Source: Utricularia gibba (lineage: Eukaryota > Streptophyta > Magnoliopsida > Lamiales > Lentibulariaceae). Taken from it: a stretch of DNA of 64,000 nt. The notes beneath the pieces are model-generated. The model was given only the letters and a program-made list of their open reading frames with translations. It did no database searches and had not been told where the DNA came from. Position numbers and translations under genes: made by a program. The stretch spans positions 1,240,001 to 1,304,000 of the forward strand of contig NEEC01000010.1 of the NCBI GenBank assembly GCA_002189035.1, in the 5' to 3' direction. Numbering within the stretch: position 1 is the stretch's first letter; each line of letters begins with the position of its first letter. Positions 1-64,000 of this stretch are shown here, piece by piece.

Positions 1-51
1 TAATCTCAAGGCATGAGGAATCAGGCATAACTGATACTGAGTTCTTCTAAC

Positions 52-1939
52 CAGAATCCACAAGAAGAATGCAATCTCGAATGAGTTTTGGAACAAAATG
101 AAGTGGATCAAGTAAAGAACGAGGATCGGTTTTTTGAACCAGAAGAGTTCATCGGAAGGCCTCACAGGAGCCTCCCCTTCCGCATCACCTGCTTCCCTGC
201 TTGCAGCCTCCTTTGCTAGTTCAATTATGATGTGCTCCAGTTTCGCTCCCACGATCAGTAGAAGCTGCCCAGAAATACAAGGGATTCCTCAGTTTCCCTT
301 TTCGAATCCCCAAATCATGGATGTTTTCAGTCCACTTACTACAAGAGGTAGAAATGACAACCAGAAATAAGCATGCCATCCTACAAAGCATGCTGCCTAA
401 GTCAGTATACACAGGATAAAAGTTGTGCATTTTGAAAGGTATATTCACTCCGGAGTACCGCTGACGTTCAACAGCAAGAAGATGACGAAGAAAAGCCACA
501 AGTACCAGCTGTGAGAGAGGATCAGCTTTAGGTTCATTACATAAAACAGTGGTAGCAAGTATCTATATCCACACCTGACACCGACAATTTTCTTGAAGTC
601 ATGTTCCAGCGTCCTCAACATGTATTCATGGAAGTTGTAAGTTGGAACTCCAGGAGTATGTTTCTAGATCAAAGTTTGGGAGTTGAATTAGAACACGATA
701 ACAAGCACACAGTATGCATCATGACTATTTTGTGCCTTCAAAACAGTGACTTACTCGGATGAATCCAGATCGAAGAGCTAAGTAGTCAGACTTGGTAATT
801 GAGCCATAGAATTGCTTGAAGAAGGCTACCTGGAGATCACCACAAAACAGCATGAACATCAGACTAAAAGGGTGTCACATATGTATACATGAGCCTTACA
901 ATCCAGCTGATGACACGATACTTTCTCCAGTAGTTGCCAGCCCTCTCCTTGAACTCCCGCAACGGATCATGACGTCCACCAACTGTAAGTTATAAGGTAT
1001 ATTTATACACGGTACCGACTGACTAATCAATGGTCGACTTCTTAGTTCACCTCTGGTAGGCGCTGATCCTGGAGCTGTAATGGATTTCTCCCAGTGAGTC
1101 CATTGTCTGATCTGCATGAAATAATGCAAAAGCTTTTAAAACATGCATTTCAGTACAATGCAGCAACATTTATCGGAGTTCCCAGACAAGAACATACTCT
1201 GATTCCACCGAGAACCACCGTTGATGCACAGAAGATCACATACACGACTGCTAAAACAAATATGAAGATGTGCAGTTCATCCAGAGCTTCTATAGAGAGA
1301 AACGGGATCTGTCCCTGCAAGAAACAAACGGAGAAGACAGGCCCATTTTTCATTGCATCATCCATTTCTTTGCAATTACATTATTTCTGAATCAGCGGAA
1401 AGCAAATGTAAGTTGAAAATGCCGTGCCTCTGGGCATCGCTGCGCGTGTTCAGCCAAAAGCCTCATGTGAGGACTACTTCCATCTTCTAATCTACAGGGA
1501 AGCATAACGCTAGCGGCGTGTTCAGGTATACAAATGCGGCTAATGAGTCCTTGGATTAAGTTCAGTAGAAGCGAGATAAAGCCCAGAAGCATGAGTTCTG
1601 AAAAAAATACAGTCGAACACTAATCAAGGTTCCGCATCAAAAACAGACGATCTCAATCAGAGCAAAACTACCGTACCTTCTTTCAATTTCTCCAACGCCT
1701 CGAACAACTGCTGCTGCCGCTTGTGCTTCAGCCACTGAGGCAGAAACCACATGAAATCTTATAACAACACAATACGATACGAATCTCAAATGAGATTGAA
1801 CGACAAACACCTTTCCGAGTCTGTGAAGCGCACGCTCGGCGCAGACGGAGATGAGAACAATGACGCAGCAAACGGTGGCAACCACCCACGCCGGCGTGTA
1901 CTCGAAAGAACGCGCCTGAGAGTGAGCCTGGGCATCCAT
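52..1939 (-). CDS. MLO: MLO-like seven-transmembrane protein (5' part; 3' end lies beyond the left edge)
   Basis: MLO proteins are plant plasma-membrane seven-TM proteins with a C-terminal calmodulin site, involved in powdery-mildew susceptibility, root thigmomorphogenesis or pollen-tube reception. Coding exons, read on the minus strand: 1811-1939, 1677-1734, 1428-1597, 1198-1314, 1051-1111, 900-982, 755-829, 575-663, 459-508, 340-380 and 52-264. All phases join. The start is the ATG at 1939, giving MDAQAHSQ; TM1 follows the family-typical EYTPAWVV (residues about 14-35). Other family landmarks are ELMLLGFISLLL (exons 2/3), LDELHIFIFVLAVVYV (exon 4), IRQWTHWE (exon 5), FFKQFYGSITKSDYLALR (exon 7), YNFHEYMLR (exon 8) and DELFWFKKP...FILFQNSFEIAFF (exon 11). 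Exon 3 joins exon 4 in frame only with a GC donor. The last membrane segments and the calmodulin-binding tail are missing because the gene runs off the window. Family assignment is firm; the clade is not. Confidence 0.93.
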
Positions 1940-2402
1940 TTCGAGAGTTTCCGGTGATACATCATCCCTGAAGTGCGCTCCAAGTCTTAAGGGCAGCAGA
2001 GCAGAGGGAAAGGAAGGAATATTTGAGTTCGAACTTGGGAAGCAAAGCATACGAGGACTGTCTACCAGCTTCAGCGTCCTCGCGCTCGCTGCTTTCGATA
2101 GAATAAGTGAAATATAATTCGGTATTTTTATTTGTTTTCCTCGTGTACTCATAAATATATGTAAAATAAATTAAATAAATATATAATAGGCTGTTTATAG
2201 TGTAATAGTGTATTGGGCCCAGTGTAATAATGTAATGGGCCCAGGCCCATAAATATATTCTTCATGTCTATGATTTCTTATTGCATTTAAAAAGGGAATA
2301 ATTAATATGGACAAAACTTGGTCTGTTCAAAGCCCAATCAAACAACAACACTACGACGCCAAAAATGAAGAGAAAAAAAAAAGAGGAATCACGAACTCGA
2401 GC
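1940..2402. promoter_or_regulatory. Spacer with MLO promoter and three site II-like (TGGGCC) motifs
   Basis: This AT-rich gap separates the MLO start codon (1939) from the stop codon of the next minus-strand gene (2403). It holds TGGGCCCA at 2214-2221 and 2236-2243, and GGCCCA at 2244-2249. These match plant site II/telobox-associated elements common in promoters of genes active in dividing cells. Their orientation relative to MLO is inferred from position only. Confidence 0.5.
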
Positions 2403-4575
2403 TCAGGAATCAGCAGAAATGTCGCTTCCTTTGTGTGACGGGTCGAGTGGCAGCATGAATTTCAACTCCGTTCCTTGCAGAAGCCTCGGGGATGGATTTG
2501 ATTCTATGTACTGCAAAAGCACACAAGCTTGAAAACATGAAGATGGCTTCATTCAAGGCAGCAGCTAAGGGAGTGTTTGTTACCTTGGTCAAGTTCATGC
2601 GGAAGGCGCTGATTTCTTCCTCTGTAAGACCATCCTCTTCATCATTTTCCTCCCATCCCAAGGATCGGAGGAAGGCCGCTTCTTCCTCGTCTGATATGCT
2701 CTGACTGGAGGAGGGAGGATGCATCTCTCCATTGGCAGCAAGCTTCTGGTGAGACCAAGCATGGTTGCTGCAGGTTACTGCCTTCTGGTTTGGTGCATCG
2801 GCTGTGCAGGTATTGGTGGTAGCCGGCAGTGCAGTTGCTGCAGACGATGATGTAGAGTTGCTGTTGTTCTCATGCGCGGATGAGGAGTTTGATGCTTCTG
2901 AATCAGCAGCGGAAGAGTTCTCCATGGATTTCTTTCTCACTAATTTGAAAAATTCCTTTCGACTCTGAGCTTGAAGAGTTGGTCGCTTCTCATGAACCAG
3001 CAGCACGGGCTTGCAATCCACATGGTTTGCATCGGTACTGCCTGATGCATTTGAAGGTGAAACTACACAGCCTACCACCTTGTTACTGTTTGCGGTGCTC
3101 CAGCTGTCCTTCACACCAGAGGAGACTCCGTTCTTCTCCTTCATCGATTTCAAGATGTGGAACTTTATTGGATTAGCAGGCTTCGAAGGATCTCCCTTTC
3201 CATGCAAACCACGAGGATGGTGATTCAGTGGTGCTGACAGTGGAGGCTGTGTCTGCTCCAACTTAGTTCTTTGTTTCTCTGATGAATTCAACGCCTGAGG
3301 AGACACATTTAGACATTGAGTGAACCCATAAAAAATAAAGTGCGCAGTTCACCCGGTAGAAGGGGAAAAAGTAAAGGTTTTACAATTACCAAAGCTCTGG
3401 GAATAGATGGTGTCACCGGAATCAGTTGTCTAGATTGCCTGATGGCCAGTTCTTCGCGTCTCTGAGCCTCAACAGAAAGCTACATAAAAAAACGGAGCTT
3501 AGGAGTCTTCACAGCCACTATTTTCATCAAGGAAATTGCTTTTTTAGCACACCCATCAAAACTGATTCTAATGAACTCCATGAACGTTATCAATCTTAGG
3601 ACCATATCATAAGAATATGGATATAAAAACAGGGCCACAGGGACTACCGGTGGTGGAGCTGCGGCACGTAAAGGACCATGAGTCAGAGCGTCTGCCATGT
3701 TAAAACCTGTAGATGCAGACAATCCTACAGATGTAGAACCTGAGGAGGCCACGTTAGCTGTAGAAGGAAAGGAAGACCCATTGCTCCCGACTAATATGGG
3801 AACCTCAGCTAAAGCAGAAGTCCATTTCTCTCCTAAAGATGCAGATGGACTGATGGGTAACGTCTCGATGGCAGGAGCTAATCCAGGAGATGGAACTCGT
3901 CCAACATCAGGAACGCCTGCTCTTTCATCACCCCTCAAAGATGGAAAATCTCTCTCAAATACAACTTTGTTCCCTCCACTTGGAAAACTAATCTTGGGAA
4001 ATGCACCATCAGAAATCTTTCCTCCCATGCTGATTGAATCAGAAACACCTTTTTTTGTCCATGGATCCACACCTTTCACAGGTACCGTAGACTGGGACCG
4101 CCTTAATCCCTCCCTACCTAATCTACTTCGCGGGGAGTTTCCTTGTGGTTCTGGAGCCTCCCTATACCAACGATCTTCTAAAAACGGTTTGCTGTAATCA
4201 TGACAACCATTTGTATCCTTTTCCCACTGTCTATCACGCTGGTTCCTAACAGAGCTACTATTTGATCTAAACTTACCAGAACTTGTCCCACTAGAGCTCC
4301 AATGAGCAAATGACTTAGATGGCCGTCCAAAATTATGACAATTACTATTCAAAGAGGAGTTGTTCTTTGAGACGCTTGGTGCAGAGATATCATCTGCAGA
4401 AGTAGCAGCAAAGAAGACAGAGAAGTATTTAAAAAAAAGGAAAAATAAAGAGGTCCTGACGAACACACAAAATACAAGGATTTCAAGTACCTGCATGTGA
4501 AGCAGAGGTGCCACCCGATGAGCTTGTAGAATTTTTCAGCCATTCTGGAATCAATGCGGGCTCAGTTCTCTCCAT
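2403..4575 (-). CDS. Vasculin-like (GPBP1-related) low-complexity plant protein, 579 aa
   Basis: Five exons, minus strand: 4491-4575, 3648-4393, 3390-3479, 2584-3294 and 2403-2510; all phases fit and give 579 residues. The start MERTEPALIPEWLKN carries a P-x-WLK motif. The middle is Ser/Gly/Pro-rich, with DPWTKK and FERDFPSL near residues 150-190. The C-terminus has an acidic patch followed by EEEAAFLRSLGWEE at about residues 510-523, then LTEEEISAF and YIESNPSPRLLQG. WLK near the start, an EDFPSL-type motif, and a final E-x-LLRxLGW...LTEEEI block together recall animal vasculin/GC-rich-promoter-binding protein 1; plants have a single-copy uncharacterised relative. The nuclear or transcriptional role is inferred from that resemblance alone. 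The upstream region to about 5.45 kb probably holds a non-coding leader exon and intron. Confidence 0.8.
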
Positions 4576-5500
4576 AACTACTCAGTAACATCATTATATT
4601 CTTAAGAATATAACTTTAAGTGACTCCTGTGAAATTGGAACTTTACGCATACGCAACAGCATCCCAATGCTGAATCGTCAAGTGCCTTGACTTAGGAAAC
4701 GTAAGCTCTCGAACAGAAGATGCAAAATGTTGAACAAATCTCCTGTTTCACGCATACAAAATTTCCCTTACTCCTCCCAAAAGGGGCTAGGACGAACAAG
4801 TCTATGAGAAATACCACCGGTCAATCAAGTGGGGAAAAAATCAATATATCATCACAATCTTCCTGTTTCCTCCATCAAAAAAACACTGGGAATCTCAATG
4901 CGCATCCAAAATAAAGGCTAGAACACCCTCAAGAACCAATATCACGACGCCAATATTCTCGAGACACAATCTTCCATTCCCACTCAATAACCAAACCCTA
5001 AACTCCACAACCTACCCAAAAACAACAACAAGAATCCAAGAAACCACTGAGGTTTGATCACACCCGCACCCCACCCCACAAAAATGTTACCCCAAAAAAT
5101 GTCACAAAAATCCCACAGGACTCAGAAAAAAAACACAAGGGAGAGTGAAAACAATTTCCCCCGAGCGCAATCAACGCAAAAAGAACCACCCTTTCCGTCG
5201 TCAAGCGAGAAGAAAAACCCAATTCACTCAGCGACCGGCGCCCTGAGTCAATCCAAGAACCCGATAAAGGGGTCACTCTCGGTATTGGGTTCAAGATTTC
5301 AATAGATAGAGGCAGAAAGGAGAATAAAGCGAGCGGTATAAAGGATTGGGCACACCCCGTGGCGGTTGTGTTTCGGAATTCTGTTGCGGCGTCTGCGCTG
5401 TAGCGGGTGAGAGATTTTCGTTTTTGCTTCTCTGCGCCTGCGTTTCCTTGGAACGAGATTTTACGTGGGCAACAGTTTTTGATTTTGAACGATCTCGTCC
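4576..5500 (-). promoter_or_regulatory. Probable 5' leader/intron and promoter of the vasculin-like gene
   Basis: This is the region upstream of the start codon at 4575. It is C/A-rich on the plus strand (pyrimidine-rich on the sense strand), as is typical of a plant 5' UTR, and contains a telobox (aaaccctaaa) near 4985-4995. ORFs across 5058-5615 on both strands are compositionally biased and not protein-like. No exact transcription start can be fixed. Confidence 0.4.
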
Positions 5501-5817
5501 TCCTCCTCCTCGGCCCAACAACGAATTCCCCGCTTTAATTAATCACTCTTTCCATTTTTCTAAATCCGATCATCTACGACACTTCCACAAAAATAGGAAC
5601 CGATTATTCCATTAATATACGGTAAATATCATTCCGAATCTGTGTTTTCAAACCCGCCGGTTAACCGAACCAGGAATTTTCGATTTTTTAAGATATGATA
5701 TTTAAATAATCATTATTATTACGATTCATCTTTGTTTAAAATTATCACCCTTTTTTTGATCGACCAAAATCAGATTTTGAATCGAATTGGTTTCTTACCG
5801 ATTCACTGATTTGAAAA

Positions 5818-6217
5818 CATAGGGCCTGTCCTGTAAACATAATTTATTGAAGTGATTCTATTTAATTTTTTAAGATTCTAATCTTTAATTGTTCTGTAAT
5901 AAAATTAGAAATTTAGATTCTGTGATTAATTTTATAATTTCAGAAAGTAAATAAAAAATTAATTAGAAAAATTATAATGTTCACTTTTTATTTTATTTTA
6001 AAAATACATTTATATTATAACATTAAATTATATAATAATTTAATATGTTAAATTTTGTAATATATATTTTATTTTATGAATACTTATAATATAATTTTAT
6101 TTTATCCCACAAAATAGTTTTACAATCTAAAATTGATTATATTCATATAATCTCAAAATTGATTCTATTCTACATAATCTGAATCAAAAATTTAAAACAC
6201 AGAACAGTCTCATAGTT
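5818..6217. mobile_element. Putative MITE with short imperfect terminal inverted repeats
   Basis: The left end reads ggcctgtcctgt just after catag (5818-5822). The right end, read on the other strand, is agactgttctgt, immediately followed outward by catag again. About 9 of 12 terminal positions match, and a 5-base flanking duplication (CATAG) is seen. The interior is non-coding and AT-rich. The short, imperfect ends make this tentative. Confidence 0.4.
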
Positions 6218-6670
6218 ATGATTATCCGGATTAAATCCACTTTTGACAAATTTACTTTTAGTTAGAATATTTATGAAAATTTATTCTATTTTCAGTTGTT
6301 AAAATCATAGAAAAAACCGTCCGCATTTCCCTCCCTTTTCACGGTCGGTTATGATAATGCTAAGCATTTAGAACGTGTTTGTTTAATACTGTAGGTTGGT
6401 CTATGACGATCTAGATCTTAAATTAGAGGTCGGTTTATGACGATCGAGTGTAACATAAAATATGTATAGATAGGTTAATAAAAAAAATTGATTCAAATAT
6501 TTAGAACATGTTCTGAGTATTTCATATTATATAAAATATAATAAAATAAATTTTAAGATTTTGTAAATAAAAATTTGATTCCTAAACTAGAGTTGCTTAC
6601 AGTTCTTCTAGCTGTTTGACTCATAGTATTATAAGACTGATTTATGATATATTATAAAATTTAATATATT

Positions 6671-6673
<3 letters not shown>

Positions 6674-6708
<35 letters not shown>
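6674..6708. repeat. (TA)n microsatellite
   Basis: About 35 bp of uninterrupted TA dinucleotides in the AT-rich spacer; likely length-variable. Confidence 0.95.
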
Positions 6709-6713
<5 letters not shown>

Positions 6714-7090
6714 TTATGTAAAAATAAATAATATATTTTAATATCTCTAATTTATTAAATAATTCGAATTCTCTAAAACCTGAGAGGAAAAACATCTTCG
6801 AGCAAGTAATTTACAAATAAAATATTCAATATTCATATAATTTAAACATTCAATCAAGCAAGTTAATTACGAAATCCTAATCATTAACGAAACAAGCTTT
6901 TACCTTAAACCCATCAAAACCCAAATAATCATTCTAAACACATACCACCAACCATATGTGGTGTTAAGGTAGAAAATTGTGGAATAAATAATTATATAAA
7001 TGAATTTTTTTAAAAAAAGAAAACCGAATAACAAATTCATGGTGAGGAGCAATCCGACCAAAATTTGGTTACTTGAGACACCAGAAGCAC

Positions 7091-9259
7091 CTAGATTCCT
7101 GCTGCTATCTTTTTGGTCTTCTTCCTCTCTGAGTTACAGGGTATCGCGCCATGGAGCAATATCCGCAGTTTGCCTTCCAGTAACCGCCCATGAAAGTAGC
7201 ATTTATACAGATCCCAAAAATCTTCACTGCAAGGTAAATGGAGTTACTAGAAAAAATTGTTTGAAAAGTTGTGAAGTCTGTTGACAGGGAGGTGAACAAA
7301 TAATGTTGTGTTTCTAGAACTTGTTCTGCATACATAAGCGCTATAAAAAAAATGAAATGATTTGTGTGGTGTTCAAACAGCGAATTATTTTTATCAGCAA
7401 AAAACACAGGTCACTAGAGACTAAACACAGCTGAAACATGTTTTCATGGCAAGTGGGAACCGAGCCTAAGAAAAAATGACATGAAAATGGAGGGTGAAAA
7501 TGCTGAACCTGATCTGTTTCAAGGTGAAGACAGAATATCCCTTAACATCTGTGTGCATGTCAATCACAATCACTGATAAGCGTGACAGTCCTAGCACTTC
7601 CATGTCAATTAATTTTTTGATTCTGGAAAAAAAAGGTAGTTGAGCATTGATGATTGCCGTAATGCAGTAATAGAACGTCTAGCTGGAAAAAAGTACTGAG
7701 GATAATAGTAGGCAACATTCTCCGCACCTGCTTGGAGTTCCACTGGCAATGTTAACACGGTACTTTAAAATAGAGACCTGCACATGACATAACAAAGCTA
7801 TTCATCAAAGGGGATGGTGTTATGACACATAGAAGGCGACTGATGACAAGACAGAAAGACAATCACGGAGAAAACATGAGATACAGAGAATGAACGTACA
7901 TTTCGGTCTATTCACTCAGTTTAAAAATGGAAAACTTAAAGTTCTGCAATCTCTACTCCCTCACAATTTAACATCATTGTTAATAAGGGAACTTATGGCT
8001 ATAAACAATTATTTTCTCAACTTTGGCAAACAGAAAAATCCTGGTTTAGTTTACTTTAAACTTTTGTTTAGCCTAAACCGAAAACTGGCATAGGTATACA
8101 GCGAATCCTCCATTCGTCATTGCAAAAGTACTACTATGATAATACACCTGCTCCTCAATCTTCATGTGCTTCGAGAAGAGCTTTGCAGCATGGCATTCTT
8201 TTGTCAAAGATCGCAAATCTCTGTACAGAGTACTACATAATTAATTGAGGATGCAACAAAAAAGTTCAAAGTAATCAAAACAAACAATAATCATAATTGG
8301 AGATTTAAATTGGATCTGGTAAAAAAACTCATTGCATAAACAGGAAGGAAAGATTGAAAAGATGGAGGGTTGAACCTGAGAAGCTCTAATGATCTTATTG
8401 CTGATGAACTAATTATAAGAAGTGCTGGACTTCCAGGATCAATCTGACCTTCCACAAGATTCCCTTGGCAAAGCACTTCCTGCCATGAAGAACCAAAAGC
8501 ATCCTTCACTTGCTCATCCAATTTCAACATTTTGTGCCGCGTTGGATCACGACATAGCTCAATAAATGAAGTATCTGTCTATTTAAAACGTCACATCAAA
8601 ACAAATTTCACAAAGAAAAGATCAAAATATTCATAAAATTGAAGAAATAAGATGTGCGACATACTGATTCAAGGTGAATAGCAACCATTACCAAGCAACA
8701 GGCTTCAGAAAACCCAAAAAACTACAGCATCATGGTTTTCACCAAAGATAATAGACTCAGTATTGGTCTTTGGGGGTGCGTTGAGAGAAATCAATAATGC
8801 TTTAGCTAGGATTAACTAACTGGCTGGTTTTTTTTCAAAATCCAAAATATGGGAGATGTTATAGAAAGGAGTTGTAGCATTCGCAGCCTCGCAAAGGTTA
8901 CTGAAAAAAACTACCCTAAGCAGATATTGCAGGATATAGCGAAAGTCGCAACCTTTGAGCAACTCAACCTCTAGGGTTGAAAGCTGAACCTCATTCGCAG
9001 ATTGATACTGGCTAACAAAAAAACTCAGCTGTTGAGAGGCGCTCGCGTACTGAACGGCATTATTTTCCACTTTCGACGCGGCATTAGCCGGCGGCGCTGC
9101 TCCGTGTTCATCCTCACAGTTCTTCTTCAATTTCCTGCCCTTTGTGCTCTCTGTCTTGCCCTTCCCTTGCGCCTTACGGATAGACTTCTCCGGCCTCAGT
9201 TTCCGTAGCTTCTTCTTGCGATTACCAGTACCCTCTGAGGTGGCGGCTGCAGGAGCCAT
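7091..9259 (-). CDS. CMSS1: CMSS1/Cms1 family ribosomal small-subunit biogenesis protein, 292 aa
   Basis: Six exons, minus strand: 8953-9259, 8376-8574, 8148-8220, 7728-7777, 7509-7622 and 7091-7226; total 879 nt, all phases agree. The start MAPAAATSEGTG is followed by a Lys/Arg-rich nucleolar-type stretch (residues about 12-50). The conserved body then runs through LSFFVSQYQSANEVQLSTLE, DAFGSSWQEVLCQ, GSPALLIISSSAIRSLELLR, RVNIASGTPSRIKKLIDME, LGLSRLSVIVIDMHTDVKGYS and a C-terminal FWDLYKCYF block. These are hallmarks of Cms1/CMSS1, a small-subunit processome-associated protein related to DEAD-box folds. Upstream in-frame codons exist, but they are AT-rich and unlike the family, so I start at 9259. 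The nucleolar role is inferred from the family. Confidence 0.9.
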
Positions 9260-10266
9260 ACTTGCCGATGCTCCCCCAGACAGTTCAACTTTCAAAGAAT
9301 GAAGCAAATACCCAGCTACGCCGTCCACGATTTTCAGTTTTCTTTCTTTTTCAGTTAAATATATAAAGTAATTAAATATTTTACGTTTCAAATTATTTTG
9401 ATTTTTATATCAAATAATATATATTTTTATTGCCTTATAATCAAATACTAATACTTTTTATTTTAAAAAAAATAAAAATTACACTTAAGGTAATCATTTT
9501 CCTTGAAATCTCCAATATTTTAAAATTATAAATTTAATCAAGTATTAAATCTAATTCAATTAAATCCATAATAATGATAAATTAAATTTAAATTCATAAT
9601 TAAATCGAAGAATAAATGTAATCCATTTTTGATTCATTACCATCGGTATGATTCCTCTAGTGGTGCTCGAGGTCTCTCGAGTCTAACTTATTTTTATACT
9701 TAATTACACTATGAGTATGTTTGGTATACGAGATAAGTGATATTTTTACTTATGATTATATTTTTAGTGTGTTTGATATGGATGATTGAACAATTACTAG
9801 TGATTCAGCAAACTCACGATAATCTAACATACATAGTAATAATGAAACGTAGGGGGATGGGTCAAATTGTTAAAATCAATGTATAATTTGTCTAATCACA
9901 AATAAACTCAATTATACATACCAAACATAAAAATATATAATCTATTATATTTAATATACATTAATCACAAATAATCCAAAACCCTCATTATATATAATCT
10001 CTTGTACCAAACATGCCCTATGTTAATTCAATTGGCAACATCTCTCAAGGGAAAAACTTGATCGAAAGTTTCTAGGAAGTACCCTACAATGGGACGGCAT
10101 TCGGACAGTGGACGCTCGTGATGCATGAGACCATCCTTTAATTTAAGTATTGCCTTGGGTCCGAACACACTCGAAGAAGTACAAAAAATGTGATAACAAA
10201 CATTATGAGATTTCCCGTAAAACTCAATGCAGCTTGAAATGGTTCCCCAGACACACTCCGGGGCGG
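9260..10266. other. AT-rich spacer between CMSS1 and P4H1
   Basis: No gene seen. It includes the CMSS1 promoter side (9260-9650) and a MITE-like element (9705-10021). The rest, to 10266, is the 3' flank of P4H1. Confidence 0.6.
9705..10021. mobile_element. Putative MITE with about 24-bp terminal inverted repeats
   Basis: The left end is ctatgagtatgtttggtata. The right end, read on the other strand, is catagggcatgtttggtaca. About 20 of the outer 24 positions pair. The flanks carry ttaatt on both sides (outside the left end near 9699-9705, and directly after 10021), a possible target-site duplication. The interior of about 270 bp is AT-rich and non-coding. The class (hAT or PIF-like) is not resolved. 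Confidence 0.6.
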
Positions 10267-13200
10267 CTATGAAGTTGAGTTCTGTCTCATCCATTTGGTG
10301 GCCGACCATTTCTCCCCCGAGACTACTTCACATCCACCATGTAGACTCTTTGGATCCGTTTTCCCATCCAGCCCCTGAACCAGAAGATTACACCAGGCAT
10401 TATCAGCACAGACCCCATGCTCAGGAAAAGCACAGCATCTTCATTCATGTTTTATGCATCGAGTTGAGGAGAGGAACAAACCATGCTCCAGAAAAGCACA
10501 GCATCTCCCTTGTTTGGCTTCACGCACAGTCCTGTCACTATTTTCCCACCACAACTGCATTTGCCAGTTCCAGCCTGAAATCATAGCGGATTCTGGGAGG
10601 TGAAAAACCGGGTTTCCTTCTTGTAGAGTAAAGAGCATATTAGATGCAAAACTCTAGAATGCATCATCCTAAGCATGTGAGCAACCCATCTCGGTGATCT
10701 GCAGTAAAGAAATATGGATCCAGAGAACCAATTCAAGGCACCTTTGGGAAGTATGTTTCACCTCCCTCGACAGTGTCGCTGAGATACATGAGCATGGTTG
10801 CAACTCTCTGTCCACCTGACCTTGTATTGAACTGTGGGAGGAACGTGGATCAAGTAAGGATGCAATGCAAGCCTACGCGAATGTACATTGGAAGGTCACT
10901 GGATACTTAACTGTATCAGAGAAGTAGTCATTGTGAGGTCTGTATAGCTGATCCTTTTCATACCTGTGCATCTGCAGATGTTAGCTCCCTATTACGATCA
11001 CAGCTGGTGAATATAAACCTCACCTCAAAACCTGTATACGCTCCCCATTTTCCACCGGTACTTGAGAAAAAACAGAGATTCTTTTCTCAATAGCCTGGAT
11101 GAATAAAGGATAAACAAAGTGCCCCAAGCCAGCAACATCAGATAATTAGATTGATGGAAGACAGAAAGTCTACAAAACAACCTTCTAGAACTAAAATATG
11201 CTAGTTGACACACACCATATAAATCCAGCTATTCCCTTTTATTTAAAATAATTAAAGGCTAACTTTCAGATGCTTCCACTCGTTGACCTTCTACTTCCTT
11301 TGGGACAAGGTTTCTGATCTGAACAATATTTTTCTAATTTATAATGAAGTCTGCGCTGAGATTATTAAAAAAAAAACAATTTGCAACACCCCCTAAATTC
11401 TATAAAACAGACGGCAAAAGGATCAAGTTTGACACATTCAGCAATATTCACAAAACCTGTATCATTGGATATTCTCTCTCTCGAGGAGTCAAGAACATGC
11501 CAGAGCTAGTTCTAACATTACTCTTCATACCCTGTGAAAGTAAGTGAGCACTCTAAGACAGATAATAAGAACTTCACAGCATGAACTTGTGATGCAGCTT
11601 GATGAAGATCTACGTTGAATAAGCTTAAGCGCAGTAGGGGGGCATCCTAACCTTACCTGTCCTGTTCTAGAATCTACAACAGTGGAAACCTGTAGACGTG
11701 GCTTAGCAATAGCCTTGAGATACTCACACTCCTGCAAAAAAAAAAGATTATGATAACAATTTAAATAAAAAACTGATGGGAACAAATTGTCCATTTGCTT
11801 AGAAATCAAAATGAACATGACAATATTTCGCAGATAAAACTCAGTCCAGCTTAAAGGCTCTTATTGAGTCAGCTCAGAATTTTCGAAAATTTTTCATGAC
11901 AAATACGAAATGTTTTTTTTTTTTTTTTTTTTTGTATATAATGACTACCAAACTTGGAGATCTATTCTGCCAGTTTGAAAAACCAACCTCATCACTTAAG
12001 AAGTTGTGAAATATGGTCATCCGAGGAGACCAACTAATTACTACTGGTTTTACCTGCAACACAATTTGGACACTGAAACATGTGACAGCAAATGCAAAGC
12101 AATTACCAAGAGGGTAGAAGACATCAAGGCCAAAGGAGAAACTCAAGACATTGAAATGCCAGAATCATTACTGGCATAACAACTCAATATGAAAAATAAT
12201 AATAACAATAATCAAGTTCGCAAACAAGGAAATGCCTATTCCAAAACTAAAACAAAATCATTATCTACATATCAAGGGAAATGTAAATTATGGATGAAAG
12301 TTCCTGCAGAGGATTAGTTGTTCAGTCCACGCAACGAGATGTTCAAAATTAGCCCTTGAGAAAAAAAAAGTAGCCTTTTCCATGATTAAAACAGCTTGCT
12401 GCAAAAGAAAAATTATCAAGTAGCTGAAGCATGGTGGGCGTGGAAGTACTGGTCCCATCAAATTTTGTCCCTCGTGATCACATATATATAGAATCGAACA
12501 GAATTTTTACTAAAAACACTGATGGAAGACAACTGCATATTTAAAACTACAAAAAACCAAAAGGTTCAAAAGAATGAAAAGACAGCATACATATCCAAGA
12601 CGCAGCATGGCGGCTTCATTGTCGTTCCAGAAAGACAACCCTGAAAAAATACATGACAATAAATTAGCTGGTGATTCGAAATACAGTAGGATTTAAAATT
12701 CAGGAGTTCTGTTGATGAATTTGATCCATACACACTAGCAGCAACACAAAATATCAGGTACATGTACTACCTCCAGTAAACCTTCGTGAATTTGTCAATG
12801 ATGATTCAGCCCCTGCAAGCCAAAGTTCTCTAAAAGAGTAACTTTGTGAGTGGAGTAATCACATGTGCACACTTCTCAAACACATCTAAGGCACATAACG
12901 GTCAAATACAATAACGTAAAGCATAGATCAGGTTCTGAGAAACAAATCCTTTTGGAGAGATCTACCATATGTATCCTCCAGCTTCCTGATAAATGCGAAC
13001 TGAATCAATGCACCTGATCACAGGAAAAGCACAGCACCATGAATAGTTGAAAGGAAATGAAAAATGAAAAATAATTAAAAGGGCACAAGTCAAATGTTGG
13101 ACTCAGAAGCTAGAAAATATGTATAGACCTTGACGTGTGTTCAGAATTCCAACAGAAGAGTAGAAATTTCAGGAACAGGCAGCATCAGAAGCAAACGCAA

Positions 13201-13410
13201 TGCTGTCATCGAAAAACTCCCGGATACAAACAGCTACCCACATCAAAGCACAAAAAAACGCACGACACTAAACGGCATCAAAATAGCCCACGTTTAACAG
13301 ATCATCACTGTTGAAACAATCATCCACTGTAAAGTGTAGCCCCTACCTATAATCATTCCGGCGGCCACGAATGCAACTAGGAAGAAGAAGAACCTCGTGT
13401 AGGAACCCAT
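10267..13410 (-). CDS. P4H1: Prolyl 4-hydroxylase 1-type membrane-anchored 2-oxoglutarate dioxygenase, 277 aa
   Basis: Hydroxylates peptidyl-proline (extensins, arabinogalactan proteins and other secreted proteins) in the ER/Golgi lumen using Fe2+, 2-oxoglutarate and O2. Twelve exons, minus strand: 13347-13410, 12966-13013, 12771-12812, 12591-12640, 11988-12053, 11657-11731, 11457-11531, 11024-11094, 10912-10963, 10742-10831, 10482-10574 and 10267-10374; 834 nt, all phases join. The N-terminus is a signal anchor (residues about 5-25, FFFFLVAFVAAGMII). The catalytic double-stranded beta-helix has the HxD pair H174/D176 (RPHNDYFSDT), the distal H254 (LHGGCEV) and the 2-oxoglutarate-binding K264 (GEKWSATKW). 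Length and sequence match Arabidopsis P4H1 closely. It is divergently paired with KU70. Confidence 0.95.
11913..11933. repeat. Poly(T) run, 21 bases, in a P4H1 intron
   Basis: An uninterrupted T tract in the intron between exons 5 and 6 of P4H1 (poly-A on the sense strand). Probably slippage-prone. Confidence 0.95.
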
Positions 13411-13644
13411 TTCAATATAGTAAGACTCGAGTTTTCTTCTCAAGTCCGAAAGGGAACTTGGATAACGTCAAACGAGCAAGTTTTCACCGCCTTGTTATGC
13501 TTTTTCTTTTATAATCCCCCTTTTTTTTATTAATTACCTAGTCACAAGTCAACAAAGGTAACTTCGATTACGTCCCGAAGAAGCTTTAGGCGGGAAGAAG
13601 GAGCCCCAGGCAGAAAGTTCTGTTCTTTACCGCAGATTGCACCA
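13411..13644. promoter_or_regulatory. Shared divergent promoter of P4H1 and KU70
   Basis: Only 234 bp separate the two start codons, so both genes must share this space for leaders and promoters. A GGCGGGAAG motif (13589-13597) resembles an E2F site (one mismatch to the consensus), which would suit the DNA-repair gene KU70. No TATA box is evident near either gene. Confidence 0.55.
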
Positions 13645-16600
13645 ATGGATATTGATCCTGATGACATTTTTCGTGACGACGAGGAGGAGGAGGATGATTT
13701 TTACCAGGTCAAAAGTCCCTTTTCTTGCAGTTACTTTTACATCCTATTTCTTTTGCTGAAGAAGTGCTCTAAAGATGCGCAGGATAGGAATGTTACCAAA
13801 GAGATGGTCGTTTATTTGGTTGACGCGTCTCCTAAAATGTTCTCAACTTCTTGCCGCTCAGTTGGGTTCTTTTCCTCTTTCGGTAGTTGTATTAATTATC
13901 CAGTTTCCGAGTAAAGCCAATGAATGGTGGTGTTGAATGATTTCTGCATATTGCAGGAGGATAATAGTGATTCAAGCCACTTTGAAATCGTTGTGAATGG
14001 GATTGCGGAGTCACTGAAGACTCAAATAATTAATAGGTCTTATGATGAAGCTGCAATATGCTTCTACAATACTGTAAGTTAGCTCTTTGACTGACATATA
14101 TGAACCATCCTGATCAAAATATATTCAGTACCGTTTTTATCATCTTTATTTCCTGATTCTGCTGCATACTGTTTTTTTATCTCTTCATGTTTCCCAATGT
14201 GAGTTTCTCAACTCCTGGATGAGGACATAAGTTGAAGGACCTTAATTTGTTCTATATTGTATTTTTTATTTGTTACAGAGGGAGAAAAAGAATTTGCAGG
14301 ATGTCAGTGGCGTATATGTATATAATGTTCCTGAGCGAGATGATCTAGACCGGATTACTGCAACCCTTATTAAAGAGTTTGACTGCATTCTGAGTCAGTT
14401 GGAATCCTTTAGTTTCGATTACCTGGATGAATTGGCACCTGATCTGCTGCAAAATTATTTATTTTCTTTCATTTCTCTGCATCCCAAAGCCCCTAAGTTG
14501 GTGGATCACAGATAGACGTTGACATCATGAAATCATGTACAGATACATTCAGTAAGCAAATCGGGAGCAAATTCGGCATTTCATCTGAAACACGTGAAAA
14601 TTCTCTTTACAATGCTCTTTGGGTTGTGCAGGCACTGCTGCGGAAGGGGTTAGTTACTGCTTCGTAACTCTTGTTGTTATAAACAAGAAAGTATTATAAG
14701 AAAGTTCTCATTTGATTTGTGATGCTGTATTTTCCTTTACATTTTTTTATTGAGAATTTTCGGTTCAATATTAAGATGTTGGTTCTTTGTTTGCACCAGC
14801 TCGGCAAAGAGATCAGAGAAAAGGATTCTATTGTTCACAAATGAAGATGATCCCTTCGGTAGTCTCAAGGGAGTGACTAAAATTGACATGATGAGGACAA
14901 CTCTCCAGCGAGCTCAAGTTGGTGCCTCCATTTTTATCCTTTTGTTATGGTTGAGGCACTTTTCATAGTTCTTTGTTCCATGAAGAATTGGAACGTTAAC
15001 AGTTTTAAATAAGTTAATGAAGTCATTTCTCAGGATGCTCGAGATTGTGGCATCTCAGTTGAACTTCTTCCACTGAGTACACCTGATGACGAATTCAAGT
15101 TGTCAACATTTTATGCTGTAAGGCTGTAGATATATTTGATTTATGTTAATTCTCGTATTTTCCCGTATCCCTTAGGTGCTTGATTGATTTTAAGTTTATG
15201 TAGGATTTACTGGAATTGGAAGGGAACGATTTGGCAGAATTCAAAGCCCTAGCAGCAGAGAGGTTCCCATTTTCTCACTTACAATGCTAGCTTGCTAATA
15301 AGTGCTAGGATTGATCATCTGCAGACGTCTGTGGTTGCTGCCTTTTTTTGTCCTGCTCTTACCAGGCTTGAAGATATGAAAGGCCAGCTAAGAAAGCGTT
15401 TTTTCCGAAAGCGCAAAGTAAAAAGAATTTATTTTGTTATTGCCCCTGGAGTATCCATTGAAGTAAATACCTATGCTTTAGTCCGTCCATCAAATCCAGG
15501 TCTGTTCCTTGTGTGAATTCCATCATTGCTCTCAAGTTCATATGGCATTTACATTTCCACGCTCGACTCAGGGGGTATCACTTGGCTTGACTCTGTAACC
15601 AACCTTCCCATAAAGGTTATCATATTTTTGAAATGATGAACTTATTTATTCTAACTTTGCAATAAGCAACTGATCTCTGAGGCATCAAGCTCTTGGGAGT
15701 ACTCTTTTGCAGGTAGAAAGATCCTTTTTCTGCTCTGACACTGGAGCCCAATTGCAGGGGCCTGTGAAACGGTTTCAAACATATAAGAAGTAATATGGTT
15801 TTTTAGTATAAGCTTTTTGAGTCACTGAATAGCAAAATTTGATGTCCAGCTTTGTATTTCTGCCCTGGATATTTTATTGGCTGGTTCATGCATTCGCCTG
15901 ACTACTCTGCTGCTGAGCTTTGGATACATTAAATCATCTGAATGTATACAATTGTTAGAAGGTTTGGATAAATAGTTACAACTTGAATCCAACGTTCTAA
16001 TTTATTGATGAAGCAATAATAGTCATATTAAACTTTCAAAGGGTTCTTGTTTCTCAACCACCAAATGTTTTGTACTTCTACATTTTCCTGTTTCTGTGTA
16101 CCTGAGAATTTTCTTTTCAATTAGGCCTGTGATTTCCGATTGAGTAATATATCTTTTGGATCTTCAGTCAGAACATCATGCTCACTGTAGATGAGGTATC
16201 TGAAATAAAGAGGGCATCCCCTGGAAACCTTCGTCTCCTTGGTTTCAAGCCACTAAATTGCTTAAAGGACTATCACAACATAAGGCCATCTACCTTTATT
16301 TTTCCAAGTGATGAGGTTCATCTGCTCACCTCTCTTTTTGTTTTCTTAGTTGAAGTGTTGAATTATGTCTCCCTCAGTTTCTGGGCATGCATGTGATAAT
16401 GCCTGTGTTTGTGCATCATGCCTTTGTGGCATTCCTGGCATGTAAAGATTTAGATGGTCTTCCATGATTTACGAAAGAAATGTGAAGGGATAGGTGGACA
16501 TGCTAGATGTTGTGTGAAGCAGGAAGCTTGATGTGAATGGTCATAATTTACAATAACAGTGAGTGGTCAATGGAAAATTTATCAAAATCTTACTTTGTGA

Positions 16601-18537
16601 TTCGCAGGAAGTGATTGGAAGCACTAGAGTATTCATCGCTCTCCACAGATCTATGTTGCGCCTGAAACGGTGAGTTCATTTTCTGTGAAACAGTTATTTA
16701 GATTTTTCAGTAGGTTTAACTAGGAGAATGAGATGAAATCAGTTTCTCTCGGTGAATGCAAGTTTTTTACTATATGTTATGCTCTTTTTTCTGCTTTTGG
16801 AGTTCGACTCAAATTTACACCTTACATATTGATGCCTTTGGACACACATATGGGGAGATGGAGAGGCCTTCAAGCATACAGGAATGACTTTTATTTCCTT
16901 GATCTTCATATTGAGCTCGAGAGTATGCATAAATTTAATGCTTGAATTATCAAATGGGGGATAAATGTGATAGTCATACCACATGAAATGTGTAGAGATT
17001 TTAGGCAATATTGCGTTTTCTCCTTGGTAGATAAAACTTCTAATCTAACTTGTATACTTCTATGGATCTCTCTGGGCCACAGTTTTGCAGTTGCTTTTTA
17101 TGGAAGCATCACTCACTCTCAGTTGGTTGCTTTAGTTGCCCAGGTAAGGCACGGCTTTCATTAACTTGTCATTATGCTTTTCTGGCGTTATGTGTTTATT
17201 GTTGCTTCAGGCATGATGTTAAACATTGCATCCTGCATGTATTTGAACAACAAACCGTGTATAGCTGTACTCATTAGCAAAGGTTTTAAGTTCAGGAACA
17301 ACCTCTCAGTCGTGCAATTTCTCTGAAAATAGTGAAAACAGAACTGGAGTGTAGTGTCCGTCTAGCAAAACTAATGAAGAGAATTTAGTTGATGCATCAA
17401 ACCCTGCATGGTTGTGTATTTTGTACTAGAACTGAGTTCGTTGAGTCACGTTGGTATGATTATTTTCTTGGCCTAGGCATCCACCAAATGCTGAACCTAA
17501 ATTCCAATAATTTAGTTTGTACCTTCTGATGACAGGATGAGATAGTCAATTCTGGTGGACAGGTTGAGCCACCAGGAATGTATATGATTTATCTTCCATA
17601 CTCTAATGATATCAGATCAATTGAAGAGGTTGAGTGCTTTGTAGCTCTATGTTCTTAGTAAAAAATACAGCAAAAGAACTAAAAATATGGGTTTGCAGCG
17701 GATTTCTGAGAATAATCATGTGGTGCCTCGTGCAACTGAAGACCAGATAAAGGTTGCTACTTCCTTGGTGAAGCGCATTGACTTGAAAGATTTTTCAGTT
17801 TGCCAGTTTTCGAATCCCGGTATTCCATATTTGATGAGCAGATATATCAGTGGTGTAGCCGGTAATTTATTGTGATCACCCTCCTTCCCTTTACAGCCTT
17901 GCAAAGACACTATGCAGTACTACAGGCCCTCGCCCTGGGCGAAGATGACATCCCAGAAATCAAAGATGAAACTCTCCCTGATGAAGAAGGCCTTTCTCGG
18001 TAAGCAGCTAACTTCAACATCAGCATTGCATGATGAGATTTGAAATCTGTGTTTTTGACACATTTTGAGTCCCCTCTTCAAGGCCTGGTATTGTGAAAGC
18101 TTTGGAGGACTTCAAATTGTCGGTCTACGGAAATGACTATGAAGAAGAAACCGAGTTGACGTCTTCAAAATTCCCGAAAAAGAGGAAAGGGGGTGCTGAT
18201 GATGCGCCAAAAAGTTATGCAAATTATGACTGGTCTGCTCTTGCAGACAAAGGGGAGGTGATTCTGCTTTTCCCTCTCTGTTTAAACATACCCCCATGAA
18301 TTTTTTGTACAGCTTTTTGACACAAAATTGAAATCCTGGTATTTGAACCATGATCTGATGTTTAGCTGCTTCCCATTTGGATAAGCCAGCTAAAAACTAT
18401 CTTCTGCGTTGCTTTTTGTGCAGTTGAACAGTTTAACCGTGGAGCAACTCAAATGCTATCTGAGCACAAACAGCTTGCCTGTGTCTGGGAAAAAGGAGGC
18501 TCTCATCAGCAGGATTTTGAATCACATAGGTAAATGA
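13645..18537 (+). CDS. KU70: KU70, ATP-dependent DNA helicase 2 subunit 1, 623 aa
   Basis: Forms the Ku70/Ku80 ring that binds DNA double-strand ends in non-homologous end joining and telomere protection. Nineteen exons: 13645-13707, 13783-13860, 13957-14073, 14279-14393, 14543-14648, 14800-14917, 15034-15117, 15204-15262, 15366-15499, 15572-15615, 15713-15789, 16168-16315, 16608-16669, 17083-17143, 17536-17628, 17699-17819, 17897-17999, 18083-18257 and 18424-18537. They total 1872 nt with consistent phases, and the length is near Arabidopsis KU70. The acidic N-terminus is MDIDPDDIFRDD. The vWA-like domain begins at VVYLVDASPKMF (residues about 30-41) and includes REKKNLQD and FTNEDDPFGS. The beta-barrel core includes RFAVAFYGS and EPPGMYMIYLPY. 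The C-terminal SAP domain (residues about 587-621) is LTVEQLKCYL...SGKKEALISRIL. Intron 1 is only 75 nt and stop-free in frame. Confidence 0.97.
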
Positions 18538-18783
18538 GACAGCCCCGTAGATAGCTATCATCAAGTCCACGTGCATGATTTTGAATAGAGATCTCTGAAT
18601 GAAGTGGGGTGTTGAACTTCTTGTCCGAGAGCTGGAGCTGTGTTTTTTATACGGTGCATGCGTGGATTTTGTTGAGGAGCCCTTCGGGTCTGCTTTGGGT
18701 TCGATGCTAACGTAAACTTCAGTGTATTATTCAGTGAAATAGTAGAGTTTGGTACGACAACGATCTTAGTTCGCGAACGGGTG

Positions 18784-20001
18784 ATGGCGCCGGCGCTTCA
18801 ATTCGCCGCCGTGGCGGTGCGCCGCCTGGGCTGCCGTAGGAATCACATTCGGAGCTTCATCAACGTCAGAATCAAATGGGTTCGCGATCCTTACCTCGAT
18901 TTCGCGGTTGAAAGAGAGAAGAATCTCAAACCTGTAATTTCTCTAAAAAATTTGATTCTTTCTCAGCCCTCTCAGACTCTTGCCCTCTCCGCCATCTCCC
19001 GTCTCAAGCCCGTTCTCCAACTCCCTACTGCCGCCGAGAGGTTTATCCGAGATTATCCGTTGATTTTCAAGGTTTTCTTGCCCAGGGGAAAACCGAATCC
19101 TCTGCCTCACGTTAAGGTTACTGACAGGGTGCTTTCTCTGCACCATGAAGAAGCTTTGATACTGGGTATGTCGCATTATCGACTAGATGCGGCTCGGAGG
19201 CTAGCTAAGCTTCTGATGGTGGCGCGATGCGGAAAGCTTCCACTGTGGTTGATTGATATGTTCAGGTATGATTTGGGTTTGCCACATGATTATGTGTTGA
19301 ATTTCTTGGTGGAATTTCCTGAATACTTCCAGATTTGTGAGCTGGGGACTGAAGAAGCGAGTGGAGAAGTGGTTTTCGGGTTGGAACTGGTGTCTTGGCA
19401 AAATGAATTAGCTGTGTCAACGATGCAGAGCAAAAGAGAAGAAAACAAAACGACGCATGTAAGGTATTCGATGAATTTACCCAAAGGCTTTGACCTTCAG
19501 GCAAGGGTAGTTGAATGGTTGGAGAATTGGCATGACTTGCCTTACATTTCCCCTTACGAAAACGCACTGCACTTGGCACCTAACTGCGATCATTCTGAGA
19601 GATGGGCAGTTGGTGTCATCCATGAAGTGCTAAGCTTACTGGTATCCAAGAAAACCGAAAGAAATAACCTGTTTCATCTAGCTGACTTCCTGGGCATCGG
19701 TAGATTGAGGTTTAAGAAAGCGTTAGTGCATTTTCCTGGTATTTTCTATGTTTCGAACAAGATCAGAACTCAAACAGTGGTGCTCAGGGAAGCGTACAGA
19801 AAGAATATGTTGGTTGAGAGGCATCCTTTGATGGACACGAGAAACAACTATTTGCATGTGATGAATTTGGTTTTGAGGAGAGGAAAGCCTTTTGACAGTA
19901 GAGTTAACTCAGCTGCTGCTAGGCGAAAAAACTCAGTTTCTTCTCAGAAGCGACTTTCAGAATACAACGTGTGGTGGGGGAGAGAGCAAACAGACGGGTG
20001 A
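18784..20001 (+). CDS. PORR-domain (plant organelle RNA recognition) protein, 405 aa, intronless
   Basis: PORR proteins bind group II introns and promote splicing in mitochondria or chloroplasts. This is a single-exon gene from ATG 18784 to TGA 20001; the preceding GTG at 18781 is not a start. The N-terminus is Arg-rich and acid-free (residues 1-30), as in an organelle transit peptide. The PORR domain follows from RIKWVRDPYLDFAVEREK (about residue 28) to roughly residue 345. Family blocks include FIRDYPLIFKVF, RLAKLLMVARCGKLPLWLI, LGLPHDYVLNFLVEFPEYF, ISPYENALHL, HEVLSLLVSKKTERNNL, FPGIFYVSNKIRTQTVVLREAY and HPLMDTRNNY. Lack of introns is usual for the family. I cannot say which PORR protein it is or whether it goes to mitochondria or plastids; a mitochondrial destination seems likelier from the short basic leader. 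Confidence 0.92.
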   Translation: MAPALQFAAVAVRRLGCRRNHIRSFINVRIKWVRDPYLDFAVEREKNLKPVISLKNLILSQPSQTLALSAISRLKPVLQLPTAAERFIRDYPLIFKVFLPRGKPNPLPHVKVTDRVLSLHHEEALILGMSHYRLDAARRLAKLLMVARCGKLPLWLIDMFRYDLGLPHDYVLNFLVEFPEYFQICELGTEEASGEVVFGLELVSWQNELAVSTMQSKREENKTTHVRYSMNLPKGFDLQARVVEWLENWHDLPYISPYENALHLAPNCDHSERWAVGVIHEVLSLLVSKKTERNNLFHLADFLGIGRLRFKKALVHFPGIFYVSNKIRTQTVVLREAYRKNMLVERHPLMDTRNNYLHVMNLVLRRGKPFDSRVNSAAARRKNSVSSQKRLSEYNVWWGREQTDG

Positions 20002-22126
20002 GCCACATGTGCATATTCAGGCTATTCAATTCTTTCTCTGAGGGATGAGGCACATCAAATAGGAGATGTGGGGTGTCATCTTCAATACATGAGATCTAAA
20101 TTCAGCCCCTGCACAACCAAAAGCATGGGAGGAAGAGGCAACTTGGGGGAGCAATCATGGCAAGCATGATAACTGAAGTCTCCCTAAGCATCTAGAACAA
20201 AGATATTCCATCCATGAAAAGAGGAATGCGTTCCTCGATTGTCTAGGCGACTACCAACATCAGCCAAATCACGGCCATTTTGTTAAAGTGCCTGTGTCAG
20301 TTTAAAAAATTTGTAAAAATGCCCGTGGTTTTTTTATACTTATGCAAATGTCTGTAGTTTTGTATTTTTTTTGTTAAAATACCTGTGTTCATATTATTTT
20401 TTTACATAAATTTGTTATTATTAAAAATATATGTAGTTTTTTAAATTGAAAACAAATTTTAATCATTTTCACTTTCTTTTTATATTTACTCAATAAAAAT
20501 TTAGAAATTTGACTAAATATTGTAATTACACATTTTATATACGTTTGTTTGTTTAGTAATAAAAATAGATTTGAAAAAATATTCGATATTTTGTACTAAT
20601 TTCGAGTTATATATTTATTTTTGTAACATTTGAAAATTTATGATATATTATATTAATTGTTTACTAAATTTGATAATATTTTGATTTTTAATAGTTTTTA
20701 CATATGAATACTTTTTGATACATTAACTTTTATTTGTCAAAATAGAAAAGTTCAAAAACTATACTTTTTTGTTTTGTTGGTACTAGGTAATTAAAAATGT
20801 AATCAGATTTACATTAATAAATTTTTAATATTCATCTAAATTCATGATAGTATTACAATTTTAGATTTTTTATTTCTTTAATCATTATTTTTTCTTTATT
20901 AACAAAATTCATCCATTTAAATATTCTTTTAGACAAATAATCAGCCCTTTTATTAAAATAAAAGTTTTTATGAAATTATCTTTTAATATTTTGTTATTAT
21001 GAAAAGTATTATAGTGTTTTCATCTTTTTTTAACATAAATTCATTATTATACTTGTAATTTTTATTGAAATTAAAAAATAAATTTAAAAGATCAACAATT
21101 TACTTTTGTATATTAATTCATGAACATTTAACTATTACTCTATTTATGTTTTATATTACTATTTTTGTTTTATATTTTTTAATTATTATTCTTTTTGTCA
21201 TTAAGAGTAATCCATCAAAATATTTTTTGATTAATAATAACTTTGAAATAAACTAATTTATCTTAATATATAATAGTATACATTTCAATAAAAATAAAAA
21301 TGAGTATTAAAGCATTAATTTCGAAATACCAGACATTTTTAAAAGAAAAAAAATTAAATCACAGATATTATGATGAAATAAAAAAAAACAACAAATATTT
21401 TGAAAAGAAAATTTTTTGACATGACCAAATCACCCTCTGCAATCTTTGACTTCTGGTATCAGTTGACATCAGCCAATATATGTTGTCAGTATGTGCCCCC
21501 TGGGAGAAATCCCAGATTTTTTAGCAATTTTAGCTGTACTTCATATGAAGGTGCATGACGCGCTGGGTTTATCCATGTACTTTCACAAATATATATTTAA
21601 CAAAAAAATTATAAAAAATATATAATTTTTTTTCTGTATAATTTTACTATAAGAAAAAATATATAATTTTTTTATTTAATATTACATTAAATATTAAAAA
21701 AATATTTTTTTATGTATTATGTATAAATATGAAATTAACATTAGTATATGAAATTTCATTAAAAATATCGATGTTAATATTAATATTAATATGCAAATGA
21801 AGTATCATTGGCACGTTTAAACCACGTTTTAACATAACATCAGGTGTTTTGCAAACAATTTGTAAAAAGTACAGGTGTACAGCTAATTAACTATGAAGGT
21901 GCATGTATAAGTAGATTCTCTTTATCTCCATTTTGACTGCACAATACATTCCCTTTTCTGCATGGCAGGATGCATCTCTGACTTGCAATAACAAGTGTTT
22001 TAAAATTATTAAGTGATGTTGGTGGATGGGCTCATGCCTATGAAAGTACAAGTACGGAAACCCTAACTTCCTTCCTATAAGTAGAAGCCCCAGCCAAGCA
22101 ACCGACCACCACCTTCTTCTACGGCC
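20002..22126. other. Long AT-rich intergenic spacer
   Basis: No gene seen. The 20280-21420 part is strongly AT-rich with only short ORFs. The final 60 bp form the core promoter of the GDSL gene: a TATA-like ctataagtag at 22075-22084, about 45-50 bp before the ATG at 22127, and a telobox-like aaaccctaa near 22058. Confidence 0.6.
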
Positions 22127-24092
22127 ATGCTTTCATTCGTCAACATCTTCTGTTTCTTGAGCTTCCTTTTATATGCCTCATTTGCCGGAGTCGGCGCCGG
22201 TGCAGCATGCAGCTCCGTCTCTGCCATATACCAATTCGGTGACTCTACATCCGATACCGGAAACGCAGTCCGGTTGCTTCCAATACTGCAAGCCAGCAGA
22301 GCCCCTTACGGCGAGACATATCCTGGATCCGCCACCGGCCGTTGGTCCGACGGCCGTCTCGTCATCGATTACATAGGTACCAATAATTCTGTTTATTTCC
22401 CGGCTACTCTTTCGCGGTTACTCACATCGTTCAAGGACCTGTACAGCCGACAACTTTGGAGTTCCTGAGCTGAACCCATTTCTGAATATACTCGGTTCCT
22501 TCAAAGGGGGTGCCAACTTTGCGGTTGCCGGATCCACAGCAATCGATACCGCATCTCTTTTGTTGCGTTACGGCATTGTGTCTGCTGCACTTCCTTATCT
22601 TTCATTACAAGTGGAATGGTTTCAGTTTTATCTTTTCACACAATGCTTCACCAAGTCAGGTTCGTAGGGGACTGAGAGAGGGTGCCCAGTACTTTCTTTA
22701 CGTGGAGGGAGGCAAAAACATCAGAGTTTGTGAATCTAAATCTTAAAAACTTGAATTTGTTGAAATTGATGATACCATGAGTACATATGATATTCAAATA
22801 CATAGATCATATTAGAAAAAATAGACTTAATCAATTATTATTGATTTATAATTTATTAGATATTTGATTATTTCATTTTAAAATTTTGATATAGAATTTT
22901 TTATTCTAATATTTGTCATCAGGTTAAATTAATTTTTAATCAGGTTAGGATTTTTTTTTTGTGATTGTAAATAATACTTGAATTATAAATCAATTTAATT
23001 TTTATCATCTAAGTTCAATGTATCTTTTTGTTTTGTTTTAACTAATACTAAACTCACCTTAGCTACCCAAATCATGTCATGAGTCAATTGTTTTGTTATG
23101 TTAATCATATTAAAAAAATTATATTCAATCAATTATTCATGATTTGTAATTTATATGTTTGATTATTTTGATCTGGATTTAAAATTATTTGTTCTAATAC
23201 CCGTTTTCAAGTTGAATTAGTGTTTGATGGAATTTTCGAAAGTATTCTTTCAAGTCATGACCTATGCGAACATGCATCTCTACTCCTGTCCTGATCCCGT
23301 TCACATTGCCTGGACTTGTGTAGAATGTGTGCGCACAAACTTCTTGAATGCATCTTTGATCGTCTTCGGGAAGACTGGATCCAACGATATCATCGCAGGA
23401 GTTTCCTCAGGATTATCAGTCTCAAAACTCCAAGCATTGATCCCTGATATAATATCAACCTTTACCTCGAATCTTGAGGTGGGCTTTCGAACTGGATTCT
23501 TGTTGAAAATTGTTGAAAATTTTACTGTATCTATCTGTGCTCTTGATCAGGAAGTGATCTCTTGGGGCGCTTCGAAATTTCTGGTTCCGGGGTATTACCC
23601 TCTCGGATGCCTAACCATCGGAATAGCTCTGTTCGCCAAACTGAACTCGACATTGGACAGTTTCGGCTGTAACGTACTCGAGAACGACCTCGCTCAGCAG
23701 GCAAACTCGCAACTTCAAACTGCTATTCAGAATCTCTCCAAGACGTACCCGAACGTGACCATCACATATCTGGACAACTACAGTGCTTTCATGAATGTTT
23801 TTGCAAACGCAGCTTCCTACGGTGCGCACCTGAACCCATTTCTTCCCCTTCTTCTGATTCTTAGGGTTTTGCAATGTACCCAGGGTTCCAGCAAACCACC
23901 CAAGCTTGCTGCGGAAGTGGCACCGTCAGCCCAACCAGCCTGCAATTTTGCGGCGGTCCGGGAACCTCAACATGTCCGGACGTGAAGAAGTTTGTAAATT
24001 GGGATGGGTACCATCTAACGGAAGCTGCTAATGCACGTATATTCGAGTATCTTAAACCATCCATCGCATCTGCTGCCGGGTGCACCGCATGA
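22127..24092 (+). CDS. Secreted GDSL esterase/lipase (frame broken at the last exon junction)
   Basis: SGNH/GDSL hydrolases are secreted serine esterases acting on lipids, acyl sugars or phenolic esters. Exons: 22127-22376, 22447-22659, 23324-23478, 23551-23821 and about 23865-24092. A signal peptide covers residues 1 to about 26. Block I is YQFGDSTSDTGN with the nucleophile Ser40. The Gly/Asn blocks are GGANFAVAGSTA and GKTGSNDI, and the catalytic Asp/His pair is WDGYHLTEAA in the last exon. The last junction is wrong: the only GT donor (23822) gives a 43-nt intron and, joined to the AG at 23863-23864, puts the last exon one base out of frame. One T fewer in the TTTT at 23867-23870 would restore the frame. 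So this is either an assembly error or a young pseudogene. Intron 2 carries copies of a dispersed repeat. The exact enzyme is not identifiable. Confidence 0.85.
22790..23225 (+). repeat. Two tandem copies (A and B) of the dispersed repeat inside GDSL intron 2
   Basis: Copy A runs from about 22790 to 23025 and copy B from about 23090 to 23225. Both have the attatatt(a/c)-type head, a tcaatta core, and an attatttgttctaata-type tail. They account for most of the unusually long (664 bp) second intron. Confidence 0.6.
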
Positions 24093-24940
24093 TCTGAAGC
24101 CCCTCCGCAACCACCAGCACCAGCGCCGTCGATCGGAAGCCCTTCATCGTTGCGCCCCCGTCCCAGTTCTACTGTAAAATAAGACGCCTGTTACACCTGA
24201 AAGTTTCATACAGTAATAAAGGGATTGGGGTTCCGTAATCGCCACTTGGTTTTAAATCAACCTAAAACTCCAAACTAATGTTTGTATTAAAAAAGTGTTA
24301 ACCACTTATATCCAAAACAGTTTAATCACGATTTAATAATGATTATATTGAATTTAACTTAATTATTGTTATGAATGATTTGTGATTTAAAATGATTTTT
24401 TAAATGCTTAAATTAATTATAGATTTCATAATATTGTGATAAATTATTAATATATATATATATAATTTTTTTCAAAATTTATATTTAAATATTGTTTGCT
24501 CTTATTTTGTATCAATTATTAATTCATATGTCAATGGGGAAATATTCAAAAGGGAACATGCATCATCATCGTTTTTTGGTTTTTTAAATAAATGGGCCGC
24601 AGTGGAGTAGGCCCAATAATCTTACGGCCCGCAGTCTAAGTAGGCTGTTCTGTTCGTCACCCTTTTTGTGAGTCTTGTCCTGAACAGCTGAACTTGCGTC
24701 GTCCAGGTAAAGCCTTCTGTTGCCCAAAGCTGCTTCAGCAGTGGGGGTTAATTATTTTTCATTTTTCATTTCAAGAAGTTTGAGTACTCACACGAAATTA
24801 GGGGGGAAAACGTGGAAGGGCTTTTGCAGAAAAGCAAATCCTTTTCTTCTTCTGGTGTTCGCTAGGAGTTTCTTCCATTTCGATTGATTGCGTTGTTTAA
24901 GCTCGAAGTTAAATTTTAAGAAATCCCTTCGGCGGCAGGA
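24093..24940. promoter_or_regulatory. Spacer and promoter of the GPN-loop GTPase gene with site II motifs
   Basis: 24093-24540 is the 3' flank of the GDSL gene and is AT-rich. TGGGCC (24593-24598), GGCCCA (24610-24615) and a further GGCCC (24626-24630) sit about 310-350 bp before the start codon. These are site II-type elements typical of housekeeping and ribosome-linked plant promoters. Confidence 0.55.
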
Positions 24941-26817
24941 ATGGATATTGATTCAAAAGCCGAAGACAATGGTGTGCCGATAGCGGAAACGGCTTCTGGG
25001 GTATGTTTTTTAGTTTCGAATTCGCGTTTCTTTTGTTTCTTTTCAGTTGGGGTTGGCTGTATTGACATGTTTAACTATTTGTTTTGATTTCCAAGTCTAA
25101 TAGTAATGAAGCTGAAAAGATATCTGAAACAATGGGTCGGCTGAATATTGGGGATGTATCTTCTGCCTTCAAGAGAAAGCCAGTTATAGTTATAGTTGTG
25201 GGCATGGCAGGTATTGCGTTGAACTTGGAACGATATGCATGTTGTATCCGGTGCACAATGCTCTTTTGTTGATGGTGTTTTGGTTTCAGGAAGCGGGAAA
25301 ACAACATTCCTTCATAGATTAGTTTGTCACACCATGGCTTCGAACATTCGAGGATATGTTTTGAATCTTGACCCAGCCGTCATGACTCTTCCTTTTGGTG
25401 CCAACATTGATATTAGAGATACTGTCCAGTACAAGGAGGTCCTCAAGCAGTTTAATCTTGGGCCGAATGGAGGGATATTAACATCACTCAACTTGTTCTC
25501 TACAAAGTTTAATGAGGTTATTGAAGTGGGGAGTTTTTTGGTGCAATTCCAGAATTTGACTAGCACCCTATTGTTGGAGACTATCGAATAGCAGGGTCTA
25601 TGTTTTTTCAACTGTCGTGATGATGTGCATGATTTACAAGAAGTTAGTGTGCTGTAGAATGCCCATTCCCAGTCTCATTTGCTTTATTCATGTACTGTTT
25701 GTGTGTTCAGACTGCCGGATGTAATGAAATGGTATTAGATTGTGTCAAGGATTTTGGAATTGTGATTTTTGAAAAAAAAAAAATCCTACTTGTCATTTTA
25801 TGCTAAATGATGAATTCATGGTCCCGAATTGTGCTGAGTTAAGTCATTGTGATATCTCTCTTTTTTAAACTTATTGTAGGTCATATCTGTGATTGAGAGA
25901 CGAGCTGATCAGCTCGACTATGTTCTAGTGGACACTCCTGGCCAAATTGAGATCTTCACTTGGTCTGCTTCGGGGCTATTATTACAGAAGCTTTTGCATC
26001 AACTTTTCCAACTGTGATAGCCTATGTTGTTGACACACCACGCTCAGCAAGCCCATCCACGTTTATGAGCAATATGCTTTATGCGTGTAGCATCCTCTAC
26101 AAGACACGGTTGCCTTTGGTGCTGGTGTTCAACAAGACTGACGTGGTGCATCATTCATTTGCCTTAGAGGTATCATTTTTTCTCTATTTGTTCTGCTGTA
26201 TTTGAATTGGGTTTCAACTTCATGCTTTCTCTGTTTTGAGTGCAGTGGATGCAAGACTTTGAGGTGTTCAATGCGGCATTGGATTCCGACCATTCTTACA
26301 CATCAACACTAACTCGCAGTCTTTCTCTTGCTTTGGAGGATTTCTACAAAAATCTTCGGTCTGTTGGAGTCTCTGCTGTTACTGGTGCTGGAATGGATGC
26401 GTTCTTTAAGGCTGTTGAAGCCAGTGCCGAGGAGTACATGGAAACCTACAAGTAACCTTCTCTTTTTCAAATCCAGCCATGAGTGTTGGAATCAAGCTTG
26501 CAGCCCCTAATCTTGACAAGAGACAAGCTTAAATTTCTTCCCTTTGCAGGACCGATCTTGACAAAAGACAAGCTGAGAGACAGCGTTTGGAAGAAGAACG
26601 CAGAAAAGAAGACATGGAGAGGCTGCGGAAAGACATGGAGAACTCAGGTGGGCAAACCGTGGTCTTAAGCACAGGTTTGAAAGATAGATCTGATGATCCA
26701 ATGCTGAATGATGATGAGGACGATGATGATGAAGAAGATGAAGGATTCAGTGAAGATGCTGACGAAGATGAGGAGCGTGAAGATGAAGACGAGGAGGTTG
26801 CCAACTTTTCCTTTTAG
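24941..26817 (+). CDS. QQT2: GPN-loop GTPase (GPN1/XAB1, plant QQT2), about 388 aa with one frame break
   Basis: GPN-loop GTPases act as dimers in assembly and nuclear import of RNA polymerase II; Arabidopsis QQT2 is needed for early embryo divisions. Exons: 24941-25000, 25096-25210, 25290-25516, 25880-26169, 26246-26451 and 26550-26817. Motifs: P-loop GMAGSGKTT (residues about 56-64, split by intron 2), the GPN signature LGPNGG (115-120), G3 DTPGQIE, and G4 NKTD; an acidic Asp/Glu tail follows a basic coiled coil ([13 protein letters not shown]). Exon 4 is 290 nt where 291 is needed. After WSAS the frame reads a stop unless GGGG at 25972-25975 is GGGGG, whereupon [11 protein letters not shown] continues perfectly. 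I take this as a homopolymer under-call. Intron 5 has a decoy copy of its own acceptor and exon start. Confidence 0.93.
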
Positions 26818-27770
26818 ATTTACACACACCAAGGCAGACCCCGGCTCTCTTTTTTGTTGGTTTTGTGGAGTCATGAGGCTAAAGCCTTTGCCGCCGTAAG
26901 GTTTTGGAGATATCATTCGACTCGGTCCTTCGCTTTTGGACTCGGCTGTGGAGACTCAACGTATATAGTAGTAGAGTTCACTCATGATTCTATCAGTAGG
27001 CAACATTGACTCTTTTTTTCTTTAGTTTTTATCACAACGTATGTAAGCACACTTCAATTTTTGCATTACGTATGGTTTGAACAATGTGGTCTGGCCAAAA
27101 ACTCGGTTTAGTTGCAATCCCATATGCGAGTTAACCAAATCATTGGCTTTATACACCACCCACATTTCAAACATCGCAAAAATCCATCATTTCATTCATT
27201 AAATGGCCCATCAGACAAGCAACAAACCACGCCACAGCAAAGGAACCACTGGCTTCAAATTCATCTCTACAGATACAACTGTGACAATCCAATCTGCAGC
27301 TATCATCACCACCCAAAATGGAGAGTAGAAGCAGAGCAAACGGATGAATGAAACTAAAAACTAGAAGAAGCCACACCCTTTTCAGATTTGCCGGTGGCAC
27401 GCACCTCTTCTGTCCATCTAACAAGCCGATTATATCATCATCATCATATGCAATAGTCTAAGTGGAGTGAGATACCATTGTCTCAACACTTATCCTCTAT
27501 TTTCTTCATCAACCGCCACTAACAAATCACAGCGCCAGTATGGTTTTCTTGAATCTCCTCCCACCCTCCCTCAAAAAATTGCGTAGCAGGATGTTGTGTG
27601 GAGTAACACGGTCCAATTGCAGGCATACATGAGGCAACTTACCAACGTTGTTCACCAATGAATCAGCCAACTTCCAAAAAAAAAAAAAATCTCAATTTCA
27701 GGACATCAATGGGAGCTTATAATCATACTGAAACCAAGATATGAAACTGCTCTTACCACACAGATATTTG
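26818..27770. other. 3' flanks of the convergent GPN1 and UPF3 genes
   Basis: No gene seen between the GPN1 stop (26817, plus) and the UPF3 stop (27771, minus). The stretch presumably holds both 3' UTRs, and the reading frames here are short and unlike proteins. Confidence 0.6.
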
Positions 27771-30700
27771 TCACGTACTAGAACCTGATTTTTGAACCCA
27801 CACTTGCTTCTGAAGTTGCAGGAAGATGGAAAATTAGGATTGCACAATGTCAGTAAATTAAGTCAGGAGAAAGCAGTTTGAACTGATATGATACCTCTTG
27901 CAAGCCATGGCCAGACAAACCTCGTTTTGAAGGCTTCCCCTCATAACCTAAAGAGCCATCTGCATCCTTGAAACTGTGAGCTAAGCCACGACGCCCTGCT
28001 GATCGAGAAGAACCTGTGGCAGTTAAATGGTCATCACGCATCATTAGGAAACAACGATGATGAATACTTGAATTGCCACAACGCCTTGAGTTAAGACAAA
28101 CCATTGTCAACAGAATAATGACCACCACGACGGCTTCTGCTGGGTCTATGCTCACCAGAACGAGCAATCAGAACTTCATGCTTTGTTTCTGTACAAACTA
28201 CAAAGACAAAAAGTTTGGTAAACAAACTTCATGCTTTCCGGATATTCAAAATAACACAGGTAACAAACATCCAACAAAGAGACCTAGAGTCATGAATAAC
28301 AACATGGCAAGTTGTTTATTTCCAGCAGTAAAATATGGGTAATACTATCCGTGTTGACAAAATGGCAACTCTCTATTTCTATCCATATTTTTCCTAGACT
28401 ATCAATTAGTTATCCAACAACGCGAGAGTTGTGGGGAACAAAACATAATGCTAATAGAAATTAGTAAATATGACACTGAAATCCATGAAAATTGTTGGTC
28501 TATGTCAACACCTTCAGTATCTGCATCTTGGGACTTGGCAGATAAAGATGATAACGTTTCTCGACTTGCAGATGATACATCTGATGCCCGATGAGGTGCC
28601 CAAACAACACGATCAGGCCTATCTTTGTTCCTTGTTCGTCTTTCCTGCTTGTCTGGTGAGGCACCCACGCCATCAGAAACTACTTTCTCAGGAAAAACAT
28701 TCTCAAAATTTCTCTGAACATGCTGTGAAGAAGCTTGTGGAGTTCTTTGACCAGTGTCATGAACAGAAAGCTGGATCTCCTGTTCTGATTGAGATAGCAA
28801 GGATGGTTTTTCTTGATTAGCTTCCCTTCTTAGAATAACGTTCCTTGGTATTTTTCCTCCAGCTTCTTGAAGTTGAATTTGCTTTGAGGGAACAGAACCA
28901 CGTGATACTTTTGATGGAGTTGCTGCATTCTGTTATGGTAATGCAGAATCAGAAACATATCAAAGAAAGGAATTGAATTTTTTTTTGTATCACTCTGAAC
29001 GCATGAGAAATACATGAAAAAGCCAATGCTATTAAGATGCAGTGGAAACGATACAGTCATTCTAAGCCCAGTAACCATAACAATAAAGCAGTAGCAAAAG
29101 AACCTGAAGTATTTCTGTTTCTTTTCCCTTCAGAAGCAGAACTTTTTTCTCCCCAATTCCCGCAGTTGTTGATCCTCCTAAAAAAGTCAAGTAGCATAGT
29201 CACACACAAAAACAACACTATACATGCCAACAGTCGGGGAACGAAATGTTTGACAAAAAAATAAAAAACATTATTCTCATATTCCTAGCGAGTGAGAATC
29301 AAGCGAATGACATAACAGAAGAAGAGCACTAGAGGTATCCCGTCACTTAGACCACTGGAAATAACGAGAATCACTATGCATAGTAGCATTTTCCCCACGG
29401 GTATTGAAAATCTTAAAAACCCGTAGGTTCCCAATTTTAAAGGAATTCCTGATCAGTGGATTTTCTTATTTATATAAAGAGTAGAAGGCATGGAAAAGAT
29501 AACCAATTATCACCATAAACTCAACTTCAAAATTCTAACACTCAATTAGCCCATACCACTTTCTCCTTCTATGGGTTTATCCACTGATGCACCCAGTCGA
29601 TTGTATTTTCCAGCATGTGATCGATCATCTTCCTTAGGTAACTGTTTGCTGCTTGCATTTTTTGAGCTCTCCCTTAACACATACTTCTAGAAGCAACAAT
29701 TAGACATTAGATAAGCAAACCCAGAAAGATTTAACCTACACTTATGCTAGTATACGTGGAATTATTTTTGAAGAACTGAATAATAAGCATCTGCTCTATT
29801 GCGAAACAACAAAACGCCCAATGAAAGCAAAAGTTCGAACCATGCACACAATTATACTATATGATCAAGTAGAGAAAAAAGGACGTTCACGAATGTTTTC
29901 AGTTGCTTAGGGGTCACCATGGACAACAAAGAGATCTAAATTTGGAAGAGGACTACATTAGATTTTGAGTTTTCAACCGAAGAAAAAAGTAGGGAAAACC
30001 CATCCAGGCCTTCAGGAATCAAAAATTCGAATGGAGAAAAAATTATGAAGCTGATTTACCATGGTACCAGAATTTCTCCTCTCTGACACTTTCTTGGAAG
30101 ATCCTGAGGCAACATTCTTGGTTAGAAGCCCGTTGGCTCTTTTTCCAAGCTTTCCATTCACTGTGTTTCGCTGTAAAGTATACGGGGGAAATGTTAGCCT
30201 TCTAGAAAGTGTTCACATTGAAACAAAAGAAAAAAAATGGTACACCGGCTCAGTTGAACTGGAAAAAATGTTCTAAAAAATTTGAGCAAAACCACCCTTA
30301 ACCTTGGCAGCTCTCTTCTGTCGAACATATTCCATTAAAGGTGTAACAATAAGAGCCTCCTTCTGGCCACCTAAAATAGTTTAAAAAAATAAAGCTTCAT
30401 TGTATATTGTAAGAAAAAGTTCCATATGAGAAAAATATGAAGCTAACTTTCAATAAATAAGACTGCATATACAAAAATGCAGGATCGACTGACCTGCTCT
30501 TTCTGCTTCCTTTCTCTCCAATTGTATCTCTGCACTAGGGAGATTCTCAACTGGCTTTGCAATAGATTCAAGGAACTCCATGTATTCAGGATCTAAATAA
30601 TTTTTAGCTCATTAATAAAAGTTCCAGAAAATGCAAAAAACTAAAAAATTCATGAGCAACCACAAGAGACAAGCATCACCTTTGTCTATAGTTCCCTCCC

Positions 30701-31384
30701 GAACATCCTTCTTGGACCATTCCTTTGGGACACGCTGTGAAGGGGCATACTCAACAATTGCTTTAAATTGAGTCCCTATAAATATTAAGTAAGAACATCT
30801 CGTTAGGTTGAATCTGAAAAGAACAACATAAATCACAGAAATACAAGAAATGTGAATGAGAGAAAAGAAGAAAGCCCAAAACAATCATGAAACCATATCT
30901 AGAACATCAAACTCGTTGATTTAATAAAATGTGAACTCAGGTATTACCTTTCTCATTGACAAAAGCATGGCCATTGAAAAATGCAGCAAAATCAATCACA
31001 TCATCGGGTATATTGAAATCAATGTAAGCTCTGGAGTAGACGTGACGCTTTTGGCTGCAAAACATAGACACCAAAATTAAGAAATTGGGTCGGAAGCGAG
31101 GGCTTTTACGCTAATGCCCATTTATCTGTTGGAGGATCATCACGGAAGACTTCTACTGAAAACAAGGTCTAGATAAACACGTCAAGAAACAGCAGGGGAT
31201 GAACAAAAATGCAATGAGGAGTATAATTAAGAACAAAATACCCACCTTAATTTCCCGGGTCGAAACAAAATCCAACGGTAGCGTCCAGAGAAGCGAGAAT
31301 CAATATGCTCTACGAGATTTTCCTGAGAAATTGTTGGGGTAGGTGCCGCAGCACCACCTTCGTTCGATCCAGCGGCCCCTTCAT
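27771..31384 (-). CDS. UPF3: UPF3, regulator of nonsense-mediated mRNA decay, about 495 aa with one frame break in exon 1
   Basis: UPF3 bridges exon-junction complexes to UPF2/UPF1 in nonsense-mediated decay. Exons, minus strand: 31246-31384, 30948-31054, 30680-30775, 30494-30592, 30303-30370, 30060-30170, 29557-29686, 29104-29177, 28512-28929, 28102-28188, 27895-28013 and 27771-27809. The N-terminal Smg4/UPF3 RRM-like domain (about residues 1-120) begins MKGPLDRTKVVLRHLP and continues SRFSGRYRWILFRPGK, SRAYIDFNIPDDVIDFAAFF, FKAIVEYAPSQRVPK. Then come TPLMEYVRQKRA, a long basic low-complexity region with NLS-like clusters, and the characteristic terminal KQVWVQKSG. In exon 1 the frame is lost after RHLP unless GGGG at 31336-31339 (plus strand) is GGGGG; the rest of the gene is well preserved. 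A sequencing error is the simplest reading. Confidence 0.93.
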
Positions 31385-32134
31385 TACAGGCAAAACCCTA
31401 ACACCAATCCAACTATTTTAAATAAAAACACGCAAAAAACAGGAAACAACAGTTGGGTCAACTGTATTTCCGCAGAGGATAACGCTTCCACGCACCTGAG
31501 TTTACACTTCTCACGCCCAATTTGTCCATCATCAGTCCGCGAATTCGTCAATGACAGGAAAACAGAATTTCAAAAGAGAAAGAGAAAAGCATAAGAATTA
31601 AATGGTAAATTAGGTTATTGTTTAGAGGGATGGTAAAAAGTAAATCTTTAAATATCTTGTGGAATTATCCGCAAAATATACGCCGTAAAAATATACCCTA
31701 AATATATTATATTCTATTCACCCTTCGGATCCCTCTGATATCTCTGGATTTCATAAGTATTATTTTTACCCATCCGATTTAAATAATCCAAGAGGCCGTT
31801 TTAAATCGATCGTATCCTTGCAACAATAATTCATGTGGTATTTGAGACGTTTTTGTATGTTAATTTTGTGTTTCAAAATTTTACTTATTTAATTAAATTC
31901 GGGTCAACCAAGCTATCGAATAAAGTTGTAAACGCGACGTCGTTTCAGGCATGACTTCATCTTTTGAAAATGGGATTTTCATAAATATGCTCAAAAGATC
32001 TGCACCCACACTCACACAAGCGACAGAATCATTGCCCTAAAGTGCCATCATTTCACACACCACGAATTTCTCTTTTGAATGAGAATGTGGAGATTAAGAA
32101 GATTGGGTAGAATTATTACTGCTACTCACTATCC
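31385..32134. other. Spacer between UPF3 and BSH
   Basis: This holds the UPF3 promoter and leader (31385 to about 31600, with aaaaccctaa just upstream of the ATG) and the BSH 3' flank. 31620-31900 is AT-rich. No gene seen. Confidence 0.55.
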
Positions 32135-34344
32135 CTATTTGGTTGATGCATAGCTACGCTGTTCTCTTGCTTCCAGGGCATCAACTTGCTCATTGGACAG
32201 CAGGTCAACCAAGGGCTGATAAGCATCCCACTCTTTCCGCTTCCTGAGTTGGGTTAACAACACAACATATCAGTTAACTGGTGTTTGGTCGCTGCCTCAA
32301 CTTCACAAAAACCGGGCACTGTTATCATGCTACAACCGGAACCAGAAAGCATTATGACTCACCGAACCACGCTTGATTTGTTGCCAAACAGCTTGAATAA
32401 ATCCACTGCATTCCCTGCGGCCTTACTGAGGAAGCAGGAGGGAATTGGAAGGCTTATATACTTCAGTTGGAAGGAAAGTTGAAGTGGGGTTGAGAGGAGA
32501 GAATTATGTGAACTTAATGCAAAAGGACCTGGCTTGGAAATGTTCAAGTGCTCTGCGTCCTTTCTTGTTGATTCTACTCTCACGTATTGAGGTTACGTTT
32601 TGTACAGCAATCTGCTCTTGGCAAAGAAAAAAATAATGAATGAGAAATCCGCATTGCATAAAAACTGCATGGTACCTATTCCAAGGACTAACGCACCTCA
32701 TAAAGTTGTTCCCTGATGGAAACTGCAACAACTGGCTGCAATGGTTATTCAATATTATTAGGCTTGCAGTGGTGCAGTCATGAGTATACTGAACCAATCA
32801 ACAAGATGCAAGAAAGACTGTGCTGGAGGTAAGAGAAATTTTATCATGGCAGATATGTAGGTAATTTGGCGTAGCTCACTCCAACTTCAGGATCTTGAAT
32901 GCCCAAGTCTTTGCATAATATTTTTGCAAATTCTTCGGGATCACTTTCAGAGTTGTTCAAATCCTGAAAATATAGAACAGCATCCCATCATTATCTGGTG
33001 CAAAGATCACATTTCATGGCTGATGATGTAAAAAAAATCTTCAGTTTTCTGACCCATAAAAATTGGTCCTTAATGACTGTATGATTCACACGGATATCAA
33101 GCTGCAAATAAAGGTGAAGGGGAAGAATAAGCATACGTCATTAGATAATGACCATGCAAAACCTTAATGAAAAATGACCATGCAAACCTTAATGGGACAA
33201 TCTTCTCACCAGTATACATATCTTGGCCCTCAAAAGACCGAAATTCTCCCAGCTGGGCCTACAAAAGGATATAAAAAAAATCTAGCTTCGGATAAGTGTA
33301 TAGAGTTCGTCACATATCAGCAGGCATATCAATCTTAATGCAGCAAGCATGCAACGAATATGATCAGGACACCTTGCAAATGAAAAATTCCACAGAAGAC
33401 TCCTAGTTACTATCAAGTTCTACCACGTCAATGAACAATGCCAGATATAGTGAACAAAAACTTCCTCTCATGAGCATATCACATGATGATGAGGAAGAGT
33501 TATGATAAATTTGGATTTAATAGTCAATCTTCTCAATGCAGATTAAAACATTGATGACATATATCGCACCCAATTCAAAAATATGTATCGAGAAACTATG
33601 ATCAAATGAAATAGCAGCAAGATTGAATCAATGTTCTCCACACATGAGCAAGTCAAATGATATGAATGCCAGAATTCAGTGCCTGATAGCTATTAAGATT
33701 TACTGATCAAGAAGAATGTCTCACAAAGCACCTGTATTGATTGTGTTATCTGCGTAACAAAAGCAGGGGGTAACTTCAAATCTTTCACTGTTCTTTTAGC
33801 AAAAACCACCACTTCAGAGTCTGGGTCTACATTGATAATAACTTAATATCAACCAGTCTGGACATCAGAGAGCGCACACAACTTATCAAAGCAGGAAGAA
33901 AAAGGAAAACTAAGACATACAAACATGTGAATCAAAACCCGCATCTTGGAAAAACTCATCAACATCCAAATTTCATATTTTCCAAGAAAATACGCCGGGA
34001 TATCAACATTATTACTAATCAAAATGTAATTTTTAAACATCCAAACAAGAAGAATGATATGCCAGCGAGATTCGTAAAAGGGAACATCTTGGTAATAGTC
34101 ACAGAAATACAGGAAAAAACCGGATGGGTTCCAGAGAAATGCATCTTTATATCTTTGTCCGTCAATGTCAATATCTAGTCTTATAGGAACCAGGTTGTCT
34201 GCCGTAGGCCTGAAAATTAGCTATATAAGAATCAATATTCACCAAACCAAAATCAGAAATTTGTGAAACTCAAATTTGTTCTAGATATTACATCCGGAAT
34301 TTGACTGGGTGTTTAGCAGTGCCATATGCCGAGTGCGACTTCAT
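32135..34344 (-). CDS. BSH: BUSHY (BSH), SNF5/SMARCB1 subunit of SWI/SNF chromatin remodellers, about 252 aa
   Basis: Core subunit of BAF-type SWI/SNF complexes in the nucleus. Exons, minus strand: 34292-34344, 34121-34209, 33732-33826, 33163-33258 (outer donor) or 33188-33258 (inner donor), 33054-33101, 32880-32963, 32697-32735, 32529-32611, 32363-32425 and 32135-32243. SNF5 repeat 1 is VPIRLDIDIDGQRYKDAF...AKRTVKDLKLP (residues about 22-75); repeat 2 is LDIRVNHTVIKDQFLWDLN...EEFAKILCKDLG (about 112-150). The C-terminus is SSVVRKRKEWDAYQPLVDLL. The exon-4 donor is tandemly duplicated: the inner copy loses frame, while the outer copy keeps it and inserts eight residues (about 102-109) just before the conserved IK-LDIRVNH. 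Length without the insert equals the usual 240-244. Confidence 0.93.
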
Positions 34345-34797
34345 GATTCTACTTCTCACTGTACAAATGAACACAATCCAAATCCCAAATCAACAATAAA
34401 CCTTAAAATTTCCGAGCAAAAAACCGTCAGAATGTACGAAAATCGAGGAATAAACCGAGGGCTTTTCATCCATTCTACAGTCTCAAAATCTGAGACTTCG
34501 TTAAACCCTCAATCCACAAATTGACACTCGGAAGTTTAGTAAGCTTACCCCTTTGTAAACACTCCCGCTATGATTCAGGTTCAAGTGGCCAGGGACGGCT
34601 GATCTGAAGAAAACGCTGTCGTTTTAGAGATGACCACGTGAGTGAGTTATAGGGATAGTTCCGTCATTTCAAGTTCAAAACGAACAAGCCTGGAAACTTC
34701 GAACTCCCTATATATAATAAATTCCCTCATTCAAGACGACTGTGGAAAGGTGATTGCCCTAATTTGAGAGGAGTGTTTACGCATTCTTGAAGGTCCG
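34345..34797. promoter_or_regulatory. Divergent promoter of BSH and cytochrome c, with G-box and TATA box
   Basis: 453 bp between the two start codons. On the cytochrome c side there is CACGTG (G-box, 34635-34640) and TATATATAATAA (34709-34720), 78-89 bp before the ATG at 34798. The BSH side has no TATA box and probably carries a leader exon near 34500-34560. Confidence 0.65.
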
Positions 34798-35873
<1,076 letters not shown>

Positions 35874-37689
35874 AACTCAGGAAAGCATTGGCGAGTTGGA
35901 GTTGTTCCAGTCGACACTTGAAGGAATAAGAACATGATTTTTGGCATTCATTGGCCATGCAAATGGTCCATATCCATCCACAGTGTGGGGAAGACATGTT
36001 GTCTTTGTCTTGTTGCTAGTCAATTGGCATACTCGAGAGGATTTTGCCGTTGATGGCTGATTCATTTACATAATGATATTGAACAACTAATTTATGTGCC
36101 ATTTATAGATGGAATTGCCAATGGTTCGTATTGCTGATTTTGGGTTCGTGGTCGCTGGTCCGACCCGTGGGTTGAGCCTTAAAAGATGAACTACTATTTA
36201 TTTAAATAATTTTGGTCAACTAGAAACATATTTTTTTCATCTTTTGAACGTAAGGTACGCTTGGCTATAGTAACTAACGTTAATTACTTTCTTTTTACGC
36301 AAGCTTTTCAAAAATATGAAAAAGCGGTACTTTAATTGATAAGATATCATAAAAACTCTTAAATAAGAATTGATTCTAATTTATTTGAAATTAAACTCAA
36401 AACATATGGAATTTATTATAAATATAAGTTAATGTCCAAAAGCACTACTAATCGAAGGCCACGTCTGGTACAACAAGGTGGAGACTCAGGTGTTGGGATA
36501 CTAAATGTATCAAGAGGCTCATAACAAATATGAATACACTTAAACAATGTTCTGTAAAATTTTTATAACTTAATTTTACTATTATAGAAATACTTTTAAA
36601 AAATAGAAGTAAATTTAACAAAAACAAAAAGATTATAATGTTTTGAACAAATTTTTAATTTTGAACTAAATTTATTATTATTTATAATATTCATTATATT
36701 CAAAATAATGATTCATTAGATTAAAATAAAAACAAATTATAGATTTTGGAAAACAGAAAAAAAAATCACATCATACCGTAAGCAATAATTCTAAGAAAAA
36801 TTACTCTTGAATTCAATAACTGTGATGTTGGTCGATGAATTTGGAGAGAGAAGTTTTTACAAACCTTTAAAAATCACACCTTATAACTTCTGAAAAAGTT
36901 TTTTTATTATATGATTTTAAAATTACTTCTAATAAAAATACTTTTAAAAATAATAATGTTCTGAAAAAAAATAGCTTTTACTTTTCTATAAGTAAAAGTT
37001 TAACATAAAAATTTTGCAGAACACTTTTTTAATAAATAGATATGTCTTGAGATGAAAGGTTAAATCAGGATAAGATTTAATGGTTAGAGTGAGTATGAGA
37101 AACCATTCGAATTAGCAAAAGCAATGTCTCCTTGCATAATATGGATTCCAAACATTGATGATCTGGATGTAGTATTAATATAAAATTTGATTATTAGAGT
37201 GAGTAGGATAGACTCAATAGGTTTAAGGAAGGCCTGTTAAACGAAACTAAAGGTTAAAAATAGAGGGAAATGCTTAGCGGTGTGGCATTAGATGCGTAAG
37301 AAAAGATAAGCCAGACACCAAATAAAAAATAGGAGAAAGATGCTTAGGTAAATAATTTATACTTAGATGTCGTGAGATATGCGAATTTAATGATGGGTTT
37401 ACTCTTTCAGTGGAGGAGATCGAGGATAAGAATGAGGATTTCACCCATCCACAATGTGGAGGCCTAAGATTGATGATCACTAGAAGGCCACTCGAGCTCG
37501 CTCTATGTGAGTGGAGCTATAGTTGATGTCAATGGCGACAATGTCAAGCCTTATGAAATCAAACCATTGTTCGACTTCTATGCCTGCATCACACTTGGTA
37601 AGAGCCCTGAGTCAAAGTGTAGCTATCCTCCCCTTAAGATCCTGCAACATGTCCTCTATCCCTCTTTTTCTCGCTCTCCCCACCGGACT
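35874..37689. other. Intergenic spacer, AT-rich
   Basis: 3' flank of cytochrome c followed by AT-rich DNA. Two short ORFs (37274-37480 minus, 37507-37749 plus) adjoin the gypsy remnant and have no recognisable domain; they may belong to the same decayed element. Confidence 0.5.
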
Positions 37690-38035
37690 GCTCAACTGAA
37701 GACTATGCCGTTAGTCTTATCTAGGTGGTATATCACTTCCACCCCATAATACTTGAGTAGCTCTAGTCACCTTCATTGTCTTAATTAAGTTATTTCTAGG
37801 TGAAGATGTACTTCGACTTTGATGGTCGGTGTATAACTTGCATCTACTTCCATAAAGGTAGTGCCGCTAGATTTTAAGTGTGAACACCACTCTTGCCAAC
37901 TCTAGATCATATAATGAGTAGTTCTTCTCATATGTATTGAGTTGGCGAGATGCATATGCGATCATGTTCCCTTTTGGCGTTAACACACATCCTAGTTATG
38001 TTCCTAAGGTTATCTTTTGTACCATTATTAGAACT
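37690..38035 (-). mobile_element. Degenerate Ty3/gypsy retrotransposon fragment (RNase H region)
   Basis: On the minus strand from about 38030 downwards the translation gives [38 protein letters not shown], a stop where the conserved Trp should be, RHYLYGSRCKLYTDHQS, then in a shifted frame ELLKYYGVEVIYHLDKTN. This order (A-YASRQL, E-NY--HDLEL, A-VFAL--WRHYLYG, TDH-SL, LE-L-DY---I-YHPGKAN) is the RNase H domain at the end of gypsy reverse transcriptase. Stops and frameshifts show it is dead. No LTRs were recognised nearby. Confidence 0.85.
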
Positions 38036-38786
38036 CCATTTACCTATATAATACTATCATTTTGAGTATTCAATCTTTATAATTTTATGCTTTCTTTGAA
38101 AAATTTAGTACAAGGTTTAATATTCATTTGATTTATCATGAAAACCAATAAGAGATTTATCTTGCTGTAAAAGAGTAATCAACGAGATATAAAAGAGAAT
38201 AAAGATATAATAAGATAATTTTTTAAACATCTTATAAAATTATATAATCAAACATGAAATGAATCAAGTGAAAAAATGTCAAACTACGCACAAAGTCAAC
38301 AATCATTGGAGTTCTAGAATAATTCATCATGTGCTATAAATAACAATTACATTCTTATATACCTCATTGGATGGGACGTCAAAGACTCAGGGCTCCTAAA
38401 GCCGATTAGATACTTACCAACCTTGGAGATACATCAATTGGCACTGCGATGAATTATTTCAAAACATCCACACAACATTGCTAAAATTTGTTTTCCACCC
38501 CAAACTAGATTCCCCTTTTTCACTCCATGAATCAAATGTAAAGAAATGTTTTTTTGAGAGTATTTCTATTCTTTAAAAGAGTAAAAATATTTTGACAAAG
38601 AAAATATCTATTTTTATTTTTAATATTTTTGAAAACGTCTGCATTTTTAATTTTTTGAACGAGTAAGGGTAATTTATTTCTATTTCCTAAAAATATTTTC
38701 AGAAACCCGAAATCTTTTTTCTTTTCACAACTCGTAAAGTTGAGTACGAAGGGCTTCGTTGGGAGGATCCTCCTAAATTCCCGAAC
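38036..38786. other. AT-rich spacer and promoter of the CCCH gene
   Basis: No gene seen. Presumed promoter for the plus-strand gene starting at 38787. Confidence 0.5.
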
Positions 38787-41700
38787 ATGCCTCAATCATC
38801 TCCGATGGCTGAGACTGAAGCAGGAGAAAACGCACAAGTCACGAGCACCGCCAAAATCGGAACAGGTGCGTCGCGTGTCACTCCGCCGACTCGGAGGGAT
38901 CGGCGGATGGCAGCGAAGAAGGGGAAGCGGAAGAAAAAGAGACAGGAAATGGGGGAGGTGGCACGCAGGGAGGAGGAGAACCGGATGAACGATCCCGAGG
39001 AGCAGTTGAGGCTGCAGGCCGAGGAGGAGATGGAGAAGCGAAGTTTGGAAAAGGCGAGGATGGAGTTTGAGGAGCGGGAGAGGAGAATAATGGAAGAATG
39101 GGAGAGAAGTAGAGCTGAGCAGGAAAGAATCAGAGCTGAAGAAGAAGAAGAAAGTATTCGAAAACGGAGTCAGGTTCGTGATTATCCCGTTGATGACATG
39201 ATAACTTGTCATTATAGGTATTCTTTTTGTTATCGAGATTTGCAGTCTGGCTTCTCTGTGATGCACTGTTCGTCTTCATTGATCTTTGTTGTGCTATGTT
39301 TTTAAATCGTCGGCCTTCAGGATATGTCTCGGGCAGTCGTCGAAACCTGATTTTTGTGGGTTCTATTTTTGAATGATCAAACGGGATACTCAGACCAGCT
39401 TTAAAAATACTGTTGTTATGTTACCTTTCACACTTTATCGTAGAGTTCCTTGGACTTGACATGGTTTTTTCCGTGAGTCACAGAACGAATACGAGGAGAA
39501 AGCAGTGGATGAAGATGATTGGGAGTATGTGGAAGAAGGGCCTCCTGAAATTTTATGGCAAGGGAATGAGATTATTGTAAAGAAGAAAAAGATCAAAGTG
39601 AAAAGGGAAGATGCTCAAAGACTTCGAATTGAAGAGGTTCACTAATTTTACCAGCTTTTTACCCTTGATACAACAATTGCAGTGATTGTGGATGAGGTTA
39701 TGATTGTTATTATTATTATTTAGCAATTTTTTTCTATTCCAGGATCCAAACAGACCTACATCAAATCCTTTTCCTCCAGATTCAGAAGCTTTTGATGATT
39801 CCGTAAGTGGATCTGTTCTCTCAGCTCAAGACCTATTAGACAATGTTGCTCAGGAGACTCCAAATTTTGGCACTGAACAGGTGAATTTTCCTGCAATCTT
39901 GCTACTTCAGTTGTTTCCATTATTTAGTTTTTCCATTCATTGGCGTAGTCTTTCTATATATTAGAAATGTTCTTTCCACTTGTGAAATGACCAAAGCATG
40001 ATATGCTCTGCTTATACCTTGGCAGGATAAAGCTCATTGCCCTTTTCATCTGAAGACTGGGGCTTGTCGGTTTGGGACGCGATGCAGCAGGATACACTTT
40101 TACCCAAACAAGTCATGCACTTTGCTCATAAAGAATATGTACAGTGGCCCTGGCCTAGCTTGGGAACAGGATGAAGGTCTTGAGGTCTGTTAATAGGTCC
40201 TCGTGTGACTCAAGTATCCTGCATTAGATTAATAATTTTTTCAGTGATTTCTGCAGTGTCATCTTTCTGATTGCTGCAATTTTAATTGAATTTTTAGATG
40301 ATGCTAAATCAAGCTTACAGCCTGAACCCTGTAGGAGTATTAGATTTTACATGAAATATAGGTAATCGCTGAAATGTGTTCTTCTTTCATGGTTCATAAA
40401 AAGGGGACAGGTAGCTTAGAACGGCCAACATGAAGATATTGACTTGTACAGAGTGTTCGAATGATGTCATATTAAAATGCTGCTTGCATCGCTGCAGTAG
40501 TTGTCTGAAAATTATAAGTATGCAAAAGTACTGCCAGTTTTTGATTGATTCTTACCTAGAGATATGCCTCTTTTGCTTTCGTATGTTACACTGATGAATA
40601 TGGTAATCCAAAGATGTACAAATTTAGTCAACCACATGCTGTTATTCTTCCTTCTGATTGGTGTCTTAATTGGATATTTTGCCCTTTATCATCCTTGACT
40701 TCGAAAAGCATAATGTGGCGTTTATTTGGCTTGATGTTGGAGATCTCCAGCAAATCTATTTACAATCTTGCGGTTTGCTTGTTCAAAATAAGGTGATTTA
40801 TTCCTGCTTCAAAGGCAGGTGTTTTTGTTGACAGAATGTTTTGAGATGTATTTCAGTAGATCATTGTTTGCTTTATAATGGGTTTTTTTACACCAACTCT
40901 CAGTTCTATTGCATCATGCACAACATTTTGTATTTTTATTTCTCATGCCAGCACACAGATGAAGAGGTAGAAAAATCTTATGAAGAATTCTACGAGGATG
41001 TTCATACAGAATTTTTGAAATTCGGGGAGATTTTGAATTTCAAGGTTGGTTGTTTTTGCTGGAGCTTTGTTCATTAGTATCCTAACTTCCTGGAAATTTA
41101 GTCATCTTCTTGAATTGGAATTTCTAAGTTATGCTGGTGTGATTACGTGGTAGTCATTGTAAGTCCCAGGAAAAGATGAGTCATTCTGGTCAATATGTTG
41201 AAGCTGTAAAGATGAAATCAGTGGGTGGATTAAATTCATATGCTGTTGTGTGACAAATTGATAGGCATGTATCAGGTATGCCGAAATGGTTTGTCTCATC
41301 TGCGGGGAAATGTCTATGTGCATTACAAATCTCAGGATTCTGCCACAGCTGCTTTTCAATTCATGAACGGACGCTATTTCGCTGGAAAACAGGTAACAAC
41401 TAGCTGCTAGCTACTTTCTGGATTACTGTAGGTGTCTACTTTCATAAGCAGTACCCTGTTTGTTCTTACATCATAAACCTACAGAGTTTTCCTTGCCTGC
41501 GTTTAGACTGTTGTCCACCAGTGCCGTTGATGCCTGTTTGTGATGCTTTCTTGGTATCATTGCCTTAATCGCATACGGTCCCTGTTCATGTTTGAACTCT
41601 GTCAAAGCCGATCTTTATGTGCAGGTTTTGTGTGAATTTGTTGGGATAACTCGATGGAAGGTCGCTATATGCGGAGAATTTATGAAATCGAAACACCGGG

Positions 41701-42616
41701 TACAATTTTTGAGCTGATCTGCCATTGCAAGATTATCTTCCAGTAAGCTCTCCCTATCTTCATGACTACAACAAATTGCTTTCCCTTGCTAGACATGTTC
41801 ACGTGGGATATCGTGCAATTTCATTCATCCCTTCCGGAATCCTGGAGGGGACTACGAGTGGGCCGACTGGGATAAACCGGCTCCACGGCACTGGCAGCGG
41901 GAGATGGCCGTTCTATTTGGTACTTCAGATGAACAAGAAAGTCCAAGGTACTCCCAGGGCATTGGCGGGGGAACATGTGGAACTCGCGTTCATTGCAGTT
42001 TTTGGGGATGCAATGATGCGGCTTATTTTTCTGGTGCAGGTATGGTTCCCACAGATCCCATTCCCCAGAAAGCGTTTCAGATACTCGACGACGACGCAGT
42101 ACCAGTTTGCATCGAGAACAGAAGCACTCAGATGACCACTTCCGGAGACAAAGTGATGGAAAGTCTAGATGGAGAGATGAACCTCACCATGCTAGGAGCC
42201 CACCAACTGACAAGGATACAAATGGGAGATCAAGAAAGCACGCTAAAGGTAAGCACGCCGGCTCCCCTGAGAATGGTAAACATTTGCACACGAGAAGCAG
42301 AGGATCCAACAGCGAGCACGGCACAGTGAACGGATGGGACAGAGAAAACGACAAGGGGCTTCAAACTGTGGATGGAAACCCGGAAAACCAAGTCTCAAAC
42401 CACACAAATGACAGAAGAAGCAGAAGATCTCACGACATGAGATTCAGTGGTGAGCTTAAGAGAAAACCAGATGCTGATCACCCTTATGATGATGACAAGC
42501 GCAGAAGACAAAGAGCTCACAGCAAAGATGGTTCAAAGAAACCAGACCTCTCTCACGAAGAAACTGATGTTTATAACATGGAAGGCATGATAGATCGATG
42601 GGAACCAACCCTATGA
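38787..42616 (+). CDS. C3H5: U2AF35-related CCCH zinc-finger splicing factor (C3H5/ZRSR2-like), 617 aa
   Basis: ZRSR2/URP proteins recognise the 3' splice site of U12-type introns (maize homologue RGH3). Nine exons: 38787-39173, 39484-39636, 39743-39880, 40026-40184, 40952-41044, 41276-41392, 41625-41699, 41793-41947 and 42040-42616; 1854 nt in frame. Residues about 35-125 form a charged Lys/Arg/Glu coiled coil. ZnF1 is [20 protein letters not shown] (from about residue 231). A U2AF-homology RRM follows (about 260-360), with [19 protein letters not shown] and [12 protein letters not shown]. ZnF2 begins WKVAIC (about 365) and ends [12 protein letters not shown], then [17 protein letters not shown]. 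The tail (about 425-617) is RS/RD-rich ([18 protein letters not shown]). The last intron (41948-42039) is needed to reach the RS frame. Confidence 0.93.
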
Positions 42617-43029
42617 ACATATCAGGGCATGATGCAACTGTTGGCATAACAGGAAACATCCTGTAGATGAGTTTTTTTGCAAGGGAATTAGCGAACCTGT
42701 GTTTGAATGCAGGATATGTGCCGTTCACATAGCACAGTTAGAAATGAGTACAAAAGGAATTAGCAGCACTGAGCCTGCGTTGAATGCATTCAAGTTAAGC
42801 ACAATGATACGCTCCCGCATGGGAGTTTTTTTCTTCATACAACAGGAGCTGAGCATACAAGAGAGCAAGTAGCCTCCAATGCATACAACTTGGTTCCAAG
42901 ATAACCAAAATGATGGGACACATCATTCGTGGAGACGAGGATAAGCCAATCTATTCATGATACTCAAGGTGGGTTACGTGTGCGCCCCTAAAATTATTAG
43001 AACACAACTTACCGGCATACTGTACTTGG
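42617..43029. other. Convergent 3' flanks of C3H5 and ARF1
   Basis: 413 bp between two stop codons of convergent genes; presumably both 3' UTRs. Nothing else seen. Confidence 0.6.
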
Positions 43030-46000
43030 TCAGTACTCCGAGCCGAGAGTAGATGACTGCTCTTCAGGTCCAACAATGGCCTCCAAATGGAGCTTCGATG
43101 ATTTGAACTCTCCCAGAGGAAGCTTTATCCGGGGTGAAAGCATCTTGGCTTCCTCGCTGGTGTAGATGTATATCTTCTTGTTCTTTACCATTGTGCAGAA
43201 CTCACTGAAAGAGAGCAAAACAAGATTAGTGAAACTGAAGAGTTTTTACGCACAATGCAGAGATCAGGAGCGTGTATGAGGAATCTTCACTCAACTGCCA
43301 TGGATCATCTCCAACCATCATCATGTCACCTTCATCATCAGTGTAGACAACTTGCCATTTCTTGGTCGTTCCTGTGAGTTCACCTGCAATTTCGAATAAA
43401 TCTTCCAGTTTCTTGAGTAGTTCCTCGTAGCAATAGAACTTGGTTAGATCAACAGCTCTCCCCACTGCAATCCCTTGCATGTGGACCTATACAAGATCGA
43501 CAGAGCTTATCATTCAGTCATGCTTGACCACAAAACTTTGACAATGACTGAAGTTACCATTTTAGCAGAATTCACAAGAGGATTGGAAATCAGGTACCTT
43601 GGTACAACTGCGATTTTGCCGACTCAGAGTTGTCTCGTGAGGGGATCTTACAGATGACTTTTCAGGATCACAACTAACATTAGATGGATTATGGTTTGAC
43701 GGTTCTGATTGTTGCTCGGATTCAGCATACAAAGGAGGACAATGGTTTTCAGCAACTGCTCCAGATGGGCCAGCAAGCATAGCATCTTCATCAGCTGGAT
43801 GATCAAGCAACTCTATTCCAAATAGCCTGCAACGAGTCATCTGTCTTTTCTCACTGACCGGGGTAAGAGATTCAGCTGCAGCTTCCATTCGAGTAGACTG
43901 GTACATAGAATTGCTCGAGGTGGGTAGCAAACTTTCAAAATTCATATTACTGGCTCTGGCTGCAGAACTATGCTTAGGTGACTGATAGAGCTCCCGACCC
44001 CGCAATGGATCACGATAACTGAATGCTGGAGGATCAGAAGGAAGTTTCCGTACACCTACAATCATCAAACATCAGGCTTTCAAAAACTCGGTGCAACAAA
44101 AAAGGCTGTGCAGTAATGAAAAAGTAAACTAAAACCAAGTGAAAATAGCTCGAGTTTACCAAGTGAAGATAGCTCTGGTGTAGATGAATTCAGCACAGCT
44201 GGCCTAGTGCGTTTAGCACGCTGTTGCGTCTGAGAATTTGGAGGAGTTGCAGCAACCAGCGGTTCTACTTCCCATGGTGAAATTTTATCTGGCCTCACTA
44301 TTGAGGAGGGCTCATCCCATTGAACCTGGATTCACAAGATCACTTAAATGATCAACTAAAATGCTGGAAAGCAAACTTCTGTTCTCATAAACAAGACGAC
44401 CCAAGCTTCTTCCATCATCTACTAAACTAGACACGACCCTCCAAAAGATAACACATTGAGGTATACAGTATATCCCCTCTAAGTTGAGAATCTTTCCAGG
44501 CAATGATAAAGAAGCCGATCACCCATTATGGCACTACATAAATGACTTTTGATGCTGCAAAAATAAACAACCATTTATCAAAAGATGCACAGCAAAAACC
44601 AACCTTCAAGGACCTCCATTCAGAATCGGGCCAGGGAGATGAATCATCACTCTCAATGCCAACAATTGTCCCGCTAAACCTGCACTCTCACATGAGAATG
44701 ATTGTTGTCACTAAACCATTAAACCGACAATCATTTTAAATTTCATTGCACAACAAGCGAAAACTACAGCATTTACTTTCTTTCAGGAACCTCTTCACCC
44801 TCAAATCTCATCTTAAACCTCATCCCCACTGACAGCTTGTTATTCTGAGCTTCAAGGTACTTGTTTACACTTATAATGAACTCAGACCGGCTAGTCCTGC
44901 AAAAAAAATGTATATTATTCAAGATTCCTGGTTGGAAAGACCATCACTGGCGTGGCCTATGTAACTTAACTGTAATGGTGCAAGTCATACCTTGGTTTAT
45001 AAAAAACTGAAAACATAGATCCAGTTGTGATAGCATGTGATGCAGTTGCAAGCACTCCGAGATGCATGCTGTGACTTGATATCACTGAGGATGGCATATT
45101 ATTCAGCTGCCTCATAAGCCTTCTCACACCAACCCGAAGTTCCGCATTTTCTCCCCTGCCCAAGGTCAGTAATGATGTTCAAGTACAAACTTCAGTACAG
45201 CAAGTTTTATAAATTATCTTCACAAAACCGTACCTTAGAAAAATAAAAGCATCTCCAGCTACCAATTTTTTGGCACTAACAAATACACTCCACCCCGTAG
45301 TCAGCAAATGTCGCCTCGGTTGACCTACAAATTTGATCACTTAGCACCAACAGTGGACACTAGAAATCTGAAATATGATCTACTACTGTGAGACAAGAGA
45401 GGGCATTGCGTTGATGTGTATCAATCGCTTTGAGTGGGGTTTGATCCACTTCGCAAAAGTGAAACTGAACCAGAGTCATCCAGCATATGCAATTGGAAAA
45501 ATTTATGGAACTAATAAGATACAGACCTCGAAAAATGTGACGAAAATGCCATTCGTTGCCATGGAGATCAGACGCCACTAACTCCTGCGAGGGAGGCTGC
45601 TGGGACATATCCTAAAGCATGGATATGGTCATCAGTATGTTCATGCCTCAAAAATTCATAAACAACATGTTCTAAATCTTGGGTCCTTACAAGTTGGGGC
45701 AAGCAATCATCAGCATGCCTCCTTAAAACTGAGAACCCACCATGGGTGCTCGTGTCAGAGGCTGTAAGGGTCTTACAAAACGAATGGACTGTGCACCTTG
45801 GAGGCTCTGGGGCTGGTGGATCTGGACTTGTGACTAAACCTTGCTGATCCATGTAACAGAAACAAACTAAGATTTCACATCAACGAGTAACTCAAAGAAA
45901 AGAGAACGGGACTAGAACTGTACTCACATCTGGTTCAGGAAGCAACGTTATCTGTGCATACACTTCATCCGTATCAGGCTCAGCCTGAAATTGGAAACAA

Positions 46001-46572
46001 TGCATTTGGCAGAAAATATTTAATAACCGTACGTAGAAGTTTTGGAAACAGAAAGTCCAACCAAAGGATAAAAATCGTTTCTTTAATTGAGAATCTTACC
46101 CGCAGCTGAACATGCATCACTTTGCAGAGGATTTTGCTGGGCAAATCAAATGAAGGAAGTTGCTGCTCTAATCCATGATTTGTCGACGCCTCAAGCTAAA
46201 ATCAATAAATTAATTACATCTGCAGCTAAGGCGCGAGATCAAACACAAAGATATAAACGAAATGGTAATTTGAAGAAAGGGCTCATTGGCACATCTTTGG
46301 GAAACAATTTTGAGAGTTAAAATCAAATGGAAAACAGAAGCACTGCAGTGCAGACCAAAAAATGAAATCTCATTCAACTATGCAGTTTAACGAGCGCAGA
46401 AAAGCCAAACCTGTTCCATGTAACCTTGAGGAAAGTAATAGACCCTTTCTCCTTCACGTGGTACACTGACTATCGGACCAGCACAGGCATGCCAAAGCTC
46501 TCTGTATAGAGCATCGTTTGGAGGACCCACAGGAGGGCCTCCATTGAAATTATTTGCAGAAAGACGAGCCAT
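43030..46572 (-). CDS. ARF1: Auxin response factor, ARF1-like, 664 aa
   Basis: Transcription factor binding TGTCTC/TGTCGG auxin response elements; ARF1-type members are mainly repressors. Thirteen exons, minus strand: 46411-46572, 46100-46195, 45928-45984, 45691-45843, 45527-45611, 45234-45324, 44991-45155, 44777-44896, 44604-44679, 44160-44325, 43598-44055, 43296-43486 and 43030-43204; 1995 nt, giving the length of Arabidopsis ARF1. The N-terminal dimerisation part has [20 protein letters not shown]. The B3 domain (about residues 122-224) has [20 protein letters not shown] and [14 protein letters not shown]. The ARF ancillary domain has [14 protein letters not shown]. The middle region is Ser/Pro-rich, not Gln-rich, which fits a repressor class. 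The PB1 domain (about 544-630) has [23 protein letters not shown]. The in-frame upstream codon at 46587 is GTG, so 46572 is the start. The exon-10 donor is duplicated. Confidence 0.96.
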
Positions 46573-47520
46573 GGTGAAACTCTTCACCCTTCAGTACTTC
46601 TATTGTTCGCTACGCACAAGTTCTGCATCACAAATGATCAAAAGCAGAGAGTTTCAAATCCTCTAGAATGAAGTTCATGCAGGCGCCCCTTTGAATCAGC
46701 AAACGAAACAGTACCTGGAATTAGCTCAGGGAGATTAAGTGGAAAAATCCTATACTTTTACAAATTTCTCTGTCTACAGGGAATGCAACCTCACATTAAG
46801 CCTAGCAACAGCAACAGAATTCAACCCAAATACCTCAATACGAAGTCAACTGCAAAATGATATGATCTTCGATCACAATAACATCATCACCTTATCAAAT
46901 CCAATTTCAACACAGCTTATATCTAAGTTTAACGCCCCCCTGTCCTAATCCTCCCTCATGCCATCTCAACCTATCAACCGGACACTGTGCACCAAATTAA
47001 CACTGACGATCCAAAGACAAAAGCACAAAAAAAGAAGGAAAACGACAACCCATCCATAGGTTCCTACATTAAACTAAAACTGCCCAAGGTCCCAGAAACG
47101 CAAGCACTCATCGACAAAATTCAAACCACAAAATCGAAAAAAACCCCAACACGAAAAATTAAAAATTAAAGGGCTAAAAACATACCACGTCAGGAACTAT
47201 GTTAGCTCCCCCCCAAGATTCCCACAAGCCGACCAAAACCCTAGAAAGTCCACGCTTCCTTCCCACATCCAAACCAAACGACGGTTTCTCCCAGGAGTCA
47301 ATTAACACCCACGTCAAAGTCTTCCACTCCCTTGAAACCACAGTCGAAGCAGAGCAAATAAAGGAGGAAAATCCCACCTTTCTTTGTTTCCCCAATCCGG
47401 GAACGCGCAGGAAACGGATAGAAAACAAAAGAAAGAAGGAAAAGAAAAAAAAAAAAGCAAAGTAAAAGGGGGGGTGGGGTACAAGGAGAGAAGAAAACAA
47501 GATAAGGACGTGGTGGGCTG
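46573..47520 (-). promoter_or_regulatory. Probable 5' leader, leader intron and promoter of ARF1
   Basis: Upstream of the ARF1 start codon. Sense-strand pyrimidine-rich stretches (about 47400-47480) are typical of plant 5' UTRs. ORFs crossing 47170-47710 overlap each other on both strands with biased composition and no protein-like features. No TATA box or start site can be fixed. Confidence 0.4.
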
Positions 47521-50500
47521 TTGATGGTCCCCTTGCTCGGTAGAAGCCGACAGCAAATGGGTAGTCCCGCATGTGTGAGCGAAAGAACACACATATGTGT
47601 CTCCCACCGGTGGCTTGGCCGACTGTACAGTGTACACCACACGACTACAGAATATGAGCATACGTTGCATAATTTAGGCAAAAGTTTGGTCATCTTTGGA
47701 CATAATGACATCCTACAAACAAGGACTAGGACAGCAGCTGCCCGGGTGGGGGTTCTCCCTTGTCAGGATTTCCTTTGGATTACGTGTGGATGCTGCTGCG
47801 CGTATATTATCTTTGAACCCAAGACTACTATTCCCACCTTCCTTCATACAGCCCCCCAAACCCAACTTTGTGTCACCTGTAGGTACACAAACCCAAAAAC
47901 CAAAGTAAATTGGTCAAATAGACAGATATCTGCAAAATTTTTAATTACGAAATATCCTAATTTCTTAAATATTAGTAAAATAGCTTTACTTTATATATTT
48001 ATTTTCTAAATAATCTCATTTTTTGTATTTTATATAATAAAAATAATTCATTTATATTTATAATAAAATAAATACATGATAGGAATACAAAATAAAAAAT
48101 AATTTATATTTATTTAAATTGAATTTCTTTTAGATATTCCTACGTAAGTTATATATAAACGTTATTTATGTATATTTTGAATATAATAATTAATGTTATA
48201 AAATAATTATATAAGTTAAATGATTATATTTTAATATGATAATTTTTACGTATATGTATGTTAAAGAATTATATATTTATGAAAAATTATTAATATCATT
48301 AATTATATTAAATATACATTATAAACTTATAAATTTATTATTCTTCTTTCATAAAAAATTCATACAAACAAGGGTTTATACCATACCCCAAACCCATGTA
48401 TATTAGAAGGTGGGATGAGAAGATGAGGATGCCAATTCATTAAATTATAACATATATTATAATCCGTTACTATATTTGATTCTTCATTATGTATATATAT
48501 ATTTTTTACTTTCCTTTAAAAAATTATGGTAATTAATGTTAATTAATATTACAATAATTATATTATTTATTTAAAAAATTACTTAAAATATTCAAAAAAT
48601 TAATTTACCACATTTTTTTTGTTTATCCTAATGAATTTGATGTTGAGAAATTTTATGCAATTCTAAACCCTAAACCACATGTACAGATGTTATATCGAAC
48701 GAACAAACACGAATATCGATATGTGTGTTCGTTTATTTAAATTAATCGAACAAAAATTTTGTTCATGTTCGTTTATTTAAAATTCACAATCGTTCACGAA
48801 CGTTTATGAACAAATATAATATATTTATATTTTAACATAAAAATAAATAAATAAATATTTTAACATGAATATAAACATAATATTTTTAATATAAATTAAT
48901 ATTTCATATATTTTAATTAAGAAAAATGATCAAAAATCATGAATAAATTAAATACTAACATAAAAAATAATTTTTAATATTATATATATTATAGAATAAT
49001 TATAATATATTTATACATTGATTAATATAATATATTTATATCAAAATACATAATTTTAATATGATATTATATATTATAATCGAACATTGATCTTGTTTGT
49101 GTTCGTTTAATAACGTAATCGAACATGAATTTTATTTGTGTTCGTTTATTTATACTATTCAAACGAACATAAACGATTTTAATCGAATCGAACATAATTC
49201 GAACACGAGTTGTTCGTTCGTGATAACATCCCTACTCACATGTTATAGAATTTAAGGTAAAAAAAACAAAAGCTGATTAATTCGTTGATACTGCCATGCA
49301 ATATGTTGACGTCTTGATCATCACAACTTTCTTTAAAAGAACTATAGAATTTAATTCTTTTTACAAACGTAAATTAATGTTTGCACCATATACAAATGAT
49401 CTCTAAACTTAAAAGTCATGCTAGCTGAACAAATGAATAAGAATTATAGACGAATAAAAATTTAATACTTCAATTTTGATCATATAGTAACACATCTAGT
49501 TCACACTTAATGTTTTGAAAAACTATTTGAATTAAAATTTTTCCATGTTGAAATTAAAACAATACCTTTATATGCATATTTTTTGGAACTTGTTGGATTG
49601 ATCAAAATCCAAGGAAGTGAGTTCGTTTTTAGATATTTGACAGATTTGTTTGAGAATTCTACCCTCCAAAAAAGGAACTTAAACGCCTCTACATCTTCAA
49701 TGTTAAAGCAAAACAACAAAGAATGTTGCTCCCCCAAAATGATTAAGGAAATGAGCAACAATATATCTGATTTAGTTTGCAAGATAAGAGAGTTTAAATA
49801 GGGAGTGATCAACCCCTCCTTGAACAAGTAATGTGTTGCTATGCTTGTTTAGCGTTATTTATTTATTTATTAGAATTATATTTATGTGTATGTAGTGAAA
49901 TGTCGGTTAGTTCATGTTAGGAGTTAATTATGTGTCTTCTAATCATTTTTATTTAATGTCAGTGAATTGCTTAGAACAGTCATATGATTGAAAATTTTTT
50001 TTTTATTAAAATTTAACTAAGTCTTAGCGGCAAAAATCATCAATAAATCGTATTAAAAATACATGATCAAGTCAAGGGGTGCAATATTCGAAGGGAGACA
50101 AAAAAACACTATCTTTGCCGCTTGCAAAGTATATGATGGGGTACAAATCGAATGCAGTTAATCGGTCTCTAAAAAGGAGCCAAAAGGTATTCTGACAGCC
50201 TGGCACTGGCCGACAGATCGATATCTGTCAGAGATTAGACAATAGCGACCGTTTTGCATAGTCTGAAAAGTGGTGGAATTACGGCAGAGCAAATGGTGGC
50301 AATCTGAAAAGTAAAACCACAATACATGTCGCAGGTACAGAAAGTAGTCGAGATCTGCAGAATTTAGGATTCGGCCAGATCGGTCTCTCCAATAAGTATG
50401 AGGAACTCTGAAAAGAAAAGGATTCTACTCTAAACCCTCCAACTTGCATTTCTCTCTCCCACCTCCATTTAGTGAAGATTTTCTTTGGCAAGTTTCGACA

Positions 50501-52387
50501 GCCCCGTGGTTTTTCCTCTCCTCGATGGTTTCCACATAAAAATCTTGTCTTTTCAAGTTCCTTAAAGCACATGAACCTAAATCGGGTACGCCGCCTCCAG
50601 CCACACCCATAACTCGAAAATCGGCCCAACTGTGATGCCGATTTTTGCCCTTAACAATGTAAGTTCATATGAAGAAGAGTATGAGTGTCAGAAATCATAA
50701 TTGAATTGGAGAAGGAAAACATGAGAGAGGAAGATATTTTGGAAGGGAGTAATCACAAAGGAGATAGCTTCAACTACAACAATAAAATATAGGACAATAG
50801 AGGAAGTCGAAGGAAGAGGGTTGAAGAAGAAGATCTTCAACTTAAAGAACAATCATCAGAAAACATTATTCAGTGTTATTGTTTTAAGTAATTAATAGTA
50901 GCATATGGAAAATAGAAACTAAATTCACTATATTTTAGTTTATTGAATATTTTTCTTCTGTGACAACTCCTCTTATGATGCTTATGATTTTTTTTTCAGT
51001 TATTGTCTATGAAATTATGCTTTACTAGTCAAATATGAATGATTAGATTTTAGGAATGTCTTAAAGTTTGTTAAGATAATATGATTTTAGGGTTTATTAA
51101 GTAATTTACAATTGTATCCATTAATTATTTGTTTCTTATATTTTTTGGGTAGAATTAAAGAGATCAGTGATTGATGTTATAATTTATATACTTAATTTAA
51201 AGGTAAATTAATAAATTGAGATGTATATATTAGGTGGTAGCCTTGGTTAAAACTAATAAAACTGGATATGCCTAGTTCTATATATTTTGTATATGAATAG
51301 ATCCAAATATAAAATGAATAAAGATTTTAGAGACTATATCATCCAAAAATATCTGGAATAATATGTATAAACTTAGATTGTTTCAAGTTGTTTATATAAA
51401 AAATTGTAGATTAAATTGAGAACTTGAATACCCCATCACATAGATTACTTTGAACCATCATAATGTTATTTTGTGTACAAAATAAGTGTTTGTCACCTTT
51501 TACGTTGTGATTTGATTTCAATTACTAAACTTACATATTATTGTTAGTTTAACCTAGGAGTAAGAGCAAAATTTCCAAAATTTTATATTAATAAAATACA
51601 ATACAATTATAGATTCCTTGTAATCGACCCTGAAATCCATTGTATAATTTGTGTGGAACTTGTATTTTATAAGGATTGTAAATTATAAATTTATTTGATA
51701 TGCAAATTATTTTGTACAACGATATTAAAGTTTTCATTTATCAAGAAGGTTGAGAAGAATTTTGGAAACTGGATGGTTAGTTTTTTTTTTTTTTACAACA
51801 ATAGTAAAAACATTAAAAATAGAGTACTAATAGAAAAGTATGACATAAATAAGTTTTTATTCACCATAATTGTTAAATAAATTACCGTTCACTATAGTTG
51901 TTAGAATCTGAACTCCAATAGTATGTTCGAATACAAATTGTATATTGAAGTCAAAATAAAAACTTGTGATGATGAGTGTATTAACAATAATAAACTAAAT
52001 AATGAGGGTGAATTTTTTTATAGATAATAAGAAAGTGTATATAAAAACTAATAAAATATTTGATAATTAAATGTGAAATTATGTGACATCTATAGAATAC
52101 ATACATAAATTTAATGAAAAGATGTTCCAATAACTAGTAAGTTTTTTTATGTATAAACTAGCCATTACAACTCTAGCAAGAAAGAGTCACAAATATTGTA
52201 AGTACTTTTAGTTTACGTGTGAATATGATAAAGGAGTTAAAGTGTTTTCTTTTTAATGAAATAAAAAAAAGGTTGTTATGCTACTCAAGAATGAAAAGCA
52301 TTGCATTTCATACAAACATATATATAGAGTTATTTGAAAAAGTTCTAGCTATTATCTAGATAGAAAATAATCGTTACTTGGACGGTT
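47521..52387. other. Gene-poor AT-rich region, first half
   Basis: No gene recognised. It contains the hAT-like MITE (48683-49236). Short ORFs at 49507-49827, 49583-49801 and 50279-50629 overlap on opposite strands or lack any familiar domain. The remainder is very AT-rich. Confidence 0.5.
48683..49236. mobile_element. hAT-like MITE with target-site duplication
   Basis: The outer ends form an inverted repeat: the left begins acagatgttatatcgaacg, and the right read on the other strand is agtagggatgttatcacgaa; both continue with gaacgaacaa. The whole 0.55 kb is rich in gttcgttta/taaacgaac motifs in both orientations, so it can fold back on itself. It is flanked by CACATGT on both sides (48676-48682 and 49237-49243), a 7-bp direct repeat (8 with one mismatch) consistent with hAT insertion. 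Non-coding. Confidence 0.7.
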
Positions 52388-52879
52388 ATGTGCAACGTAA
52401 TTTCTATTATTAGAATTATCTTGGTGGACTACATAAATTTCATGCATTGGGCACTGATGTGGGCCGACAGAATTTGGTATTTATCAAGGCCCAATCAATT
52501 GTATTTTGATCCACTACAACTAATCCAACTTCCTTCTCTTTCCTCTGTTTTCCTCTTTTTCAACAGGGGTTCAGCTTCCTTGCATGATTTGCCTCAATTT
52601 TATGATCACCAGCCATTACATCTAAAGTTGCATTGGTTCTATAGAGCTCAGGATTTTGATATCTTGTAGTGGGCTCTTTCCTATTTGGGCCAAGTCATAA
52701 CTGGGCTTGCATCACAATACTTATTGTGATAAGATGAATGCATCGTTTCTTTTCCTTTTGTGGGTGATGATGAACCTATTGCCAAACTGAAGGTGGAGAT
52801 GATAATTCAATCCATATCTTCTATAGGGTTGATTGTTGAAATCAAGGATCTAATAGGTAGAGTAAATACGCTTGAAATT

Positions 52880-53010
52880 TAAGTACATAATAAACAACGA
52901 TTATATTAGAAAAGATTAAATTTAACTAATTATTTATAATTTATAATTTCTTGTATAACATATTATTTCACTTTCAAATATCAATATAGTATTACATGTT
53001 CTAATAAGCA
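52880..53010 (+). repeat. Dispersed AT-rich repeat, copy C
   Basis: Shares the core ttatattagaaaagatta, an ataatttataattt stretch, and gttctaata with copies in GDSL intron 2 and at 57.8 kb. Confidence 0.55.
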
Positions 53011-53689
53011 TTCATGGGTCATCTTATATTCATTTATTTTGTAATACATTATGATAAGAAACAAGACTTTGTTATGGTGAATAAATTTCTCGTAAATTTT
53101 TTATTTGAAATAATAAGTAGATTACAATATATAAAAATGTCGAAGTCAATGACAATACCTCACAACCTCATGCATCTCTGCAGGTGTAATGTTACAATCA
53201 CCTTTCTTGCATCCAAGTTCATATGGTGGCGATGCGAGGAAGAGTATAATCAGGTCTGATCAATCTAAACGTTAAAAGGAGATGCGAGTGCACTTTTAGT
53301 TCCCTTTTCAGGTTGATATGTTGGTCAAGAAGATGAACTCGATCCCTGCTTTTTCTCGACTTCATCAAAAGTTGCTTGGCATCCTTTTTTCTGAATGAAT
53401 TTTCGAATAAGATGCATCTTTCTTTTTCTTACAGAAACTCCCATCTGTAAATTCTGCACGGCCCTTGAGGAATCAAACCCCTATTTTTTATGTATCCATC
53501 CCTGGGCGAAGTCCTGTGCAAGGATCCCCACTCCCATAATCTTACTGACTATTAGAATCATGTTGTTCTCCAACTCCTGCTAAAGTTCCCTTTTTACCGT
53601 ACGTAACTCAAACCCACGTCACATGCCCTTGATTGAAGAATCAAATCCTAGTTCAACCTTAGCCTTTTCTCCTTTTTTTTTTTAATCTA

Positions 53690-53830
53690 GAATCTATTAG
53701 AACAAATAATTTTCTATCATGAAATGAAAATAAAATAGTAAGTATATAATAAATTATATGTCGTTAATTTTTTTAATATAATTCATATTTTTTATATATT
53801 TAAATTTCAAGTATAATTGAATTCTTAATT
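53690..53830 (-). repeat. Dispersed AT-rich repeat, copy D (inverted)
   Basis: On the minus strand it reads tataaaaaatatgaattatatt, then atataatttattatatactta and aattatttgttctaatag, matching the other copies. It lies inverted relative to copy C about 0.7 kb away. Confidence 0.55.
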
Positions 53831-54875
53831 TCAACATAATTCTAAAATATCTTCCAACAGCTCCCCAATATGCACCAATTGAGCTGCATTTTGTGCTCGT
53901 GTCTGTATCATCTTGGCTTTTTTAAATAAAGCAATCCCTTTTGTTTGTGGTGTGCACCCCCTCCTCTGGGGGTAATATCATTGGGAATCAACACCTTGGC
54001 TTTTCAGTCTCAGATCTCAACCTTCGTTTTTTCTTTTCTTGAATCCTCAGTAACTGCTTATATCAGCATCATCTTAATAGACTTTGACTGGTAGGCGCCT
54101 GAATCATCTCAGCTGCGTGAAACAACTACACAAAGCAGATGTAATATGGTGGTGCTCAATCCACACAAGTGGATTTGACAGTCGACAGTGGAAAGCAGGA
54201 GCAACATATGCACATTCTCTGATTGCGGTTAAATGACACTGACTTAAGGCCATTATTCTCGGAGCTTTTTGGAAATCAATTCTTCTTCCTTGTGGGATGA
54301 ATTATTGTTCACGATTTGTGACCTTTTTGCTCTGAAACAGGAGTGGGATGGCAGATGTGCTAGAATCTCGATAGTTGGCTTCCTTTTTACAAAGGCACAA
54401 GCCCAGAAAGTTGGCACAGAACAAGACCATGAGTGATGAGCCTGATCAAGGATTCGACAGATCAAGGCCGGTCTCGCAGGGATTCGATTAAGACCGCAAT
54501 CATCCGTCCATTCCATTGATTGGTAGGACACCAGTGAGGAGGAGGATTCGACGGATTATTCTCAAACAAATCATGGTATCAAGTTGGAGGCTTGTGTCGG
54601 GACAGGAGTGGGTAAAGGAACTCACGCACAAGGAACTCATCCTTGGGGCACAGATGCAAGAAGCATTATCAAATCTAAGTCAGACACACTTTCTGAAGCA
54701 TTTCTTGAAATGTTGGAGAAATCTCCTCGTTTCTTCTTCGTCCTTATCCTCTTTTTCTTTCCCAAAGGACCAAATCACAAAGGAAAAGTTGATGAGATTC
54801 ACCCCTTTAACCTGCATCATGCTTGTACTGTACATATTTGTCACTAATCAAAAACTCGAAATCTAATGTCGAACC

Positions 54876-55202
54876 ATGGAGGAGGAAAGATCAGCAACAG
54901 TAGAACAAGAACCGCCTGGAGAGTGGAGACACTCATTCATGATCATGAGATCATGCTCGGAGGCGCACCTAGGTGGTGGGCTCCGTCAACCCACCACCCC
55001 CACTCCAATAAAGAAAACCGCAGCAGAAGAGGAACTGAACCCCTGCATTCCTGCGCCTCCCAAGTTGGTGTTGTTCCAGTGCTTGGATGGATCTGGAAAA
55101 TGCTTCGTCATTTTGTTGGAGAAGAGAGTCATGAAATCCGTCCCAACACAACAACACTGTCAAAACCTGCTTAACAGTAGAAAGAGCGATCACGTAGTGT
55201 AA
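54876..55202 (+). CDS. Unidentified small ORF, 108 aa
   Basis: An uninterrupted ORF from ATG 54876 (context ccatgg) to a stop at 55200-55202. The translation starts MEEERSATVEQEPPGEW and has a Pro/Thr-rich stretch (PTTPTPIKK) followed by NPCIPAPPK. The TP-T...P-CP-APPK spacing vaguely recalls SIAMESE-RELATED CDK inhibitors, but the expected C-terminal motifs are missing, so I do not assign it. Base composition is higher in GC than its surroundings, as for coding DNA. It may be an orphan gene, an exon of an unrecognised gene, or chance. Confidence 0.25.
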   Translation: MEEERSATVEQEPPGEWRHSFMIMRSCSEAHLGGGLRQPTTPTPIKKTAAEEELNPCIPAPPKLVLFQCLDGSGKCFVILLEKRVMKSVPTQQHCQNLLNSRKSDHVV

Positions 55203-55242
55203 GCATGGGTTAAAGTTGCCTCGGACACAGTGAATTTTTTGT

Positions 55243-55512
55243 TTATTTACTCAATGTACGGCCATCCAAGGAGAAGAATAAGGAAACAAATAAACCTCCA
55301 TCCACCATGAATTCAAAAAGTGGGCTGTCTCCCACCTTGTCCCCCGCATAAAATTCCCGCACCTGCATTGAGTGGATGTACCCAAGATTTGGTTGTTCAG
55401 GAATGACCTGACCTTTGATCCCCAACCAATCACTCACCGCCATGTGCCTCTGTCGACATCCTTCAAGCAGTCGTTGGAACACAAAAGAGTGAAGGGACCT
55501 GATTAGACACAA
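55243..55512 (-). CDS. Unidentified ORF, 89 aa, possible gene remnant
   Basis: Minus-strand ORF with fairly protein-like composition (for example DWLGIKGQVIPEQPNLGYIH and EFYAGDKVGDSPLFEF). About 40 bp upstream, another open stretch on the same strand (about 55544-55645) reads GKHVRPQMGLVVAEEDE before a stop. They could be pieces of one decayed gene. No family recognised. Confidence 0.25.
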   Translation of the reverse strand: MCLIRSLHSFVFQRLLEGCRQRHMAVSDWLGIKGQVIPEQPNLGYIHSMQVREFYAGDKVGDSPLFEFMVDGGLFVSLFFSLDGRTLSK

Positions 55513-56754
55513 AGAGGGTTTTCTATCTATGTTCCGTCTGTTCTTATCTCCAGCTTGTGTTCATCTTCTTCCGCAACCACCAAACCCATTTGTGGCCTCA
55601 CATGCTTCCCAAGCTTGCGCGAGTCCGATGGGAAGACGTGAGATGATTTCTAAAATGATTCCACAGTGTTAAAAGACTTGAATAAATCAATCATTCTCTC
55701 TGTATATTTTTTTCATTTTCAAACTGTGAGGTAGGATCTCATTTTCGGGTCTCGCAAACTTTCCACAATAAAGAGATCAGAGAGGATCAGTTCCCCCTAA
55801 ACCAGAGGAATCACTGTTGTTTAAGATGTCCAAACCGTGGGCCGTAGCTAGAACTCCCTTTTCAAAGCCTAAATGGATTCCCTCTTCATCCCTTTCCAGT
55901 TTTATTCCCTCTAACCCTCAATCAAGAGAGCATTTAAAAAAAAGAGAATCTGGGCATAATTTTTCCCGAGGTATGTCGAATCACAACATTATCGTCGCGG
56001 TGGAGACTGAGGCTGTGCTGCCGACATTAGTTCAATGAATTTGATGATAAAGTGGTGTATTCGAGTTGAACTTTGGAGCAGCTTTATTTACTGTCCTCGC
56101 AAGAGAACAAAGTAATGATGTGTTAGACAACACTCTATGTCGTTCATTATATTCTGATGCACATGCAAGTGCTAGAACATGTCTTGAGAGGAACAGCTCT
56201 TTGCCCCAGCTTTTCCACCACCAATCTTGACTTCAACACACTGTAATGTTTTTCAGAGCCTTCATGGTGGCCACATTCAGAAATTGAAATGTTTTCTGCT
56301 TTCTAAATGGGATACAGTAGCAGCATACAGTACACTTTTTCGTCTAAATGCATACTTGGGTGGTGGTGAAGAAGAGCCATCAGCTACCTTTATTGCATAG
56401 TTACCAACGCTAGCAGCACATGCAGATGCGTGAGAAAGTAAGGGAAAGTAGATTCTCAGGAGCTCTGCTCCATTTGGAAAGTTAATGTGGATGGTAATAC
56501 TCATGGAAGCAAGTGCTTTTTTAGGCTATTCTCCGACTGTAGCTGGATGCTCCTACACCGGTTACTTCTCCATGATGCTTCCTTCCTCATCCCCCAATGC
56601 ACCCAATGGCTTTTGAACCACCCGCTTAGCTACGAAGCCGTTACTTCGCTCATTTTCTGGATGCTTGCTTCATCGCACTTGCATACCAGCTCCATTAAGT
56701 AGACTAGACATGCTCATTTTCTTTCGCCTTATTAGTATTTTCAACACCGGTAAT

Positions 56755-56890
56755 ATATTATAACAATTAATATCAGAAATAAAAGTGAAATCATTAAATA
56801 TATAATAAATTACGAATTACTATTAATGATTTGAACATAATCTTTTTTAATATAATCCATATTTTTTATGTATTTAAATTTTACATATAT
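56755..56890 (-). repeat. Dispersed AT-rich repeat, copy E (inverted)
   Basis: Minus-strand sequence cataaaaaatatggattata, then ttaaaaaagatta and taatttattatatatttaat; same order of blocks as the other copies. Confidence 0.55.
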
Positions 56891-57837
56891 TTGTACAGGT
56901 GCTAAGTAGGTCCTCCAAAATCTGTGTGCTGCTCCTTGGTTTCATTGATAACTTGAATTTGAAGTAGAGAAGTTCGTGGGTCCGGGTCCGGGTCCGGTAT
57001 CAATAGGAACCATGGAACCAAACCAATAAAATATATGTATAATCGATTCCCACCCAAAACTGATTACGAATCCAAACCAACCAATCAATCCGTTCCTAAT
57101 TGGTTTCGGTTCGATTACTAGTTGGGATGGATAAAGAAGATTTTCATTCCTCTTCTAAATACTAATGGACTTAAATCTTTTTTTTTTTTGTTTGTAAGTA
57201 AATGAAAAAATTTGTATATTCAACTTTGAATAATATATACATTTATTCATAAAAATAAACTCTTTTCACATATATTACACAGTTAATTTTATATAAAATT
57301 ATTCACATAAAAATAAAAAATAATCAACCCAAGTTCGAGAACGTTGTTTCAATTCCGATTCTAGTAGATTTCAAATAATACTCAATTCATGAATATTTTT
57401 AATAACAATATATAATATATCTAGTTATAGTTATAATGCAATTTGCTATTGCATTCAATAGATTAGTTATACATCATACCAATGTAGCCCTTAAAAACAT
57501 TGATATCCGGTACTGGTATTTATTGAAAGTTCATAAATTGTATATTTTTGAATAGTTCTATGAAAGAGCATCCAGTTTGTATGAAACATTTGTCATTCCT
57601 TCATCTCCAAATAATCTAGAAAGTACCAGTGGCCACTCACAATTCATGTATTCATTCCATTAAGAACATAGTCTAATGTCATACCATCTCTTTAAATTGT
57701 TCCAAAAAACTCTATTTCCTCACATTCAACCAAAGCATGTCGAACTAATTTTACACACTCCATATATTACTCACAATGCAATCATATATTGTTGATTTTG
57801 TTAAAATTCAAGATTCATTAGGTTGGGCGAGCGCACA

Positions 57838-58080
57838 TCAAGTATATAAAAAATATAAGTTACATTAGAAAAGATTAGATACAATCAATTACAAATGGTT
57901 TATAATTTTTTATATACTTAATTATTTCATTTTTTATTTTCTAATGTGAGATTATTTGTTTTAATAACCATTCTCAGGTTGAATTTGATCTTCAATCCGG
58001 TTAAAATTTTTTTTGCATGATTATAGATAGTGCTCATGTCATAGTTCGATTTAATTTTTATTACCTAAATCCAATACATT
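57838..58080 (+). repeat. Dispersed AT-rich repeat, copy F (longest)
   Basis: About 240 bp aligned by eye with 22800-23025 in GDSL intron 2: shared blocks include attagaaaa.atta, aatcaatta, tttataatt, attatttcatttt, ctcaggttgaattt-type and atttaatttttat, in the same order. Confidence 0.6.
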
Positions 58081-58866
58081 TATTTTTTTTGTGAATTAAT
58101 TTTCATATGTTAAAGATGATCTTTCTCGACATTCATCTCTCTCAAATATGTTATGTCTCACATATACCATTCTCCTCTTGCTATTATAAGTTATACAAGT
58201 TATTCATCTTCATTATTGAGAATTTTTATTTTATATCAACATCCATCTTGATCGATCCTCTTCTGAACTTAGCTACATATTTTGAAAACATGATGTGCAG
58301 CTAGTATTACTTTTGGAGAGAATATATAGATAATATAAATAATCATAATCATAATAGTGGGCACCATTTGTTGCATCAAAGATATATATTTTTTATTTAG
58401 AAAAAATATTCAAATTTCAAGTATCTAGACACTCAAAAACCGTAAAGTGCAATTTTTTTTCCCTATACCTTTTTCACAGTCATATTTATTCACTTTTTCA
58501 TTTATTTTTATTACAGACAAAAACAAGCTACATTTTGTGTATGCCTTACGATTCGACCGTTGTGAACCTACGTGCGCCAATGAACACATGCCAACAAAAC
58601 ACTTACGTGTTAAAAAATGGCCCATGTTTTTGGATTTTTATATTTATAAGCTTGTAAAGTTAGTGATATTTTGTATTGAAAACATATTCCACATCTGGCA
58701 CGTGATCAAAAGTTAAAAAAAAAAGTGGGATTGAAATGAATGGAACTTTGTGATTGTTTTTTAGTTTCAGGAGCACCCTATAAGTACAGGAGCCTTTGAT
58801 CTTCCAATTCACTCACCCTGAATTGTTCTTCCACATCGCGCTTCTGCTTCGTGGTTGGCCGGAAGT

Positions 58867-61143
58867 ATGTCGGATGAAAGGAGCACCACCGTGGACTCCC
58901 TGAAGCATGGCGGGATGAGGGCGGCCAACTTCGTGCTAGGTCTGGTTTCATTGCCGTCTGCGATTGGGTGAATGCCTGATAATTGCTGCATTCCGTATTC
59001 GTTTGGGTGCTTGCAGGGCTTCAAGGATTGGAAATAATGGCGATCGCCGCCGTAGGGAACAACTTGATTACCTACTTGATCAACGAGATGCATTTCTCGC
59101 TGCCGGAATCCGCCAACATCGTCACTAACTTCGTCGGTACTATCTTCATCGTCGCCCTACTCGGCGGATACCTCGCGGATTCGTACCTTGGTTGCTACAA
59201 GACGATGGTCATCTTTGCCCTCCTTGAGCTCTCAGTAAATCAACTCACTTTAATCTGAGCATATCGTTTTTCTGTGCATCGTATGCAGACCTGATCATGT
59301 AGTTTCTTTTTCCTTCTTAGGGTTTCATTGTCTTATCGGTGCAAGCACATGTTCCCCGGCTGAAACCGCCCCGGTGCGGCGATGTTACGGCCGGAAACTG
59401 CGTCAAGGCCGAAGGATTACAATCCATCATCTTCTTTCTAGCCATTTATCTGGTGGCCTTGGGGAGCGGATGTGTGAAGCCAAACATGATCGCCCACGGC
59501 GCTGATCAGTTCGACAGGTTCGACCGGTCGCAATCCAAGATGCTCTCTAGATACTTCAATTCCATCTACTTCGCCTTCTCCGCCGGCGAGCTCATTGCCC
59601 TGACCGCCCTCGTTTACATTCAAACCAACTGCGGCATGAGCGTCGGCTTCACCGTCTCCGCCGTCGTCATGGCCGTGGGCTTCATCACTCTCATCTCCGG
59701 CACTCCTCTTTACAAGAACAAGCCTCCTCAAGGCAGCATTTTGACACCAGTTGCCCAAGTATTCCCACCAACATCATTTTACATTCTCTTTTCACTATAT
59801 TTATTACACCCCACAAAAATTCGTCCTTTTGATTCTTTTGGGAAAAAAATGTATGAAAATTCAGGTCATAGTTGCTGCAAGTGTGAAGAGAAAGCATGTC
59901 TGTCCCACTGACCCTCAGCTTACGCCAAGGTTTAGGTAAATTTCTTTTGTAATGATGTCCCTTTTTTGTTTTTTTTTAAGTCGGCAAGTCGAAAAGTCAA
60001 TATTTGTGTACAAAATAATTATTGTTTCACTAAATTTCCAAGTAGAAAAATAAGCACCAATCAAATAAATCATGACTGATTTGTAGTATGAATATTCCCA
60101 ATTGATGTAATTAATTAAGGTGTATTAAAAAAGTGGTCACTATATTTTGAGTATGTGATAAAAGTGGTAAAAATTTGGATTTAGTGTGTGAGGGAGAAAG
60201 TAGAGATACTACTTTTGTAAAACATTCAAATTAACTATGTTTATGAAACCCTAATTGCAGATTTCTAAACAAGGCATGCATCAAGGTTGAGCAAGATGGG
60301 AAGGAAAGCCCATGGAGGCTATGCACACCTGATCAAGTGGAGCAGGTGAAAACACTGATCTCAGTTGTTCCCATCTTCGCCTGCACAATCATTTTCAACA
60401 CCATTTTGGCACAGCTCCAAACCTTCTCTGTCCAGCAAGGAACTTCAATGAACACTCACCTCACAAAATCTTTCAAAATCCCACCTGCTTCCCTCCAAGC
60501 CATTCCCTACCTCATGCTGATCTTCATTGTCCCCATCTATGACGCCGTATTCGTCCCGTTCGTCCGTCGATACACTCGGCATGAATCGGGGCTGACCCTT
60601 CTCCAACGAATCGGGTTCGGGCTCTTCCTCGCTACCTTCTCCATGATCTCAGCTGCCTTAACTGAAAACAAGAGAAGAAATGAGGCTATCATGAACAACA
60701 AGAAGATGTCCATCTTCTGGATCACACCCCAGTTCCTGATCTTCGGGTTATCCGAAATGTTTACCGCCGTGGGGCTGATCGAGTTCTTCTATAAACAAAG
60801 CTTGAAAGGGATGGAGACATTCTTGACAGCGGTTACTTACTGTTCATACTCTTTTGGGTTCTTCTTGAGCTCAGTGCTTGTTGCTATGGTGAATAAAGTT
60901 ACTAGGAATCACAAGGAAGATGGATGGCTCAGCCATATTGATCTCAACAGGAATAGACTCGATCTTTTCTATTGGTTTTTGGGTCTTCTCAGCTTTCTGA
61001 ACTTCATCAACTACATCTTCTGCGCGCGATGGTACTCTCAAGGACAGAGAGATGTTCAAGGGTTTGTGGCTGCATCAGAAACCCACTCGGGGAAAAAAGT
61101 TGTGGATCCTGAGAGCTGTTCAGCAACCTCAATGCCAATATAG
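58867..61143 (+). CDS. NRT1/PTR family transporter, NPF4.3/NPF4.4-like, 560 aa
   Basis: Twelve-TM major facilitator protein; the family carries nitrate, ABA, gibberellin and peptides. Five exons: 58867-58939, 59017-59234, 59321-59758, 59865-59935 and 60261-61143; 1683 nt in frame. It aligns well with the Arabidopsis NPF4.3/NPF4.4 (NRT1.14/NRT1.13) subclade: GNNLITYLINEMHFSLPESANIV-type TM1, LELSGFIVLSVQAHVP, YLVALGSGCVKPNMIAHGAD, PIFACTIIFNTILAQLQTFSVQQG and SIFWITPQFLIFGLSEMFTA. The TM1 ExxER proton-coupling motif is absent (LEIMA at about residues 29-33). The usual proline between TM10 and TM11 is Leu (YKQSLKGM, about residue 447). Substrate is not determined from sequence. Confidence 0.94.
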
Positions 61144-61730
61144 CTGGTCCTTAGATAGGCATGTAAATGAAAATTATGAAGCACCTTGACTACTATGATG
61201 CAGTATAATACAGAAGTACACAAAACATCATGCTTTGCTCCATTACATGCATAACATGATACGCAGTGAACTAATACCATATCACTCGATAAATCCACAC
61301 AAATTATCAACAAAAGAAGATAAGATCGAGCAAAGACGGGGTCCAGGAACAGGGACAAGAGCTGACAGAACAGTTGGGTGCATCCAACTATGAACAAAAA
61401 ACTGTTGTGGATGATTTCCTTCTTTTTTCCTGTTAATTTGTGTGAAGTGCTTTGTTATTTCTTTGGAGTTAGTGTCGAGGGTGGATGTGGTGGCTTTTGG
61501 ACCTAAAGGGGACATGTACAGACAAATGAGAGCCACTTGCTCTCAATTGTGCTCCTCGGAAATGTGCCTCCAAACCCCAACATTTTGTCGCATTTGGGGA
61601 TCAGGATCGCGGACAAATGGGGCCGAACTGCTGCTTCTGAAGGTTACAAGCTTCAATCCCGCAATGAAATTTCAATGATGCGAACACAGAAGGGGATCCC
61701 CATGTTGGATGCCGACGAAAGACTTGTTAA

Positions 61731-61823
61731 TGCCCAAGTACAACCCAATTCAATGTATTCTTGAGTGGTCTGCAAAGCTACACGTCAACTAATTAATGCA
61801 TTGAATTGGGTTGTACTTAGGCA
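61731..61823. repeat. Short foldback (inverted repeat, about 28-bp arms, 36-bp loop)
   Basis: The left arm 61731-61758 and right arm 61795-61823 pair at about 26 of 28 positions, with a perfect 20-bp core (aagtacaacccaattcaatg and its complement). A transcript would make a hairpin of about 93 nt, in the size range of plant miRNA precursors. Expression is unknown. Confidence 0.75.
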
Positions 61824-61924
61824 CGGTTCATAATCATTAATTAACCTTTAATTAAATATGAGATGTTGAAGTTCATCATTTTCAAAATTCATTCATGCAC
61901 GTGAAACTCAACCTTATCCTCTAC

Positions 61925-62060
61925 AACGTGGTAAATTAGAAATCTGATCAGATATTGTGTGAGAAAAATGATTTTATATAATGTAAATTTTTTAACTTAA
62001 TATTGAAGAAATAATATACAAATGACCATTTTTATAAATGACCCGTATAGAATTATCAAT
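61925..62060 (+). repeat. Diverged direct repeat, left copy
   Basis: Shares ttagaaat, ttgtgtgagaaaaat, ttttaactta and the atgac/catttt..taaatgac blocks, in order, with 63095-63225, about 1.17 kb away. Confidence 0.5.
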
Positions 62061-62690
62061 CATTTTTTATTCGAATTTTGGAAAATTCGATTTTCTGGTC
62101 ATGTTTTAATGTTAATAATTTTTTTTTAACAGTAATTTTTTAAAATAAAAAAAACCCAAAAACTTACTGGAAGTTTTAGGATGTGGAATTAGATGAAGTG
62201 TTAAATACATCACTTAATGAACCAAAGATATAGAGTATGATAATTTGATTCAAGATACTTAAGATACATGAATATGGTAATGGGTTCTACACTAGTGATG
62301 ACTTGGTAACATGTAGCCACACATTATTTTTATTTTATTAGAGTAAATTAGTATTATTTTAACTTAAAAAAATAATTAAAACCAATCCCAAACATCAATA
62401 TATTTGATATTCACAAATCTATGGACACGAATATGTATATTAATTTAAATGATTAATTAAATTTTAAAATAAAAAATAGTTCATAAACAATTAGACAGTA
62501 TTTAGCAATTATGTTTAAAATCTTTGAACTTTATACCCACATATTACTTTCATATATAAATATATGTATACCTAAGAGGTGGGGATATGAATATTTTTAT
62601 ACCAATATATTTGGATTTGTCTATATTCAAATAATTTAAACTCATGAAAATCTAAATTCACTAACCAAAGAAAGCCAAAGGTGTATTTGA

Positions 62691-62710
62691 ATTATTATTA
62701 TTATTATTAT
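62691..62710. repeat. (ATT)n microsatellite
   Basis: Six to seven perfect ATT units. Confidence 0.9.
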
Positions 62711-63094
62711 CAAGTATTTATAAAAATAATTAAACTGCCTCCTCAAATTATTTTTGTTTCGCCTCTGAAATATGGGCTTTTTCCCTCCTTATATATAGCC
62801 CATATACCAGAAAGCCCAAACACGGTAACTCTATCCAGGCCCATTATTACATTGTACACGACACAAGGGCTTTCTGCCCCGTGGCCCAACCCAACTCTGG
62901 GCCCACGAGCGATGATTTCTTTTCTCTTTCAACTATGTTTCCTTGTTGGACAGTGCTACGTGTTTGAAGATGGATCATATTTCTTCTTAGAATTTACTAT
63001 TTTATTAACTTAATATTTTTATGTTTTAAGTTAATTCTTGTTTTACATACTAATATATTTTAATTTAATAAATCCTTACATCTAAACATCGGAT

Positions 63095-63225
63095 GAATTA
63101 GAAATTTAGCCGTGTCAGAATTGTGTGAGAAAAATAATTAATTATAATATAAATATTTTAACTTAGTGTGTGTAAGAGAATACATGGATGATCACTTTTC
63201 TAAATGACTCCAAATCCGTGTACAA
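63095..63225 (+). repeat. Diverged direct repeat, right copy
   Basis: Partner of 61925-62060. The intervening 1.0 kb has no coding features. Confidence 0.5.
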
Positions 63226-63655
63226 TTGTACATCAGAGCTCAATTGAGGGAAAAAATAAATATGAATAACAATAATTTAAAATTTTAATTATAAAGTATT
63301 ATAAAAAAAAAAGGGTATTAGAAGTTAGGTTCTTGTTCAAAGTCATCATAGTTTGACTGAACACTGTGACCACACAATATGGAATCTTTATGAAGGAATC
63401 CATTGATACATGATTTATTCATAATTCAAAATGAAAGTTACATCTTTATCTACTTCCCATTTGCATTTTTTCGTAATACAGCATGAAAAAATGAAATTTG
63501 AGATGTTCAATGAAAAAATTCGGATTTCGGATTTGAACTTATTATAGAGGAAATCCGAAACTTCGCCGAAATTGAAAACATTGATTTAATTTAACAACTT
63601 ATGTTTCAAAGAAAGCGCTTGGATTTCAAAGGGACTGCCTGGTTCGGTTCATAAA

Positions 63656-64000
63656 TCACTTGCTGCTCCAAAGCTCCGCCCTCTTCACCTTGGTCAGGCT
63701 CTCGACGACGCCGGACGGCGACACGTGTCCCCACACGATTACCCTCTTGCACTCCAGATCGATGCTGAAGGAGGTCACCCCTTCAAACACACTCACATTT
63801 TTAGGGTTTCAAATTGAATGCCACTGTGTTGCTGCGCATAATATAGATAGCATTTGCACCTTCCATTTTCGAGAGGTGCTTCTTCACTTTCCCTGCGCAG
63901 CCTTGGCAATGAATCGAGACCTTCATCACGACCATCTGCAGAGGCAACCCAAGGAACCATAACTTTTGAAACAAACTCAGCATATAAAGAAATGCATACC
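63656..64000 (-). CDS. Heavy-metal-associated (HMA) domain protein, NaKR/HPP type (3' exons; 5' end beyond the right edge)
   Basis: HMA proteins bind metals such as copper or zinc, or act as adaptors; NaKR1-like members function in phloem Na+/K+ balance and flowering. Exons on the minus strand: one ending at 64000 (last base only), 63860-63935 and 63656-63780; phases agree and the stop is TGA at 63656-63658. The domain starts VVMKVSIHCQGCAGKVKKHLSKMEG, with the metal-binding CxxC (C-Q-G-C), and continues VTSFSIDLECKRVIVWGHVSPSGVVESLTKVK, ending AELWSSK. The domain therefore lies at the very C-terminus, the arrangement seen in NaKR/HPP proteins rather than in isoprenylated HIPPs (there is no CaaX box). 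The N-terminal exons are outside the window. Confidence 0.9.

Follow-up and report, generated by a model that had tools for sequence, protein, structure and literature searches.

The BSH (BUSHY) gene of Utricularia gibba, which encodes the SNF5/SMARCB1 subunit of plant SWI/SNF, raises a question that its assembled sequence allows to be answered in two ways: the donor of exon 4 lies in a short stretch that is present twice, so is it the inner or the outer donor that is used, and is the resulting protein of ordinary or extended length? The reading that we favor, and to which we assign a probability of about 0.65, is that the micro-duplication is real, that the inner donor is used, that a single base is missing from the assembly at this point, and that the gene encodes an ordinary BSH protein. 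The first-pass annotation of the locus had named this as the outcome that would refute its proposal, and it is now the likelier case. Unless a contig is named, the positions below refer to the window, i.e. the whole 64-kb stretch of DNA that was analyzed.

The gene and its exons are as follows, the exons being taken from the splice model and its translation:

32135..34344, minus strand: BSH (SNF5/SMARCB1-type) gene, from the splice model and translation, Pfam SNF5 and PDB relatives
34344-34292, 34209-34121 and 33826-33732, minus strand: exons 1-3
33258-33188 (inner donor) or 33258-33163 (outer donor), minus strand: exon 4
33101-33054, 32963-32880 and 32735-32697, minus strand: exons 5-7
32611-32529, 32425-32363 and 32243-32135, minus strand: exons 8-10

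According to the splice model together with the profile and PDB alignments, the gene is complete, with 10 exons, both SNF5 repeats and the C-terminal region. Its spliced product matches Pfam PF04855 (SNF5) over residues 22-246 with 123.4 bits (cut-off 21.8) and aligns over both repeats with the PDB chains of human SMARCB1 and yeast Snf5. All exons other than exon 4 are open and joined in frame with intact splice sites, and BSH therefore looks functional. The gene resembles BSH throughout, and the difference is limited to the eight residues in dispute ahead of repeat 2. Searches of the genome by Pfam family, DNA and protein matched this one locus and yielded no second copy for comparison, so SNF5/BSH is apparently single-copy in the genome; as expected, no relatives were found among the prokaryotic genome contigs.

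The doubling of the donor region is directly visible in the letters, where ~25 bp (25/26 bp) are present twice, at 33147-33169 and 33173-33195:

33173..33195, minus strand: inner copy of the duplicated unit, donor AAG/GTTTGC
33147..33169, minus strand: outer copy of the duplicated unit, donor AAG/GTTTTG

The two units lie head to tail, each with an AAG/GT donor, and on the plus strand they read AATGACCATGCAAAACCTTAATG (33147-33169) and AATGACCATGCAAACCTTAATG (starting at 33173). They differ by a single base, one A on the plus strand and thus one T on the coding strand, which is absent from the inner copy. A scan for duplicates (period 15-60, at least 20 matching bases, low-complexity sequence excluded) found this to be the sole tandem pair of its kind in the 64 kb, and 20 first-order Markov shuffles contained no comparable tandem pair; Tandem Repeats Finder did not report the duplication. 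Elsewhere in the window, a 14-bp tandem duplication is located at 22396-22423 in a GDSL-lipase-like gene, where it probably falls within a short intron of ~85 nt.

The consequences of the two donors for the reading frame can be stated with equal directness:

33188..33258, minus strand: exon 4 when the inner donor is used, 71 nt that end in GTCCCATTAAG and lack one base to stay in frame
33163..33187, minus strand: 25 nt joined to exon 4 by the outer donor, a net gain of eight residues, LRFAWSFF
33102..33187 (inner donor, 86 nt) or 33102-33162 (outer donor, 61 nt), minus strand: intron 4, from the splice model

With the inner donor (33188), translation loses the frame and terminates at codon 108, within the following exon, whereas use of the outer donor (33163) extends the exon to 96 nt, maintains an open frame through all exons and yields an intact protein of 252 aa, in which LRFAWSFF occupies residues 102-109. 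Among the GT sites in this region, 33163 alone produces an in-frame exon that retains the IK; the GT site at 33199 (ATT/GTCCCA) is in frame as well, but VPIK is lost. A GC donor at 33184, which would give an in-frame exon of 75 nt, was rejected, as TTT/GCATGG is a poor site. We also looked for alternative acceptors that might rescue the inner donor, and only a single AG lies within reach. Hence, much of the first-pass annotation stands, including the two near-identical units, each with a 5' splice site and differing by one A, the 71 nt and premature stop of the inner donor, and the 96 nt, retained frame and IK, and eight residues at 102-109 of the outer donor.

The end of exon 4 indicates what a repaired frame might look like. 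Val-Pro-Ile-Lys is expected here because the matching stretch of repeat 1 is VPIR, and GTCCCATTAAG is one base short of it. Val-Pro-Ile-Lys would be encoded by GTCCCCATTAAG or GTCCCAATTAAG. Both copies of the unit carry a C ahead of ATTAAG, a possible sign that the sequence here was once CCCCATTAAG. One missing base would be the sole ground for rejecting the inner donor, and loss of a single base from a short homopolymer is frequent in this assembly.

Intron length bears upon the choice between the donors. The other eight BSH introns measure 82-473 nt, while 71 introns estimated elsewhere in the genome have a minimum of 66 nt and a median of ~97. The latter were taken from neighboring exon matches in the chaperonin (Cpn60/TCP1), proteasome and Ras families, with the proteasome and Ras lengths resting on profile coordinates; one further profile pair, at -1, was left out as a frame break rather than an intron. 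For the 25 chaperonin introns modeled to the base, the minimum was again 66 nt. An outer-donor intron of 61 nt would consequently be shorter than all 79 other introns examined in the genome, whereas the inner-donor intron of 86 nt is within their common range, which favors the inner donor. Goodall and Filipowicz are said to have placed the shortest length at which a plant intron still functions near 70 nt in 1990. Without the extra copy, intron 4 would be ~61 nt, and one could speculate that the duplication may even contribute to holding it clear of the minimum length.

Donor strength is less informative. A generic plant donor matrix, typed in from general knowledge, scores the inner donor at 3.2 and the outer at 0.5, whereas a matrix built from 25 donors of the same genome rates them about equal, and we have therefore given this comparison little weight.

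The U. gibba PacBio assembly was produced with HGAP at 88-fold coverage, with 581 contigs given (PMC5793159); the assembly searched here comprises 100 Mb in 516 contigs. One-base homopolymer deletions do occur in its coding sequence, as can be seen both in GRAS genes and in redundant contigs. GRAS genes are mostly intronless, so their frame breaks measure indels, and across some 45 GRAS loci there are ~20 candidate breaks, mostly beside C or G runs, including one real short intron (L038) and a few others resting on weak matches. By our own estimate, this count suggests that every 10 kb of coding sequence holds ~1-3 errors. Three GRAS genes (L034, L035 and L039; G000 C375, C142 and C1) are one C short at the same conserved Gly-Gly-Pro-Pro stretch; C runs are thus subject to systematic error in this assembly. 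The redundant contigs, which are nearly exact duplicates of genome parts (L019/L020 and L028/L047/L052; C316, C422, C416 and the end of C414), exhibit 0-1 mismatch versus 1-10 indel sites over 1.0-4.1 kb, mostly of one base and including frame-breaking changes of CCCC>CCC and CC to C; these direct contig-to-contig errors come from small contigs or contig ends. Since such contigs duplicate genome parts, this assembly may lead to an overestimate of gene number. In a Ras-family gene (G000 C409:2079247-2079551), adjacent profile matches differ in frame and leave no space for an intron, likely reflecting a one-base indel.

Based upon these features, we infer the following sequence of events for the favored reading. 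A real micro-duplication of 25/26 bp spans the 5' splice site of intron 4 of SNF5/BSH in a compact plant genome. The upstream, inner donor would be the one mainly used, leaving an intron of 86 nt in which the downstream, outer copy would serve as intronic filler carrying a cryptic donor. The 25 nt at 33163..33187 are accordingly more likely to be the start of intron 4 than exon. The frame break at GTCCCATTAAG most likely reflects one base that was lost in long-read assembly, with a short run, CCCC for instance, as its probable place, and the real protein would be an ordinary BSH. Several observations weigh against this. It would have to be coincidence that the error occurred only a few bases from the duplication, and as the inner copy is also without the T, there would be either two clustered errors or one real difference. 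The proven errors are found in small contigs and contig ends, whereas the BSH locus is interior to a 3.5-Mb contig, and the breaks in interior GRAS genes were deduced from paralogues. Furthermore, the frame obtained through the outer donor is open in the assembly and leads to the IK that would be expected, and the genome's own donors do not separate the two sites.

Considerably less probable is that the assembly is right, that the outer donor is used, and that BSH carries LRFAWSFF in the linker before the second SNF5 repeat. The 96-nt exon is open and keeps its IK, and the linker is variable in length (18 residues in human, 24 in yeast and 27 here with the insert, by PDB chain count). If the Pro codon was originally CCC, the change would be a pure 24-nt insertion. 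One templated insertion that follows GTCCC and has the donor region as its source would yield the eight residues without a frameshift. We consider it slightly more doubtful still that such a templated copy gave the conserved SNF5 eight mostly hydrophobic residues via a 61-nt intron near the plant lower limit. Introns of 56 bp have been cited as validated (PMC6310983), and the 61-nt intron is evidence against the outer donor, not proof. Despite this, the inner donor is upstream and at least as good, and a stretch this short would be open in perhaps one case out of four by chance. Use of the outer donor to make a BSH longer by eight residues, as the first-pass annotation had proposed, is thus not supported, since it needs an intron shorter than all the others.

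Considerably more remote is a real frame break with the inner donor partly or wholly used, in which case the gene would be damaged or would give mostly truncated, decaying transcripts together with some outer-donor product. The stop at codon 108 and the two similar donors 25 nt apart are compatible with such a scenario as assembled, but the genome searches found no second copy to take over, and the open exons and intact splice sites elsewhere in the gene argue against abandonment. It is most improbable that assembly created the duplication, for while it is known from one assembly, with no independent copy of the locus, its two copies are not identical, and the redundant contigs differ mostly by losses of 1-2 bases with gaps of at most 7 bases and no 25-base gain.

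Returning to the favored reading, both of its components have precedents. In a potato RdRp gene, a tandem duplication spans the junction of intron 1 with exon 2 and the new intron has been confirmed (PMC4974935). As in that gene and in the AGGT-duplication model of intron gain, a short tandem duplication in BSH extends over an exon-intron boundary, so that a splice signal is present twice, although in BSH it is the donor side that is doubled, over only ~25 bp, without a new intron. Homopolymer deletions are likewise familiar from PacBio-only (HGAP) assembly, and the conserved codon of BSH is similarly one base short beside a C run; elsewhere in the assembly CCCC>CCC is observed with a frame break, whereas at BSH the lost base is one that we infer. 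The BSH donor duplication is real but small and of a known kind, while the extended protein is unproven and has a lower probability than the loss of a base from the assembly; the evidence calls for no new kind of system. Were the extended BSH true, it would represent a recent splice-site duplication altering a core chromatin remodeller. Gene models from long-read-only assemblies can also gain invented residues when one missing base is accompanied by a nearby cryptic donor that restores the frame.

A cytochrome c gene on the plus strand lies head to head with BSH, with ~450 bp separating the two start codons (window 34344-34798). Given this arrangement, the two genes may share a promoter region.
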